Shown here piece after piece: positions 1 to 64,000 of a DNA stretch of 64,000 nucleotides (position 1 is the stretch's first letter; every line of letters starts with the position of its first letter). The stretch covers positions 1 to 64,000 of the forward strand of contig JACPPB010000002.1 in the NCBI GenBank assembly GCA_016191205.1, written 5' to 3'. The notes below the pieces were generated by a model that saw only the letters and a program-made list of their open reading frames with translations, did no database searches and had not been told where the DNA came from. The translations under genes and the position numbers were made by a program. The stretch comes from Gammaproteobacteria bacterium (GTDB lineage: Bacteria > Pseudomonadota > Gammaproteobacteria > Pseudomonadales > Porticoccaceae).

Positions 1-119
1 CTAACCAGATATTAGTTATCATAATTCCCGTTTCGGCAGTTTACGCCCACAAAACGCCGCCGAAAACAGATCAGAGTCGCAAATTCAGTATGCGAGCACT
101 CGCGCACCGTCCCGGCCCG

Positions 120-1226
120 CTACAACACCAGCCGCAACATGCGCCGCAACGGCTCCGCCGCACCCCACAGCAACTGGTCGCCGACGGTAAACGCGGCCAG
201 ATACTCACCGCCCATGGCGAGCTTGCGCAGGCGGCCCACGGGGATTTCCAGCCGCCCGGTCACGGCTGCCGGCGTCAATGCGCGGAGGCTGTCCTCCCGG
301 TGATTGGGCACCACGCGCACCCAGTCGTTGGCCGCTGCGATCAGCGTTTCGATCTCCGCGATGGGCACGTCGCGGGTCAACTTGATGGTCAGCGCCTGAC
401 TGTGGCAGCGCATGGCGCCGACGCGGACGCAGAGCCCGTCGATGGGCAGCGGATGGTCCTGGCGACCGAGAATCTTGTTGGCCTCGGCGCCCCCTTTCCA
501 TTCCTCGCGGCTCTGACCGTTGTCGAGCTCGACGTCGATCCAGGGCAACAGACTGCCGGCGAGCGGGTGGCCAAACTCCGTCACCGGGAATCCCGGCGCG
601 CGCAATACTTCGGTCACGCGACGGTCGATAGCGATGATCGAACTCGCCGGATCGGCCAGCAGATCCCGTACGGAGTCGTGTGCCGCGCCCATCTGGGCGA
701 GCAGTTCGCGCATATTGGGCGCGCCGGCGCCGGATGCGGCCTGATAGGTCATGGCGGTCACCCATTCCACCAACCCTGCCTGGAACAGGCCGCCCAGCCC
801 CATCAGCATCAGGCTCACGGTGCAATTGCCGCCGACAAACACGCGCCGACCGGCATCCAGGGCGCGCTCGATCACCGGGCTGTTCACCGGATCCAGCACG
901 ATGACCGCGTCGTCGTTCATGCGCAATGCGGACGCCGCGTCGATCCAGTAGCCCTTCCAGCCGGTCGCCTGCAAACGGGGGAACACCGCTTTCGTGTAAT
1001 CGCCGCCCTGGCAGGTCACGATGGCGTCCATGGCGTGCAATTGGTCGATATCCATGGCATCGAGCAGCGCGGTTCGGCCCTGGCCGACATCCGGCCCCGG
1101 TTGCCCCGCCTGGGAGGTGGTAAAGAAGTGGGCGCGCATCGCGGCGAAGTCGCCCGCCTCGATCATGCGGGTCATCAGCACCGAACCCACCATCCCACGC
1201 CAACCAACAAAACCTATATTTTTCAT
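120..1226 (-). CDS. asd: aspartate-semialdehyde dehydrogenase
   Basis: Reduces aspartyl phosphate to aspartate semialdehyde with NADPH, the branch point to lysine/diaminopimelate, threonine and methionine; cytoplasmic. The 368-residue protein has the usual length and begins [18 protein letters not shown], a Rossmann NADP-binding start. The catalytic cysteine is in GGNCTVSLM at residue 135, the same number as in E. coli Asd. It is the last gene of the leuC-leuD-methyltransferase-asd run, 57 bases after the methyltransferase. A TTAAACC/GGTTTAA dyad lies just before the start codon. In pseudomonads leuB usually sits between the methyltransferase and asd; here it is absent. Confidence 0.96.
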
Positions 1227-1230
1227 TGAA

Positions 1231-1246
1231 TTAAACCTTGGTTTAA
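1231..1246. promoter_or_regulatory. dyad symmetry just upstream of asd
   Basis: A 7-bp inverted repeat, TTAAACC and GGTTTAA with a 2-base spacer, lies 4 bases upstream of the asd start codon in an AT-rich patch of an otherwise GC-rich region. It could be an operator or a structure affecting ribosome access. No known regulator is assigned. Confidence 0.35.
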
Positions 1247-1283
1247 AACTTTTACATTATCCAAAAACGTCAGCCAACCCGGC

Positions 1284-2048
1284 TCACCGCGAAGCCCAGA
1301 GCACCAGAACATCGGCGCTGAAGGAACCGTCCGCCTCGATCGCAAAGTAATCCCGCACTTCGCTGCTCGAACCTTCCTGCAGCGCGCGGATCGCGACCCG
1401 CAGCGGTTCCGGAGTCTGCATGCGCGCCACCCAGGACGCGAACTCCAGCCGCAGGCGCAAGAGCGCGTGGCGCTCGAGCTTCAGGCCCGCCTGCGCGACC
1501 CGTTGCAGCCATTCCGCCGGGCTGTAATCGCGCACATGGCTGGGGTCGCGCAACACCTCCACGGTCTGGAGATGGGTGTCGAGCAGTGGCCGGGGCGGGC
1601 CGGCGAGATCCACAAATGCCGCCAGCCCACCCGGTTTCAGCACCCGGCACACCTCCCGCAGCGCGCCGCCCAGATCGCTCCAGTGATGGGCGGAATAACG
1701 GCTGAACACCAGATCGAAATACCGGTCCGGAAAAGGCAACTTCTCCGCCGCACCTTGGGTGGTGGTGATATTGTCGAGCCCGCGCTCCCGGGCGGTGGTG
1801 GCGACCAGCGCCAGCATTTCCGGTGCCAGATCATAGGCCACCACCGCGCCGGCGAGCGGCGCGACCTGATAGCTGACATGACCGGCGCCACAACCCAGAT
1901 CCAGCACGCGCGCACCCGGCCGCGCCGCGACGGCGGCGCGCAGCTCGGCAAACTCCGGCCCCTGGGCATGCACCGCACTGCCCAGATAGGCGCCGGCCTG
2001 AGCGCCGAACTGACGCTGAACGACGGCCGCGTGATTCTGATCGCTCAT
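1284..2048 (-). CDS. class I SAM-dependent methyltransferase (UbiE/BioC-like)
   Basis: A 254-residue methyltransferase of the Methyltransf_11/UbiE-like type. Motif I is [12 protein letters not shown] at residues 48-59, followed by an acidic strand ([11 protein letters not shown]) and the post-motif [15 protein letters not shown]. The start codon overlaps the leuD stop (ATGA), so the two are translationally coupled. A methyltransferase of this kind is a frequent passenger in the leuCD-leuB-asd locus of gammaproteobacteria. Its substrate is not known, and nothing in the sequence decides it. It is not a complete match to BioC, and no other biotin genes are nearby. Confidence 0.85.
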
Positions 2049-2719
2049 GCCATTCCCCGCTCGTCGGTCACCGATCCACCCGCGCCGAACAGCCAGGGGT
2101 GCGCAGCGCGATGGCGCGCCTCGAACGCCCGAATCTGGTCGCCGTGCGCCAGTGTCAGGCCGATTTCGTCCAGGCCTTCGAGCAGGCAGTGTTTGCGGAA
2201 CGCGTCCACCTCGAAGCGGTACACCCCGCCGTCCGGCCGAACGACGGTCTGGCCGGCGAGATCGACCGTCAACCGATAGCCCTCGCTGGCGGCCGCCTGC
2301 CGAAAGAGCTCGTCCACTTCACCGTCAGATAAAACAATGGGTAACAGACCATTCTTGAAGCAGTTATTGTAGAAAATATCGGCGTAGCTGGGAGCGATGA
2401 GGACGCGAAATCCGTACTCCTCCAACGCCCAGGGCGCATGCTCGCGGGATGAGCCACAGCCGAAGTTCTCCCGCGCGAGCAACACACTGGCACCCTGATA
2501 GCGCGCCTGATTGAGGACAAAATCCGGATTCAGGGGACGTTTCGAGTTGTCCCGCCCCGGCTCCCCCACATCCAGATAGCGCCACTCATCGAACAGGTTG
2601 GGGCCAAAGCCGGTGCGCTGGATCGACTTCAGAAACTGTTTGGGAATGATCTGGTCGGTGTCCACGTTGGCGCGGTCCAGCGGCGCCACCAGCCCCTGAT
2701 GCCTGACAAAAGCTTTCAT
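2045..2719 (-). CDS. leuD: 3-isopropylmalate dehydratase small subunit
   Basis: Small (swivel-domain) subunit of isopropylmalate isomerase, which converts 2-isopropylmalate to 3-isopropylmalate in leucine synthesis as a heterodimer with LeuC. The protein of 224 residues starts [20 protein letters not shown]. The diagnostic swivel motif [15 protein letters not shown] is present. The start at 2719 was chosen because a strong GGAGGTGG ribosome site precedes it and because it matches the family's N-terminus; an upstream in-frame ATG would add 17 unrelated residues. Its 5' end overlaps the leuC stop by 4 bases. Confidence 0.97.
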
Positions 2720-4155
2720 GCCACCTCCTCCCGCCCAAGCAATTCCCGGACATCGACGAAATGCCCGCACACCGCCGCCGCCGCCGCCATCGCCGGACTC
2801 ACCAGATGGGTGCGGCCACCGGCACCCTGCCGACCCTCGAAGTTGCGGTTCGACGTGGAGGCACAGTGCTCACCGGCTTCGAGACGATCCGCGTTCATGG
2901 CCAGACACATGGAGCAGCCCGGCTCGCGCCACTCGAATCCGGCTTCGATGAAGATCTTGTCGAGGCCTTCCTGTTCGGCCTGCGCCTTGACGGGTCCGGA
3001 GCCGGGCACCACCAGCGCCTGCTTGACGCTGGCAGCCACCTTGCGGCCCTTGGCGACCGCCGCCGCCGCGCGCAGATCCTCGATCCGCGAATTGGTGCAG
3101 GAGCCGATGAAGATGCGATCCAGCCGGATATCGGTGATCGCCTGATTGGCGGCAAGCCCCATGTACTTGAGGGCGCGCTCGATGGAATCCCGTTTCGTCG
3201 GATCCGACTCCACCGCCGGGTCGGGCACCCGGGCATCCACCGCCACCACCATTTCAGGCGAAGTGCCCCAGCTCACCTGGGGCTTGATGTCTCCGGCGCG
3301 CAACTCCACCACCTTGTCGAAGACGGCATCGGGATCGGAATGCAGTTGCCGCCAGTTCGCCACCGCCAGCTCCCACTGCGCGCCCCGGGGCGCGAACAGC
3401 CGTCCTTTCACATATTCGATGGTCTTGGTGTCGACCGCGATCAGCCCCACCCGGGCGCCGGCCTCGATGGCCATGTTGCAGAGCGTCATGCGGCCTTCCA
3501 TGGACAGCGCGCGAATCGCGCTGCCGGCGAATTCGAGCGCATAGCCGGTGCCGCCGGCGGTGCCGATGGTGCCGATCACGGCCAGCGCGATGTCCTTGGC
3601 GGTGACGCCCGGCGCCAGCTCGCCTTCGACCCGCACCTGCAGATTCTTCATTTTCTGGGCGATCAGGCACTGGGTGGCGAGCACATGCTCGACTTCCGAG
3701 GTGCCGATGCCGTGCGCCAGCGCGCCGAAGGCGCCGTGCGTGGAGGTGTGGGAATCGCCACACACCACCGTCATGCCCGGCAGGGTCGCGCCCTGCTCCG
3801 GCCCGATGACGTGCACGATCCCCTGACGCGCGTCGTGCATGCCGAATTGCAAAATCCCGTAGCGCGCGCAGTTGTCATCCAGCGTCTGCACCTGGATGCG
3901 CGAAACTTCATCGGCGATGGCGGCAATGCCGCCGCGCCGCTCGACGCTGGTGGTGGGGACATTGTGGTCCGGCGTGGCCAGATTGGCGTCGATGCGCCAG
4001 GGCTCGCGCCCGGCGAGGCGCAATCCCTCGAACGCCTGCGGCGAAGTCACTTCGTGCAGCAGGTGGCGGTCGATGTAGAGCAGCGCCGAACCATCGTCGT
4101 TCTGCCGCACCAGATGGGATTCCCAGAGCTTGTCGTACAGGGTTTTGCCGGCCAT
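2716..4155 (-). CDS. leuC: 3-isopropylmalate dehydratase large subunit
   Basis: Large aconitase-type subunit carrying the [4Fe-4S] cluster of isopropylmalate isomerase. From the [16 protein letters not shown] start the protein is 479 residues, the normal length; an in-frame upstream ATG would add 57 residues not found in the family. Cluster cysteines are in [15 protein letters not shown] and GCSMCLAMN, and the early motif [27 protein letters not shown] is intact. First gene of the leuC-leuD-methyltransferase-asd run, divergent from mnmC, with a plausible sigma-70 promoter upstream. Confidence 0.97.
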
Positions 4156-4192
4156 CGCCGCATCCGCCGTGTGGGTCGAAAAAGAGCCGGAA

Positions 4193-4221
4193 AGTCTAGC
4201 GATCCCGGGCCCATAAAACAA
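4193..4221 (-). promoter_or_regulatory. candidate sigma-70 promoter of leuC
   Basis: On the minus strand TTGTTT (4216-4221) and TAGACT (4193-4198) are separated by exactly 17 bases, and the -10 ends 37 bases before the leuC start codon. Both hexamers keep the most conserved bases (TTG of the -35; TA and final T of the -10). Confidence 0.5.
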
Positions 4222-4334
4222 ATTCATGGCCCCTGAAGTTGCGACTCCACCGTAGAATTCACAGCCTTCACTGCGCGGTATCTCACCCTGGACATATTCC
4301 GTAACAGCGCAATGACATCGAGGCACCCGCCCGG

Positions 4335-6377
4335 ATGACCAGCCCGCCCGACTGCCTCGCTCCGGCCGCCGTCATCTGGCGCGACGGCGTCTTGCGCTCG
4401 GTTCATTTCGACGACATCTACCATTCGCCCGCCGATGGCCTGGGCGAGACCCGGCATGTATTCATTGCCGGCAACCGCCTGCCCGAACGCTGGCAATCAT
4501 TGCGCGCGGGCGAGGGATTTGTCATCGGCGAAACCGGCTTCGGCAGCGGACTCAACTTTCTGGTCGCCGGCAGCCTGTGGCTCGCCAGCACGCCTGAAAC
4601 CGCGGTGCTGCACTACGTTGCGGCAGAAAAATACCCGCTGGCGCGCGCCGATTTCGAACAGGCCCTGGCGCAATGGCCCACCTTCGCGGCACTCACCGCG
4701 GAACTCGCCCGCGGCTATCCGCCACCGATCCCCGGTTGCCATCGCCTGGTGCTTGCGGGCGGACGGATCCAGCTCACGCTGCTGCTCGGCGATGCCGTCG
4801 CCATGCTGAACCAGCTCCGGGATCATCCGTCCGTCAGCCACCCCGCCGAACCCAAAATCGACGCCTGGTTCCTCGACGGCTTTGCGCCCGCCCGGAACCC
4901 GGACATGTGGTGTCCCGAGCTGTTTGCTCAACTGGCCGCGCTGAGCCGCGCCGGCACCAGCTTCGCGACCTTCACGGCCGCCGGGGCAGTGCGTCGCGGC
5001 CTGCTGGATGCGGGTTTCGCGGTTGCCAAAATCCCCGGCCACGGCAGCAAGCGGGACATGCTGCGCGGAGAGTTTCTGGCGTTGCCGGCCGCTGCGGGAA
5101 CCGCCGCGCCGCCGTCCCGACGCCGCCGGCAGGCCGGCGCACCCTGGCATCTCGGCGCGACGGCGTACGGCGCGGGATGCGGAACCGCCGCCATCATCGG
5201 CGCCGGCATCGCCGGCTGCACCACCGCGCACGCGCTGGCGGAACGGGGCTGGCAGGTGACCCTGTACGATCGCGCCGCCATCGCCAGTGGCGCCTCGGGC
5301 AATCCCCAGGGCGTGCTCTATCCACGCCTGACGGCGGACACTTCCAGCTTCGGCGCCATCAATCTGGCGGCGCTGCTGTTTGCACAAAACTACTACCGGG
5401 AATACTGGCGCGACGGACTCGGCAGCGATTGCGGTGTCCTGCTGCTGCCGGAAACGGCGCCGCACGCGGAACAACTGCGCCGGATTGCCGCCCACCATCC
5501 CGCCGCCATCGCGCGCCTGGTCGCGGCACCGGAACTGGCCGCCATCGCGGGATTGCCGCTCGCCGCGGACTGCGGTCTGTTGCTGCCGGGACTCGGCTGG
5601 CTGGACCCGGCGGCGGTATGCCGGCGCCTGGCCGGACATCCCCGCATAACCCTGGGCCGCGCGGAGATCGTCGCACTCTCCCCGCACGCCACCGGCGGCT
5701 GGCAACTGGAGGATGCCAACGGCGCAACCACCGGGCCCCATGACATCGTGGTGCTCGCCAACGCGGCAGAGCTCGCCCGCTTCGAACAGACCCGGCACTT
5801 GCCGCTCAAGACCATTCGCGGCCAGATCAGCGTCTGCCCGGCGACACCGGCGAGCGCAAAACTTCGCACCGTGATCTGCGGCGCCGGTTACCTCGGCCCC
5901 GCGGTCAACGGCCGGCACACCTTCGGCGCCACCTACGAGCTGTCAGCCACTCATCTTGAAGTGAGCAGCGACGGACACCGCGAAAACCTGGCCAGGCTCG
6001 ACGCCACCGATCCTCGCCTCGCCGCGGCCCTGGGTGCGCCCGACCTCGCGCAACTCTCCGGCCGCGCCGGACTGCGCTGTGTTACCCCGGATTACCTGCC
6101 GCTCGTGGGGCCGGCGCCCATCGAACACCGGATGCTGGAGACCTTCGCGCCGCTGCGTCGCGACGCCCGCGCCGCTATTCCGCACCCCGGCAGCTACTGG
6201 CCGGGGTTGTTCATCCACGGCGGTCACGGCTCGCGGGGGCTCAGTCACGCGCCCCTGTGCGCCGCCCTGCTCGCGGATCTGATCGAAGGCCGACCACGAC
6301 CGCTGGCGCGGGACCTGGTCATCGCGCTCAATCCCGCGCGCTTTTTGATCCGCGCCCTCAAGCGGGACCAGCGCTGA
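4335..6377 (+). CDS. mnmC: bifunctional tRNA 5-(methylaminomethyl)-2-thiouridine synthesis protein MnmC
   Basis: Completes mnm5s2U34 in the wobble position of several tRNAs. The FAD-dependent C-terminal domain removes the carboxymethyl group from cmnm5U, and the N-terminal domain methylates the resulting nm5U with SAM. The 680-residue protein shows both: [13 protein letters not shown] (about residue 64) and [17 protein letters not shown] in the methyltransferase half, then [22 protein letters not shown] (about residue 287) as the FAD-binding start of the DAO-type oxidase. Length fits the full fusion form. Its 3' end overlaps the convergent DUF502 gene by 20 bases. Confidence 0.95.
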
Positions 6378-6996
6378 GATCGCGCTCCACCGGCACCCGC
6401 CGGGCCAGCACCTCCGCGGATCCCGCGCCGCAGGCGATCACGGTCCGCAGCACCGCTTCCAGGGAGACGCCGGGCAGGAACTCCACGCATTCCGGCGGCA
6501 GGTGATAGACGAAGCCCGAGGTGGGAAACGGCGCGGTCGGCACATACACGGTGTAACCACCATCGGCATGGCGGCTGGTGACGATGGCAGTGACCTTCAC
6601 CGGCGACTCCAGCCCGTGAATGCGCGCCAGCGCGGGTTCGCCACTCAGCAGTCGGGAAGTTTCACCACTGCCCAATAATTCGCGCACCAGCCCGCTGGTG
6701 GCGCGATAGCCCGGGACCACTTTCGCAAGACTCGCATCGACCACTTCGTGCAGCCAGCGGCCGATCCGCGTGCGCACCGCGAGTCCCACCGAAAAGCACG
6801 TCGCAAGCATCAACGCTGCCACGGCGATCAACGCCACGACATCATTGAGTCCGGCCTCGCGGGACAGCAGTTGCGTCAACGGCCGCAGCGGTTCCGTCAC
6901 CAGGACGAACAACCACTGCATCACCATCATCACCAGGGCAGCGGGCAGCACCACCGCCAGCCCACTGAGCAAAATCAATAGCACATGGCGTTTCAT
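6358..6996 (-). CDS. DUF502 family membrane protein
   Basis: A 212-residue protein from the start MKRHVLLILLSGLAVVLPAA; an upstream in-frame ATG would add 17 arginine/proline-rich residues and is less likely. Two hydrophobic segments are near the N-terminus (about residues 5-33 and 50-72), followed by a soluble domain with GYTVYVPTAPFPTSG and a conserved-looking PPECVEFLPGVSLEAVLRTVIACG. This pattern matches DUF502, an inner-membrane family of unknown function. It is transcribed away from the sensor kinase and converges on mnmC with a short overlap. Confidence 0.8.
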   Translation of the reverse strand: MKRHVLLILLSGLAVVLPAALVMMVMQWLFVLVTEPLRPLTQLLSREAGLNDVVALIAVAALMLATCFSVGLAVRTRIGRWLHEVVDASLAKVVPGYRATSGLVRELLGSGETSRLLSGEPALARIHGLESPVKVTAIVTSRHADGGYTVYVPTAPFPTSGFVYHLPPECVEFLPGVSLEAVLRTVIACGAGSAEVLARRVPVERDLSAGPA

Positions 6997-7248
6997 GCGG
7001 AGCTTCCAGCGTGGGCGCGGACAGCAGGATACGGGGGAAAGCGGCACTGCCGCCAGTCAGATTCCCGCCCGCTCGATCCATCCCGTCCCGGAACCAGCGC
7101 CGCCCCGCCACAAGTGATTCGCCGCGGACCGCCACGGACATGGGGGCAGCCCGGCGAACGCACCGACGACAGCTGGAATGGCGCACAGGAACAGACAACA
7201 GAACGAATCCTGTATGCTGGATCCGTCCGATCCTTGCCGTCACAAACC

Positions 7249-10200
7249 GTGAGTCCGATCTCCAATCAGCCGGTGCGCATCATATTGTTGGGGGAGTTTG
7301 CCGGCGGCGCTCCTCAATTGCCTGTGCGTTTGACGCACTTGCGTGTAGAAAAACGCCTCTGTCCTGAGCTGGACCAGTTACCCGCGCCACTAACCTGGCA
7401 CGACCTGCTGATCACCGAGCTGGCCTGGCTCAACCGCTTGGGGCCCGACGCGCGCGACGCCTTGCGCGCGCATGCACGCGCCGCCGCGTACTGGATTGCG
7501 CTGACCGATGCCGGGGAGGGATTCGCGGAGCAGGTCGCCTGGCAGCGGGCAGGTGTCAGCCATCTGTTCCGCAAGCCACTGCACCGCGAGCAGCTTGCGC
7601 CATTGGTCCAACGCCTCTACGACCTGCTGGACGGTCCGCCGCTGCGGGTGCTCCTGCTGGACGGTACCCACGGTGCCCGATCGCGCCATGCCGCAACCCT
7701 TGAAAGCGCCGGCATGGTCGTGCGGGTAGTTCGGGAACCGGCGCACCTGCTGGATGCTATCGTCGAATTTGCGGCGGATCTCCTGCTGGTTGACGCGGAG
7801 CCGCACGGCTGTAGCGCTGCCGAGCTGATCGTCTTCGTACGCCAGCAGCCAAGCCTCGCCGAGCTACCGATCATCGTGCTCGGCGCGGCGGTGACGGTTA
7901 CCGAGCGTTTGGCGACGCTACCCATTGCTACCGATTACCTGCCCGACTCTCTGGCCCCGGCCTTGCTGCTCGCGGCCGTGCGATCGCGCGCCCTAGGTTC
8001 CCGGACCCGCCAGCGCGCTGACGCGCGGGACCGGAAGTTACAACGCGGAGTGCGCAATCTTTACCGAGACTTGTATCAGACCATCGAAGCCCACGCGCTC
8101 CTCAGTATCGCCGATGCCCAGGGCAACATCGTGCATGTCAACGACAGGTTCTGTGACATCAGCGGTTATCGCCGGGAAGAACTTCTGGGCGAAAACCACC
8201 GCATGATCAAATCCGACGTCCACCCGACGGAATTTTATGGTGAGCTCTGGAGCACCATCACCCGCGGCGAGGGCTGGCGCGGGGAAGTCTGCAATCGACG
8301 CAAGGACGGTGCGCTCTATTACGTCGAAGCGACCATCGTGCCGGTGCTGAACGACAAGGGCCGACCCGTCCAGTACCTGTCGATGCACACCGATGTCACC
8401 AACCTGAAGCGGCGGGAGACGGAACTTCGCGCCGTTGCCGAACGACTCGCCCGCAGCCAGCACTACGCGAATATCGGCACCTGGGACTGGAACATACAGA
8501 CAGGTGAACTTTACTGGTCGGAACGCATAGCACCCCTGTTCGGTTATCCAGACGGGGAGTTGGAAACGACCTACGAAAACTTCCTCAACGCGCTACATCC
8601 CGACGACCGGCAGACGGTCAGCGACGCTGTCGATGCCTGTGTCCAACAGGACAAGCCCTACGAAATCGAGCACCGCGTGGTGTGGCCGGACGGACAGGAG
8701 CGCTGGCTGCTAGAGCGTGGCAACGTGGTGCGCGATGCCGACGGCAAGCCGCTGCGCATGCTCGGCGTGGTGCAGGACATCGATGATCGCAAGCGCATCC
8801 AACTCGCGCTTGCCCAAAGCGAGCAGCGGCTGCGCGAGGCGCAGGCCCTGGCACATATAGGCAACTGGGAAGCCGATCTGACCAACGGCGAGTTGCTCTG
8901 GTCCGAAGAAATACCCCACATCTTCGGCCTCGACCCGACCATTTGCACGCTCGACGTGGACAGCTTCCACGCCGCCGTGCACCCGGACGACCGCGAACTG
9001 GTGCGCGCCAGCGAACGTCGCGCGCTGAAAACCGGGGTGCATGATCTTGTGCACCGCATCGTGCGTCCGGATGGTACCGTGCGATACGTTGATGTGCTCA
9101 CACGCGGAGCGCAGAATGCCGATGGCCGGATGCTCCGGCTGATCGGCACGGTGCAGGACGTCACGGAAGCCAAGGCAGCAGAGCACAGTCTCGAGTTGTT
9201 TCGCCGTATCTTCGATGCTTCCGAGCAATGTATCGGCGTCGCCGACAGCGAGGAGCGCATCGTGTACGTCAACAGCAGTTTTGAAAAGACACTGGGGTAC
9301 GCCTCGCAGGAGCTCATCCTGCAGCCAGCCAACTTGATTCTGTCGGAAATCGAGAGCGGCATTTCCTGGAAAGAGGTCATAGCCAAGCTTGCCTATGGCG
9401 ATCGCGGAACCGTGCAAATACCCTTCCGTCGCAAGGACGGCAGCTTTTTCACCTCACTCAGCAACGTTGGCGCGGTCAAGGACCAGCACGGCGAAATCCA
9501 GTACTACTTCGACATCTTCACCGACTTCGCCGAGGAACTCGCGCGGCGCGCCGAACTGGCCGAGGCCAGGGACGCCGCCGAGCGCGCCAACCAGGCGAAA
9601 TCCGAATTCCTGTCCAGCATGAGCCATGAGCTGCGTACCCCCCTGAACGCCATCATCGGCTTCGCCCAGATGCTGGAATACGACAACGGACTAAACGCCG
9701 AGCAGCAGGACAGCGCGCATGAAATCAGCCAGGCCGGCAACCACCTCCTGGATCTGATCAACGAAGTGCTCGACCTGGCCAAGGTCGAATCGGGCCACAT
9801 CAATCTTTCGCTTGAACTCGTGCCACTCGGTCCACTGGTCGAAGACTGCCAACACTTGATCCAACCCCTCACCGCGGCGCGGAAGCTTTCGTTGGTCTTC
9901 GACATTATCCCGGGCGCCACGGTGCGCGCCGATCGTGTACGGCTCAAGCAGGCGCTGCTCAATCTGCTTTCCAACGCTGTGAAGTACAACCGCGAACACG
10001 GCGAAGTCCGGGTGACCATCAGTCCCGGCGCCGAAAACTGCTTGCGCATCTCGGTCTCCGACACCGGACCGGGGATTCCGCTCGACTGCATGGCCAATCT
10101 CTTTCAGCCTTTCAATCGGCTGGGCGCGGAATACAGCGAAGTCGATGGCACCGGTATCGGCCTGACCATCACCCGCCGCCTTGTGGAGCTCATGGGCGGC

Positions 10201-10719
10201 ACCATCGGGGTCAGCAGCGAAGTCGGCGTCGGCTCCACCTTCTGGATCGATCTACCACAGTGGACGGGGGCTGCGCGGGAGATTTCGGCACAACCTGCAA
10301 CCGCGGCGTCATCGGATAGAGCCCCGGCGCACCAGCATCAGATCCTCTGCATCGACGATAACCCGGCAAATCTCAAGCTGATCGCACAGATGCTCGACAG
10401 GCACGGCAAAATCCATCTGATAACGGCCCACACGCCGACACTGGGCATCGAACTCGCCCTTGCGCATCGTCCGGATCTGATTCTGCTCGACATCAATATG
10501 CCGAACCTTGACGGCTACGAAGTACTGAAAATACTCATGGCAGACCTTCATTTGCGGCACGTTCCCGTGATCGCCATCACCGCCAACGCAATGCCCCGGG
10601 ACATTGCGCGCGGCATGGCGGCCGGCTTTACCGAATACCTTACCAAGCCACTTGAGTTGGAGCGATTTCTACAAACCATCGACCATCACTTGGTGTCCAT
10701 GGAGAAAAACCAACCATGA
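7249..10719 (+). CDS. hybrid sensor histidine kinase with multiple PAS domains
   Basis: A cytoplasmic-looking kinase of about 1156 residues from GTG at 7249 (VSPISNQPVRIILLGEF). An in-frame ATG at 6985 exists, but those 88 residues overlap the divergent DUF502 start and look non-coding. No transmembrane segment is evident. Order: two receiver-like N-terminal domains (about 1-120 and 125-245; the second keeps LLLVDAEPHG), four PAS domains (each repeat of the RKDG.. or HPDDR type), a HisKA H-box SHELRTPLNAIIGF with His793, an HATPase with N-box LLNLLSNAVKYN, DTGPGIP and GTGIGLTI, then a C-terminal receiver with LILLDINMP (Asp1081). It overlaps the following HD-GYP gene by 4 bases, so the pair is co-translated. 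Signal unknown. Confidence 0.88.
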   Translation: MSPISNQPVRIILLGEFAGGAPQLPVRLTHLRVEKRLCPELDQLPAPLTWHDLLITELAWLNRLGPDARDALRAHARAAAYWIALTDAGEGFAEQVAWQRAGVSHLFRKPLHREQLAPLVQRLYDLLDGPPLRVLLLDGTHGARSRHAATLESAGMVVRVVREPAHLLDAIVEFAADLLLVDAEPHGCSAAELIVFVRQQPSLAELPIIVLGAAVTVTERLATLPIATDYLPDSLAPALLLAAVRSRALGSRTRQRADARDRKLQRGVRNLYRDLYQTIEAHALLSIADAQGNIVHVNDRFCDISGYRREELLGENHRMIKSDVHPTEFYGELWSTITRGEGWRGEVCNRRKDGALYYVEATIVPVLNDKGRPVQYLSMHTDVTNLKRRETELRAVAERLARSQHYANIGTWDWNIQTGELYWSERIAPLFGYPDGELETTYENFLNALHPDDRQTVSDAVDACVQQDKPYEIEHRVVWPDGQERWLLERGNVVRDADGKPLRMLGVVQDIDDRKRIQLALAQSEQRLREAQALAHIGNWEADLTNGELLWSEEIPHIFGLDPTICTLDVDSFHAAVHPDDRELVRASERRALKTGVHDLVHRIVRPDGTVRYVDVLTRGAQNADGRMLRLIGTVQDVTEAKAAEHSLELFRRIFDASEQCIGVADSEERIVYVNSSFEKTLGYASQELILQPANLILSEIESGISWKEVIAKLAYGDRGTVQIPFRRKDGSFFTSLSNVGAVKDQHGEIQYYFDIFTDFAEELARRAELAEARDAAERANQAKSEFLSSMSHELRTPLNAIIGFAQMLEYDNGLNAEQQDSAHEISQAGNHLLDLINEVLDLAKVESGHINLSLELVPLGPLVEDCQHLIQPLTAARKLSLVFDIIPGATVRADRVRLKQALLNLLSNAVKYNREHGEVRVTISPGAENCLRISVSDTGPGIPLDCMANLFQPFNRLGAEYSEVDGTGIGLTITRRLVELMGGTIGVSSEVGVGSTFWIDLPQWTGAAREISAQPATAASSDRAPAHQHQILCIDDNPANLKLIAQMLDRHGKIHLITAHTPTLGIELALAHRPDLILLDINMPNLDGYEVLKILMADLHLRHVPVIAITANAMPRDIARGMAAGFTEYLTKPLELERFLQTIDHHLVSMEKNQP

Positions 10720-11771
10720 TCGAAAATATCGTCCACGCCGCGCGTATATTCATTGTCGACGACGAACCGGTGAATCTGAAGCTGCTGGGGCGCTTTCTCA
10801 CCACCCAGGGCTATGGCAACATCGAGCTGTTTCAGGATCCGCACGAGGTGCTCGCACGTTACCAGGAGGCGCGCCCCGACCTGATACTTCTTGACCTAAA
10901 CATGCCGCAAATGAACGGTTATGAAGTACTCGCCCAACTGCGCGCGCTGGACGACCCGCTGCTGCCACCGGTCGTTGGCCTCACCGCCCAACACAGCCGC
11001 GACCATCTCTTGAAGGCATTGTCCGCGGGCGCGCGGGACTTCATCCGCAAACCGTTCGACACCACCGAACTCCAGGTTCGTGTACACAACCTGATTGAGG
11101 CACATCTCGCGCACCGCATGCTGCACGATCAAGCGGCGGTGCTGGAGGAGCTGGTACAGCAGCGCACCGAAGTCCTCCAGCAAACCCGCTTGCAGGTGGT
11201 GCAGCGCCTGGCGCGCGCGGCGGAATACCGCGACAACGAAACCGGCAACCACATCCTGCGCATGGCCAAGGTATCCACGTTGCTCGCGGAAAGCCTGGGC
11301 TGGACTCCGGCGGAATGCGAACTGATGTCGCACGCAAGCCCCATGCACGATATCGGCAAGATCGGTATACCCGACGGAATACTGCTGAAACCCGGCAAGC
11401 TGGAACCCCTCGAATTCAAAATCATGCAGACCCATGCCGAAATCGGCGCCAAAATTCTCGACGGCGACGATTGCGACCTGATAAACCTCGCCAGGAGCAT
11501 CGCCCTGACTCACCACGAAAAATGGGATGGCACCGGCTATCCCAGGGGTCTGGCGGGCGCGGCTATCCCCATGGCCGGCCGTATCGTCGCCGTAGCCGAT
11601 GTCTTCGATGCGCTGACGTCCGTACGTCCCTACAAGGATGCCTGGCCGACAGAAAAGGCGGTGAACCAGATGAAAGAAGACGCGGGAACCCACTTCGACC
11701 CCGAAGTAATCGACCATTTCCTGAAGTGCCTGCCGAACATAATCGAAGTCACGCTACGCTACGCGGACTAA
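10716..11771 (+). CDS. HD-GYP response regulator, probable cyclic-di-GMP phosphodiesterase
   Basis: A 351-residue RpfG-like regulator. Residues 1-125 are a receiver with FIVDDEPVNLKLL and LILLDLNMPQMNG (phospho-acceptor Asp60) and the conserved Lys in RKPFD. A coiled-coil linker (about 135-165) leads into an HD-GYP domain: YRDNETGNHILRM, MHDIGKIGIPD (His211-Asp212), HHEKWDGTGYP (His266, GYP at 274-276) and VADVFDALTS. All metal ligands of active HD-GYP enzymes appear present, so degradation of c-di-GMP is likely. The start codon overlaps the stop of the hybrid kinase, which is very probably its partner. Confidence 0.9.
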   Translation: MIENIVHAARIFIVDDEPVNLKLLGRFLTTQGYGNIELFQDPHEVLARYQEARPDLILLDLNMPQMNGYEVLAQLRALDDPLLPPVVGLTAQHSRDHLLKALSAGARDFIRKPFDTTELQVRVHNLIEAHLAHRMLHDQAAVLEELVQQRTEVLQQTRLQVVQRLARAAEYRDNETGNHILRMAKVSTLLAESLGWTPAECELMSHASPMHDIGKIGIPDGILLKPGKLEPLEFKIMQTHAEIGAKILDGDDCDLINLARSIALTHHEKWDGTGYPRGLAGAAIPMAGRIVAVADVFDALTSVRPYKDAWPTEKAVNQMKEDAGTHFDPEVIDHFLKCLPNIIEVTLRYAD

Positions 11772-11858
11772 GGGCGGTCAATACTGCCCGCGTATAAACC
11801 ATCCGCCTCGCAGGCACGGGCGGATCCTCAGACATCCCGCTTCCCCGGAACCGCACCA

Positions 11859-13649
11859 ATGAGTCGTACCGTTTCGATCACTGCCCCCACCGCGGCCACC
11901 GTTACACGGGTGGATGTGGCGGTGGGTGCGACCGTCACTGCCGGCGAGACCCTCGGGCTGCTGGTCACCGCGGCGGGCGAACTGCCGGTGCGCAGCGCCG
12001 CGGCGGGCGTGGTGCAGCACATTCATGTTGCGCCCGGCGACAGCGTGCCGGAGAACGGACCCATCTGTGCGATCCGCCTGACCGGCAAGCGCCGGCCGGT
12101 GCGCCCGGCGCCGCCGCCCGATCTCGCCGACAAGCACAGTCTGCTGCTACAGCAGCGCGCGCGCTTGCACAACACGCTGGACGCAGGCCGCCCCGCTGCG
12201 GTCGCAAAGCGGCGCGAGCGCGGTTATCGCACCGCGCGGGAAAACCTCGCCGATCTCTGCGACGCGGATTCATTTCAGGAATACGGACAACTGGCCGTGG
12301 CCGCCCAGCGCCAGCGCCGCGACTTCGACGATCTGGCGGTCAACACGGCGGCTGACGGCGTCATCACCGGGCTCGCCACCATCAACGCGGATCTGTTTGC
12401 CGGGGACAAGGCGCGTGCCGTGGTCATCGTCAACGATTACACCGTGCTCGCCGGCACCCAGGGTTATTTTCATCACCGCAAGCTTGACCGCGTCATGGAA
12501 CTCGCCGCAAAGCAACGCCTGCCGGTGGTGATGTACACCGAGGGCGGCGGCGGCCGGCCCGGCGATACCGATCAGATCGCGGGCATGGACGTGACCACCT
12601 TCGCGATGTGGGCCGGACTTGCCGGCGTGGTGCCGCGCATCGCCGTCAACAACGGCTTCTGCTTCGCGGGCAACGCCGCGCTGTTCGGTTGCGCCGACAT
12701 CACGGTGGCGACCCGCCAATCCTGGATCGGCATGGCCGGGCCGGCGATGATCGAAGGCGGCGGCATGGGTGTTTACCCGCCCACCGCCATCGGTCCCGTC
12801 GAAGTGCAGACCACCACCGGCGTCATCGACGTGCTCGCCGAAGACGAGCGCGACGCCACTCGCATCGCGCGGCAACTGCTGAGCTATTTCCAGGGACCGG
12901 TCGACGCCTGGCGCTGCGCCGACCAGAACCTGCTGTGGGAGCTGATGCCGGCGGATCGCCGCTACACCTACGATGTGCGCCGCATCATCACCACGTTGGC
13001 GGACGCCGACTCCTTCGTGGAGATTCGCCCGCACCATGGCAAAACCATCATCACCGGCCTGCTGCGTATCGAAGGCAAGCCGTTCGGACTGATCTGCAAC
13101 GACTGCCGCGTGCTCGGCGGCGCCATCGATACCCAGGGCGCCGCGAGCGCCGCGCGCTTTCTGAATCTGTGCAACGACTTCGCGCTGCCGGTGCTGTCGC
13201 TGTGCGACACGCCGGGTTTCATGGTCGGCCCCGAGAGCGAAACCGAAGGCGCGGTGCGCATCATGTCCGACCTCTTCACCGCCGGCGCGCGCCTGCGCTC
13301 ACCGCTGGTGGCGATCGTCCTGCGCAAGGGCTACGGCCTGGGCGCCATCGCGATGACGGGCGGCAGTTTCTCGCGCCCGATCCATTCCGCCGCCTGGCCC
13401 ACCGGCGAGTTCGGCGCCATGGGGCTCGAAGGCGCGGTGCATCTCGGCTTCAAGAAGGAACTGGACGCGGCCGCCACCGAAGCGGAACGCGAAGCATTGT
13501 TCGCCAAGTTGATTGGCGCGCTCTACGACCGCGGCAAGGCGACCGAAGCCGCCACCCATCTCGAAATCGACGCGGTGATCGAGCCGCAACATACCCGACA
13601 GGTGATTTTGCGGGCGGTTGGGGGCGTTCGGACCAAACCCACCATCTGA
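11859..13649 (+). CDS. acyl-CoA carboxyltransferase with N-terminal lysine-less biotinyl-like domain
   Basis: A 596-residue protein. Residues about 1-75 look like a biotinyl/lipoyl barrel (AVGATVTAGETLGLLV, AAAGVVQHIHVAPGDSVPENG). The hairpin that should carry EAMKM or DKA reads VTAAGELPVRS, and there is no lysine in the first 75 residues. The rest is a two-domain carboxyltransferase of the propionyl/methylcrotonyl/acetyl-CoA carboxylase type (PF01039), with MYTEGGGGRPGDTD, GMAGPAMIEGGGMGVYPPTAIG in the first half and LSLCDTPGFMVGPESE, RKGYGLGAIAMTGG in the second. It should transfer carboxyl from carboxybiotin to an acyl-CoA, but the biotin carrier and biotin carboxylase are not adjacent. 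Substrate unknown. It could instead be a decarboxylase-type subunit. Confidence 0.78.
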   Translation: MSRTVSITAPTAATVTRVDVAVGATVTAGETLGLLVTAAGELPVRSAAAGVVQHIHVAPGDSVPENGPICAIRLTGKRRPVRPAPPPDLADKHSLLLQQRARLHNTLDAGRPAAVAKRRERGYRTARENLADLCDADSFQEYGQLAVAAQRQRRDFDDLAVNTAADGVITGLATINADLFAGDKARAVVIVNDYTVLAGTQGYFHHRKLDRVMELAAKQRLPVVMYTEGGGGRPGDTDQIAGMDVTTFAMWAGLAGVVPRIAVNNGFCFAGNAALFGCADITVATRQSWIGMAGPAMIEGGGMGVYPPTAIGPVEVQTTTGVIDVLAEDERDATRIARQLLSYFQGPVDAWRCADQNLLWELMPADRRYTYDVRRIITTLADADSFVEIRPHHGKTIITGLLRIEGKPFGLICNDCRVLGGAIDTQGAASAARFLNLCNDFALPVLSLCDTPGFMVGPESETEGAVRIMSDLFTAGARLRSPLVAIVLRKGYGLGAIAMTGGSFSRPIHSAAWPTGEFGAMGLEGAVHLGFKKELDAAATEAEREALFAKLIGALYDRGKATEAATHLEIDAVIEPQHTRQVILRAVGGVRTKPTI

Positions 13650-13896
13650 ACACCGATCGCTTGCGATCCGGCAGGGATGCGAGCCGTCACCAGTGCCGCA
13701 TTCGCGAACCGCGTAAACCCTATCTGCCGACAGAAAAACTGGCACTCGGTACTTCACTACGAGTTGGCGATAGTGTGGATACCGATAAACCAACCACCAT
13801 TTCCACGTAATACCCGCGTAATGGCAGCGAACCTCGAAGGCGCGCGGCCGGAGCTGCGCAGCTCGATGCACGAATTTCGCGCACCTCGCGATCAAT

Positions 13897-13929
13897 CGTC
13901 ACACAGAGTTCATTGGGCTGTCACACAGG
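13897..13929 (+). promoter_or_regulatory. candidate Pho box (three 11-bp direct repeats)
   Basis: Three consecutive 11-bp units read CGTCACACAGA, GTTCATTGGGC and TGTCACACAGG; GTCACACAG recurs exactly 22 bases apart. PhoB sites are built of 11-bp units with a TGTCA-type core, and sit about 10 bases upstream of the -10 in place of a -35. Here the last TGTCACA core ends 9 bases before TAGGCT. The match is by eye and the middle unit is weak. Confidence 0.5.
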
Positions 13930-13940
13930 ACCGGTAGGCT
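13913..13940 (+). promoter_or_regulatory. candidate promoter of the phn operon
   Basis: TAGGCT (13935-13940) is a fair -10. TTGGGC (13913-13918) lies 16 bases upstream as a possible weak -35, inside the 11-bp repeats. Transcription would start near 13947, at the edge of the TGTCTA repeats. Confidence 0.4.
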
Positions 13941-13947
13941 GCGCTCC

Positions 13948-13967
13948 TGTCTACTTGTCTAGATAAC
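13948..13967 (+). promoter_or_regulatory. candidate PhnF operator
   Basis: TGTCTA occurs twice 8 bases apart (13948-13953 and 13956-13961), and the second copy is part of a near-perfect dyad TTGTCT|AGATAA (13955-13966). It lies directly before the phnF start and over the expected transcription start, a typical autorepressor position for a GntR regulator. A further TGTCTA is at 14704-14709, between phnF and phnD. Confidence 0.45.
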
Positions 13968-13972
13968 CACAC

Positions 13973-14701
13973 ATGAGCCTCTACGCCGTTACCCGCGACC
14001 ATGGCGCCGCACTCTACGCCCAAATCGCCCGTCAACTCGAACAGGACGTCACCAACCTCTACGCTGCCGGCGACTGCCTCCCCTCGGAGGGCGACCTGGC
14101 GCAGCGCTTCGGCGTCAACCGTCACACCCTGCGGCGGGCGATCGATCAATTGGTCACCGTGGGTTTGCTGGAGCGCCGCCACGGGCGTGGCGTGTTCGTG
14201 CTCGACACCCAGATCGACTACCAGATCGGCGCCGGCACCCGCTTCACCGAGAACCTGGCAGCCCTCGGGTTGCAAGCGGAAAACCGCATCCTGCGCAAAC
14301 AGACGCTGCCCGCCGTTGCGCGGATCGCCGAGCGCCTGGGGCTTGCAGTAAACGCTCCGGTGTTCTGGATCGAGACGCTGCGAACCACCGACGCGCGTCC
14401 GCTGTGCGTGATCTCGCATTTCATTTCCGCGACGCGCTTTCCCGGCCTGGATGAGCAGTACGCGGGCGGGTCGCTGCACCAGTTTCTCGCCGCGACCCAC
14501 GGCTGCAAGCTCAGCAGGACAGAAAGCCTGGTGACCGCAGTGCTGCCGCAAGGCGATGACGCGCGGCTGCTGGCCATGCCGCAGCACTGGCCGGTGCTGC
14601 GGGTCAAGAGTGTCAACGTGGACGACCGGGATGGCACCCCGGTCGAGTACGCCATCACCCGGTTCCGCGCCGACCGGATCCAACTGCGCATCAATCCTTG
14701 A
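13973..14701 (+). CDS. phnF: GntR-family regulator of phosphonate metabolism
   Basis: A 242-residue HutC-type GntR regulator. The N-terminal winged helix contains LYAQIARQLEQDV, LPSEGDLAQRFGVNRHTLRRAIDQL and GLLERRHGRGVFV (about residues 12-80). The C-terminal part is a UTRA ligand domain. As the first gene of a C-P lyase operon it is called PhnF. Related PhnF proteins repress phosphonate or phosphate-uptake genes. A TGTCTA/AGATAA dyad immediately before the start codon suggests autoregulation. Only 35 bases separate it from phnD. Confidence 0.9.
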   Translation: MSLYAVTRDHGAALYAQIARQLEQDVTNLYAAGDCLPSEGDLAQRFGVNRHTLRRAIDQLVTVGLLERRHGRGVFVLDTQIDYQIGAGTRFTENLAALGLQAENRILRKQTLPAVARIAERLGLAVNAPVFWIETLRTTDARPLCVISHFISATRFPGLDEQYAGGSLHQFLAATHGCKLSRTESLVTAVLPQGDDARLLAMPQHWPVLRVKSVNVDDRDGTPVEYAITRFRADRIQLRINP

Positions 14702-14736
14702 CCTGTCTATCGATCAACCTTACGGGAGCAATCGCA

Positions 14737-15609
14737 ATGCATATCAAACACACCCTTGCAGCCACGGCGCTGGCCCTGGCTGTTTCCCTTACCGCTGCTT
14801 CCGCGCAGGCGCGCGAAATCGTCATGGGCCTCATCCCGGCGGAAAACAACGAGGAAATGGTGCAGCAATTCGAACCGATGCGCGCCTACCTCGAAAAAAA
14901 GCTGGGCGAGAAAGTGAAGGTGTTCACTGCCACCGATTACGCCGGCGTGATTGAGGCGATGAAGAAGAAGCGCGTCGATATCGCCTGGTTCGGGCCGCTG
15001 TCCTATTACCTGGCCGAGCAGGAAGCCGGTGCCGAAGCCTTTGCCGTCGGCATCCGTGAAGGCAGCAGTTCGCACACCTACAAGAGCTTATTCGTCGCGC
15101 CCTGCGATTCCGGCATCAAGTCGATCAAGGATCTGAAGGGCAAGAGCGTGGCCTTCGTCGACCCGGCCTCCACCTCCGGCGGCCTGATGCCCACCTATAT
15201 GGTCAAGCAGGAAACGGGGCAGATGCCGCAGGAATTCTTCGGCAAATTCACCTACGCCGGTTCCCACGACGCCGCCGAGCTGGCGGTCAAGAACAAGACC
15301 GTGGACGCCGCTGCCGACAACGACATCACCTACGAAAAAATGCTGGCCAACGGCCTCATCAGCAAAGAAACCAACTGCGTGATCAAGGAGTCCGACCCGC
15401 TGCCCGGCTCACCTCTGGTCTATCGCGGCGATCTGCCGCCGGCAATGAAAAAGAAAATTCAGGATGCCATTCTCACTGCCCACCAGGACATCAAGGTCAC
15501 CGGCTATGGCAGCCTGAGCCACTACGTGGCCATCACCCCCGCGGATTACCAGATGATCCGCGACATGGTGAACGAGCTCGGCCTGCGCAAGGAGCAGATG
15601 CTCAAGTAA
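14737..15609 (+). CDS. phnD: phosphonate ABC transporter substrate-binding protein
   Basis: Periplasmic receptor that delivers phosphonates to PhnCE. The 290-residue protein starts MHIKHTLAATALALAVSL with a signal peptide, cleaved probably after AQA (residue about 25). The mature part has the family features GLIPAENNEEMVQQFEPM, DYAGVIEAMKKKRVDIAWFGPLSY and SVAFVDPASTSGGLMP. The start at 14737 is preceded by ACGGGAG; an in-frame ATG 39 bases upstream would precede the signal peptide. High confidence for the transporter role; ligand range not readable. Confidence 0.95.
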   Translation: MHIKHTLAATALALAVSLTAASAQAREIVMGLIPAENNEEMVQQFEPMRAYLEKKLGEKVKVFTATDYAGVIEAMKKKRVDIAWFGPLSYYLAEQEAGAEAFAVGIREGSSSHTYKSLFVAPCDSGIKSIKDLKGKSVAFVDPASTSGGLMPTYMVKQETGQMPQEFFGKFTYAGSHDAAELAVKNKTVDAAADNDITYEKMLANGLISKETNCVIKESDPLPGSPLVYRGDLPPAMKKKIQDAILTAHQDIKVTGYGSLSHYVAITPADYQMIRDMVNELGLRKEQMLK

Positions 15610-15670
15610 TCGTCCGAGACAGGGCGGATCGCGCTGGTCCGCCTTGCCTGACAAAAAAGGAGAAAACCTG

Positions 15671-16450
15671 ATGTCCGCGATTTCCATTCAATCGGTATCG
15701 AAACGCTTTCCGAACGGCTGCGAAGCCCTGATGGGCATCAATGCCGAGATCCAACCCGGGAGCTTCACGGTGGTACTGGGGCCGAGTGGCGCCGGCAAAT
15801 CCACGCTGCTGCGTGTCCTGAACGGCCTGGAAGCCTCCACCGACGGCAGCGTGCGGATCGGCGGCGAAACCCTGGGCAAGGGCAATTTGCGCAAGCTGCG
15901 TGCCAGCGTCGCCATGGTATTCCAGCAGTTCAACCTGGTGGATCGCCTGTCGGTGGTGACCAACGTCCTGACCGGTCGTCTCGCGCACCGCTCCTGGGTG
16001 GGCAGCCTGTTTTATCTGTTCCGCACCGAGGACATGGAAGTCGCCAGGCAAGCATTGGCGCGCGTCGGACTCACCGACAAGGCCTGGAGCCGCGCCGACA
16101 AGCTCTCCGGCGGACAGCAACAGCGCGTGGGTATCGCCCGCGCGCTGGCGCAGCGACCCAAGGTGATCCTCGCCGACGAGCCGGTCGCCAGTCTCGATCC
16201 GGTAGCGAGCGAGGAAATCATGGCCCTGTTGCGGGAGATCCGCGACCGCGACGGCATCACCGTGGTCGTCAACCTGCATCAGGTGGATCTGGCGCGGCGC
16301 TTCGCCGATCGCATCATCGGCATGAACGGCGGTCGCGTCGTCTTCGACGGCACGCCCGCCGAACTTTCGCCGCAGGCCCTGCGCACCATTTATCAACGAG
16401 AAGGCATGGAACATGACAACAGTCTCGATCTGGCGCTGGCCTACGCCTAG
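15671..16450 (+). CDS. phnC: phosphonate ABC transporter ATP-binding protein
   Basis: Cytoplasmic ATPase of the phosphonate importer, 259 residues. Walker A is [11 protein letters not shown] (about residues 37-47), the Q-loop is [13 protein letters not shown], the signature is [15 protein letters not shown], and Walker B is [13 protein letters not shown]; the switch histidine is in VNLHQVDLA. The start is preceded by AAAGGAG. The 3' end overlaps the first permease gene by 38 bases. Confidence 0.96.
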
Positions 16451-17228
16451 CGGCCTGCCGCCGCTGCCGCTGGTCGGTGGCGCGCTGGCGCTGCTTGGGG
16501 CGCTCTGGCTGACCGCTCCGGTGGTGGAGGTGGACTTCGTCCGCCTGCTCGGCGCCCTCGGCAGGATGGTCGCCTTCGCCGGACAGATGTTCGTCACGCC
16601 CGACTGGCACTATGTGCCGCAACTGCTGGCGAAAATGCTGGAAACCATCGAAATGACGGTGCTGGGCACCGCTATTGCGATCGTTGTCAGCCTGCCACTG
16701 GGCCTCCTGGCCGCGGGCAACGCCACGCCGCATCCACTGGTCTACCGGATCACGCGCGACCTGTTGAGCCTGATGCGCGCCCTGCCGGAACTGGTGTGGG
16801 CGCTGGTCTTCGTGTCCGCGGTCGGCCTCGGCCCCCTGCCGGGTGTGATGGCGCTGGCCTTCGTGACCGTCGGTTTCATGGGCAAGTTCTTCGCCGAGGC
16901 CATCGAGGTAGTCGATCACAAGGCGGTGGAAGGCGTGCGGGCGCACGGCGCGGGCTGGCTGCAGGTGCGGCTATTCGCCATGCTGCCCCAGGCACTGCCG
17001 GATTTCGTCGGCACGGTAATGTACATCCTCGATCACAACCTGCGCGCGGCGACCATCCTCGGCCTGGTCGGCGCGGGCGGTATCGGCTACGACCTGGTGA
17101 TGTCGATGCGCCTGTTCCAGTACGACCGGCTGCTGCTGATCGCACTGGCCATCTATCTGGTGGTGACGCTGCTGGATCGCCTGTCGGATCGCTTGCGCAG
17201 CCGCATTATTCACGGAGCGCGGGCATGA
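16413..17228 (+). CDS. phnE: phosphonate ABC transporter permease, copy 1
   Basis: Inner-membrane permease of 271 residues with about six hydrophobic segments and the BPD-type coupling region EAIEVVDHKAVEGVRAHGAGWLQ. The PhnE hallmark segments LLSLMRALPELVWALVFVSAVGLGPLPGVMAL and LDHNLRAATILGLVGAGGIGYDL are present. It is followed with a 4-base overlap by a second, related permease, so the channel is probably a PhnE1-PhnE2 heterodimer. The exact start is uncertain because the gene overlaps phnC. Confidence 0.93.
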   Translation: MTTVSIWRWPTPSGLPPLPLVGGALALLGALWLTAPVVEVDFVRLLGALGRMVAFAGQMFVTPDWHYVPQLLAKMLETIEMTVLGTAIAIVVSLPLGLLAAGNATPHPLVYRITRDLLSLMRALPELVWALVFVSAVGLGPLPGVMALAFVTVGFMGKFFAEAIEVVDHKAVEGVRAHGAGWLQVRLFAMLPQALPDFVGTVMYILDHNLRAATILGLVGAGGIGYDLVMSMRLFQYDRLLLIALAIYLVVTLLDRLSDRLRSRIIHGARA

Positions 17229-18034
17229 ATATCCATGATCTGAAATCGGCTCGACCGCCACAACTATCGCTGCCGCCGAAGCCGCGCAACCCGATGCCGG
17301 TCTGGGTGGCGACAACACTGGTGACGCTGTGGCTGATCGTGTGGGATCTGGACATCTCGTTCGAGGCGCTCGTCTACGGCGTGGCGGACATGGGCGAGTA
17401 TTTCAGCCGCTATGGGCAACCCGATTTTTCCGACTTGTCCAGATATCTGGAACTGATGGGCATCACCCTGGCCACCGCGCTCTGGGGCACGGCGTTCGCG
17501 CTACTGGTCGCGTTTTTCCTGGCGCCGCTGGCCGCGCGCAACTTCGCGCCGAACCCGGTGGCCTACCGTGTTGCCCGGGAGATCCTCAATTTCATGCGCG
17601 CCATGCCGGACCTGCTGCTGGCGCTGATCTTCGTCGCCGCCCTCGGGCTGGGGCCGCTGCCCGGCGCCCTGGCGCTGGGGGTGCATACCGCCGGATTCCT
17701 CGGCAAATTCTTCGCCGAAAGCCTGGAGCGTGTCGATCAAGGCGTCTGTGAAGGCGTCGCGGCGACCGGCGCGAATTTCCCGCAGCGGGTCATGTACGCC
17801 GGCTGGCCCTCCATTCTGCGCGAGGCGCTGGGCTACACCCTCTACATCCTCGACCGCAACGTGCGCATGGCCTCGGTGCTCGGCCTGGTCGGCGCCGGCG
17901 GCATCGGGCTGGCGCTGCACGACACCTTGCGCCTGTTCGACTACGGCCAGTCGGCGGCGCTGATTCTGGTCATTCTGGCCACCATTTTGATCATCGACTA
18001 CGCCTCGGCGTGGTTGCGCGGGAGGCTGGGCTGA
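17225..18034 (+). CDS. phnE: phosphonate ABC transporter permease, copy 2
   Basis: A 269-residue permease similar in layout to the preceding gene (EILNFMRAMPDLLLALIFVAALGLGPLPGALAL; LDRNVRMASVLGLVGAGGIGLAL), with a longer polar N-terminus before the first hydrophobic segment. ATG overlaps the previous stop. Two tandem phnE genes are common in proteobacterial phosphonate operons. The next gene, phnG, starts on the last base of its stop codon. Confidence 0.93.
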   Translation: MNIHDLKSARPPQLSLPPKPRNPMPVWVATTLVTLWLIVWDLDISFEALVYGVADMGEYFSRYGQPDFSDLSRYLELMGITLATALWGTAFALLVAFFLAPLAARNFAPNPVAYRVAREILNFMRAMPDLLLALIFVAALGLGPLPGALALGVHTAGFLGKFFAESLERVDQGVCEGVAATGANFPQRVMYAGWPSILREALGYTLYILDRNVRMASVLGLVGAGGIGLALHDTLRLFDYGQSAALILVILATILIIDYASAWLRGRLG

Positions 18035-18501
18035 TGCTCCTGGAACGCACAGACTGGATCCGGGCGCTCACCGCCCATCCCGCCCCCGATTTGCACGCGC
18101 TGGCCGAGCGGCTGGCGGCCGGCTGCGAAGTCAGGCTCACCCGCCTGCCGCAGGCCGGCCTGGGCCTGCTTCAGCTTGCCGACGGCGCCTTTCACGAAGC
18201 CTATTACCTGGGCGAATTTCCGCTGTCCATATGCAGCCTTGAACTGACGCTGGCGGATGGCCGCCGGGCTGAAGGCGGCGCCCAGGTCATGGCCGACGAC
18301 GCGGCGCTCGCCCGCTCGCTGGCGATCCTCGACGCCGTGCTCGCGGCCCGGCTGCCGGGGTGGGAAGCGGTGTCCGCGCAGGTGCACTCCGGGGCCGCGC
18401 GGCGCGACGAGGAAGCCTGCCGCCGCCGCGCCGTGCTCGCCGCCACCCGGGTCGACGTCGCCCTGCTGGGCAATGTCGGGGAGGATGAAAATGAAGCGTG
18501 A
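18034..18501 (+). CDS. phnG: phosphonate C-P lyase system protein PhnG
   Basis: Subunit of the PhnGHIJ core complex, which with PhnI helps install the triphosphate-ribose phosphonate. 155 residues, starting MLLERTDWIRALTAHPAPDL; the family features YYLGEFPLSICSLEL and the late DVALLGNVG are present. The start codon at 18034 overlaps the phnE2 stop; an in-frame ATG 24 bases upstream is inside phnE2. It overlaps phnH by 11 bases. Confidence 0.93.
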   Translation: MLLERTDWIRALTAHPAPDLHALAERLAAGCEVRLTRLPQAGLGLLQLADGAFHEAYYLGEFPLSICSLELTLADGRRAEGGAQVMADDAALARSLAILDAVLAARLPGWEAVSAQVHSGAARRDEEACRRRAVLAATRVDVALLGNVGEDENEA

Positions 18502-19072
18502 ATGCATCTGGCAGGCCGATGCCCAGCAGTGCGTATTCCGCGAACTGGTCGAGGCGTTTTCGCGGCCGGGCGCGGTGCGCGATCTGACAGACTGGCTCGC
18601 GGGCACCGCTGCGCAACGCGCCGTACTGGCGACCCTGATGGATGGGGAGACCACGCTCGCCGATCCTCACGCACGGCTCGGCGCCGCGGACTGGTCTCTG
18701 CTCCAGGCCCGGCGGGACACCACGGAGAGCGCCCGCTACGTCGTCGCCGACGGCCGCCGGGCACCCGGCTTCCAGCCGGCGCTGGGTACGCTGGAAAGCC
18801 CGGAAATGGGCGCGACCCTGCTGATCGAAGTGGCTGCCGTGGGCAGCGGCCCGCTGGCCCTGGAACTCGCCGGGCCTGGAATTGACGGTCTTGGCATCGA
18901 CGGCCGCGGTGAACTGCACCTGGACGGTCTGCATCCAGACTGGTTGGCCCGCCGCGCGGACTGGACCGCCGGTTTTCCGCTTGGCGTCGACATCCTGCTC
19001 ACCGATGCGGCGCGCATCGTCGCCTTGCCGCGCACCACACGCGTGACCATTACAGGGAACCCGCTGACATGA
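18491..19072 (+). CDS. phnH: phosphonate C-P lyase system protein PhnH
   Basis: Core-complex subunit, a dimeric protein of the PLP-transferase fold that has lost its cofactor site, 193 residues here. It starts MKRECIWQADAQQCVFRELVEAFSRPGAV, typical of the family (FR.LL.A.S.PG). The start at 18491 was preferred to the ATG at 18485 because GGGGAGG then lies 6 bases upstream. The late LPRTTRV is typical. Its stop overlaps the phnI start by 4 bases. Confidence 0.93.
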   Translation: MKRECIWQADAQQCVFRELVEAFSRPGAVRDLTDWLAGTAAQRAVLATLMDGETTLADPHARLGAADWSLLQARRDTTESARYVVADGRRAPGFQPALGTLESPEMGATLLIEVAAVGSGPLALELAGPGIDGLGIDGRGELHLDGLHPDWLARRADWTAGFPLGVDILLTDAARIVALPRTTRVTITGNPLT

Positions 19073-20181
19073 GTTACGTTGCCATCAAGGGCGGCGGCCG
19101 CGCCATCGCCGGCGCCGCCGCCGTCACCGAATACCTGCGTACCGAACAAGGGCTGGACAATCCCGCCGCCGAGCCGCTCGCCATCGACGCCATCCTGCAT
19201 CAGTTGCGCCATCTGGTGGATCGCGTCGTTTCCGAAGGCGGGGTGTATCACCCACAATTCGCCGCGCTCGCCGTCAAGCAGAGCCTGGGCGACACGCTGG
19301 AAGCCGCGTTCGCGCTGCGCGCCTGGCGCTCCACTCGGCCGCGCCTGTCTGCCACGCCGCCGCTCGATACCTCGCGCATGCGCCTGATCCGCCGCATCTC
19401 GTCCGCCTTCAAGGATATTCCCGGCGGCCAGATGCTGGGGCCGACGCCGGACTACGCCCTGCGCCTGCTGCGCCTGGAACTGATGGACGAATCACCCGAG
19501 GCCTTCCGCGCCGTGGCGCGCGACTGGCTGGAGAACTGCCCCGAAGCGGATCTGCCCGACAGTTTCCCCAAGGTGCTCGACGCCCTGCGCGCGGAAGGCC
19601 TGCTGCCGCCGCTCGGCGCGGTGCGGGACGAAGCCCCTTTCGATATCACCCGCGAACCGCTGGTGTTTCCGGTGCCGCGTTCGGCGGCGCTGTCCACCCT
19701 GGCGCGGGCGGAAACCGGCGCGCTGCTGGCCATCGCCTATTCCAACATGCGCGGCTACGGCGACGTGCACCCCACGGTGGCGGAACTGCGGGTCGGCTAT
19801 CTGCCGGTGCTGCTGCCGCATCCGGTGACCGGCGAACTCACCGAAGCCGGCGAGGTGTTGATGACCGAGTGCGAGGTGGTGGCAATGTTTGAGGCCGACG
19901 ATGCCGGTGGCAAGCCCATGTTCACCGTCGGCTATGGCGCCTGTTTCGGCCACAACGAGGTCAAGGCGATTGCCATGGCCATTCTCGATCGCGCGCTGCA
20001 GAAGGGTATGCAGGACGGCCCGGAAAACCCGTCCGAAGATCCGGAGTTCGTGCTGCTGCACGTCGATGGCGTCGATTCCATGGGCTTCGCCTCGCATTAC
20101 AAGATGCCGCATTACGTCACCTTTCAGTCCGACCTGGACCGCCTGCGCACCACGCGGCAGAAGTCGGGAGAGCCCGCATGA
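19069..20181 (+). CDS. phnI: phosphonate C-P lyase system protein PhnI
   Basis: 370 residues. PhnI acts as the nucleosidase that, with PhnG, PhnH and PhnL, attaches phosphonate to ribose triphosphate in place of adenine. Family features seen are MSYVAIKGGGRAI at the N-terminus, RLIRRISSAFKDIPGGQMLGP, MRGYGDVHPTVAELRVG, GYGACFGHNEVKAIAMAILD and a C-terminal HYKMPHYVTFQSDLDR. Length is as expected and no defect was seen. Confidence 0.96.
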   Translation: MSYVAIKGGGRAIAGAAAVTEYLRTEQGLDNPAAEPLAIDAILHQLRHLVDRVVSEGGVYHPQFAALAVKQSLGDTLEAAFALRAWRSTRPRLSATPPLDTSRMRLIRRISSAFKDIPGGQMLGPTPDYALRLLRLELMDESPEAFRAVARDWLENCPEADLPDSFPKVLDALRAEGLLPPLGAVRDEAPFDITREPLVFPVPRSAALSTLARAETGALLAIAYSNMRGYGDVHPTVAELRVGYLPVLLPHPVTGELTEAGEVLMTECEVVAMFEADDAGGKPMFTVGYGACFGHNEVKAIAMAILDRALQKGMQDGPENPSEDPEFVLLHVDGVDSMGFASHYKMPHYVTFQSDLDRLRTTRQKSGEPA

Positions 20182-21077
20182 ACGCCATGCCCCACACCAC
20201 CCGCGGCAGCGCCTACAACTTCGGCTTTCTCGACGAATACGCCAAGAAGGAAATCCGCCGCGCCGTCCTCAAGGCGATCGCCATCCCCGGCTACCAGGTG
20301 CCCTACGCCTCGCGCGAAATGCCCATGGGGCGCGGCTTCGGCACCGGCGGCCTGCAACTGACGCTGGCGCTGATCGGCCCCGGCGAGGTCGTCAAGGTCA
20401 TCGACCAGGGCGCCGACGACTCGGTCAACGCGGTCAACCTGCGCCAGTTCATCGAGATGACCTGTCCCGGCATCGCCACCACCACGAAAACGGCGGAGAG
20501 CACCCTGATCCAGTCGCGCCACCGCATTCCGGAGCAGCCGCTGACAGCGACGCAGATCCTCGTCCTGCAGGTGCCTTATCCCGACCCGCTGGTGGTGGTC
20601 GAGCCGTCCGAGGACAAACGCAAGGTCATGCACGGCGAGGCCGACTATTCGCGCCTGCTGGTGAAGCTCTACGAGGACATCGTCCAGTTCGACGAGATCA
20701 CCATCTCGCACCGTTATCCGACGCGCATCAACGGCCACTACGTCATCGACCCGTCGCCGATTCCGCGCTGGGACGTGCCCAGGCTCAACGATGCGGCGGC
20801 CCTGACCTTGTTCGGCGCCGGGCGCGAGAAGAAGATTTACGCCGTGCCGCCGCACACGCGGGCGGAGCCGCTGGCTTTCAGCGACGTGCCGTTCCGGGTC
20901 GAGGATTTCCGCGACGCGGCGGGACGGCGCCGCGCCTGCGCCCGCTGCGGCTGCACGGATTCCTTCCTCGACGAGTTCGTCGGCGATGCCGGCAGCAAGA
21001 CGTATCAGTGCTCGGACAGCGACTGGTGCGATGAACAATTGCTTCAGGCTGAACACGCCCAGGGAGAACCCGCGTGA
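20178..21077 (+). CDS. phnJ: alpha-D-ribose 1-methylphosphonate 5-phosphate C-P lyase
   Basis: Radical-SAM C-P lyase that breaks the carbon-phosphorus bond, giving methane from methylphosphonate and a cyclic ribose phosphate. 299 residues beginning around YNFGFLDEYAKKEIRRAVLKAI. The unusual iron-sulfur ligands are near the C-terminus: Cys254-x2-Cys257 ... Cys278-x5-Cys284, closely matching the spacing C-x2-C-x21-C-x5-C of E. coli PhnJ (one residue shorter in the middle). A fifth cysteine, Cys259, lies in the first pair (CARCGC). Four-base overlaps at both ends tie it to phnI and phnK. Confidence 0.96.
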   Translation: MNAMPHTTRGSAYNFGFLDEYAKKEIRRAVLKAIAIPGYQVPYASREMPMGRGFGTGGLQLTLALIGPGEVVKVIDQGADDSVNAVNLRQFIEMTCPGIATTTKTAESTLIQSRHRIPEQPLTATQILVLQVPYPDPLVVVEPSEDKRKVMHGEADYSRLLVKLYEDIVQFDEITISHRYPTRINGHYVIDPSPIPRWDVPRLNDAAALTLFGAGREKKIYAVPPHTRAEPLAFSDVPFRVEDFRDAAGRRRACARCGCTDSFLDEFVGDAGSKTYQCSDSDWCDEQLLQAEHAQGEPA

Positions 21078-21904
21078 ACAGGATTCTCGAAGTCCGCGGT
21101 CTCTCCAGGATCTACGGCCCGGGCTGCCCGCACTGCGTCGACGCCACCGGCCCGGAGGCCGACACCAACCGCTGCCCGCACTGCGGCAGCATCGTCGCCA
21201 TCCATGACGTGTCCTTCGACCTGTTCGAGGGCGAGATCCTGGGCGTCATGGGCGAATCGGGCAGCGGCAAATCGACCGTGGTGAAGACCCTGTATTTCGA
21301 TCAGGCGCCCACCGGCGGCGAAGCGGTCTTTTTCGACGGCGACACGCAGCACGAGCTGTTCGCCCTCAACGCCGCGCGGCAGCGCTGGCTGCGCAACCAC
21401 CGCTTCGGCATGGTCTACCAGAACCCGAATCTGGGCCTGAATTTCAACATCAGCGCCGGCGGCAACATCGCCGAGCGCCTGCTGATGAGCGACCTGATGG
21501 ACTACGGCGCGATCCGCGAACGGGCCAAGACCTTGCTGGCGCGCACCGAGGTGCTGCTCTCTCGTGTCGACGATCTGCCGAAGCACTTCTCCGGCGGCAT
21601 GCAGCAACGGGTGCAGATCGCCAAGGCGCTCGCCACCCAGCCGCCGCTGCTGTTTCTCGACGAAGTGACCACCGGGCTCGATCTGTCGGTGCAGGCGCGC
21701 ATTCTCGACCTGATCCTGGAAATCCAGCAGGAACTGAAGACCGCCATGGTCGTCGTCACCCACGATCTCGGCGTGATCCGCCTGCTGACCGGCCGCGCCA
21801 TCGTCATGAAATACGGCCGCGTCATCGAGACGGGGCTGACCGATCAAATCCTCGAAGACCCCCGGCACGCCTATACCCAGCGGCTGGTGGCGTCCGCCCT
21901 GTGA
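21074..21904 (+). CDS. phnK: C-P lyase system ATP-binding protein PhnK, with cysteine-pair insert
   Basis: ABC-type ATPase that binds the C-P lyase core, 276 residues. Walker A GESGSGKSTVV (60-70), signature FSGGMQQRVQIAKAL, Walker B LLFLDEVTTGLDL and THDLGVIRLL are intact. Between the first strand (EVRGLSRIYGPG) and the Walker A there is an extra segment with CPHC at 18-21 and CPHC at 34-37, which looks like a small zinc ribbon and which I do not recall in E. coli PhnK. PhnK has no membrane partner; its role is as a mechanical ATPase on the core. Confidence 0.93.
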   Translation: MNRILEVRGLSRIYGPGCPHCVDATGPEADTNRCPHCGSIVAIHDVSFDLFEGEILGVMGESGSGKSTVVKTLYFDQAPTGGEAVFFDGDTQHELFALNAARQRWLRNHRFGMVYQNPNLGLNFNISAGGNIAERLLMSDLMDYGAIRERAKTLLARTEVLLSRVDDLPKHFSGGMQQRVQIAKALATQPPLLFLDEVTTGLDLSVQARILDLILEIQQELKTAMVVVTHDLGVIRLLTGRAIVMKYGRVIETGLTDQILEDPRHAYTQRLVASAL

Positions 21905-21914
21905 GGAACGCAAC

Positions 21915-22637
21915 ATGACCCCACCCATTCTCCAGGTCGAAGGCTACGGCAAGTATTTTCAGCTCCATGAGCAGAACAAGCTGATCCCGTCCGCGCACGA
22001 CGTCAGCTTCACCGTACGCGCAGGCGAACTCACCGCGCTGATCGGCCCCACCGGCGCCGGCAAGTCGTCGGTGCTGAAAGGCATCTACCGCACCTATCTG
22101 CCGAGCGCCGGCCGCATTCTCTATCGCGACGCGATGGGCCACGAACTCGATCTGGCCCGCGCCAGCGAACACCAGATCCTCGACCTGCGGCGGCGCGAGA
22201 TCGGCTTCGTCACCCAGTTCCTGCATTGCCTGCCGCGCCAGCCAACGCTCGACGTCGTCGCGCAGCCGCTGTTCGGCCTGGGCGTTGCGCGCCCGGAAGC
22301 CAGGCAGCGCGCGGCCGACCTGCTGTCCGCCATGAGCCTGCCGGAGCGCCTGTGGAGCGTCTCGCCGGCCACCTTCTCCGGCGGCGAACGGCAGCGGGTA
22401 AACCTCGCCCGCGGCTTCATTGCCAGGCCGCGCCTGCTGCTGCTCGACGAGCCCACCGCCAGCCTCGACCCGGCAACCGCCGAATGCGTCATCCGCCTGA
22501 TCGAAGGGCTCAAGGCCGAGGGCACGGCCATGCTCGCCATCTTCCACCATCCCGAAACCACCCGCCGGCTGGCCGACCAGGTCGTCGAACTGGCCCCGCC
22601 GCCCGCCGTCGAAGCAATGCTCAAGGAAATCGCATGA
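21915..22637 (+). CDS. phnL: C-P lyase system ATP-binding protein PhnL
   Basis: Second ABC-type ATPase of the C-P lyase system, 240 residues. Walker A GPTGAGKSSVL, Q-loop IGFVTQFLHCLPRQP, signature FSGGERQRVNLARGF, Walker B LLLLDEPTASLDP and switch IFHHPETTRRLA are present. It takes part in the step that joins phosphonate to ribose triphosphate. Ten bases after phnK; its stop overlaps the phnM start by 4 bases. Confidence 0.94.
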   Translation: MTPPILQVEGYGKYFQLHEQNKLIPSAHDVSFTVRAGELTALIGPTGAGKSSVLKGIYRTYLPSAGRILYRDAMGHELDLARASEHQILDLRRREIGFVTQFLHCLPRQPTLDVVAQPLFGLGVARPEARQRAADLLSAMSLPERLWSVSPATFSGGERQRVNLARGFIARPRLLLLDEPTASLDPATAECVIRLIEGLKAEGTAMLAIFHHPETTRRLADQVVELAPPPAVEAMLKEIA

Positions 22638-23788
22638 ACCCGCTGTATCTGACCGGCGCCCGCGTGGTGCTGCCCGACGCCGTGCTCGAAGACGCCGCCG
22701 TGCTGATCGAGGACGGCGTCATCGCCGCCATCAATCCCGAATCGGGCCGCGGCGCACCAGCGATCGATTTGCGCGGCAAGACACTGATCCCTGGCATGAT
22801 CGACCTGCATTGCGACGCCCTGGAAAAGGAAGTCGAGCCGCGCCCCAACGTGCATTTCCCGCTCGACTTCGCCTGCGCCCAGGCCGACAAGCGCAACGCC
22901 GCCGCCGGGGTCACCACGGTCTTTCACGCCCTGTCCTTCGCCAACGAGGAACTCGGCGTACGCAACAACACCTTCGCCGCCGCGGTGGCGCGCGCGGTGC
23001 ACGCCTGGAACCCGCACGGCCTCATCGACAACCGGGTGCACTGCCGCTATGAAGTCACCGATCCGACCGCGCCCGGCATCCTGCTCGAACTGATGACCGC
23101 CGGCGAGATGCACCTGCTGTCGGTGATGGACCATTCCCCCGGCCAGGGGCAGTTCAGGGACATTGCCGCCTACCGCGACTATCTGGCGCGCACCTACAAA
23201 AAGTCGGAAGTCGAGCTGGCCGCGCTGATGGAAAACAAGCTCGCCCAGGCGGAAGGCGCGATGGCGCGCATCCGCCGGTTGATCGGCGCCGCGCAGGCGC
23301 AGGGCATCCGCGTCGCCAGCCACGACGACGATACACCGGAGAAGGTCGCGACCCTGCACGGCCTGGGCGTGGGCATCTCGGAATTCCCCATCAACCTGGA
23401 ATCCGCCCGCGCCGCCCGCGAACGCGGCATGAGCACGGTGTTCGGCGCCCCCAGCATCCTGCGCGGCAAGAGCCAGTCCGGCGCCGTGCGGGCGCTGGAC
23501 GCGGTGAAGGCCGGCGTGGCCGACTGCCTGTGCGCCGACTATCACCCGGCGGCGCTGATCGTCGCCGTGTTCTGCCTGCCGGAACTGGCGGCGATCACGC
23601 TGGCCGATGCGGTGCGACTGGTCAGTGCGAATCCGGCCAGGGCGGCAGGCCTCACGGATCGCGGCGAGATCGCCATCGGCAAACGCGCCGATCTGGTGGT
23701 CGTCGCCCGCGTCAACGGACTGGCCCAGGCGAACCGCGTGTTCTCGGCCGGCAAGCCGGTGTTCGAGGTCCGCTTCGATCATGGTTGA
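22634..23788 (+). CDS. phnM: alpha-D-ribose 1-methylphosphonate 5-triphosphate diphosphatase
   Basis: Amidohydrolase-fold enzyme that removes pyrophosphate from ribose-1-phosphonate-5-triphosphate to make the PhnJ substrate. 384 residues from ATG at 22634. Metal-site motifs are IPGMIDLHCDALEKEVEPRP, the histidine in AGVTTVFHALSFANEE, SVMDHSPGQGQ, VASHDDDTPEKV and the late CADYHP. The C-terminal RADLVVVARVNG is the usual amidohydrolase tail. Overlaps phnN by 8 bases. Confidence 0.95.
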   Translation: MNPLYLTGARVVLPDAVLEDAAVLIEDGVIAAINPESGRGAPAIDLRGKTLIPGMIDLHCDALEKEVEPRPNVHFPLDFACAQADKRNAAAGVTTVFHALSFANEELGVRNNTFAAAVARAVHAWNPHGLIDNRVHCRYEVTDPTAPGILLELMTAGEMHLLSVMDHSPGQGQFRDIAAYRDYLARTYKKSEVELAALMENKLAQAEGAMARIRRLIGAAQAQGIRVASHDDDTPEKVATLHGLGVGISEFPINLESARAARERGMSTVFGAPSILRGKSQSGAVRALDAVKAGVADCLCADYHPAALIVAVFCLPELAAITLADAVRLVSANPARAAGLTDRGEIAIGKRADLVVVARVNGLAQANRVFSAGKPVFEVRFDHG

Positions 23789-24350
23789 GGCCACGCTGTT
23801 CTACGTCGTCGGCGCCTCCGGCAGCGGCAAGGACAGCCTGCTGCGCTATGCGCGCGAGCGCCTTGCGGGCGACCCCGGCGTGGTGTTCGCCCACCGCTAC
23901 ATCACCCGCCCGGTGGAAGTCGATGGCGAGAATCACGTCGCCCTGAGCGGAACCGAATTCGATGCCCGCCTGGCTGCCGGCCTGTTCGCCATGCACTGGG
24001 ACAGTCACGGTCTGCGCTACGGCATCGGCCGGGAAATCAACCTGTGGCTGGCCAGGGGCTGCGATGTGGTGATGAACGGATCACGGGAATACCTGATGGA
24101 AGCACAGGCCCGTTACCCGGAACTGGAAACGGTGTGGGTGGAGGTCTCCGCCGACGTACTGGCAGCCAGGCTCCGGGCACGGGGGCGCGAAAATGCCGCG
24201 CAGATTGCCGCGCGGGTGGCACGGGCAGGACAATTCCCCGCGAGTGGCAATGGAGTCCATGTGATTCGCAACGACGGACCACTGGAACGAGGTGGAGAGC
24301 AACTGCTTGCCCTGATCGGCGCCAGGCGCGGGGTAATGCCGTGCGCCTGA
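23781..24350 (+). CDS. phnN: ribose 1,5-bisphosphokinase
   Basis: Phosphorylates ribose 1,5-bisphosphate to PRPP, returning the C-P lyase sugar to nucleotide metabolism. 189 residues from ATG at 23781 (MVEATLFYVVGASGSGKDSLL); the P-loop GASGSGKDS is at about 11-19. HRYITRPVE, FAMHWDSHGLRYGIG and VVMNGSREYL are family features. The gene starts inside the end of phnM and ends 10 bases into phnP. Confidence 0.95.
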   Translation: MVEATLFYVVGASGSGKDSLLRYARERLAGDPGVVFAHRYITRPVEVDGENHVALSGTEFDARLAAGLFAMHWDSHGLRYGIGREINLWLARGCDVVMNGSREYLMEAQARYPELETVWVEVSADVLAARLRARGRENAAQIAARVARAGQFPASGNGVHVIRNDGPLERGGEQLLALIGARRGVMPCA

Positions 24351-25093
24351 GCTTTCTCGGCACCGGTTCCACCAGCGCGCCGCCGCTGTACGGCTGCGAT
24401 TGCGACATCTGCACCGGCGCGCGCGCCGATCCCGGCATGCGCCGTCGCCCCGCGTCCGCGCTGGTCGAGGCGGGTGAGACGCGGCTGCTGATCGACGCCG
24501 GTTTAACCGACCTCGCGGAACGCTTTGCGGCGGGCGATTTTCCGGTGCTGCTGCTGACCCATTTCCATCCCGACCACGTGCAGGGCCTGTTTCCTCTGCG
24601 CTGGGGAGTGGGGAAGCGCATCCCCGTCCATTGCCCGCCGGATTCGCAAGGCTGCGCCGATCTTTACAAGAATCCGGGGCTGCTGGATTTCCAGCCGGTA
24701 CGCCAATTCGACGCCTTTCGTGTGGGACCGATGACCGTCACCCCGGTGCCGCTGATCCACTCCAAAGTCACGCTGGGTTACTGCATCGAATCGGGCGACC
24801 GCCGGATCGCCTACCTTACCGACACCGCTGGGCTGCCGCCCAAAACCGAGGCCTTCGTGCGCGACTGGCAGCCCACCTTATTGGTGATCGACTGTTCCCA
24901 TCCGCCCAGCTCCGAGCCGCCGAACAACCACAACGACGTGACCCTGGCCCTGGCGGCCATTGCGACAATCCAGCCGCAATACGCCTGGCTAACCCACATC
25001 GGACATGAACTCGACCACTGGCTGAACAACAACAGCCACGTTTTTCCGCCACAAATCGTCGTCGCTTGTGACGGCGATGTCATCGACGTTTGA
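24341..25093 (+). CDS. phnP: phosphoribosyl 1,2-cyclic phosphate phosphodiesterase
   Basis: Metallo-beta-lactamase-fold phosphodiesterase that opens 5-phosphoribosyl 1,2-cyclic phosphate, the PhnJ product. 250 residues from GTG at 24341 (VRLSFLGTGSTSAPPLYGCDCDIC), the length of E. coli PhnP. The dinuclear site motif THFHPDHVQG and later Asp/His ligands (YLTDTAGLP, LTHIGHELDH) are present, and the GCDCDICTGA cysteines match the structural zinc site. Last gene of the operon; no strong terminator follows. Confidence 0.93.
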   Translation: MRLSFLGTGSTSAPPLYGCDCDICTGARADPGMRRRPASALVEAGETRLLIDAGLTDLAERFAAGDFPVLLLTHFHPDHVQGLFPLRWGVGKRIPVHCPPDSQGCADLYKNPGLLDFQPVRQFDAFRVGPMTVTPVPLIHSKVTLGYCIESGDRRIAYLTDTAGLPPKTEAFVRDWQPTLLVIDCSHPPSSEPPNNHNDVTLALAAIATIQPQYAWLTHIGHELDHWLNNNSHVFPPQIVVACDGDVIDV

Positions 25094-25215
25094 TCTGGTG
25101 GTCAGCACGTTAAGACACGTTTCGAAACAGCGTTTCGTATTGGTGGATTGACGGTGAGGCCAATGACCTGAGAACTGCCAGCTCGGCACGATGACTTCCG
25201 AAACCGCGAACCAGC

Positions 25216-25866
25216 TTAGAACGTTGACTCGCCGTTCTTGCGCAGCAACGCCACATTCCGGCCGGGAAACTCGTACTGCCAGCCATGATGGTGGGCTAGA
25301 TGGCGCAGCGTCGCTGCGCGGTAAAACACCACGTGGGTTGGATCACGCGGGTAGTGCCAGTCGGCAAAGCGCGTCGCATCGGTTTGAAACTCTGTCATGA
25401 GCGCGAGCCAGCCACCCGGCTTCAACAGCGCATCGAGTTTTCTGAATTCCTCGGCAGGCCGGTGAAAATGTTCGATCACCTCCGTACAGGTGATGAAATC
25501 GTAGGTTCGCGTTAACACAACCCGATCGGGTTGAAAAAACGGATCGAACAGCGCCATCTCATGCCCCGCCTCACGCAGCATCGCCGCCAGCGCCGGCCCC
25601 GGACCGCAGCCGTAGTCGAGTCCCAGATCGGCGGGAGAGAGTCGCTCCAGCAGCGGCACGGCGAGACGCGCCAGAAACTGCCGGTAACCCGGATCGCCGG
25701 GTTCGTTGCGATGCAAACGATAGTGCGCGAGCTCGCTGTCCGGATCCGGCAACTGGGCCGGGTCGAGAAAGGTCGCCTGACAGAATTCACAACGCCAGTA
25801 GTCGCGCGCGCCGATGGTGAGAAAAAAGCGGGCGGACTGCACCTCACAAACCGGACAGCGCATCAA
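25216..25866 (-). CDS. class I SAM-dependent methyltransferase with N-terminal zinc ribbon
   Basis: A 216-residue protein. Residues 4-29 hold two cysteine pairs (C4-x2-C7 and C26-x2-C29) that look like a zinc ribbon. The methyltransferase part follows, with LGLDYGCGPGPALAAML as motif I and FITCTEVIEHFHRPAEEFRKLDALLKPGGWLALMT in the middle. The layout resembles small-metabolite or lipid/sugar methyltransferases of the Methyltransf_23 type. Substrate unknown. It converges on the phn operon with about 120 bases between them. The start may be either of two adjacent ATGs. Confidence 0.8.
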   Translation of the reverse strand: MMRCPVCEVQSARFFLTIGARDYWRCEFCQATFLDPAQLPDPDSELAHYRLHRNEPGDPGYRQFLARLAVPLLERLSPADLGLDYGCGPGPALAAMLREAGHEMALFDPFFQPDRVVLTRTYDFITCTEVIEHFHRPAEEFRKLDALLKPGGWLALMTEFQTDATRFADWHYPRDPTHVVFYRAATLRHLAHHHGWQYEFPGRNVALLRKNGESTF

Positions 25867-25970
25867 GGTGCGGCCTGGATGCTGTGTCGATCGCGTCCTG
25901 CCTCGCGCCCGCGACAGCCATATGCGCGTTCGGCGGGACGCATGAAAAATCGGGCGCGGCTATGCGAGCG

Positions 25971-26690
25971 TCAGTGCAACACCGCACCGCCATCTCCGCA
26001 GCATTTTTTGTATTTCTTGCCGCTCCCGCAGGGGCAGGGATCGTTGCGATCGGGAACCGTCGCGTCGCGCACGAAAGGCTTCCGGGTGGGCTGCCGCCCG
26101 GCCCCGCCGCTGCGCCGTGCCAGCCAGTAGGCGTGAATGTCCGCCAGTGCCGGCACGATGGCGAGCACCCAGTGCTCGCCATCGCCTTCTTTTTCCACAA
26201 CTTCCAGACCCTCGTCAGTGCCCAGCAGCATGAAGGGCGCAAACCAGTCCGGCTCGCTTTCCATCAACTCGCTCCAGCGTTCTTCCTCAAACAGCGTGCC
26301 GAGCAGGAAGCCCGCACACCATTCGGCAACGCCCCAGGCCTGATCGAAATAAAACAGCGGTTCGAAATCTTCCGCGTTCTCCATGAACTGGCGCGCCAGG
26401 GAGTTGTAATGCCGCATCACCAGGCTGGTGACTTCGGCTGCCTCTTCGGCCGTTTCAAAACGCGGCGAAACCTGGCCATCTTCAATGTCCCATACCCAGG
26501 GCAACCACTCGGACGGCATCACCAGGCCGGGGCCAACGACCAGCGCCGCCATGAAACCTTCCATCATGGCGACGTCCATCGCGGTGTCTTCCAGCCCGGG
26601 CGAGGCAAGAAAATCGTCGAGGGCGTTGATTTCTTGTTCGCTCAGATCGGTGTCCAATCCGACGCGCGGGTTATCCGGTTGCTTGGCCAT
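25971..26690 (-). CDS. UPF0149/YecA family protein with C-terminal SEC-C motif
   Basis: A 239-residue protein. The N-terminal two thirds match the UPF0149 (YecA/YgfB) family: [31 protein letters not shown] and [22 protein letters not shown]. The C-terminus ends in a SEC-C zinc motif, [18 protein letters not shown], also found at the end of SecA. Function is not established; the SEC-C tail suggests binding to a protein or ribosome. It stands alone with 104 bases to its neighbour on each side. Confidence 0.85.
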
Positions 26691-26794
26691 CAGGGCCTCC
26701 TGAATCGGGTGAAGTCATGTTGTGGTCAGGGTTATCTCGATACGGCGTGACGCCGATCCAGCATGCCTGCGCTGTCGCCTGCCTGTCGGTCGCC

Positions 26795-27250
26795 TCACAG
26801 GTCGCTGAACCGCAGGGCGTCGCGGGCGAGCCGATGCTGTTCGTTGCTCTCGATCTGTTGCAAGCTGCGCGCCACCTGGCGGAGAGCGTCGAGATCGGTG
26901 CGCTGTGCCACTTCTTCGTAAATCCTGCGCAGATATTCATCGGTCGCCAACGCGGTGGCGACGACCACCTCGACGTTGTTGATGTCCATGTCCCGGACCT
27001 GCTCAAGCAGCTCGTGCGCATCCAGTTCCGGTGCGTATTGCAGCCAGGCGTCCATGATTCCTCCCGCCGCGCCCGCCTCATAGTCCTTGAGCGCCTCGGC
27101 CAGATGCCGCTCGTGCCGATTGAGATAGTCGAGCATCAGTTGCGCGCGCTCCGAGGTGGCGAGCTGCTCCAGTTCGGCGTATTGCCGCGCAAGCGTCTGG
27201 TGCAGGTGCCGGGAAAAATCGATGATGTCCTTGATGGTCTTGAAACGCAT
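26795..27250 (-). CDS. small alpha-helical protein, possibly ferritin-like
   Basis: A 151-residue, wholly helical-looking, acidic protein: MRFKTIKDIIDFSRHLHQTLARQYAEL followed by RAQLMLDYLNRHERHLAEALKDYE and EVVVATALATDEYLRRIYEEVAQR. The repeated E..H pattern in the second helix (HERH) and the four-helix layout recall ferritin-like/rubrerythrin-type proteins. The ligand set is not complete enough to claim iron binding. No operon partner. Confidence 0.55.
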   Translation of the reverse strand: MRFKTIKDIIDFSRHLHQTLARQYAELEQLATSERAQLMLDYLNRHERHLAEALKDYEAGAAGGIMDAWLQYAPELDAHELLEQVRDMDINNVEVVVATALATDEYLRRIYEEVAQRTDLDALRQVARSLQQIESNEQHRLARDALRFSDL

Positions 27251-27341
27251 GGCATTGCTCCGCGTAAATTCCGCAATTGCGGTCGATGGTCCGATTTAGC
27301 TTTCCGTCACTCGCCGGCCTTGATTTGTAGATCGAAGATCA

Positions 27342-29967
27342 TCAGCGCAGCGCCTTCGACGCGATCTCGAAGCTGTCCTTCGACAGTTCCGGTACCGCCA
27401 GCACCTGTTCCAGTGCCGCGTGCATCGCCTCGGCCCGCGCCTGCGGGTATTTGCGCCAGCGGGTGAGCGGTGTCAACAGTCGCGCGGCGATCTGCGGATT
27501 CATGGCATCGAGTGTGAGCACCTGTTCAACCAGAAACGCGTAACCGGCGCCATCGGCGCGGTGGAAATTCACCGGATTACCCGCGCTGAAGGCGCCGATC
27601 ACGGCACGCACCTTGTTGGGATTGCGCAGATCGAACGCCGGATGTTTCAGCAGTGCCCGCACCCGTTCGAGGCCACCCGGCAAAACACACCAGGCCTGCA
27701 TCTGGAACCACTGGTTGACCACCAGGGATTCGTTCCGCCAGCGCGCGTAATAGCGTCCGAGCCCCTCCCGCGCATGGTCCTGCGCTTGCGGGACCGGATT
27801 GTTGAGCAGTGCCGTCAGCGCCGCATTGGTGTCGGTCATGTTGTCGGCGTGCGCAAACTGTTGCCAGGCACGTTCGATCAACTCCGGGACTTCCAGTTGC
27901 AGCAGATAGGCGAGCGCCAGGTTGTGCAGGCTGCGTCCGGCGATCTGTTGGGCGTTGGCGAGCTTCAAACTCGGGCCGCAGCCGCTGCGCCAGTTCGCGG
28001 CGGGCGAACTGGCGCGCGTGATGAATGGCTTCCACCTCGATGATCTCGGCCAGTTCGCTCAGATAAGCCTCGCCGGGCAGCGTGAGAATGTGGGCCACCA
28101 GCGCCGGGTCCAGCGACTTGTCGGTGAGGAGTTCGCGATAGGCCTCGATCAGCCGGGCATCCAGCGCGAGCGGCCGGCCGGCCAGCGCATCCGCGGTCAG
28201 TTCCTGCAGGATATCGACCGCGAGCCGGTTGCCCGCTTCCCAGCGGTTGAAGCCGTCGCTGTCGCGGCGCAGCAACTGCACCAGCTCGTCGCGGGCGTAA
28301 TCGAACGCGAGCTTCACCGGCGCCGAAAAGCCCCGCAGCAGCGAGGGAATGGGCGGCTCGCCGACGCGCTCGAATACCAGACTTTGCGCGGACTCGGTCA
28401 GCTCGAACACGATGTCGGTGGCGCCCTCGGCGAGGCCGGGCACATGCAGCGGCAGATCGCCGTTGCGGCCCACCAGGCCGAGCCGGATCGGAATCTGGAA
28501 CGGCGCCTTGTCCGCGCATTCCGGCGTCGCCGGGCAACTCTGGGTGAAATCGAGCCGGTAGATCTGCGCGCCGGCGTCGTAGTGACCACGCACCGCAACC
28601 CGCGGCGTGCCCGCCTGCCGGTACCAGCCCATGAACCGGCTGAAATCGCGGCCGCTCGCATCGGCCATGGCGGCGACGAAATCCTCGATGGTCACGGCGG
28701 CGCCGTCGTGGCGCTCGAAATACAGATCGCAGCCACGACGAAAGGCATCCGGCCCGAGCAGCGTGTGAATCATGCGCACTACTTCCGCGCCCTTTTCATA
28801 AATGGTGACGGTGTAGAAATTGGAAATTTCCTGATAGGCATCGGGCTGCACCGGGTGCGCGGTGGGGCCGGCATCCTCGGCGAACTGGGCGGTGCGCAGC
28901 AGGTTCACATCCTCCACCCGCTTGATGGTGCGCGAACCCATGTCGGCGGAGAATTCACTGTCGCGAAACACCGTGAAGCCTTCTTTCAGGCTCAACTGGA
29001 ACCAGTCGCGGCAGGTGACCCGGTTGCCGGACCAGTTGTGAAAATACTCGTGCGCCACCACCGCCTCGACGCGCTGGAAACCCAGGTCCGTGGTGGTCTC
29101 GGGATGGGCCAGCACGCAGGAGGTGTTGAAAATGTTGAGGCCCTTGTTCTCCATGGCGCCCATGTTGAAATCGTCCACCGCGACGATCATGAAAATATCG
29201 AGATCGTATTCGCGACCGTAGACACGCTCGTCCCAGGCCATCGCATGCTTGAGCGAGGCCATGGCGTGATCGAGCTTGTCGAGATCCTTGGGCTCCACAT
29301 AGATGCGCAGCGCCACGTTGCGGCTACTCGCGGTGGTGAAACTGTCCTCCATGCAGGCCAGATCGCCCGCCACCAGCGCGAACAGATAGGCCGGCTTCTG
29401 GAACGGATCGTGCCAGGTCACCCAGTGGCGCCCACCCGGCGCGGCGCCCTCCGCCACCGGATTGCCGTTCGCAAGCAGCACCGGAAACGCGCCCTGATCC
29501 GCCTCGATGGTGGTGGTGAATTCCGCCAGCACATCGGGGCGGTCGAGATAGAAAGTGATCTTGCGAAAGCCCTCGGCCTCGCACTGGGTGCAATAGAGAT
29601 CGCGGGACTGATAGAGCCCTTCCAGCGAGGTGTTGGCTTCGGGGTGGATCGCCACCGTGGAGCTGAGCTCGAACGCCGCCGGCACACCCGGAATCACCAG
29701 TTCACCGTCGGCGTAGCGGTATTCCGCCGGCGCGAGCGCACGGCCGTCGAGGGCCAGCTCCCGCAACTGCAAGCCTTCGCCGTGCAGGCGCAGCTCGCGC
29801 GCGCGGACGGGGTGCGCGGGATTCGCGCGCAGCGCCAAGGTCGCGCGCACCAAGGTTTCCCCGGGGCGGAGATCGAAGTACAGCGCGGTGCGGTCGATCA
29901 GGAAATCGGGCGCGCGGTAGTCGCGCAGACGGGTGACTCGGGCCTGGGCATCGCGCATCGCCATCAT
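27342..29967 (-). pseudogene. pepN: aminopeptidase N, interrupted by a frameshift
   Basis: M1-family zinc aminopeptidase, E. coli PepN type. The first frame, from the start MMAMRDAQARVTRLRDY (an AGGAG site just upstream), carries the substrate motif MGAMENKGLN and the zinc site VVAHEYFHNWSGNR (first His at about residue 306). It reads correctly to RRELAQRLRPEFE near 27965-27975. There the reading moves to another frame, which encodes the expected last 208 residues (NAQQIAGRSLHNLALAYLL to the stop at 27342). Left uncorrected, the first frame runs on through non-homologous sequence to a stop at 27577. The shift falls at GAGTTTGAAG; one T too many would explain it. It may be a true mutation or an assembly error; both parts are otherwise well preserved. 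Confidence 0.88.
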
Positions 29968-30069
29968 GGACTCCTGGGTGACTGAATCGGCAGCCCCGCG
30001 CGCGGCGGCCGGATTCAGGGGAAAAGTGGCGGGATACGGTTGCGGGAATTGTCGGCCAGCGGGGGCAGC

Positions 30070-30093
30070 GTGTCCACGGTGTTGTGTCCACGG
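30070..30093. repeat. GTGTCCACGG direct repeat upstream of the metal-efflux genes
   Basis: Two perfect 10-base copies, start to start 14 bases apart, lie between the divergent pepN and the small Cys-rich gene. They may be a regulator-binding site. No metal regulator gene lies nearby. Confidence 0.35.
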
Positions 30094-30148
30094 CACCGTT
30101 TCTACAGAGCCGTATCCCCCGAACAAACGGCTGTGCTATGTTCCACGG

Positions 30149-30493
30149 ATGCGTGCCCTCTGGATCACTCTGCTTTGCGTAACCCTGCCCTTCGCGGCGG
30201 TGGCGCGCACCATGGATGCCATCAAGATACCCTGCCCGATGCAGCCCGCCCATCAGGCCATGGCGCCGAGCGCGCAGTCGGTGACCGGCACCTGCTGCAA
30301 CGATGCGGACACTACCGCCAAAACCGGCAAGCCCTGCAAGGCCGGGCAGGAATGCCAAACCTCCCCCGCCGCCACGCTGTTGCCACCGGCGGTGACCTCC
30401 GCGCCAAGCCTGGCTTCGCGGATAACGGCGACCGCGGCGATCACTCCCAAGCTCCACCCCGCGGGTATCTGGCGACCGCCAGCCCTGATCTGA
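30149..30493 (+). CDS. small secreted cysteine-rich protein preceding the copper/silver efflux genes
   Basis: A 114-residue protein from ATG at 30149 with a clear signal peptide (MRALWITLLCVTLPFAAVARTM). The mature part has Cys29, Cys49-Cys50, Cys63 and Cys69 plus methionines and a histidine (CPMQPAHQAM), then a Pro/Ala/Thr-rich tail. Small exported proteins of this sort often stand in front of CusCBA-type operons. A periplasmic metal-handling role is inferred from position and composition only. Two GTGTCCACGG repeats (30070-30079 and 30084-30093) lie upstream. Confidence 0.6.
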   Translation: MRALWITLLCVTLPFAAVARTMDAIKIPCPMQPAHQAMAPSAQSVTGTCCNDADTTAKTGKPCKAGQECQTSPAATLLPPAVTSAPSLASRITATAAITPKLHPAGIWRPPALI

Positions 30494-30550
30494 CGCCCCT
30501 GCCGGTGCCGTTGCGGCCCGCGCCTCGGGGATGCTCTGAATAACCGCTGA

Positions 30551-30646
30551 ATCGTCGTTCCCGCGCAAGCGGGAACCCAGGGATCAAAGCGTTCTGGATG
30601 CCCGCCCCCACCTTCGCGGGGGCAGGCGCTGCGCGAGAACGACGAT
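30551..30646. repeat. REP/MITE-like palindromic element
   Basis: A 96-base element with perfect 10-base terminal inverted repeats (ATCGTCGTTC and GAACGACGAT). It contains two internal hairpins: CCCGC-GCAA-GCGGG (30560-30573) and a CGCCCCC/GGGGGCAGGCG stem around 30603-30628. This is the usual structure of short, dispersed, non-coding palindromic repeats in proteobacteria. Copies elsewhere in the genome cannot be seen here. Confidence 0.6.
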
Positions 30647-30751
30647 CAAGTGGCTATTCGGCGTTATCTCCAAAGCGCATTCGGATCCGAAACGGCGATT
30701 CGTGCCGCCGCGCGCTTGCGCAGCGGCACAGCAAAGCTTCGGAGTCAGCTC

Positions 30752-32146
30752 ATGCACATTGTCCTTGCAACGGCCCTGGCGGCGTTTTGCCGCCGGCCAT
30801 ATTTCGGATGCCCGCCCGGATACCTGTCCCACGCCGGATACAAATGGGCCGTCGTCGCCCTGGCCCTCGGCCTCTCGTGCCGGGCGACCGCGGCAACCGC
30901 ACCTCCACTTGAACCCCTCTCTCTGGATGAAGCCCTGCGGGTGGCCGAAGTACGGTCCTACGCTCTTGCCGCGCAAGACGCCGCCGCGACCGCGGCCGGG
31001 GAAATGGCCGTCGCCGCGCGCCAGTTGCCCGACCCGGTACTGCGCCTGGCGGTCGACAACCTGCCCATCGACGGCGCGGATCGCTACAGCTTCACGGACG
31101 ATTTCATGACCATGCGCTCCATCGGCGTGATACAGACGATGACGGGCGCGGACAAACGCCGTGCCCGCGCGACACGCTTCGAGCGCGAAGGCGAAGTCGC
31201 GCAGACCGCGCACGCGCTCGAACTCACCAACCTCCGACGCGACACGGCGCTGGCCTGGCTCGACCGCTACTATCAGGATCAGACGGTGGCGCTGTTGCAC
31301 CGGCAGCGCGACGAGACGGCCTTGCAGATCGACGCCGCCGAAGCCGCCTACCGCGCCGGCCGCGGCCCGCAGGCGGAGGTGTTCATGGCGCGCGCGGCCG
31401 TGGCACAGCTCGAGGATCGCATCCGCGCGGCCGAAGCGGCGCGGGCCAATGCCACCACCTTGCTCGCGCGCTGGATCGGGGAGCGGGCATCGGCGTCGCT
31501 TGGCACGGCACCGGATCTATCCAACGTCCGACTGACAAACCACAGCCTGGCGCACGCCGCCGATCACCACCCCGATGTCGCGCTGCTGGCGAAACGGGAG
31601 GCGGTTGCGTTGGCCGAGGCCGACGTGGCCCGCCAGGAAAAGCGGCCCGACTGGAGCGTCGAGTTGACGTACAGCCAGCGGGGTCCCGCGTTCTCCAACA
31701 TGGTGTCGGTCGCGGTGTCGGTGCCCCTGCCTTGGGATCAGGGCAACCGGCAGAACCGGGAACTGGCCGCGAAGCTCGCTCTGGCCACCCAGATGGACGA
31801 TGAACGCAAGGAGATGACGCGCGAACATCTGGCGGACATAAACCGCTGGCAACAAACCTGGCGTGCCGATCTCGAACGTCTCGCCGCTTACGACAAGACG
31901 CTGCTGCCGCTCGCAACCCAACGTACCCTGGCCGCGCTTGCCGACTATCGGGGAGCCGGCGGGTCTTTGACCTCGGTACTGGAAGCCCGCCGGATGGAAC
32001 TCGATACCGGCCTGGAGCGCCTGCGCATCGAACAGGAGACCGCCGCGCTCTGGGCCACGCTTGAATACCTGCTGCCGACGGAGCACGACACGGTCACCAC
32101 CCTCGCGTCTCCCGATCTGACCGCCACCTCGGAGCCGCGACGATGA
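30752..32146 (+). CDS. cusC: TolC-family outer-membrane channel of a CusCBA-type system
   Basis: Outer-membrane efflux protein, 464 residues from ATG at 30752, which has GGAG 7 bases upstream. The hydrophobic export segment (YKWAVVALALGLSCRATAATA) only begins about residue 29, so the N-terminal region before it is unusually long. The two repeated OEP halves are visible: LSLDEALRVAEVRSYALAAQDAAATAA with long coiled-coil helices, and SLAHAADHHPDVALLAKREAVALAEADVARQEKRPDWSVELTY. It should form the exit duct for the adjacent CusB/CusA-like proteins. Its stop overlaps the next start by 4 bases. Confidence 0.85.
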   Translation: MHIVLATALAAFCRRPYFGCPPGYLSHAGYKWAVVALALGLSCRATAATAPPLEPLSLDEALRVAEVRSYALAAQDAAATAAGEMAVAARQLPDPVLRLAVDNLPIDGADRYSFTDDFMTMRSIGVIQTMTGADKRRARATRFEREGEVAQTAHALELTNLRRDTALAWLDRYYQDQTVALLHRQRDETALQIDAAEAAYRAGRGPQAEVFMARAAVAQLEDRIRAAEAARANATTLLARWIGERASASLGTAPDLSNVRLTNHSLAHAADHHPDVALLAKREAVALAEADVARQEKRPDWSVELTYSQRGPAFSNMVSVAVSVPLPWDQGNRQNRELAAKLALATQMDDERKEMTREHLADINRWQQTWRADLERLAAYDKTLLPLATQRTLAALADYRGAGGSLTSVLEARRMELDTGLERLRIEQETAALWATLEYLLPTEHDTVTTLASPDLTATSEPRR

Positions 32147-33522
32147 ACTGGAAGCAATCCTTGCTCGCGTTCCTCATCGCCGGACTGCTCGGCGCGGGCG
32201 GCTACGGGCTGTACACGGCAGGCACGCGGCACGGGCTCGCCAGGGCGGGCGACGCGGCGACGCCGGACGCGGCGGTTGCGCCAACGGAAGTTTCGAACTG
32301 GAGCTTTCAGCAAGGCGCCGACGCCACCCTGCGCCATCTCCGGGACGGCCTCAAGGCCGGGGATATGGACCCCGTGAACGGCCGCCGGATTCTCTACTAC
32401 CACGACCCCATGGTGCCGGGAAAACAGTTCCCCACGCCGGGCAAATCGCCCTTCATGGACATGATGATGGTGCCGGCCTATGCGGGCGCCACGGGCGCGG
32501 ATGACAGCGGCGTCACCGTCAGCGCGCGCATCCGCCAGAACATCGGTCTGCGCACCGCACCCGTGACCGAAGGCGCACTGGCAACGGAAGTGTCGGCGGT
32601 CGGTGCCATCGCCTACAACGAGCGCGATGAGGCGATCGTGCAGGCGCGCGCGCTGGGCTATGTCGAAAAACTCCAGGTGCGCGCCACCCTGGATCAGGTC
32701 GTCAAAGGCCAGGCACTGGTCGATCTCCATGTTCCCGACTGGGTTGCCGCGCAGGAGGAATTTCTCGCCGTGCACCGCATGCAGGGGGCCAACCTGGCGC
32801 CGCTGCTCGATGGCGCGCGTGCCCGCATGCGCCAGGCTGGCATGGACGAAACCCAAATCCGGCGGGTGGAAACCAGTGGCCAGGTTCAATCCCGGCTGAC
32901 GCTCGCCGCACCCATCGCGGGTGTGGTGACAGAGCTGGCGGTGCGCGAAGGTATGACCGTCACACCCGGCACAACCCTGGTGCGCATCAACGGGCTGGGC
33001 ACTGTCTGGGCGGAAGCCGAAGTGCCGGAAAGCCAGGCCGCGCTGGTGCACCCGGGTGATCCGGTCGAAGCCGAGAGTCCGGCGCTGCCGGGCACCGTCT
33101 TCACCGGGCACGTGCAGGCGCTGCTGCCCCGGGTGAGCGCCGAGACGCGCACCCTCAAGGCTCGCGTCGAGCTCGCCAATACGGATGGACGCTTGATTCC
33201 CGGCATGTTCGTGCGGATGCGCTTCAAGGACGCCAGCGGCCACCAGAGCCTGTTGGTGCCGACCGAGGCGATCATTCAGACCGGCCGACGCACCGTCGTG
33301 ATGCTGGCCGAAGACGCCGGCAACTTCCGCCCGGTCACGGTGGAACCCGGCCGCGAAGCCGATGGCCAGACTGAAATCCGGCGCGGACTCCAGGCGGGTC
33401 AGCGCGTGGTGGTGTCGGGCCAGTTCCTGATCGACTCCGAAGCCAGTCTGCGCGGGCTCGAAGCGGGCATGGATTCCGAACCCGGCGATGCCGCGCCAAT
33501 GGATGCGGGAGACCGGCCATGA
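32143..33522 (+). CDS. cusB: CusB-like periplasmic adaptor with heavy-metal-binding segment
   Basis: Membrane-fusion protein of 459 residues linking the RND pump to the outer-membrane channel. An N-terminal membrane anchor ([21 protein letters not shown]) is followed by [20 protein letters not shown] and [10 protein letters not shown], the metal-binding motif common in CusB-like adaptors. Then come a barrel-sandwich part ([35 protein letters not shown]), a helical hairpin and the beta-barrel ([37 protein letters not shown]). The Met-rich stretch suits Cu(I)/Ag(I). It overlaps cusC and cusA by 4 bases each. Confidence 0.9.
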
Positions 33523-36500
33523 TCGCCGCGCTGATCCGCTGGTCTCTGGCGAACCGCTTTCTGGTGCTGCTGGCGACCCTGCTGCTCTCCGCCTGGGGCG
33601 CGCTGTCCGTGCTGCGCACGCCGCTCGACGCATTGCCGGACCTGTCGGACGTGCAGGTGATCATCCGCACCACATGGCCCGGCCAGGCCCCGCAGATCGT
33701 CGAGAACCAGGTCACCTATCCGCTGACCACCACCATGCTGTCGGTGCCGGGCGCGAAGATGGTGCGGGGGTTTTCGTTTTTCGGCGACAGCTTCGTCTAC
33801 GTCGTATTCGAGGACGGCACGGATCTGTACTGGGCGCGCTCGCGGGTGCTGGAATACCTGAACCAGGCGCAGGCGCGCCTGCCGCCCACCGCGCGCTCCA
33901 CGCTCGGGCCGGACGCGACCGGCGTCGGCTGGATTTACGAGTATGCGCTGGCCGACCGTTCCGGCAGCCAGGACATCGGGCAGTTGCGCGCCTTGCAGGA
34001 CTGGTTTCTCAAGTACGAACTCAAGACCGTGCCGGGCGTGGCGGAGGTCGCCACCATCGGCGGCATGGTGCGGCAGTATCAGGTGGTGCTGGACCCTGAC
34101 AAGCTCGCCGCCTACCGCATTCCCCACACCCGGGTGATCGAAGCGATCGGGAAGGCGAATCAGGAAACCGGCGGTTCGGTGCTGGAGCTGGGCGAGGCCG
34201 ATTACATGGTGCGCGCTTCAGGCTATCTGCAAACGCGCGACGATTTCCGCGCGATTCCGCTGCTGACCACCGCTGCCGGTATCTCGGTGCGCCTGGGCGA
34301 CGTGGCGCGCATCCAGATCGGGCCGGAAATGCGCCGCGGCATCGGCGAACTCGACGGCGAAGGCGAAGCCGTCGGTGGCGTGATCATAATGCGCTCGGGC
34401 CGGAATGCGCTGGAAACGATAAACGCCGTCAAGACGCGCCTGAAACAGTTGCAGGCCAGTCTGCCGCCCGGCGTCGAGATCGTGCCGGTCTACGACCGCT
34501 CGGGCCTGATCGAACGCGCCGTCGATAATCTCGGCCACAAACTCGTCGAGGAGTTCATCGTGGTCGCGCTGGTCTGCGCGCTGTTCCTGTTTCATCTGCG
34601 CTCCGCGCTGGTCGCCATCGTCGCGCTGCCGCTGGGCATTTTGACGTCCTTCATCGTGATGCGTTACCAGGGCATCAATGCCAACATCATGTCCCTGGGC
34701 GGCATCGCCATCGCCATCGGCGCCATGGTGGATGCGGCGGTGGTGATGATCGAAAACGCGCACAAACATCTGGAACGCCGTGCGCAAGAACATCCGGGTC
34801 AAAAGCTGGAAAGCGAAGCGCGCTGGCGCGTGATCGGCGATGCCGCCGTCGAAGTCGGCCCGGCGCTGTTTTTCTCGCTGCTGATCATCACGCTGTCCTT
34901 CATCCCCGTGTTCACGCTGGAAGCGCAGGAGGGGCGTCTGTTCGCGCCACTGGCATTTACCAAGACTTACGCCATGGCGGCCGCCGCCGGACTGTCGGTG
35001 ACGCTGATTCCGGTGTTGATGGGCTATCTGATCCGCGGCCGGATTCCGCCGGAGCACGCGAATCCGCTCAATCGCGCATTGATCGCGCTCTATCGTCCGC
35101 TGCTCGACATGGTGTTGCGCTTTCCAAAAACAACGCTCGTCGCGGCAGTCGCTGTACTGCTGGCAAGTTTGTGGCCACTGCAACAACTCGGCAGCGAGTT
35201 CCTGCCGGCGCTCGACGAAGGCGATCTGCTCTACATGCCCACCGCGCTGCCCGGGCTGCCGGCGGGCAAAGCCGCCGAGCTGTTGCAGCGCACGGATCGC
35301 CTGATCAAGACGGTGCCCGAGGTGCAAAGCGTCTACGGCAAGGCCGGCCGCGCCGAGACCGCGACCGATCCCGCCCCGCTGGAAATGTTCGAGACCACGG
35401 TCCGCTTCAAACCGCGCGATCAATGGCGCGCCGGCATGACGCCGGACAAACTGGTCGCGGAGCTCGACCGGATCGTGCGCGTGCCGGGACTCACCAATAT
35501 CTGGATACCGCCGATCCGCAACCGCATCGACATGCTCGCCACCGGCATCAAGAGCCCGGTGGGCGTGAAGGTCGCGGGGCCGGATCAGGCTACCATCGAT
35601 CGTCTCACCGGCGCCATCGAGCACGCGCTCAAGGACGTACCGGGCGTGACCAGCGCGCTCGCCGAGCGGCTCACCGGCGGGCGCTACATCGACGTCGATA
35701 TCCAGCGCGACGCCGCCGCCCGTTACGGCCTCAACATCGCCGAGGTGCAATCCGTGATCGCGGCGGCAGTGGGCGGCGAAAATATCGGCGAGACGGTCGA
35801 GGGACGTCAGCGCTTCCCGATCAACGTGCGCTATCCACGCGCAATCCGCGATTCCCTCGGCGGATTGCGCGCGCTGCCCATCATTACAGAACGCGGCCAG
35901 CGCCTGGTGTTGTCCGATGTCGCCGACATCCGCATCAGCGACGGCCCGCCGATGCTGCGCAGCGAAAACGCCCGCCTGACCGGCTATGTCTACGTCGACA
36001 TTCGCGGCCGCGATCTCGGCTCGGCGGTGCGCGATATGCAGCGCGCGGTCGCCGAGAACGTAAAACTGCCGGCAGGCTATGCGGTGTCCTGGTCCGGCCA
36101 GTTCGAATTTCTGGAACGCGCCGCGGCAAAACTCAAAGTGGTGGTGCCTTTCACGCTGCTGATCATCTTTGTGCTGCTGTACCTGATCTTCAAGCGCTTC
36201 GGTGAAGCGCTGCTGATCATGGCCGCCCTGCCCTTCGCGCTGGTGGGCGGCATCTGGCTGCTGTGGCTGCTCGGCTACAACCTGTCGGTGGCGTCCGCGG
36301 TGGGCTTCATCGCCCTGGCCGGTGTGGCGGCGGAATTCGGCGTGATCATGCTGCTGTATCTGAAACAGGCGTGGCAGGCGCGGCTGGATGAAGGCCGGGA
36401 CACCCGCGCCGATCTGCTCGACGCGATCCGCGAAGGCGCGGTGCTGCGCGTGCGGCCCAAAGCCATGACGGTCGCCGTGATCCTGGCTGGCCTGCTGCCG

Positions 36501-36656
36501 ATCCTGCTGGGAGCAGGCACCGGCAGCGAAGTGATGCAGCGCATCGCCGCGCCCATGGTCGGCGGCATGATCACCGCGCCACTGTTGTCGATGTTTGTTA
36601 TCCCGGTGGTTTATCTGTTGATGCGGCAGCGGCGGGTGGTTTTGGGGAAAGGGTAG
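33519..36656 (+). CDS. cusA: CusA-type Cu(I)/Ag(I) RND efflux pump
   Basis: Inner-membrane heavy-metal RND pump of 1045 residues with 12 predicted membrane segments and two large periplasmic loops. Segment 4 reads [31 protein letters not shown], the HME-RND signature. The three methionines that bind Cu(I)/Ag(I) in E. coli CusA (M573, M623, M672) are at exactly the same positions: LLYMP, PLEMFE and RIDMLATG. This makes monovalent copper/silver the likely substrate rather than Zn/Co/Cd. Last gene of the operon; no regulator is adjacent. Confidence 0.95.
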
Positions 36657-36837
36657 GGATCCGTCGGGAAGGCAAAAAAATGGGGACTGACTGCAACCGC
36701 AGGATACTTCCCACCAGCAGAGAACCGCTTGCAGGTGTGCCATTGTCGGCGGGTCTAATCATGTTGCCGGAACAGTGGAAACCGATGAAACTACCCACGC
36801 GGCTTCACGAAGACCCATTGACGGAGAGAAGAGAAGA
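36657..36837. other. intergenic region after the efflux operon
   Basis: 181 bases with no gene and no clear terminator. The last part (GGAGAGAAGAGAAG) supplies the ribosome site of the following AT-rich gene. Confidence 0.5.
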
Positions 36838-37374
36838 ATGACACTTGACGATTTTGCCAAGCTGGCTGCAATTATTTCTGGTATTTCGGTGGTAGTAACA
36901 CTGATTTTTCTTGTTGTTCAAATTCGCGTCAACACCAAAGCACTGCGTTCAAATGCGGTTGAACTTTTTTACAATGGCTATCTTGAGGTGACGGCCGACG
37001 CAAATCGATTTCCCGATGTTGCCGTCGCGTTACAAAAAGCGTTTTCCGATAAGGCCATGAGCACTTCGGATAATCATCACTTATGCGTCTATATCCAGCG
37101 GGTATGCAGTGTAGTGGAGCGCGCCTTGATTATGGTAAAGGACGGCATACTTGACCAGGGAACGTTTGATATGGCTATTGCACCAGCCAAGATGACATTA
37201 TCGACAACGGCCAGTAGACACTGGTACTTTTACCTTAAGAACAAATGCGGACTGTTTCGTTCTGAACTTCATGAACTGGTCGAAAATTATTATGCTGAAC
37301 TGGACAGCGCAGCCGCCATTGCAAAAGCTTCTTCTTCGGAAAGTGGCGTTGGTCAGGTTGGCCAACTTCCATGA
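36838..37374 (+). CDS. orphan membrane-anchored protein in AT-rich DNA
   Basis: A 178-residue protein of unknown function. A single hydrophobic segment near the N-terminus (about residues 11-29, IISGISVVVTLIFLVVQI) is followed by a soluble, mostly helical part with no recognised motif. Similar one-segment hypothetical proteins (VNTKALRSNAVELFYNGY-like stretch after the membrane helix) are scattered in bacteria. The coding DNA is clearly AT-richer than all neighbours (runs such as GATTTTTCTTGTTGTTC), with codons ending in A/T, which points to recent acquisition. It is not in an operon. Confidence 0.65.
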   Translation: MTLDDFAKLAAIISGISVVVTLIFLVVQIRVNTKALRSNAVELFYNGYLEVTADANRFPDVAVALQKAFSDKAMSTSDNHHLCVYIQRVCSVVERALIMVKDGILDQGTFDMAIAPAKMTLSTTASRHWYFYLKNKCGLFRSELHELVENYYAELDSAAAIAKASSSESGVGQVGQLP

Positions 37375-37468
37375 GACCATCTCGCGCCAGGTTAAGCCAG
37401 ATGGCTTCCGATAGCGGCCGCCGACCCATTGCACATGGTTCTCCAGAACGCCCGCCAACACGCCGGTA

Positions 37469-37702
37469 TCAATCAGCAGCATCAGCCCTGACCGCACAAC
37501 AGCCCCGCTCCTGCTGCACCGGCGGACAACGCACCGAGCCGAATGAACAGAACACGCAGCAATCACCCGGACGCGGGCTCAACAGGGCCTTGCACTGACT
37601 GCACTCGTAAAAAAACTGACAGGCATTCACCGGCATGGTCTCCCGTTTGACGCAACCGCAATGGGGGCAGGTCAGCACGGATTCGACGACGATGGTGTTC
37701 AT
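37469..37702 (-). CDS. GDCCVxC family small cysteine-rich protein
   Basis: A 77-residue protein, MNTIVVESVLTCPHCGC..., with 12 cysteines. The family motif GDCCVFC is at 46-52, preceded by CPHC (12-15) and the CSQC pair (34-37). Some members of this family are selenoproteins; here every position is cysteine. A metal- or redox-binding role is plausible but not shown. The start at 37702 fits the family's N-terminus (MNTIV..); an upstream in-frame ATG would add 17 residues. It follows the DUF2797 gene by 51 bases on the same strand. Confidence 0.8.
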   Translation of the reverse strand: MNTIVVESVLTCPHCGCVKRETMPVNACQFFYECSQCKALLSPRPGDCCVFCSFGSVRCPPVQQERGCCAVRADAAD

Positions 37703-37753
37703 GGCGACATCCTGTGCAGCAAGAGAATGGCCCGACTGGGTGTTCCCGACCAC

Positions 37754-38578
37754 TCAAATTTCGAGAACAATTTCATAGGCGGAAAATTTGCGCACATTGA
37801 ACACACCGCTGTCCAGAATCAGGTACTGCCCCTTGATGCCCAGCAGCCGGCCCGACACTTCAGGCGTTTTGTCGAGATTCCAGGCGCTCACCTTGGCCGG
37901 ATATTCCCGCACCGGATAGTCGATGGCGACAGGTTCGGCGGATGCCAGCGGCTGGATGGCCTGAATCCCGAAGCGCGTCGTCAATTCACCCAGCTCGTCG
38001 GCACACAACTCGAACAGGCGATTGCGGGCGGCGGCGAGATCGGCGGGCTCGGGATCGCCTTTCAGCATGGCGCGCCAGTCGGTGGTGTCGCGCACATGGC
38101 GGCGCAGCGCCGCTTCCACGAACCCCGCCTGCTGGCGGGTTTGCACGCGCGCGATGGGCAGCGCCTGGCTCGCGCCCTGATCGATCCAGCGGGTGGGCAT
38201 CTGGCTGGCGCGGGTGATGCCCACTTTGACGCCGGATGAATTGGCGAGATACACGAAATGCTCGGTCATGCAGAAACGCTGCGCCCAGTCGGGCTCGCGG
38301 CAGGTGCCGGCGTCGAAGTGACAGCGTTCGGGGCTGAGGATGCACAGATCGCATTGCGCGAGCTTGCGAAAACAGGGGTAACAGTAGCCTTGACTGAAGC
38401 TTTTGCTGGTGACGCGGCCGCAGTGGGAGCAATGGATCATGCCGCCGTGACGGATGCGCAAGGTCTCGCCCAGCAGCGCATTGAGGGGCACCCGGCTGTC
38501 GTCCAGCGCCAGCCAGTAGTTGACCGGCGCGGCCAGTTCCGTGGGCATTTTGTCGAGATGACCGCGATAGGTCGGCAT
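37754..38578 (-). CDS. DUF2797 family protein (zinc-binding, GIY-YIG-like core)
   Basis: 274 residues. The middle holds many cysteines and histidines (CSHCGRV, GYCYPCFRKLAQCDLC, CHFDAGTCREPDWAQRFC), likely zinc sites. Then follows FVYLANSSGVKVGITRASQMPTRWIDQGA, which resembles a GIY-YIG nuclease start (VYL...VGIT....R). The C-terminal part (GRLLGIKGQYLILDSGVFNVRKFSAYEI) is typical of DUF2797. Function unknown; a nucleic-acid role is inferred from the core motif. It lies in a same-strand group with DUF1315, rhomboid and nadK. Confidence 0.82.
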   Translation of the reverse strand: MPTYRGHLDKMPTELAAPVNYWLALDDSRVPLNALLGETLRIRHGGMIHCSHCGRVTSKSFSQGYCYPCFRKLAQCDLCILSPERCHFDAGTCREPDWAQRFCMTEHFVYLANSSGVKVGITRASQMPTRWIDQGASQALPIARVQTRQQAGFVEAALRRHVRDTTDWRAMLKGDPEPADLAAARNRLFELCADELGELTTRFGIQAIQPLASAEPVAIDYPVREYPAKVSAWNLDKTPEVSGRLLGIKGQYLILDSGVFNVRKFSAYEIVLEI

Positions 38579-38600
38579 GGCGGTCAGCCGCGGCGCGCGG

Positions 38601-38867
38601 TCAGTGAAGCCACTTCAGCGGCTGGGGTTCGGCGGCGGACACGTCGCCCTCGCCGCCGCAGTGGGCATGGGGGCGCGCCGGGATATGGCCGACCCGCTCG
38701 GCTTCCGGCAGATGGCGCTCGCCCCAGGCGATGACGGCTTGCAGACAGAGGCCGCGCTGGGTGTCGTCAAGCCGGCTGCCGTCGGGCCAGCGCCCGGTCT
38801 CCACCGCCTGTTTCAGCGTCTCGTAGACGGCAGGCGTGATGTGGGCGAGCAGATGATCGAGGTCCAT
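38601..38867 (-). CDS. DUF1315 (YeaC-like) protein
   Basis: 88 residues with the YeaC pattern: MDLDHLLAHITPAVYETLKQAVETGRWPDGSRLDDTQR and LCLQAVIAWGERHLPEAERVGHI, then a short divergent tail. Function unknown. Lies 10 bases after the rhomboid gene and 22 before DUF2797, so probably co-transcribed with both. Confidence 0.82.
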   Translation of the reverse strand: MDLDHLLAHITPAVYETLKQAVETGRWPDGSRLDDTQRGLCLQAVIAWGERHLPEAERVGHIPARPHAHCGGEGDVSAAEPQPLKWLH

Positions 38868-38877
38868 GTTGTTTCCC

Positions 38878-39729
38878 TCACTCGGTTGCGGGCCGGGCGC
38901 GCGCCGAGAAACCGGCCAGGCCGCCGAACAGGGTGCCGATGACGAGGCCGGTCACATGGGCGCCGTTGGCGATACCCCCCTGCAGAAACAGATCCAGGAC
39001 ACCCGCCAGGCACACCAGCAGCCAGATGATCATCAACGGAAAGATGCCGGGTGCCAGGGCGAGCAGCGGATGGGGCGCGAGTTTGTTGCGCACCCAGATA
39101 TAGCCCAGCAACCCGTATACCACGCCGGACAAACCGCCGAACAGATCGTTTGGATGCCAGAGATACTGACCCACATTGGAGCCCACGGCGATGGCGAGAA
39201 AAATCAGCAGGAAATTGGCGTGCCCCGCGAGCCGCTCGACCCGGCGCCCGAACTCCCAGATCCAGAGACTGTTGAACACGATGTGAAACAGCCCGAAGTG
39301 GAGAAACGCCGGCGTCAGCAGGCGCCAGTATTCGCCGCGGGCAAAGGCGGTGTCGGCAACTTCGAGGCGCAATTTATCGGCTTCGGTAACGCCAAAATCC
39401 TGGAAGGTGAACCAGTGAATGGCATCCGGAAGGAAGCTGACCAGGAGCGCCCCGATCAGGCCCAGCAGCAGCATTGCCACCACCACGGGCACCTGACGCG
39501 CCTGTGCCGCGAGACCCGGCGCCGAGGCATCCATGAAGCGGCCGTATTCCCGCAGCACCATCAGCACGGTGGGAATATCATCGCGCCGCGCCACCAGCAG
39601 CACGCGGCTGTCGGCGCGATCGTCGAAGCGATGCGCGACGCCCCGCTCCGCCAAGTGTTGGGACAGCGTCTCGATATCCACCGCCAGCGGCAACTCGGCC
39701 ACCGCGATCCAGGGCTCGGGATCACTCAT
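38878..39729 (-). CDS. rhomboid-family intramembrane serine protease
   Basis: 283 residues. An N-terminal cytoplasmic domain of about 80 residues is followed by six or more hydrophobic segments. The catalytic pair is visible: Ser201 in FGGLSGVVYGLLG and His258 in NGAHVTGLVIG, with the oxyanion side HFGLFHIVFNSLW (Asn153). GlpG-like organisation. It cleaves membrane helices of substrates that cannot be named from sequence. It overlaps nadK by 4 bases. Confidence 0.93.
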   Translation of the reverse strand: MSDPEPWIAVAELPLAVDIETLSQHLAERGVAHRFDDRADSRVLLVARRDDIPTVLMVLREYGRFMDASAPGLAAQARQVPVVVAMLLLGLIGALLVSFLPDAIHWFTFQDFGVTEADKLRLEVADTAFARGEYWRLLTPAFLHFGLFHIVFNSLWIWEFGRRVERLAGHANFLLIFLAIAVGSNVGQYLWHPNDLFGGLSGVVYGLLGYIWVRNKLAPHPLLALAPGIFPLMIIWLLVCLAGVLDLFLQGGIANGAHVTGLVIGTLFGGLAGFSARARPATE

Positions 39730-40649
39730 TCGGCGGCGGCGCCAGAGTCGCGGTCGTCGTGGCGGACCGAATCCAGCCGGCTGCCCCAGCCTAGCTTGGT
39801 GCGACAGACCTGATAGAAATTGTGTCCCATGGGGTGAATCAAGCGCACCGGCCTGGGTTTTTTGTGGATGCGGATGATGTCGTCCTGCTCGGTGATGATT
39901 TCGTACTGGCCGTCGCAGGTGATGGTCGGGTGCAACTCGTTGCGCGTACCGACGCGGATCTCGATCAGGCTGTTGCCGTCGATCACGATCGGTCGGCTGT
40001 TGAGCGAATGGGGATTCATGGGCACCAACACGATGGCGTCCAGTTTGGGGTGCATGATGGGCCCACCGGCGGAGAGCGCGTAGGCGGTGGAGCCGGTCGG
40101 AGTGGAGATGATCAGGCCGTCGGAATGCTGGCTGTAGACGAACTGACCGTCCACATAAAGCTCGAACTCCATCATGCGCACCGAGCGTCCCGGGTGCAGC
40201 ACCATGTCGTTGGCGGCGATGCCGGAGGCCGCCACGCCGCCGTTGCGGTGTACGTCCATGGCCAGCAGAAAGCGTTCGCTGAGCTGGTACTCGCCGGACA
40301 ATACCCGGCCGATGCCCTGCTCCATCTCCTCGGGCGGAATATCGGCCAGAAATCCCAGCCGTCCCCGGTTCAGCCCCAGCAGGGGCACGCCCAGATCCGC
40401 CAGCGCGCGGGCGGCGCCCAGCATGCTGCCATCGCCGCCCACCACGATCACCAGATCGAGGGAATCGGGTGAGAGGGTGCGGCGGTCAACCACTTCGATC
40501 GAATGGTCGGCGAGCAGTTCGGCGGTATCGCGCTCGGCGAGCACGGTGCGGCCGTCCCGTTTCAAAAAGGCCACCAGACGATCGAGGGTTTCCACCACCT
40601 CGCGGTGGCGAAGGCGGGCAACCACGCCGATGCGTTGAAATTGCGCCAT
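39726..40649 (-). CDS. nadK: NAD kinase
   Basis: Makes NADP from NAD and ATP; cytoplasmic. 307 residues, with the catalytic GGDGSMLGAAR at residues 71-81, PLLGLNRGRLGFLADIPPEEM and NDMVLHPGRSVRMMEFELYVDG, and the late SPTGSTAYALSAGGPI-type motif present as STPTGSTAYALSAGGPI. First gene of the minus-strand group and divergent from the SOS-controlled imuA. Confidence 0.96.
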   Translation of the reverse strand: MAQFQRIGVVARLRHREVVETLDRLVAFLKRDGRTVLAERDTAELLADHSIEVVDRRTLSPDSLDLVIVVGGDGSMLGAARALADLGVPLLGLNRGRLGFLADIPPEEMEQGIGRVLSGEYQLSERFLLAMDVHRNGGVAASGIAANDMVLHPGRSVRMMEFELYVDGQFVYSQHSDGLIISTPTGSTAYALSAGGPIMHPKLDAIVLVPMNPHSLNSRPIVIDGNSLIEIRVGTRNELHPTITCDGQYEIITEQDDIIRIHKKPRPVRLIHPMGHNFYQVCRTKLGWGSRLDSVRHDDRDSGAAAE

Positions 40650-40770
40650 GGAAACGGGGCCGGTCGGGAGAGGCCCGATTATACACAGGCCCCGGCCGAT
40701 GACCGGGACGACGGACCTGGCCGAGGAAACTCCACACCGGGCTGGCGGGCCGGAAAGGAAGTGGCTATAT

Positions 40771-40790
40771 TACTGTACATATTCACAGTA
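40771..40790. promoter_or_regulatory. LexA (SOS) box of the imuA-imuB-dnaE2 operon
   Basis: TACTGTACATATTCACAGTA matches the proteobacterial LexA consensus TACTG-N10-CAGTA, with intact CTG and CAG arms 10 bases apart. It ends 27 bases before the imuA start, where a bound repressor would cover the promoter. Confidence 0.93.
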
Positions 40791-40817
40791 TTTATTCGCC
40801 GTGCCGGGGCCGTTCCC

Positions 40818-41723
40818 ATGAACCAACCACTTGCCATCCTTCCCGCCCTTTTGGCGCGACATCCGCATCTGCGCCGCGCCGCCAGCGCCCCACCCCGACC
40901 AGCGGGCATCGCCACCGGCAACCCGCATCTGGACGCCCTGCTGTGCTGGCACGGCTGGCCGCGCGGCGCACTGACCGAACTGCTCGGCGTGCCCGGCCAC
41001 GGCGAGCTGGCACTGCTGGCGCCGACCCTGATCCGGCTGGCGCATCGGGGGGGACAACTGTTTCTGGTGGATCCACCCCACCAGCCCCATGCGCAGGGGC
41101 TGCAACAGCTGGGCATCCCCTGGGATCGGTTGCTGGTGGTGCGGACCACCAGCGACCGCGATCCGATCTGGGCCTGCGAGCAGATTCTGCACTCGGGAAC
41201 CTGCGCCGCCCTGCTCGCCTGGGAAGGCGCCGGAAGCTGGCGTCTCGCGCAATTGCTGCGCCTGCAAAGCGCGGCCCGCGCGGTTCCGGGTCCGGTATTT
41301 CTCTGCCGTCCGGCCCGGGCCGCGCAACAGCCCTCGCCCGCCGTCCTGCGGCTGCGCCTGGCGGGTGCCGCGACCGGCGCGCAACTCACCCTGGTGAAGC
41401 AGCCCGGCCCGGTCGGCCAGCAATTGGCGCTCGCCTCCAGTCTGGACGCGCTGGCGCGGCCCATGATCGATCCGCCCGCGGCCCATCACTGGCCCGCGGC
41501 GCAATGCCTGCCGATCGCGATTCGCGCCGCTGTCCCGGCGTCAATCCCCACACCACGCCCTGAGGATGCCCTGAGCAACCCGAATCCACCCAGGGTTCGA
41601 TCCCTCGACAGACTCGGGACTCATCCGGAACGGGATCAGAAGCCCACCGTCCAGCCTGGGCCTGTCGAAGGACATGTTCCGGGCATCCCTGGGCCGCTTT
41701 CCGCAGCGCTGCGAGCACATTGA
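40818..41723 (+). CDS. imuA: SOS mutagenesis accessory protein ImuA, with repeat-derived C-terminal extension
   Basis: RecA/SulA-like accessory factor of the ImuA-ImuB-DnaE2 mutasome. 301 residues from ATG at 40818. Typical features are NPHLDALLCWHGWPRGALTELLGVPGHGELALLAPTLIRL (a degenerate Walker A region) and GQLFLVDPPHQPHAQGLQQLGI. After about residue 245 the protein runs through a palindromic element (41589-41693), so the last 45 or so residues are probably repeat-encoded and not part of the family domain. Preceded by a LexA box; imuB starts 3 bases after its stop. Confidence 0.88.
   Translation: MNQPLAILPALLARHPHLRRAASAPPRPAGIATGNPHLDALLCWHGWPRGALTELLGVPGHGELALLAPTLIRLAHRGGQLFLVDPPHQPHAQGLQQLGIPWDRLLVVRTTSDRDPIWACEQILHSGTCAALLAWEGAGSWRLAQLLRLQSAARAVPGPVFLCRPARAAQQPSPAVLRLRLAGAATGAQLTLVKQPGPVGQQLALASSLDALARPMIDPPAAHHWPAAQCLPIAIRAAVPASIPTPRPEDALSNPNPPRVRSLDRLGTHPERDQKPTVQPGPVEGHVPGIPGPLSAALRAH
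41589..41693. repeat. palindromic element inside the 3' end of imuA
   Basis: A 105-base imperfect palindrome with 7-base ends CCCAGGG (41589-41595) and CCCTGGG (41687-41693), and inner arms TCGACAG (41605-41611) and CTGTCGA (41662-41668). It has the look of common dispersed extragenic repeats of the CTGTCGAAGG type, but here it is read in frame as the ImuA C-terminus. Confidence 0.55.
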
Positions 41724-41726
41724 TCC

Positions 41727-43190
41727 ATGTTGTGGCTCTGTCTGCGCTGTACCGACCTGGCGCTGGCGACAGTGGACGCTGTCACTCCCTACCCGCCGCG
41801 AGCGGTGGCGGAAGGGCAGCGGGTGTATTGCCACGATCAGGCGGCCGCCGAGCGCGGCGTGGCAGCCGGAATGACACTCGTCACTGCCCTCGCCCTGTGT
41901 CCCGAACTGGCCGTGCGCCCGCGTGCTCCGGCGCGGGAGCAGGCAATCCTGGAAGCCCTGGCGCACGCCTGTCATCACCTCACGCCCAAGGTGACGCTGT
42001 GCCCGCCGGCCGGCCTGCTGCTGGAAATCGGCGGATCGCTGAAGCTGTTCGGCGGCCTCGCCGCCCTGCTCGCCGCGGTCCGCGACACGCTTCGGCTTCA
42101 GCAGGTACATGCGGTCATCGGCGCGGCACCCACGCCCGCCGCCGCGCAATTGCTGAGCCATGGCGATGCCGATCCCCTCGCTTATCTCGATGCCCATAAC
42201 GGCGCCCTGACACGACCCCGGGCGTTCAGCCGCCGCCTGCACGCACTGCCGCTGGCGGCACTCGACTGCGCGCCGGAACTCATCGAAAAGCTCGCGCGCA
42301 CCGGCCTGCGCCGCGTCGGCGAAGTCTTGCAGTTGCCCGGCAGTGCCCTCGGCCGGCGCTGTGGCCGGGATTTTGTGCACTATCTGGAGCGCATTCGCGG
42401 CCAGCGCCCCGACCCCCGGACAGCCATGCCGCTGGCGTCCAGTTTCTCCCGGCGCCTGGAATTTGGCGCCGGGATCGAGCGCGCCGAGATGCTGCTGTTT
42501 CCGGCCCGACGCCTGCTGCACGAACTGAGCGGCTATCTGCGCGCCCGTCAGATGCACTGCGGCCGCCTGGACTGGACGCTGTATCCGGAGCATGGCGAGC
42601 CGCTCACCCTGCCCTTGCGGCTCGCCCGGCCCCGTGGCGATCTCGCGCACCTGCTGGAACTGACCCGACTCGGGTTCGCCACCCTGCGTCCCGGGGGACC
42701 AGTGGCCGCCCTGGGACTGACGAGCGACGAACTCCACCCGGCGCGGGACCTCAGCGGGGATCTGTTGAGCACTCTGGTCCCGCAGCCGGATCCGGCGGGC
42801 ATCCAGACCCTGTGCGACCGCCTCGCCGCCCGCCTCGGGCCCGACGCCATCGCCCGCCTCGGAATGCAGAACCAACATCTGCCCGAACGCGCGAGCGTCG
42901 CGCTGCCGCCGACCGCCGCTGCGGTCCGCGCCGTGCCTGTACCGCCACCCACAGCACCGCGACCGGCCTGGCTGGTACAGCCACCGGCGCCGGTATCCAT
43001 CCAGGGCGGAAAGCTGTACTGGGAGGGGCCCCTGACCCTGCTGCGCGGCCCCGAACGCATCGAGAGCGACTGGTGGCGAACGCCGGCACGGCGTGATTAC
43101 TACCTCGCCCGCCACGGCGACGGCCGCCGCTGCTGGCTGTACCGCGAGCGCCACAGCGGCGCCTGGTTTGTGCATGGTCTGTTCGGCTGA
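41727..43190 (+). CDS. imuB: ImuB, catalytically inactive Y-family polymerase homologue
   Basis: Hub protein of the mutasome; binds the sliding clamp and recruits ImuA and DnaE2. 487 residues starting MLWLCLRCTDLALATVDAV. Y-family layout is clear (GVAAGMTLVTALALCPEL; LLEIGGSLKLFGGLAALL; GLRRVGEVLQLPGSALGRRCG, a helix-hairpin-helix; RRLEFGAGIERAEMLLFPARRLLHELSGYL), but the catalytic carboxylates of active Y polymerases are not in place, as is usual for ImuB. I could not find an obvious QLxLW clamp-binding motif. The C-terminal Trp/Tyr-rich part (ESDWWRTPARRDYYLARHGDGRRCWLYRERHSGAWFVHG) is typical. Confidence 0.9.
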   Translation: MLWLCLRCTDLALATVDAVTPYPPRAVAEGQRVYCHDQAAAERGVAAGMTLVTALALCPELAVRPRAPAREQAILEALAHACHHLTPKVTLCPPAGLLLEIGGSLKLFGGLAALLAAVRDTLRLQQVHAVIGAAPTPAAAQLLSHGDADPLAYLDAHNGALTRPRAFSRRLHALPLAALDCAPELIEKLARTGLRRVGEVLQLPGSALGRRCGRDFVHYLERIRGQRPDPRTAMPLASSFSRRLEFGAGIERAEMLLFPARRLLHELSGYLRARQMHCGRLDWTLYPEHGEPLTLPLRLARPRGDLAHLLELTRLGFATLRPGGPVAALGLTSDELHPARDLSGDLLSTLVPQPDPAGIQTLCDRLAARLGPDAIARLGMQNQHLPERASVALPPTAAAVRAVPVPPPTAPRPAWLVQPPAPVSIQGGKLYWEGPLTLLRGPERIESDWWRTPARRDYYLARHGDGRRCWLYRERHSGAWFVHGLFG

Positions 43191-43195
43191 ATTCT

Positions 43196-46100
43196 GTGTA
43201 CGCCGAACTGCACTGCATCAGCAATTTCACGTTTCTGCGCGGGGCCTCTCATCCCGAGGAACTGGTGCAACGGGCCGCTGAACTGGGCTACGCCGCCATC
43301 GCCATCACCGACGAATGCTCATTGGCCGGCGTGGTCCGCGCCCATGGCGCTGCCCGCGAGCACGGCATCCCGCTCATCATCGGCAGCGAATTCCGGCTGC
43401 GCGAAGGCGTGCATCTGGTGCTGCTCGCCCCGGACCGCGCGGCCTATGGCGAGCTCGCGAGCCTGATCAGCCGGGGACGGCGGCGCAGCCCCAAGGGCAC
43501 CTACGATCTCGGGCTGAATGATCTGGAACCTTGCAGCGGCCGTTGTCTGGCGCTGTGGCGGCCGACCGGCGACAGCACGGCCGATCTGGCGGCGGGACAC
43601 GCCCTGCGGGCGCTGTTCGCCGACCGCCTCTGGCTCGGCGTCAGCCACTGTCTGGACGGTGCCGAGACGGCATCTCACGCCGCTCACCGCGACGTCGCCG
43701 CCCGCCTCGGCATTCCGCTGGCCGCCTGCGGCGAAGTCCATATGCATGTGCCGCAGCGCAAACCCCTGCAGGACGTGCTGACGGCGATCCGCCTCAACAC
43801 GCCGGTTGCAGCCCTGGGCCGGCAGCTCGCGGCCAACGCCGAACGCCATCTGCGGCCGCTGGCGCGGCTGCGGGAACTGTATCCGCCGGCACTGCTGGCG
43901 GTGACGCTCGCCATCGCCGCGCGCTGCCGATTCTCCCTCGCTGAGCTGCGTTACGAGTATCCCGATGAAGTGGTGCCACCCGGGGTCAGCCCCGCGGCAC
44001 ACCTGGCGGCCCTGGTGGCCCAGGGCGCGGCGCGGCGCTGGCCCGGTGGTGTGCCGGAAGCGGTAGCGGCCATGTTGGCGCGCGAACTGGCGATCATTCA
44101 CGAACTGGGCTACGAACATTATTTTTTGACCGTCCACGACATCGTCGCCTTCGCCCGCGGGCGCGGCATCCTCTGCCAGGGGCGCGGCTCGGCCGCCAAC
44201 TCGGCGGTCTGCTACTGCCTGTCGATCACCGAGGTCTCGCCGACCCGGGTCAACCTGCTGTTCGAGCGTTTTATTTCGAAGGAGCGCAACGAACCGCCGG
44301 ATATCGATGTGGATTTCGAGCACGAGCGGCGCGAGGAAGTCATTCAGTACATCTACAAAAAATACGGCCGCGAGCGCGCCGCCCTGGTCGCATCCCTGAC
44401 GACTTACCGTCTGCGCAGCGCGGTGCGGGATGTGGCCAAGGCACTCGGCCTCGACCCACTGCTGACGGATCGTCTGGCGCAATCCCTCACCGGGTGGGAC
44501 CGGAATGCAGATCTGGAGCCGCACCTGCGCATACAGCTGGGCGACGACCCGCGCATCCCCTGGCTGGCGCGCCTGGTGAGTGAAATACGCGGTTTTCCTC
44601 GCCATCTATCGCAGCATGTGGGTGGCTTCGTGATCAGCCGGGGGCCCATCAGCCAACTGGTACCGGTCGAAAACGCCGCCATGCCGGAGCGGACCATCAT
44701 CCAGTGGGACAAGGATGACATCGAGGCGCTCGGCCTGCTCAAGATCGACGTGCTCGCGCTTGGCATGCTGAGCGCGATCCGCAAATGCCTGGACAGCCTG
44801 CGCGCCCTGGGCGCCGCCGTGACCCGCCTGCAGGACATCCCCGAGGATGACCCCGCCACCTACGACATGCTGTGTCGGGGCGACAGCGTCGGCGTATTTC
44901 AGGTGGAATCCCGCGCCCAGATGTCGATGCTGCCGCGCCTGCGGCCGCGCTGCTATTACGATCTGGTGATTCAGGTGGCCATCGTGCGCCCGGGTCCCAT
45001 CCAGGGCGACATGGTGCATCCCTACCTGCGCCGCCGCGAGGGCAGCGAACCCGTCACCTACCCGAACGCCGCCATCCAGGGCGTGCTCGAACGCACCCTT
45101 GGCGTGCCCATCTTCCAGGAACAGGCGATCAAGCTCGCCATGGTGGCGGCCGGTTTCAGCGGCGGCGAAGCCGATCAGTTGCGCCGCGCCATGGCGAGCT
45201 GGGGCAAGCACGGCAATCTCGCCGCCTTCGAGCGCAAGCTGATCGACGGCATGGCAACACGCGGCTACAGCGCGGACTTCGCCCACCGGTTGTTCGAACA
45301 GATCAAGGGCTTCAGCGGCTACGGTTTTCCGGAATCCCATTCCGCCAGTTTCGCCCTGCTGGTCTATGTGTCCGCCTGGCTCAAGTGCCATCACCCGGCG
45401 GCGTTTTACTGCGCCCTGCTCAACAGCCAGCCGATGGGGTTCTATTCGCCGTCGCAACTGGTGCAGGACGCGCGCCGCCACGGTATCGCGGTGCGGCCAG
45501 CGGACGTCGCCCGCAGTACCTGGGATCACCTCCTCGAACCGGGCGCGGACGGCGCGCCGGCGCTCCGCCTCGGCCTGCGCCTGGTGCGGGGACTGCACCA
45601 GGGCGCCGCGGCGCGCCTGGTGCAGGCACGCGGGGAACGGTCCTTCGCCGATGTCGAGGATCTCGCCCGCCGCGCCGATCTCGATCGGGGTCAGCTCGCC
45701 GCGCTCGCCGATGCCGGCACCCTGCGGACCTTGAGCGCCCACCGCCATCAGGCCCACTGGAATCTGCTCGCCATCGAGGAGTGCCGCCCCCTGCTCGCGG
45801 CCGGGACCGGCGCCGAACCCCGGAGCGAGGTCCAGCTTCCCGCGCCCACTCGCGGCCAGGATCTGCTGGCGGATTATCGCGGCACCGGACTCAGCCTCGG
45901 ACCGCACCCCATGGCGCTGCTGCGCGGGCATCCCGCCTTCCGCACCTGTGCCCGGCAACAGGAACTCACCGGGCTGCGCAGCGGCCGCTTCCTGCGCATC
46001 GCCGGTCTGGTCACCGGCCGGCAGCGGCCCGGCACCGCTGCCGGAGTGATTTTCCTCACCCTGGAGGACGAGACCGGCAATACCAATGTGATCGTCTGGC

Positions 46101-46267
46101 GGGATGTCCAGGACCGCCATCGCGCCGCCCTGCTGGGCGCCCGGCTGTTGCTGGTCAAGGGGGTGCTCGAGCACCGGCATTCGGTCTGCCATGTGATCGC
46201 GGGCGAACTACAGGATCACAGCGGTCTGCTCGCCAGCCTCGCCTTGAAGTCTCGCGACTTTCACTGA
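43196..46267 (+). CDS. dnaE2: error-prone DNA polymerase DnaE2
   Basis: C-family polymerase for SOS translesion synthesis, 1023 residues from GTG at 43196. Starts with the PHP domain (YAELHCISNFTFLRGASHPEELV). The polymerase core has GRGSAANSAVCYCLSITEVSP, RFISKERNEPPDIDVDFEHERREEVI (palm aspartates) and VAIVRPGPIQGDMVHPYLRRR. A helix-hairpin-helix region and a C-terminal OB fold (LRIAGLVTGRQRPGTAAGVIFLTLEDETG) follow. Five bases after imuB, so one SOS operon. The length agrees with other DnaE2 proteins. Confidence 0.95.
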   Translation: MYAELHCISNFTFLRGASHPEELVQRAAELGYAAIAITDECSLAGVVRAHGAAREHGIPLIIGSEFRLREGVHLVLLAPDRAAYGELASLISRGRRRSPKGTYDLGLNDLEPCSGRCLALWRPTGDSTADLAAGHALRALFADRLWLGVSHCLDGAETASHAAHRDVAARLGIPLAACGEVHMHVPQRKPLQDVLTAIRLNTPVAALGRQLAANAERHLRPLARLRELYPPALLAVTLAIAARCRFSLAELRYEYPDEVVPPGVSPAAHLAALVAQGAARRWPGGVPEAVAAMLARELAIIHELGYEHYFLTVHDIVAFARGRGILCQGRGSAANSAVCYCLSITEVSPTRVNLLFERFISKERNEPPDIDVDFEHERREEVIQYIYKKYGRERAALVASLTTYRLRSAVRDVAKALGLDPLLTDRLAQSLTGWDRNADLEPHLRIQLGDDPRIPWLARLVSEIRGFPRHLSQHVGGFVISRGPISQLVPVENAAMPERTIIQWDKDDIEALGLLKIDVLALGMLSAIRKCLDSLRALGAAVTRLQDIPEDDPATYDMLCRGDSVGVFQVESRAQMSMLPRLRPRCYYDLVIQVAIVRPGPIQGDMVHPYLRRREGSEPVTYPNAAIQGVLERTLGVPIFQEQAIKLAMVAAGFSGGEADQLRRAMASWGKHGNLAAFERKLIDGMATRGYSADFAHRLFEQIKGFSGYGFPESHSASFALLVYVSAWLKCHHPAAFYCALLNSQPMGFYSPSQLVQDARRHGIAVRPADVARSTWDHLLEPGADGAPALRLGLRLVRGLHQGAAARLVQARGERSFADVEDLARRADLDRGQLAALADAGTLRTLSAHRHQAHWNLLAIEECRPLLAAGTGAEPRSEVQLPAPTRGQDLLADYRGTGLSLGPHPMALLRGHPAFRTCARQQELTGLRSGRFLRIAGLVTGRQRPGTAAGVIFLTLEDETGNTNVIVWRDVQDRHRAALLGARLLLVKGVLEHRHSVCHVIAGELQDHSGLLASLALKSRDFH

Positions 46268-46364
46268 GGGAAGCATCCAGTCACCACAAGTGCACGGCCG
46301 CCTCTTGCTTTGCGTCAATCGATTGCAACAAAATGGGGAAATTTGTCAGCTTGGGGATACTTCC

Positions 46365-48251
46365 ATGAAACAGCTCGACCACTGCGATACCCTGATCCGC
46401 AACGCCCTGGTTTTCGACGGCAGCGGCAAGACGCCGCAGATCGAGGATCTGGCCATCAAGGGCGGCAAGGTGCTGGCGCGCGGCCCCGATTTGCAGGTCG
46501 GTGCAGCCACCGAAACCGTCGATGCCACGGGCAAATGGCTGCTGCCGGGCATGCTCGACATCCATACCCACCTGGACCTGGAAGTCGAGGTCAATCCCGG
46601 CCTCCCCGAGGCGGTACGCCACGGTTCCACCACGGTGCTGGTGGGCAACTGCTCGCTGGGCACCGCGTTCGGCTCGCAGCGTCGCAATGGCGAAGACCCC
46701 ATCGTCGACTGCTTCACCCGGGTCGAAAACATGCCCAAACGGGTCCTGGAAAAATGCATCGCCAAGATGGACTGGAACAACACGGCGGACTATCTCAAGC
46801 ACTTCGAGAAAATCCCGCTCGGTCCCAACGTCGCCGCCTTCCTGCCCCATTCGATGCTGCGTGTCGAAGTCATGGGCACCGAGGCGTCCATCACGCGTCC
46901 GCCCACCAAGGCGGAGCGAAAAAAAATGGCCGAACTGATGGAATCCGCCATGCAGCAGGGTTACATGGGCCTGTCCACGGACCAGATCGTGTTCCACTAC
47001 CTGTCCAACGACCCCAACAAGCAGATACGAATCCCGTCCCACTTCGCCGAGGATGACGAACTTCGTCCCATCATCGAGATCGTGCGCAAGCACAAGGGTG
47101 TGTGGCAGACCAATCCCGATGGCCAGCGCATGCTGCGCACGCTGAAGCGCTACTTCTGGTCCGCCGGCCGCTTCCGGCGCGGACCGCTCAAAATCTCGGC
47201 CCTGACGGCAGTGGACTTCGTCTCGGTCCCCGGCGTCTGGCAGAAAATGCTGAAGCTCGGCAGCATCATCAATTCGAAGTGGTTCAAGGGCAAGATTCAC
47301 TTCCAGGCGCTGGGCGGCGGCTTTCGCATGTGGTCCGACGGCATGATCTCCCCGGTGTTCGAGGAACTGCCCTCCACCCGCCGGATCATTGCCTGCGAAC
47401 AGGAAGACCGCGCGGGGCGTCTGGCACTGCTCAACGATCCGGCGTGGCTTGCGGACTTCAAGGGTGACTGGGCCAAGATGACCAACACCACGGCCAACAT
47501 CACCCAGATCGGCGGCAAATCCGATGAGCGCGCCACCTTCCAGATGAACTACGCGAAAATGTACTTCGACAAGTGCGCAGTGCCGTCCTGGAACGGCGAC
47601 AGCCTGGCGGACGTGCTGAACCGGTTGACGCAGTACAAGGCGAGTGGCGGCAAGAGCGGCGCCAAGGACGCCGCCGAGGCGGCGGAGTTCGACCGCTTCC
47701 CCGACACCGCGACGGATTCACGCGAGTTCTGGCTGCAATGCATGCGCCTGTACGATACCGATTTCCGCTGGTGGTTTGACGTCGCCAACACCAACGAGGA
47801 CATCGTCGAACAGATCCTGTTCGACAAGAACGCTCTCCCGGGTTTCAACGATTCCGGCGCACATCTGACCAACCTGTCGTTCTATGACGGCAACCTGGGC
47901 ACCCTGCGCATCGCCCAGAAACGCGGCCTTGAGCGGGTCGCGCACGCGGTGCATCGCCTGACCCGCGAACCGGCGGAATTCTTCGGTCTCGACGTGGGCC
48001 GCATCGATCCGGGCGCCCAGGCCGATATCGTGCTGATCGATCCCGAACAGCTGAAAAACCACGACATGAATGCCAGTCGTACCCGGATATACCACGAGAT
48101 TTTCGAGAACGACGTGCTGGTGAATCGCTGCGACGGTGTGGTGAATCAGGTCTACATCCATGGTCAGCGCGTGTGGGAAGAAGGCTCCCGCTTTACGCCA
48201 GCTCTGGGCACCAGGACCCTGGGTCGTGCCCTCCGGGCCAACCGCCACTGA
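46365..48251 (+). CDS. N-acyl-D-amino-acid deacylase-like amidohydrolase
   Basis: A 628-residue amidohydrolase-superfamily enzyme from ATG at 46365. N-terminal TLIRNALVFDGSGKTPQIEDLAIKGGKV and LLPGMLDIHTHLDLEVEVNPGLPEAVRHGSTTVLVGNCSLG (metal HTH and Cys) are typical of D-aminoacylases. GFNDSGAHLTNLSFYDGNL carries the Asp/His. The C-terminus has GAQADIVLIDPEQL and VYIHGQRVWEEG. It probably hydrolyses N-acyl-D-amino acids or a related amide; the exact substrate is unresolved. It is followed by a strong terminator. Confidence 0.82.
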   Translation: MKQLDHCDTLIRNALVFDGSGKTPQIEDLAIKGGKVLARGPDLQVGAATETVDATGKWLLPGMLDIHTHLDLEVEVNPGLPEAVRHGSTTVLVGNCSLGTAFGSQRRNGEDPIVDCFTRVENMPKRVLEKCIAKMDWNNTADYLKHFEKIPLGPNVAAFLPHSMLRVEVMGTEASITRPPTKAERKKMAELMESAMQQGYMGLSTDQIVFHYLSNDPNKQIRIPSHFAEDDELRPIIEIVRKHKGVWQTNPDGQRMLRTLKRYFWSAGRFRRGPLKISALTAVDFVSVPGVWQKMLKLGSIINSKWFKGKIHFQALGGGFRMWSDGMISPVFEELPSTRRIIACEQEDRAGRLALLNDPAWLADFKGDWAKMTNTTANITQIGGKSDERATFQMNYAKMYFDKCAVPSWNGDSLADVLNRLTQYKASGGKSGAKDAAEAAEFDRFPDTATDSREFWLQCMRLYDTDFRWWFDVANTNEDIVEQILFDKNALPGFNDSGAHLTNLSFYDGNLGTLRIAQKRGLERVAHAVHRLTREPAEFFGLDVGRIDPGAQADIVLIDPEQLKNHDMNASRTRIYHEIFENDVLVNRCDGVVNQVYIHGQRVWEEGSRFTPALGTRTLGRALRANRH

Positions 48252-48256
48252 CATTT

Positions 48257-48299
48257 CCGGGCGTGGGGACGGTTATTCCTCCCGACGCCCGGGTTTTTT
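48257..48299 (+). terminator. Rho-independent terminator after the amidohydrolase
   Basis: A perfect 8-base stem CCGGGCGT (48257-48264) and ACGCCCGG (48285-48292), extended inward by GGGG/TCCC pairing, is followed by six T bases (48294-48299). Confidence 0.88.
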
Positions 48300-48572
48300 G
48301 TGACGTCTCACCTTCAACAACATGCTCCTCGCGCCGGGCTGGGAACCGAAGTCTCCAACCCGGCACTGAACACCCGCCTGCGGCCCGCCAGTCACCACGG
48401 GACAAAAATCTCCCGAACATGCTTCAATGCCCCAGCCATGCGCTCAGCCAGCATCCGTGGCGTGGGCGCTATCCATGACTCGGCGACCCGCAAACTACGG
48501 CGAGATTGACCTGCATCAGCATGGCTTCCCCGTATGCCGGTAGGGTGGATCGAACATTCGACGAGGTATTTT
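48300..48572. other. intergenic region, no gene recognised
   Basis: 273 bases between the terminator and the host-attachment gene. I see no gene, repeat or clear promoter. A TTGACC at 48506-48511 has no good -10 at the proper distance. Confidence 0.45.
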
Positions 48573-49013
48573 ATGTCCAGCGTGATTGGTGTCGTGGTCT
48601 GCAACCACAGTCAGGCCCGCCTGTTCAAGGCGAACCAGATGTCGATCGTCAGCGAAATCGCCGATCAGGTGAACCCGCAAGCCCGCATGCCCGATCAGGA
48701 TCTGGCGACCGATGAGCCGGGAAAGTATCGCGGCGGCGGTCTCGGGGGTCAGCGCCACTCCGAAGATCATCGCACCACACAAAGGGACAAGGCCGCGGCA
48801 AATTTTGCCCGCGATATCGCCGCCACCACGGAGGCGATGGTGACGACGCATCGGCTGGAAAAACTCTACATCGTCGCGGAACCGGCCATGCTCGGTCTGC
48901 TGCGCGCCGAGCTGTCGGAGCGCTGCAGGAAGCTGGTAGCGGACGAAATCACCAAGGACGTCGTGGGACGGACGCCGGATCAGATCAGGGATTATCTGCC
49001 GACGCCGCTGTGA
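48573..49013 (+). CDS. host-attachment family protein
   Basis: 146 residues from ATG at 48573 (MSSVIGVVVCNHSQARLFKAN), matching the family annotated as protein required for attachment to host cells (AtsE-like). Family features: the opening strand VVVCNHSQARLF, the polar insert GQRHSEDHRTTQRDKAAANFARDIA and LEKLYIVAEPAMLGLLRAEL, RLVADEITKDVV-like end (KLVADEITKDVVGRTPDQIRDYL). The layout resembles release-factor-like stalk/eRF1 folds. The biological role is unclear outside the species in which it was named. Confidence 0.83.
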   Translation: MSSVIGVVVCNHSQARLFKANQMSIVSEIADQVNPQARMPDQDLATDEPGKYRGGGLGGQRHSEDHRTTQRDKAAANFARDIAATTEAMVTTHRLEKLYIVAEPAMLGLLRAELSERCRKLVADEITKDVVGRTPDQIRDYLPTPL

Positions 49014-49101
49014 CGTTTTTTCTGGTGTCCGGAGGATTCTGACGCCCGGCAAGCCTGGCCTGCCGGGAACGACCGCCCGCGAGGTGGGGCGGCGAGGGAA
49101 T

Positions 49102-49178
49102 TGGTCGGAGCGGCGGGATTTGAACCCACGACCACCACACCCCCAGTGTGGTGCGCTACCATGCTGCGCTACGCTCCG
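49102..49178 (-). tRNA. tRNA-Pro (anticodon GGG)
   Basis: 77 bases with encoded CCA. Acceptor stem CGGAGCG/CGCTCCG is perfect; the D-loop, the anticodon stem CCACA/TGTGG with loop CTGGGGG (anticodon GGG) and the T-arm GTGGGTTCAAATCCCGC are normal. It lies downstream of ihfA-merR as in many gammaproteobacteria. A TATGAT at 49208-49213 (minus strand) is a possible -10. Confidence 0.97.
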
Positions 49179-49253
49179 AGATTTTCCGGTGACCCGGAAA
49201 GTCCGACATCATACTGGATGCCACCACCGGGAGCCACCGGAAAAGCGAGAAAA

Positions 49254-49610
49254 TCAGGGTTTCAACACCACCAGCACGTCTTCCAGCTCGCTCACGGTCT
49301 GGTCGATCAACTGGCGGATCTGGGTAGCTTCCTGTTTGATATGTTCACCACCCAGACGTTGGCGCGCACCGCCGATCGTGAAGCCCTGCTCGTAAAGCAA
49401 CGACCGGATCTGCCGGATCATGATGACATCCTGACGCTGATAGTAGCGGCGATTACCCCGACGCTTTACCGGATTCAGCATCGGAAACTCCTGTTCCCAA
49501 TAACGCAGGACATGGGGCTTCACGTCGCAGAGCTCACTGACCTCGCCGATCGTAAAATAACGCTTGCCGGGAATGACCGGCAACTGACTGTTGTTACTGG
49601 GTTCCAGCAT
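49254..49610 (-). CDS. MerR-family transcriptional regulator
   Basis: 118 residues. The winged-helix part is [27 protein letters not shown] with the wing [13 protein letters not shown], then a helical dimerisation part ending [12 protein letters not shown]. No metal-binding cysteine cluster is present, so it is not a mercury or copper sensor. This gene sits after ihfA in most gammaproteobacteria and overlaps it by 17 bases here. Targets unknown. Confidence 0.92.
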
Positions 49611-49893
49611 GGCGTTCTACTCTGGCTTTCAGCTTCTGGCCGGGCTTGAAGGTCACCACCCGGCGTGCGGTTATGGGGATTTCCTCACCGGTTTTGGGAT
49701 TGCGGCCGGGACGGGGGCTTTTGTCGCGTAAGTCGAAATTACCAAAACTCGATAGTTTTACCGGGTCGTTCGCTTCCAGCGCAGTGCGAATCTCCTCAAA
49801 GAAATATTCGACAATTTCCTTGGCTTCGCGCTTGTTGAGCCCAAGCTCGACGTAAAGCAGCTCGGCGATATCGGCTTTCGTGAGCGCTGACAT
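49594..49893 (-). CDS. ihfA: integration host factor subunit alpha
   Basis: DNA-bending protein, 99 residues, acting as a heterodimer with IhfB. Contains [34 protein letters not shown], the beta-arm [20 protein letters not shown] and [11 protein letters not shown]. It directly follows pheT (no gap), the conserved pheST-ihfA order. Confidence 0.97.
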
Positions 49894-52275
49894 CTATTCC
49901 CCCCGTAGCCTGGCACCAAACTCGGCAGCAAGCGCCTCCAGCACCGCAGCCTCAGCTGACTGCACGTCGCTGTCCTCCAGAGTGCGCGAACTGTCTTGAA
50001 AGGTCAAGCCAATGGCAATGCTTTTCTTATTATTTTCAATATGTTCGCCGTGATAGACGTCAAAGATTCTGGCTTCGGTCAAAGACTCACCGGAAGCCCT
50101 TTTTACCGTGCCCAGCACAGCTGCAGCGGTAACTTCCCGGGGCACCACAATCGCGATATCGCGGCGCACCGCCGGAAAACGACTGAGCGACCGGAACGCC
50201 GCGGTGGCGGCACCGGGCAGTCTGTCGAGAGCGAGTTCGAACAGAAACACTGGCTGGTCAAAATCCAGCGCGCGTGCAACCACCGGGCTCAACAGCCCCA
50301 GATGCCCGAGCGTCGCATCGCCATCATCGCGGAGCCGCAGGCACTGGCCCGGGTGCAGGGCCGGGTGCGTGCCCCGCTCCCCGCTGACCCGAGCACCAAT
50401 ACCCAGTGCCGCGAGGAGCGCTTCAACATCGCCCTTGAGCGCAAAGAAATCCACCTGGTCGCGCGCGTTGGCCCAGCCCTCGGGCTCGCGATTGCCGGTT
50501 ATCAGTCCGGCGAGCGTCATGCGCTGCTCGCCGTCGGGACCGCCGCCAAAGCGCAATCCGGTTTCGAACAATCGCACCCGCTCCTGCTGGCGATTCAGGT
50601 TGTGGCGCAGCGCCAGCAGCAATCCGGGCCACAGGCTGGGTCGCATCACCGACATGGCGGCGCTGATCGGATTGATTACCGGGATCGCGGGCGCGCCGCC
50701 CGTCACCAGCCCGGCGATTTCGGGTGGTACAAAGCTGTAGCAAATGACTTCACGATAGCCGCGCTGCACCAGCACAGCCCTGATCCCCGCGAGATCGCGC
50801 TGCCGCGACGGGCCGATCTCGGGTGCCAGCACGGGCGTGGCGCTGGGCAGATTGTTGTAGCCGTGAATGCGGGCAATCTCCTCGATGAGATCCGCCTCGA
50901 TGCCCAGATCGAAACGCCAACTGGGCGCGCGGAACTGCCAGTGATCCGGGGTTTCCTCGACCAGTTCGAGACCCAGGCTCGCAAGCATCGTCTTGACCCG
51001 CTCCGGCGCAAAATCGAGCCGCAATTGCTGGGCCAGTCGCTTGCGGCGCAGTTGAATGACGCCGGGTGCGGCCAGGGCGCCGGTATCCTCGGCAACCAGC
51101 GCTGGGCCGGGTTTGCCGCCGGTGATTTCCAGCAACAGCGCCGTCGCGCGTTCGAGTGCCCGCAGGGGCAACTCGGGATCGACGCCGCGCTCGAAGCGAT
51201 GCGAGGAATCCGTATGCAGTCCGAACTGGCGCGCCTTGCCGGCCACGGCCAGCGGCTGAAAGTGGGCGCTTTCCAGGAATACGTCCCGGGTCTGCGCATC
51301 GACTCCGCTGTCGCGCCCGCCCATGATGCCCGCCAGCGCCAGCGTGCGCTGCGCATCGGCAATCACCAGGCAGCCGGCGTCAAGTTCGAGGACGTTGCCG
51401 TCGAGCAGGGTCAGCGTCTCGCCGGATCTGGCGTGGCGCACTTCGATGCCGGTGCCGTGAAGGCGTCCGAGGTCGAAACCGTGCATCGGCTGCCCCAATT
51501 CCAGCATCACGTAATTGGTGACATCGACCACCGGGTGAATGCCGCGGATGCCACCACGGCGCAGGCGTTCGAGCATCCACACGGGCGTTTTCGCCTCGGG
51601 ATCGATGGCGCGAATGATGCGGCCTGCGTAGCGCGGGCAGGCGCCGGCGGCGTTCAAACGGATCGGCAACGCATCCGCGATGGTCGCGGGCACCGGGGCG
51701 ACCGGGAAATCCTGCAGCGGAGCACCCATCACCGCCGCAACTTCCCGGGCCAATCCCCGAACGCCGAGACAGTCGCCGCGATTCGGCGTCAGGTCTACTT
51801 CAATGACTTCGTCGTCCAGCGCCAGCGCAGCGCGCAGATCGGTGCCGGCGCGCAGGTCGGCCGGCAACTCAAGCAACCCGGCCTGGTCGCTGGAAAGCCC
51901 CAGCTCGGCCGCGGAGCAGAGCATGCCCTGCGATTCGACACCCCTTAATCTGGCGGCCTTGATGGTCAGCTCGCCGGGCAGACATGCGCCGATTTGGGCG
52001 AATGGAGCCTTCAGGCCCAGACGGGCATTGGGCGCTCCGCAGACCACCTGCACGGGAGCATCGCCTCCAGCGCCGACGCGGCAGACCCGCAGCTGATCGG
52101 CATCGGGATGCGGCTCGATCGCCACGATTTCACCCACGACGACGTTCGTAAACGGCGGCGCGGCAGGCTCCACACCGTCCACCTCGAGTCCCGCCATGGT
52201 GAGACCCGCCACCAGGTCGGGCGTGGCGATCTCGATGTCCACATGCTGCAACAGCCAGGCTTTGCTGAATTTCAT
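49894..52275 (-). CDS. pheT: phenylalanyl-tRNA synthetase beta subunit
   Basis: 793 residues, the normal length. Order: N-terminal helix and EMAP-like tRNA-binding fold (VVVGEIVAIEPHPDADQLRVCRV), B3/B4 editing domain (YVMLELGQPMHGFDLGRL), B5, the synthetase-like core (EEIARIHGYNNLP; INPISAAMSVMRPSLWPGLL) and the C-terminal ferredoxin-like anticodon domain (LSRFPAVRRDIAIVVPREV). Works as an (alpha-beta)2 tetramer with PheS, 21 bases upstream. Confidence 0.97.
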   Translation of the reverse strand: MKFSKAWLLQHVDIEIATPDLVAGLTMAGLEVDGVEPAAPPFTNVVVGEIVAIEPHPDADQLRVCRVGAGGDAPVQVVCGAPNARLGLKAPFAQIGACLPGELTIKAARLRGVESQGMLCSAAELGLSSDQAGLLELPADLRAGTDLRAALALDDEVIEVDLTPNRGDCLGVRGLAREVAAVMGAPLQDFPVAPVPATIADALPIRLNAAGACPRYAGRIIRAIDPEAKTPVWMLERLRRGGIRGIHPVVDVTNYVMLELGQPMHGFDLGRLHGTGIEVRHARSGETLTLLDGNVLELDAGCLVIADAQRTLALAGIMGGRDSGVDAQTRDVFLESAHFQPLAVAGKARQFGLHTDSSHRFERGVDPELPLRALERATALLLEITGGKPGPALVAEDTGALAAPGVIQLRRKRLAQQLRLDFAPERVKTMLASLGLELVEETPDHWQFRAPSWRFDLGIEADLIEEIARIHGYNNLPSATPVLAPEIGPSRQRDLAGIRAVLVQRGYREVICYSFVPPEIAGLVTGGAPAIPVINPISAAMSVMRPSLWPGLLLALRHNLNRQQERVRLFETGLRFGGGPDGEQRMTLAGLITGNREPEGWANARDQVDFFALKGDVEALLAALGIGARVSGERGTHPALHPGQCLRLRDDGDATLGHLGLLSPVVARALDFDQPVFLFELALDRLPGAATAAFRSLSRFPAVRRDIAIVVPREVTAAAVLGTVKRASGESLTEARIFDVYHGEHIENNKKSIAIGLTFQDSSRTLEDSDVQSAEAAVLEALAAEFGARLRGE

Positions 52276-52296
52276 CGCGTCCTCAAACTCCCCGGC

Positions 52297-53313
<1,017 letters not shown>

Positions 53314-53376
53314 TCAGCTCGTTGCGTTGCCAGCCGGGCGGTGCGCGCATACCTCGCGGCACCCACACCCGCGGTC

Positions 53377-53409
53377 AAAAAAAACGGGGAAAGAGCGCGC
53401 CCTTTCCCC
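53377..53409 (-). terminator. Rho-independent terminator/attenuator between rplT and pheS
   Basis: On the minus strand GGGGAAAG (53402-53409) pairs with CTTTCCCC (53386-53393) across an 8-base loop and is followed by G and eight T. It lies in the 136-base gap, so it can reduce read-through of the ribosomal-protein transcript into pheST. Confidence 0.88.
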
Positions 53410-53446
53410 ACCATTTCACCGGTCGCCGCGCCGCGGGCGCGCCACC

Positions 53447-53803
53447 TCAGCCCAATGCGGCTTTGGCCTGGGCTGTCACCACGGCAAACGCCGCCTTGTC
53501 GTGTACGGCAAGATCGGCCAGCACCCGGCGATCCAGCTCGATGTTGGCGCGCTTCAGGCCGGCAATGAGCTGGCTGTAGGTGATGCCTTCGGCGCGTGCC
53601 TGGGCATTGATCCGCGTGATCCAGAGCGCGCGGAAAGTACGTTTCTTGACGCGGCGGTCGCGATAGGCGTACTGCCCCGCTTTGATGACCGCCTGCTTGG
53701 CCACCCGATAGATCCGGCTGCGCGCGCCGTAGTATCCCTTGGCCAGCTTGAGAATTTTCTTGTGCCGTCGATGGGCGGTTACGCCCCGCTTGACTCTCGC
53801 CAT
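53447..53803 (-). CDS. rplT: 50S ribosomal protein L20
   Basis: 118 residues: [69 protein letters not shown]. In E. coli L20 also represses the infC-rpmI-rplT message. Located 29 bases after rpmI. Confidence 0.98.
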
Positions 53804-53832
53804 GACAATATCCTCCGGTTAATTGATGACAA

Positions 53833-54024
53833 TCAGCAGCGCAGCATGCGGTCAACCAATGGCGTGTCCGAGCCATTGAGTACCCGGGTGCCACGCAACT
53901 GGCGTTTGCGCTTGGTCGTCATCTTGGTGAGGATATGGCTCTTGAAAGCCCGCTTGTGTTTGTAGCCGGCGGCGGTTTTCTTGAACCGCTTGGCGGCTCC
54001 GCTGTGTACTTTCATCTTTGGCAT
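53833..54024 (-). CDS. rpmI: 50S ribosomal protein L35
   Basis: 63 residues, [34 protein letters not shown] followed by [22 protein letters not shown]. Preceded by GGAGGTAGC on the minus strand. Between infC and rplT as in nearly all bacteria. Confidence 0.97.
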
Positions 54025-54117
54025 TTTGCTACCTCCAGGTAGTCGTAATCAGGTAGTGGTCAGTGGTAACGAAGCCGCCGGTCAGCCTGCCAAAAGGCTG
54101 AACGCGGAAGGCATTTT

Positions 54118-54666
54118 TCAGGACTTCTTCCGGCTTTTTGGTGCAATCACCATGGTCAACTGCCGGCCTTCCATTTTCGGGAACTGCTCTACCGCTCCCA
54201 TATCTTCGAGATCCTGCTCGATACGCTTGAGCATTTCCATGCCCAGTTCCTGGTGCGCCATTTCGCGGCCCCGGTAACGCAAGGTCACCTTGGCCTTGTC
54301 GCCGTTCTCGAGGAACCGCCGCACATTGCGCAGCTTGATCTGGTAGTCCGCCTCGTCGGTTCCGGGACGGAACTTCATTTCCTTGATCTGGATCTGCTTC
54401 TGCTTCTTGCGCTGTACCGCCTGCTGTTTCTTGGCTTCGAAAATATGCTTTCCGTAGTCCATCAGCTTGCAGACGGGGGGTTCGCCTTCCGGTGCGATCT
54501 CGACCAGATCCATGGTGGCTTCGGCGGCGAGTTTGCGCGCCTCCTCGATGGACACGATGCCGATCTGCTCGCTCTCGGCGCCAATCAGGCGTACTTCCTT
54601 GACGTCGTCAATCTCGTCATTCAGCCGGGCACGCTTGCCATGGCCCTTGCCGTAACTTTTTTTGAT
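54118..54666 (-). CDS. infC: translation initiation factor IF-3, ATC start codon
   Basis: Binds the 30S subunit, discriminates against wrong start codons and initiator tRNAs. With the start at 54666 the protein is 182 residues, beginning (I)[28 protein letters not shown]; the first in-frame ATG (54555) would remove 37 conserved residues. An in-frame stop lies three codons upstream of ATC, so no ATG/GTG/TTG is available. CGGAG stands 9 bases upstream. Rare AUU/AUC-type starts are known for infC and let IF-3 repress its own synthesis. Features seen: [62 protein letters not shown]. Confidence 0.93.
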
Positions 54667-54682
54667 AGCCCGCTACTCCGTT

Positions 54683-56608
54683 CTAGTTGTCGTTCATGAC
54701 CCTGCTGCGCTGGCTGACGCGCTCGTCGAGAAGCTCGACAAACCGTTCCAGTGTCATGGTGCCCAGATCCGCGCCTTCACGGGTACGAACCGCGACCGAG
54801 CGGGCTTGCGCCTCCCGATCGCCGACGATCAGCAGATAGGGCGTCTTGAGCAGGGTGTGCTCGCGAATCTTAAAGCCGATCTTCTCATTTCTCAAGTCAT
54901 TCGTAACCCGGAACCCTTTGTTTTGCAAGGCTTCGGTCACCTCTTGCACATAGCCGGCCTGGTTGTCGGTGATATTCAGCACGACCGCCTGTTCGGGCGC
55001 CAGCCAGGGCGGGAAGGCGCCTTCGTATTGCTCGATCAAAATCCCGATGAAGCGCTCGAACGAGCCCAGTACCGCGCGGTGCAGCATCACCGGCACTTGG
55101 CGGCTGTCGTCCTGGGCCACATATTGGGCGCCGAGCCGCTCGGGCATCGAGAAATCCACCTGGATGGTGCCGAGCTGCCACACCCGGCCGATGCAGTCCT
55201 TGAGCGAAAACTCTATTTTGGGGCCGTAGAATGCACCCTCCCCCGGCAGCAGTTCCCAATCCAGACCCTGGTGATTGAGGGCATCGGCAAGCGCCTGCTC
55301 GGCGCGGTCCCAGACTTCATCGGACCCGACCCGTTGCGGCGGGCGCGTGGAGAGTCGGTAGATCACCTCGTTGAACCCGAAGTCGGCGTAGATGCGATGC
55401 AGGAAGTCGATGAAGCGCGCGACTTCGCCCTGAATCTGGGCTTCGGTACAAAAAATATGGGCATCGTCCTGGGTGAAGCCGCGCACCCGCATGATGCCGT
55501 GCAGGGAACCCGAAGGCTCGTTGCGATGGCAGGAACCGAATTCGGCCAGCCGCAGCGGCAGATCGCGATAGCTTCTGAGCCCCTGGTTGTACACCTGGAC
55601 GTGGCAGGGGCAATTCATCGGCTTGATCGCGAACGCGCGTTCGTCGATTTGCAGCGCAAACATGTCGGCGCCGAACTTGTCCGCATGTCCGGAGCGCTGC
55701 CACAGCGAAAAATCCACCAACTGCGGAGTGCGGATCTCCTGATAGCCCGCCGCGCGCTGCATCTGGCGCATGTAGCCTTCGATTTGGGTGTAGAGCGTCC
55801 AGCCGCGCGGATGCCAGAACACCATGCCCGGCGCCTCTTCCTGGACATGAAACAGATCCAGGCGGCGACCCAGTTTGCGGTGATCGCGCTTCTCCGCTTC
55901 TTCGATACGCTGCAAATAGGCGTCGAGATCCTTCTTGCTCTGCCAGGCGGTGCCGTAAATGCGCTGCAACATGGCGTTGGCGGAATCCCCGCGCCAATAG
56001 GCGCCCGCCACCTTGGTCAGCTTGAATGCCGGGATCTTGCCGGTGCTCGGGACATGGGGGCCGCGGCAGAGATCGGTGAAATCACCCTGGCTGTACAGCG
56101 AAATGATCTGGTCTTCCGGAATGGCAGCGATGATCTCGGCCTTGTATTCCTCGCCGAGGCCGCGGAAATAGCCCACTGCCTCATCGCGGGGCATCTCGGA
56201 CCGGGTCACCCGGAGATCCGCCTGCGCCAGCTCCCGCATTTTCTCCTCGATCGCATCGAGATCTTCGGGGGTAAAGGGTCGGTGATAGGCGAAATCGTAG
56301 TAGAAGCCGTCCTCGATCACCGGGCCGATGGTGACCTGGGCCTCGGGAAACAGCGCTTTCACCGCCTGCGCCAGCAGGTGCGCACAGGAGTGGCGGATGA
56401 CCTCAAGGCCATCGGCGTCGCGACCGGTGACAATGGCCAGCGTCGCGTCGCGCTCGATCAGAAAGCCGGTATCCACCAACGCGCCATCGACCCGGCCCGC
56501 CAGCGCCGCCTTGGCGAGGCCGGCGCCGATGGCAGCCGCTACTTCACCCACGGTGACGGGATGGTCGAAATCGCGGTGACTGGCATCCGGAAGGGTAATG
56601 CGCGGCAT
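54683..56608 (-). CDS. thrS: threonyl-tRNA synthetase
   Basis: 641 residues. N-terminal TGS domain ([27 protein letters not shown]), editing domain with [34 protein letters not shown], catalytic class II core ([75 protein letters not shown]) and the anticodon domain ([22 protein letters not shown]). Ends 16 bases before infC. The 113-base leader from tRNA-Val could hold a regulatory structure, but none was identified. Confidence 0.98.
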
Positions 56609-56721
56609 GACTGTCTCGACGGTCAGTGGTGGCCCCTACCAAAGGCCACTTGCGGGTGCTGCTGCACCGGGAAACCCGCGGCGAAGGCTCACCGCCGGGT
56701 GCTTGCTACCAGAACGTTTAC

Positions 56722-56798
56722 TGGTAGGCACGAGTGGACTCGAACCACCGACCCCCACCATGTCAAGGTGGTGCTCTAACCAACTGAGCTACGTGCCT
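56722..56798 (-). tRNA. tRNA-Val (anticodon GAC)
   Basis: 77 bases with encoded CCA. Acceptor AGGCACG/CGTGCCT is perfect; anticodon stem CCACC/GGTGG with loop TTGACAT gives GAC; T-arm GGTGGTTCGAGTCCACT is normal. A near-consensus promoter lies just upstream. Confidence 0.97.
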
Positions 56799-56811
56799 GA
56801 AACGGGCCGAC

Positions 56812-56840
56812 AATTTACCAGCACGACACCAACATGACAA
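56812..56840 (-). promoter_or_regulatory. sigma-70 promoter of tRNA-Val
   Basis: Minus strand TTGTCA (56835-56840), 17-base spacer, TAAATT (56812-56817), then the GC-rich discriminator GTCGGCCCG, typical of stringently controlled stable-RNA promoters. Confidence 0.75.
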
Positions 56841-57011
56841 GGCGAACGCCGCACCGGTTGCCTGACCACTGTTGAAAAAAAGTCGCCGGAAGGGGCCGAT
56901 GCGAGGCACAGATCGCGCAGCGGCCGGGACGCGCCAACCTGGGCCGGCCCGAGAGCGGTCGCGGCGCAACCACGGCGCAACCATGCCGATCGCTGTCGCG
57001 ACAGAGTTTCA

Positions 57012-57031
57012 GCCGCCCGCCAGCGGGCGGC
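57012..57031 (-). terminator. possible terminator hairpin after pgsA
   Basis: A perfect 8-base stem GCCGCCCG/CGGGCGGC with a 4-base loop lies 10 bases after the pgsA stop. No T run follows, so it may only stabilise the 3' end or aid Rho-dependent termination. Confidence 0.35.
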
Positions 57032-57041
57032 AATCACTCCG

Positions 57042-57641
57042 TCAGCGCCGGATATCCCGCTGGTTTTCAGCCTGGGGCACAGGCAGCGGCCGCAACATCT
57101 CCGGCCAGGCGGCACGCAAATAGATGGCCATGGACCACAGGGTCAGCAGCGCGGCCCCGTAAAGCAGCCCGAGCGCAACCATATTCAACACCGGGAACGA
57201 ACCGTCCCGGTCGAACACCAGCAGGCCGGTGATCGCCACCATCTGCAACGTGGTTTTTACCTTGCCGATGCCGGATACGGCGACACTGGCGCGCTGACCC
57301 AGCGCCGCCATCCACTCCCGCAGCGCCGAGATCAGCAGCTCGCGCCCTATGATGATCATGGTGGGCAACGCAAACGCCAGCGTGGCCTGGCGCTGCAAGA
57401 GCACCACCAGCGCCACCACCACGATGAGTTTGTCTGCCACGGGGTCCAGAAAAGCGCCAAAACGGGTCTCCTGACCCAGTCGGCGCGCCAGATACCCATC
57501 TGCCCAGTCGGTGAAGCCGGCGAGCGCAAAAATCCCGGCCGCCGCCAAATAGTGCCAGCTCCAGGGCAGGTAAAAGACCACCACCAGCAGAGGTATCAGC
57601 ACCACCCGCAACAGGGTCAGTGAGGTGGGCAGGTTGATCAT
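57042..57641 (-). CDS. pgsA: CDP-diacylglycerol--glycerol-3-phosphate phosphatidyltransferase
   Basis: Inner-membrane enzyme making phosphatidylglycerol phosphate. 199 residues from MINLPTSLTLLRVVLIPLLVV (GGAG upstream; longer in-frame readings run into uvrC). The CDP-alcohol phosphotransferase motif is DWADGYLARRLGQETRFGAFLDPVADKL, with the four aspartates in place. About five hydrophobic segments. Follows uvrC, the conserved uvrY-uvrC-pgsA order. Confidence 0.96.
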   Translation of the reverse strand: MINLPTSLTLLRVVLIPLLVVVFYLPWSWHYLAAAGIFALAGFTDWADGYLARRLGQETRFGAFLDPVADKLIVVVALVVLLQRQATLAFALPTMIIIGRELLISALREWMAALGQRASVAVSGIGKVKTTLQMVAITGLLVFDRDGSFPVLNMVALGLLYGAALLTLWSMAIYLRAAWPEMLRPLPVPQAENQRDIRR

Positions 57642-57669
57642 GACAACTCCCGGTAGCGGCACGGCCACG

Positions 57670-59493
57670 CTAGCCGCTGTGGAGGGCACTGTAAATAGCC
57701 TCGGCAACCTTGCGGTCGATTCCCGGGACCTTGACAAGATCCGCGACGCTGGCCTGCTCCACCGAGCCGAGCCCACCGAAATGACGGAGCAACTCCCGCC
57801 GTCGCTTGGGTCCGACGCCGGGGATGCCTTCCAGCGTCGAAACGCGGCGGCTACGCTCGCGGCGACCACGATGTCCAGTGATGGCAAAGCGGTGGGCTTC
57901 ATCGCGAATCTGCTGAATCAGCAACAGACTGCGGGGATCGGCGACGACTTCGCGTGCGGAACCGCCGACCGCGATGAGCAGCGTCTCCAGACCCGGCTTG
58001 CGCGCCGTGCCCTTGGCGACGCCCACGGCGAGTACACCCACCACGCCCAGCTCCGCGAGCACCCGCTCCGCCACGGCGAGCTGACCGCGACCACCGTCCA
58101 CAAACAATACGTCGGGCAATGCTCCCTCGCCCTGCTGCAAACGCTTGTAGCGCCGTATCAGCGCCTGTTCCATGGCCGCGTAATCATCGCCGGGTGCGAT
58201 GCCGTCGATATTGAAGCGCCGATACTGCGACTTCAGCGGTCCCTCGCCGTTGAACACCACGCAGGACGCCACGGTCGCCTCGCCGCTGGAATGACTGATA
58301 TCGAAGCATTCGAGCCGCTGTGGCGGCTCGGGCAGTTCCAGCACCGCGGCGAGTGCTTCCAGCCGTTGCCGGGTATTGCGGGACGCGGCGAGATGGCCGG
58401 CCAGATTCTGCTCGGCGGTGCGCTGAGCGGTTTCGACCCAACGGGCGCGGGTGCCGCGGATGTTGTCCTTGATCGCTACGTTGCGCCCGGCCGCCTCGGT
58501 CAATGCCGCTTCGAGCAACGGTTCCTCCTCGATGGCGACGGTGATCAGCAACTCCCGGGGAATGTCCACGGCGACACCACTCTCCAGATAGTGGTGGGAA
58601 ATGAATTCGGCGAGCACCTCGCCCGGCTCGCTCTCCGGCGGCACGGCGGGATAGAAACTGCGACTGCCCAGCATGCGGCCACGGCGGATGTAGAGCACAT
58701 GAACGCAGGCGCGCTCGCCGCCGCTGGCGACGCCGATCACATCGATATCGCCGCTGCCGGCTTCGATCACCTGTTCGGCCTGGATGCGCCGCAGCGCCGC
58801 GATCTGGTCGCGCAGTGCCGCCGCCTGCTCGAATTCCAGGTGCTCGCTCGCGCGCTCCATGGCGCGCTCCAGCTCCCGCATCAACTCGTGACTTTTGCCT
58901 TCGAGAAAAAGTCGGGTGTGATGCACGTCGCGCGCGTAATCGTCCGCCGCAATGTAGGCAACGCAGGGCGCCGTGCAACGGCCGATCTGGTATTGCAGGC
59001 AGGGCCGCGAGCGGTGCTTGAAGACACTGTCCTCGCACTGGCGGACGCGAAAGGTTTTTTTCAGAAACGTCAGCGTCTCGCGCACCGCGAGCGCATTGGG
59101 ATAAGGGCCGAAATAACTGCCCTGGGCGCGCTTGACGCCGCGATGCATGGCGAGGCGCGGAAAAGTGTCGCGATCCGACAAAAACAGATAGGGATAGGAT
59201 TTGTCATCGCGAAACAGGATATTGAACGGCGGCCGGTACTGCTTGATCAGATTCTGTTCGAGAATCAGCGCTTCGAGTTCCGACTGGGTGATCGTCACCT
59301 CGACGCTGGCAATTTTCTGCACCAGTGCCGCGGTCTTCGGTGCGAGACCGCTGGCGCGAAAATAGCTCGCCACCCGCTTGCGCAGATTTTTGGCCTTGCC
59401 GACATAGAGCACCGCGCCCTCGCCACCGAGCATCTGATAGACGCCCGGGCGATCGGTGAGGCTTTGCAGGAAGCGTTTGGCGTCGAACGTCAT
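57670..59493 (-). CDS. uvrC: excinuclease ABC subunit C
   Basis: Dual-incision nuclease of nucleotide excision repair, 607 residues. GIY-YIG 3' nuclease domain (PGVYQMLGGEGAVLYVGKAKNLRKRVASYF), cysteine region (RQCEDSVFKHRSRPCLQYQIGRCTAPC), UVR motif (LMRELERAMERASEHLEFEQAAALRDQIAAL), RNase H-like 5' nuclease (LECFDISHSSGEATVASCVVF; VLFVDGGRGQLAVAERVL) and C-terminal helix-hairpin-helix. No LexA box was seen upstream. Confidence 0.97.
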   Translation of the reverse strand: MTFDAKRFLQSLTDRPGVYQMLGGEGAVLYVGKAKNLRKRVASYFRASGLAPKTAALVQKIASVEVTITQSELEALILEQNLIKQYRPPFNILFRDDKSYPYLFLSDRDTFPRLAMHRGVKRAQGSYFGPYPNALAVRETLTFLKKTFRVRQCEDSVFKHRSRPCLQYQIGRCTAPCVAYIAADDYARDVHHTRLFLEGKSHELMRELERAMERASEHLEFEQAAALRDQIAALRRIQAEQVIEAGSGDIDVIGVASGGERACVHVLYIRRGRMLGSRSFYPAVPPESEPGEVLAEFISHHYLESGVAVDIPRELLITVAIEEEPLLEAALTEAAGRNVAIKDNIRGTRARWVETAQRTAEQNLAGHLAASRNTRQRLEALAAVLELPEPPQRLECFDISHSSGEATVASCVVFNGEGPLKSQYRRFNIDGIAPGDDYAAMEQALIRRYKRLQQGEGALPDVLFVDGGRGQLAVAERVLAELGVVGVLAVGVAKGTARKPGLETLLIAVGGSAREVVADPRSLLLIQQIRDEAHRFAITGHRGRRERSRRVSTLEGIPGVGPKRRRELLRHFGGLGSVEQASVADLVKVPGIDRKVAEAIYSALHSG

Positions 59494-59546
59494 GTCTTGG
59501 CTTCAGGCACGGAAACAATCAGCCAGGGACCGCTGCCGCACCGGGT

Positions 59547-60200
59547 TCAAATCACGTCGTTGGGGTCGATCAGACCATATTTCACCGTCGCCAGGGCGAG
59601 CTCGACATCGTTACCGACACCCAGCTTGTCGTAGATCCGGTATTTGTAGGTGTTGATGGTTTTCGGGCTGATGTTGAGCACGGCGGCCACTTCGTTGGCG
59701 CGGTGACCGCTGCCGATCATCTGGGCGATCTGCAGCTCCCGGCGGGACAGCGTCGCGAGCGGGGAACCCTGCTGATCCGGCTTGAGTCCCTTGACCACCA
59801 TGAGCTGGGCAATGGCGGGACTGACGTAGATGCCATCCTCGATCACGGTTTGCAGCGCGCGCTGGATTTCCTCGCGGTCGGCCTGCTTGGTGATGTAGCC
59901 GGCCGCGCCGGCCTTGAGCAACTGGGCGGGATAGGTATCGTCGGCGAATACGCTGACCACAATCACCTTGAGCCCGGGATTCGCCAGCATCAGTCGGCGC
60001 GTGGCTTCGAGCCCGCCGATACCCGGCATGCGGATGTCCATGAACACGATGTCGGGATTCAATTCGCGGGTCAGGGCAAGCGCCTGCTCGCCACTCGAGC
60101 CCTGACCGATCACCTCCACCCCCGGCGTCTGCGCGATCAGGCTGCAAATCCCCATGCGTACCACATCGTGATCATCGATCACGAGGATCTTGATCGGCAT
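59547..60200 (-). CDS. uvrY: LuxR-type response regulator, UvrY/GacA
   Basis: 217 residues from MPIKILVIDDHDVVRMGICSLI, the length of UvrY/GacA. Receiver with MDIRMPGIGGLEATRR (phospho-Asp) and a KQAD region, then a LuxR helix-turn-helix: LSRRELQIAQMIGSGHRANEVAAVLNISPKTINTYKYRIYDKL. Partner of a BarA/GacS kinase not in this window; in relatives it activates CsrA-sequestering small RNAs. An in-frame ATG 27 bases upstream gives an alternative start; neither has a strong ribosome site. Adjacent to uvrC, as in E. coli and Pseudomonas. Confidence 0.92.
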   Translation of the reverse strand: MPIKILVIDDHDVVRMGICSLIAQTPGVEVIGQGSSGEQALALTRELNPDIVFMDIRMPGIGGLEATRRLMLANPGLKVIVVSVFADDTYPAQLLKAGAAGYITKQADREEIQRALQTVIEDGIYVSPAIAQLMVVKGLKPDQQGSPLATLSRRELQIAQMIGSGHRANEVAAVLNISPKTINTYKYRIYDKLGVGNDVELALATVKYGLIDPNDVI

Positions 60201-60237
60201 GCGGCCCAATTTTGCGTTGACGTTCATCCGGGCTAGC

Positions 60238-60900
60238 CTAGCATCCCCAGGGGTCGCGGGCCATGCTCCGCATCGCAGTCCACTCCCGGACGCTCCGCAC
60301 AAGACGCAAGGTGATGCTGATGCGCGCGCCCTCAACCGAAGACTCTTTGGGTACCCGATGCCGCCAGTGGCGCTGCATGGGCCCGGCCATCAACAGTAGC
60401 GACCCGCTCTCGAGGACCAGTTGGCGGCGCAGTCCGGCCTGGCAGCGGTGGCGCAGTTCGAAGCGCCGCGCGACACCGAGACTGAGGGTAGCGATCACCG
60501 GCTCCGGCCCCAGCACGGCTTCGTCGTCGCTGTGCCAGTCGACGCTGTCCCGGCCCGAGCGGTAGCAGTTGAGCAGCGCACTGTTGAAGCGCTGGCCGGT
60601 GATCGTCTCGACCTGCCCGCGCAGCGCCGCAAGTGCCGGCGTCCAGAGATGGCTCGCGAGGCGAGCGCCCGAGTAGCCGTAATTGGCGCCGGGATCGCCG
60701 TACCAGACATTGAGGCGCGGGATCGTCAAGGGCCGCCCGGCGATACGGATCAGGCTCTGTTCCCAGGGCGCGGTGGTCTCCAGCTCCCGGAACAGATCCT
60801 GTGCCGCCGGCGCCGCCAGGAAATCCGGCCAGTGGGTGAGTTCCGCATCCGGCAGCGCCAGCCGTTCAACAGCCTCAAAGGGCAGCGGCGCGGTCGTCAT
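60238..60900 (-). CDS. alkB: AlkB-type 2-oxoglutarate/Fe(II) dioxygenase
   Basis: Oxidative demethylase that repairs alkylated bases in DNA or RNA. 220 residues from MTTAPLPFEAVERLALPDAEL. Iron ligands HxD are in VDWHSDDEAVLGP and the distal His in HWRHRVPK; the 2-oxoglutarate arginines are in RISITLRLV. The NVWYGDPGANYGYSG part and FNSALLNCYRSGRDSV are typical of the ALKBH2/3-like subgroup. Starts 26 bases inside the end of murB. Confidence 0.9.
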   Translation of the reverse strand: MTTAPLPFEAVERLALPDAELTHWPDFLAAPAAQDLFRELETTAPWEQSLIRIAGRPLTIPRLNVWYGDPGANYGYSGARLASHLWTPALAALRGQVETITGQRFNSALLNCYRSGRDSVDWHSDDEAVLGPEPVIATLSLGVARRFELRHRCQAGLRRQLVLESGSLLLMAGPMQRHWRHRVPKESSVEGARISITLRLVRSVREWTAMRSMARDPWGC

Positions 60901-61930
60901 CGGCCTGCCAGTCCGCGCCCAGCACCCGGGGTTCGGGTTCCAGTTCGACACCGAATCGATCCGCCACGGCCGCGCGGATATCCCGCGCCAACGCCAGCAA
61001 CGCGGCGGCGCCACCGCCGCGATTCACCAGCACCAGTGCCTGCTGGTCATGCACACCGACTCCGGCGCGCTCGACACCTTTCCAGCCGGCGCGCTCGATG
61101 AGCCAGGCGGCTGCCAGCTTGACGCCGCCGTCCGCCGCCGGAAACGTCACCAGGTCAGGAAAATGTATCGCCAATGCCCGTGCCTGCTCCGCACTCACCA
61201 CCGGGTTCTTGAAGAAACTGCCGGCATTGGGCACGCGCGCCGGGTCGGGCAGCCGCGCGCGGCGCAGGGCTACGACGGCAGCGGCGATGCGCTCCGGGGT
61301 GATCTCGGCGGCCGGTACCGCGGCAAGCGCCTCGCGCAGGGCGGGATAGGTCAGCACCGGGGCGGGCCGGCGACTCAAGGCAAGAGTCACCGAAGTGATC
61401 AGCCAGGCATCGCGGCCAGCGCCCTTGAACAGGCTGTCGCGATAGCCGAAACCGCAGTCGGCGCGGGAAAAACGCCGCATCGCGCCGGTCGCGATGGCGA
61501 TGGCTTCCAGGGCGACGAACCGGCTTTCCAGCTCCACGCCGTAGGCACCGATATTCTGAATGGGCGCGGCGCCGACGGTGCCCGGAATCAGCGCCAGATT
61601 TTCCAGGCCATACCAGCCGCGCGCGAGGCAGTACTCGACCGTCTGGTGCCAATCCTCGCCGGCGCCGACTGCAAGGTGAATCGCGTCCCCGCGCTCGGCG
61701 ATCAGCGCGCGCCCCCGGATACCGACCTGTACCGTCAGCCCCGGCAGATCGCCGGCGAGCACCACATTGCTGCCGCCGCCGAGCACCGTTACGGGCAGGC
61801 GTTGCTCGCGGGCGAAGTCCAGGGCGGTGCGCGCCGCGACGACATTCTCGACGCGGGCGAAATACGCGGCCCGGGCGGCCAGCGCCAGGCTGTTATGAGG
61901 CCGCAACTCGACATCGCGCTGAATGTGCAT
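60875..61930 (-). CDS. murB: UDP-N-acetylenolpyruvoylglucosamine reductase
   Basis: FAD/NADPH enzyme for UDP-MurNAc synthesis in peptidoglycan formation. 351 residues, type I. FAD site LPVTVLGGGSNVVLAGDLPGL, then ARGWYGLENLALIPGTVGAAPIQNIGAYGVEL (the conserved substrate site), DCGFGYRDSLFKG and PDPARVPNAGSFFKNPVVS. Normal length. It follows the phosphatase gene by 2 bases and overlaps alkB by 26. Confidence 0.96.
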   Translation of the reverse strand: MHIQRDVELRPHNSLALAARAAYFARVENVVAARTALDFAREQRLPVTVLGGGSNVVLAGDLPGLTVQVGIRGRALIAERGDAIHLAVGAGEDWHQTVEYCLARGWYGLENLALIPGTVGAAPIQNIGAYGVELESRFVALEAIAIATGAMRRFSRADCGFGYRDSLFKGAGRDAWLITSVTLALSRRPAPVLTYPALREALAAVPAAEITPERIAAAVVALRRARLPDPARVPNAGSFFKNPVVSAEQARALAIHFPDLVTFPAADGGVKLAAAWLIERAGWKGVERAGVGVHDQQALVLVNRGGGAAALLALARDIRAAVADRFGVELEPEPRVLGADWQADDDRAAAL

Positions 61931-61932
61931 AT

Positions 61933-62427
61933 CTATTCCAGCCCATGCCGCGCGCGCAGCGCCGCCAGCAGGCCGTCGGCCGCCACCTCGACCAGGTCCA
62001 GCACCTGCTCGAAATCACGGGCATCGCCGTCGTAGGGATCCGGCACTTCGAGACTGCCGTGACAGCCGCCGGCGCGCAGAAACAGATCGAGTTCGCCGCG
62101 ATACCAGTTCGGCCGCAGGCGTTCGAGGTTGCGCAGATTGGCGTTGTCCATCGCCAGGATGTAGCTGAAATGGCGGAAATCCCCCGGCGCCACCTGGCGC
62201 GCGCGCAAGTGTTCCAGATCGTAGCCACGCGTGAGCGCGGCCCGCTGGGTGCGGGGATCCGGCGGCAGGCCGAGGTGCCAGTCGCCGGTACCGGCGGAAT
62301 CCACCCGGATCGCATCGGCGAGCCCCGCGCGTTCCACCCGCCGCGCGAAGACGCCGTGCGCGGTGGGCGAGCGGCAGATGTTGCCGAGACAGACGAACAG
62401 CACGCCGATGGATTGAGGTCCGGTCAT
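61933..62427 (-). CDS. low-molecular-weight protein-tyrosine phosphatase
   Basis: 164 residues from [25 protein letters not shown]. The catalytic loop C-x5-R-S is CLGNICRS, and the general acid is in DPYDGDARDFEQV. Between kdsB and murB on the same strand, overlapping kdsB by 4 bases. Dephosphorylates protein or small-molecule phosphotyrosine; specific substrate unknown. Confidence 0.94.
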   Translation of the reverse strand: MTGPQSIGVLFVCLGNICRSPTAHGVFARRVERAGLADAIRVDSAGTGDWHLGLPPDPRTQRAALTRGYDLEHLRARQVAPGDFRHFSYILAMDNANLRNLERLRPNWYRGELDLFLRAGGCHGSLEVPDPYDGDARDFEQVLDLVEVAADGLLAALRARHGLE

Positions 62428-63182
62428 GCATCCCGTCTCAGCAACGCACGCACCCGTTCGAGGTCGGCCGGGGTATCCACGCCACCCGGCACCGGCACCA
62501 GTGCTGGCGCCACATGAATGGCGACTCCCTGGGCGAGGAAGCGCAGTTGTTCCAGGGCTTCCACGGCTTCCAGCGGCGCCGGTGGCCAGCGGGTGAACGC
62601 GTGCAGTGCCGCGACCCGATAGGCGTAAAGGCCGATGTGACGCAGCGGCGGGCAGCGCGGGTCGATGCCTCCTTCGCCGCGCAGCACCCGATCCCGTGCC
62701 CAGGGGATGGGGGCGCGGCTGAAGTAGAGCGCGCGCTCGGCCGCGCACACCACCTTGACCGCGTTGGGGTCGGCCAGCACCTCTTCGTCGGTAATCGGCT
62801 CGCACAGGGTCGCCACGCCGCAGTCAGGATTGGCTTCAAGATTGGCCGCTACCTGATTGATTACCAAGGGTGGAATCAAGGGCTCGTCGCCCTGCACATT
62901 GACCACGATGGCGTCGTCATGCCAGCCGCACAGCCGCGCCACCTCGGCCAGGCGGTCGGTCCCCGAGGCGTGATCGACCGCTGTCATCAGAGCGACGCCG
63001 CCATCTGCCCGTACCCGGTCATGGATGCCCTCATGGTCCGTCGCCACCACCACACGGGCCGCGGCGCTCGCCAGCGCGGCTTGCCGCACCCACTCGACCA
63101 TGGGTTTGCCGGCGATATCGAGCAAGGGTTTGCCGGGCAGTCGGGAGGAGCCGATACGGGCCGGGATCACACAATAAAACAT
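62424..63182 (-). CDS. kdsB: 3-deoxy-manno-octulosonate cytidylyltransferase
   Basis: Activates Kdo as CMP-Kdo for lipopolysaccharide. 252 residues: [57 protein letters not shown] and [14 protein letters not shown]. Lies 28 bases after lpxK, a common lipid A/Kdo pairing. All catalytic stretches are intact. Confidence 0.97.
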
Positions 63183-63210
63183 TGTTTTTTCATCATATTG
63201 AATTGATTAC

Positions 63211-64000
63211 CTAAACCACATTATCAATTTTGTCGAGCAGCCCCTCCCAGCCCGGGTCGGCGAGCTCCGCGACCACGTCAAGCACCCAGGTCTGCGCGTT
63301 GGCAATGGTTTCGCACTTCACCGCGTCCTTGGCGGTAATCACCACCGGCAGCCGGTCTGAAAAGGCCAGATCCGCCGCGCTGAACACATGGTGATCCGGC
63401 CTGGGACGCAGGTCCACCACGAACCCGAGCGCCTCCAGTGTCGCGCGCAGCCGTTCGGGATTGCCGATGCCCGCTACCGCATGCACGCGGGGAGACCCAC
63501 ACATATCTGTCCGCTGTTCGCCGAGAAAAGCGTCCACAGCCAACCGGCGCCCGGAGGCGAGATGGCGGAAACCCAAGGGACGCAGCTGCATCCGGTAACA
63601 GGTCTGCGGCGGTCGATAGGCACCGCCATTGACCACCACGGCATCCACTTCGTCGAGCCGCGACGGCGGCTCCCGCAACGGCCCCGCCGGCAGGCAGCGG
63701 CCATTGCCGAGACCGCGGGCACCGTCCACCACGGCAATCTCGAAGTCGCGATGCAGGCGGTAGTGCTGGAGACCGTCATCGGAGAGCACCAGATCGCAGT
63801 TGCAATGGGCCAGCAGCCAGAGCACCGCCGCGCGGCGATCCGAACACACCACCACCGGACAGCCGGTGGCGTGCGCCAGCAGGCACGGCTCGTCACCCAC
63901 GGCGTCGGCGCCATGGGCCGCGGTGACCAGCAGCGGCTCCCGACCCGCGGCGCCGCCGTAGCCACGGCTGACGATGCCGGGACGGCGGCCGCGCGCGCGC
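63211..64000 (-). CDS. lpxK: tetraacyldisaccharide 4'-kinase (5' end outside the window)
   Basis: Phosphorylates the lipid A precursor at the 4' position at the inner membrane. The frame is open to the window edge, so the N-terminus with the P-loop lies beyond 64000. Visible are RPGIVSRGYGG near the edge, then GDEPCLLAHATGCPVVVC, DLVLSDDGLQHYRLHRDFEIAVVDGARGLGNGRCLPAGPLREPPSRLDEVDAVVVNG and a C-terminal VHAVAGIGNPERLRATLEALGF, DHHVFSAADL and ITAKDAVKC. About 260 residues are present; kdsB follows. Confidence 0.95.
   Translation of the reverse strand, partial: RARGRRPGIVSRGYGGAAGREPLLVTAAHGADAVGDEPCLLAHATGCPVVVCSDRRAAVLWLLAHCNCDLVLSDDGLQHYRLHRDFEIAVVDGARGLGNGRCLPAGPLREPPSRLDEVDAVVVNGGAYRPPQTCYRMQLRPLGFRHLASGRRLAVDAFLGEQRTDMCGSPRVHAVAGIGNPERLRATLEALGFVVDLRPRPDHHVFSAADLAFSDRLPVVITAKDAVKCETIANAQTWVLDVVAELADPGWEGLLDKIDNVV

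Follow-up and report, generated by a model that had tools for sequence, protein, structure and literature searches.

What does a carboxyltransferase do once the biotin carrier domain in its own chain can no longer carry biotin? The question is raised by a gene in the 64,000-nt stretch of gammaproteobacterial DNA analysed here, which we call the window. A first-pass annotation, made from the sequence alone, had described it as a carboxyltransferase (CT) fused to a biotinyl-like domain without lysine. The gene and its parts are:

11859-13649, forward strand: CT gene with a biotinyl-type N-terminus, an ATG-started open reading frame of 596 aa.
11859-12083, forward strand: degenerate biotinyl (BCCP-like) barrel, residues 1-75, from PF00364, the lysine column, the fold and dN/dS.
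12084-12158, forward strand: variable linker, residues 76-100, from lower model confidence and lower identity.
12159-13646, forward strand: carboxyltransferase of LCC or single-chain type, both lobes, residues 101-596, from PF01039, 4rcn and 5fif.
12432-12464, forward strand: N-lobe acyl-CoA-side loop NDYTVLAGTQG, residues 192-202, from column conservation.
13203-13229, forward strand: C-lobe biotin-side loop ii, CDTPGFMVG, residues 449-457, 6 of 6 conserved columns kept.
13323-13352, forward strand: C-lobe biotin-side loop iii, RKGYGLGAIA, residues 489-498, 6 of 6 conserved columns kept.

A promoter and terminator scan gave no promoter-like site. In Pfam searches of the protein, Biotin_lipoyl (PF00364) scores 28.1 bits over residues 7-72, against a cut-off of 22.1, and Carboxyl_trans (PF01039) scores 237 bits over residues 118-586. 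The AlphaFold2 model, built from a 63-row alignment, has a mean pLDDT of 92.8, and its blocks 1-70 (pLDDT 88-97) show the strand alternation of a biotinyl barrel, with the hairpin turn flanked by residues 37 and 40. Model confidence is 60-74 in blocks 71-90, the linker, where the window protein and its relative L022 are 44% identical (residues 74-100), vs. 82% in the CT.

Residues 1-75 contain no lysine at all (the first is K77), residues 36-46 read VTAAGELPVRS where an EAMKM hairpin is expected, and Ala39 occupies the column of the biotin lysine. Here the first-pass annotation holds: the replaced hairpin is read directly and makes biotinylation at the canonical site impossible, and the barrel is borne out by the PF00364 match, the lysine column and the fold of the domain alone. 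When isolated domains are scored against PF00364, the other two lysine-less copies known to us reach 21.0 and 23.3 bits and four lysine-bearing relatives reach 55-65, so we regard the domain as real but degraded. Because the first alignment included lysine-bearing relatives, residues 1-78 were refolded from the three lysine-less sequences alone, and the result is again a barrel, with mean pLDDT 69.7 and strands much as before. The barrel was folded and searched by itself because the VIA-align rows cover mainly residues 88-596. All but one of the 50 Foldseek matches listed for the refolded barrel are biotin carrier domains or enzymes containing one (E-values 5.6e-5 to 9.4e-4); the exception is of the 2-oxo-acid E2 type.

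Where does this protein come from? Its best match among solved structures is 4rcn, a single-chain long-chain acyl-CoA carboxylase, at 575 bits from the biotinyl domain through the CT. It also matches 5fif, the CT domain of a single-chain carboxylase that we take to be YCC of Deinococcus radiodurans, at 536 bits. The next solved match is a PCC beta chain at 199 bits, and no other chain scores higher than that. The window model (residues 1-587) aligns to 4rcn_B 485-1073, and the two share the CT sequence and the biotinyl-then-CT order; 4rcn, however, has 1093 residues with about 490 ahead of the biotinyl domain and keeps EAMKM, whereas the window protein has neither the biotin carboxylase (BC) part nor the lysine. 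The CT of 5fif, which by its description derives from a complete single-chain carboxylase, is 53% identical to the window CT (Z 49.0, rmsd 1.6 over 492 residues), shares NDPAVLGGAID in biotin-side loop i, and keeps a Pro at the position of Cys416 in the window protein. PCC and ACC beta subunits (1vrg, 1xnv, 1on3) have the same CT fold at Z of about 38-39 but only about 28% identity to the window CT. Such beta subunits work with an alpha subunit that is usually encoded nearby.

Two features of the LCC/YCC class are thus present, a CT closest to that class and a biotinyl domain directly ahead of it (PF00364 at 7-72, CT from 118), and two are missing, the biotinylatable lysine (Ala39) and a BC domain in the same chain (a 596-aa frame). 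Because it is closest to 4rcn and 5fif and has the biotinyl-then-CT order, we see the window protein as the C-terminal half of a single-chain acyl-CoA carboxylase. PMC6491548 places the CT of LCC in the amino-terminal region, unlike our alignments (to 4rcn, and structural), which put it at the carboxyl end.

To place the loss of the lysine, we compared 110 loci (L021-L130). A genome search supplied 30 of them, among these the window's own locus (L021), and the other 80 are the best of 587 confirmed matches. Judged by their open frames, 55 loci encode full-length proteins of about 1,100 aa, 21 encode short proteins that include the N-terminal domain, and the remaining 34 are CT-only; L054, whose N-terminus is unrelated and has no biotinyl sequence, was classed as CT-only by hand, L056 is also CT-only, and the pairs L042/L052 and L050/L065 are probably the same genomes in two collections. 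The biotin-column lysine is present in 55 of 55 full-length forms and in 18 of the 21 short ones, and the exceptions are the window (A39) and two genomes of its genus (A and D). So as to relatives that retain a biotinylated lysine in this domain, the lysine-less reading of the first-pass annotation stands for three copies from one genus and fails beyond it. Because all the full-length and most of the short relatives retain the lysine, its loss is recent and, among the loci examined, limited to the window's genus. The fourth genome of this genus (L025) has the CT gene with no biotinyl domain.

A tree of 115 CT sequences plus outgroup, made quickly under a simple model after setting aside duplicates of the same CT sequence and two loci truncated at contig ends (L037 and L127), groups 49 BC-less rows (30 CT-only, 16 with the lysine, 3 without) in one clade with SH-aLRT 98, nested among the full-length enzymes. 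We call these rows orphans; L115, L119 and L122 are BC-less forms that fall outside the main clade and are not among the 49. Inside a group of 16 rows (99), the three that have the domain but not the lysine make up a clade (100), and the other 13 are all CT-only. When all 33 rows that have no usable carrier are constrained to a single clade, lnL drops by 106 and the AU test rejects the topology (p 0.007); parsimony counts 5 changes inside the BC-less clade for loss of the lysine or of the domain. Short forms that keep the lysine, with no BC nearby, are the intermediates. The tree thus shows that the main clade lost BC a single time and that several of its branches gave up the carrier afterwards, each on its own.

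Is the remaining barrel still of use? For three pairs within the genus, dN/dS of the lysine-less domain is 0.25, 0.41 and 0.48, and the ratio of domain dN to CT dN is about 2.3-2.8, vs. about 2.0-4.6 in the lysine-bearing pairs computed; several of the dS values in this analysis are near saturation. The domain is not evolving freely, because dN/dS is below 1 and the dN ratio lies inside the lysine-bearing range. Together with the stretch TA[AD]GELPV, common to the hairpins of all three copies (VTAAGE, ETAAGE and ETADGE), these values speak for selection on some structural or docking function of the barrel within this genus, as the first-pass annotation had proposed. We find that role improbable: it would concern one genus only, with dS near saturation in several pairs, and the domain is missing both from L025 of the same genus and from 12 neighbouring rows. 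On several occasions, sister lineages have discarded the domain entirely while retaining the CT. We therefore read the barrel not as a conserved docking module but as a vestige that must still fold and on which purifying selection still acts, although the dN/dS values do favour some remaining role.

If the domain is dead, is the CT alive? The CT frame is open in all four genomes of the genus, and its dN/dS within the genus is 0.16-0.19, lower than that of the lysine-less domain. We took columns at least 95% conserved in full-length forms and scored them in the 33 orphans with no functional carrier. The loops are assigned to the CoA and biotin sides on the assumption that PCC structures apply, and loop iii, RKGYGLGAIA, we take from the PCC literature to be the oxyanion loop for biotin. 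Four CoA-side segments keep 32 of 35 conserved columns and the biotin side keeps 15 of 17 (12/12 in loops ii and iii, 3/5 in the third loop), while columns elsewhere are kept in 34 of 49 cases in the C-lobe and 32 of 39 in the N-lobe. The acyl-CoA-side loop NDYTVLAGTQG keeps 7 of its 9 conserved columns in the biotinyl-less orphans. The earlier claim that the CT part retains its CoA and oxyanion loops is thus upheld, with loop roles assigned from PCC structures, and we infer that the CT of the window protein is probably a working enzyme.

Some positions of the active site have been remodelled. Tyr192 of the full-length forms is Asn in 37 of 49 orphans, 45 of the 49 have Cys, Ser or Asn in place of Pro416, which lies in the third biotin-side loop, and Asn stands at 264 in 45 and at 265 in 46 of the 49. 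Because these four positions changed in most of the clade, they suggest, as far as sequence can tell, a substrate different from that of the full-length enzymes.

That the gene is a decaying pseudogene with no function, as missing partner domains and a lost lysine might imply, we consider very unlikely given the dN/dS and open frames of the CT, and given how widespread these forms are. Of the 390 genomes in the order, 73 have a match with an E-value of 1e-170 or better; counted by hand, 28 of these are CT-only, 10 are short forms whose N-terminal region aligns, 33 have full-length frames (>1,000 aa) and 2 are unclear, so that short BC-less forms occur in 38 of the 390 (hand count). A CT-only gene is also present in 39 of 53 genomes of the SAR11 family of G099. 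Of these 39, 32 have a BC frame of 660-700 aa and 31 one of 446-460 aa (a hand count in which incomplete genomes cannot separate the two). A second SAR11 CT of about 548 aa is found at G098:C2:70079-71521 with equivalents in G097, G100 and G101, and none of the one or two BC genes in each genome was seen to belong to it. G045 carries two equal-scoring CT-only copies (on C7 and C9), perhaps by duplication or as an effect of assembly.

Who, then, might supply the CT with carboxybiotin? A BC query found nothing in 22 sources (the 64 kb window, the wider regions L131-L150, and L155); as a control, it matched in four of five regions of the window's own genome, the fifth (L165) being a carbamoyl-phosphate synthase region. 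BC and other biotinyl matches in that genome are all on other contigs, which confirms that no BC or carrier gene lies beside the CT gene and sets it apart from a PCC-type carboxylase, where the alpha gene lies with the CT gene. More broadly, a scan of 55 BC-less loci (22 short and 33 CT-only, as then classed) found a BC near one of them, 7.5 kb away at L067; the flanks of the 30 loci from the genome search extend no further than 1.5 kb. Four BCs are encoded in the window's genome, which is 91% complete. One adjoins an AccB-like carrier, another a 617-aa biotinyl protein, the third a split CT gene on C36, and the fourth a CT on C69. We rejected a split-off BC half elsewhere in this genome, and the orphan BC for which the first-pass annotation had left room is likewise absent from it, because each of the four adjoins its usual partners. 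The CT gene on C36 (G000:C36:31608-32832), the second of this genome, is split over two frames, perhaps by a frameshift or a sequencing error.

With the biotinyl site dead and the CT intact, a carrier encoded elsewhere, which had been offered as an option at the outset, remains a live one. A BC is present in 15 of 15 and 30 of 30 genomes of two hand-picked whole-genome samples (one of the 15, G024, lacks a match to the orphan CT). We rejected the idea that the CT must have an alpha subunit dedicated to it: PccA/MccA-type subunits are seemingly not required, because G072 (99% complete) and G168 (98%) have the CT-only gene and no such subunit. Their biotin set consists of AccB/AccC, a biotinyl protein of 596 aa that we take to be of OadA type, and a 973-aa BC-biotinyl protein. 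The last of these is accompanied by a CT of its own and by proteins that look, as read from the sequence with no family search, like a methylmalonyl-CoA mutase and MeaB. AccBC would therefore be, by gene content, a sufficient common denominator as carrier source across the sampled genomes. At loci L214, L215 and L216, a protein of 973-979 aa with BC-like and biotinyl parts is flanked on one side by a CT of about 600 aa and on the other by a protein of 727 aa that looks like a methylmalonyl-CoA mutase, an unusual arrangement for a propionyl-CoA carboxylase.

The neighbourhood gives little further guidance. Among 45 clustered sources (BC-less loci with longer flanks, window included), no neighbour is common to all BC-less loci, and outside SAR11 none is shared across loci. 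Genes for CoA transferase III, enoyl-CoA hydratase or acyl-CoA dehydrogenase lie within 5 kb of 9 of 40 orphan and 14 of 53 full-length loci, with no clear difference. In the window, a hybrid histidine kinase with several PAS domains and then an HD-GYP-type response regulator lie directly upstream (6985-11771), a pair not found beside the CT gene in the other three genomes of the genus. A C-P lyase phosphonate cluster occupies 13973-21904, with PhnF, PhnD, PhnC, two PhnE, PhnG and PhnH above cut-off and PhnK below; the two open frames at 19069-21077 look like PhnI and PhnJ and have no NCBIfam match at 1e-15. A phosphonate link of the CT gene was rejected because the neighbours differ in the other three genomes of the genus, where phosphonate genes are not beside it.

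The explanation that we favour, and hold at about an even chance, is that the window protein is the C-terminal half of an LCC-type enzyme that lost first its BC and then its carrier, leaving a working CT fed in trans. The phylogeny shows the order of the losses: the BC half went first, with a biotinylatable domain retained, and the carrier later, branch by branch, beginning with the lysine in the window's genus and elsewhere with the whole domain. The remaining CT would take carboxybiotin from the carrier of another gene, either housekeeping AccB/AccC or an alpha subunit of PccA/MccA type, and would transfer CO2 to or from an acyl-CoA unlike that of the full-length enzymes. The N-terminal barrel would be a non-catalytic remnant, perhaps aiding folding or solubility.

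Several observations count against feeding in trans. The divergence ratio of C-lobe to N-lobe is 1.13 in orphans and 0.99 in full-length forms (from pairs that are not independent), and the Pro416 loop is changed in 45 of 49. Docking between a CT and its carrier is usually specific, and the identity between LCC-type CTs and PCC beta chains is only about 26-30%. Across the loci scanned, we found nothing that ties the CT gene to a carrier, whether physically or through an operon. And an enzyme that had abandoned biotin would also be expected to lose its carrier repeatedly once BC was gone.

Could the CT instead have been repurposed, as in MdcD-MdcE, into a biotin-independent malonyl-CoA or alkylmalonyl-CoA decarboxylase using the CoA-side oxyanion hole alone? 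Biotin would then be out of use, and BC and carrier free to vanish. We consider this somewhat unlikely, yet it accommodates the single loss of BC and several losses of the carrier in the main clade, and the remodelled site at 192, 416, 264 and 265. As described in PMC5534430, MdcD-MdcE decarboxylates malonyl-CoA with a CT-related fold and no biotin; its MdcE is much less conserved when compared with the biotin-binding CT subunit because it binds a different compound. No such decay of the biotin side is seen in the orphan CTs, where loops ii and iii are fully kept (12/12 columns). MdcD-MdcE also differs in having separate subunits and a dedicated acyl carrier protein, and the window CT scores far under the cut-offs of the MdcD (beta) models (37.4 of 228 and 34.2 of 278 bits). 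No MdcE above cut-off was found in 145 genomes; in the window's genome (91% complete) the best score is 29.6 bits (TIGR03134 cut-off 237), at an AccA-like CT.

The decarboxylase alternative draws further on SAR11, where in 7 of 7 loci (L058-L063, L066) an Amdase-family gene overlaps the CT stop or starts within 6 bases of it. This gene, of the two-cysteine Amdase/Asp-Glu racemase family, encodes 243-248 aa and matches PF17645 at 62-66 bits in the 3 scanned; by its position, it is a likely operon partner of the CT. Ahead of the CT, 6 of the 7 loci have a gene from one cluster, a cytochrome b561 in the one member scanned. That the whole free-standing clade of LCC-type CTs in SAR11 and marine Gammaproteobacteria left biotin to become a cofactor-free alkylmalonyl-type decarboxylase, with the window barrel a snapshot of the transition, we regard as rather unlikely.

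LCC is already known; the free-standing BC-less form is the new part. We found no description of a stand-alone or biotin-free CT clade, or of the SAR11 gene, in the open-access literature searched, which is weak evidence, as subscription papers lie mostly outside it. What the family presents is a multidomain biotin enzyme dismantled stepwise, from the full enzyme to a BC-less form with a live carrier, to a BC-less form with a dead carrier (the window), to a form with no carrier, and every stage survives in living genomes. Because the CT-only gene is retained in the streamlined genomes of SAR11, this end product probably has a real job that annotation has missed. Either the CT lives off a shared pool of carboxybiotin, or it has left biotin behind; in both cases, a widespread enzyme with close relatives in very abundant ocean bacteria has gone unnoticed.
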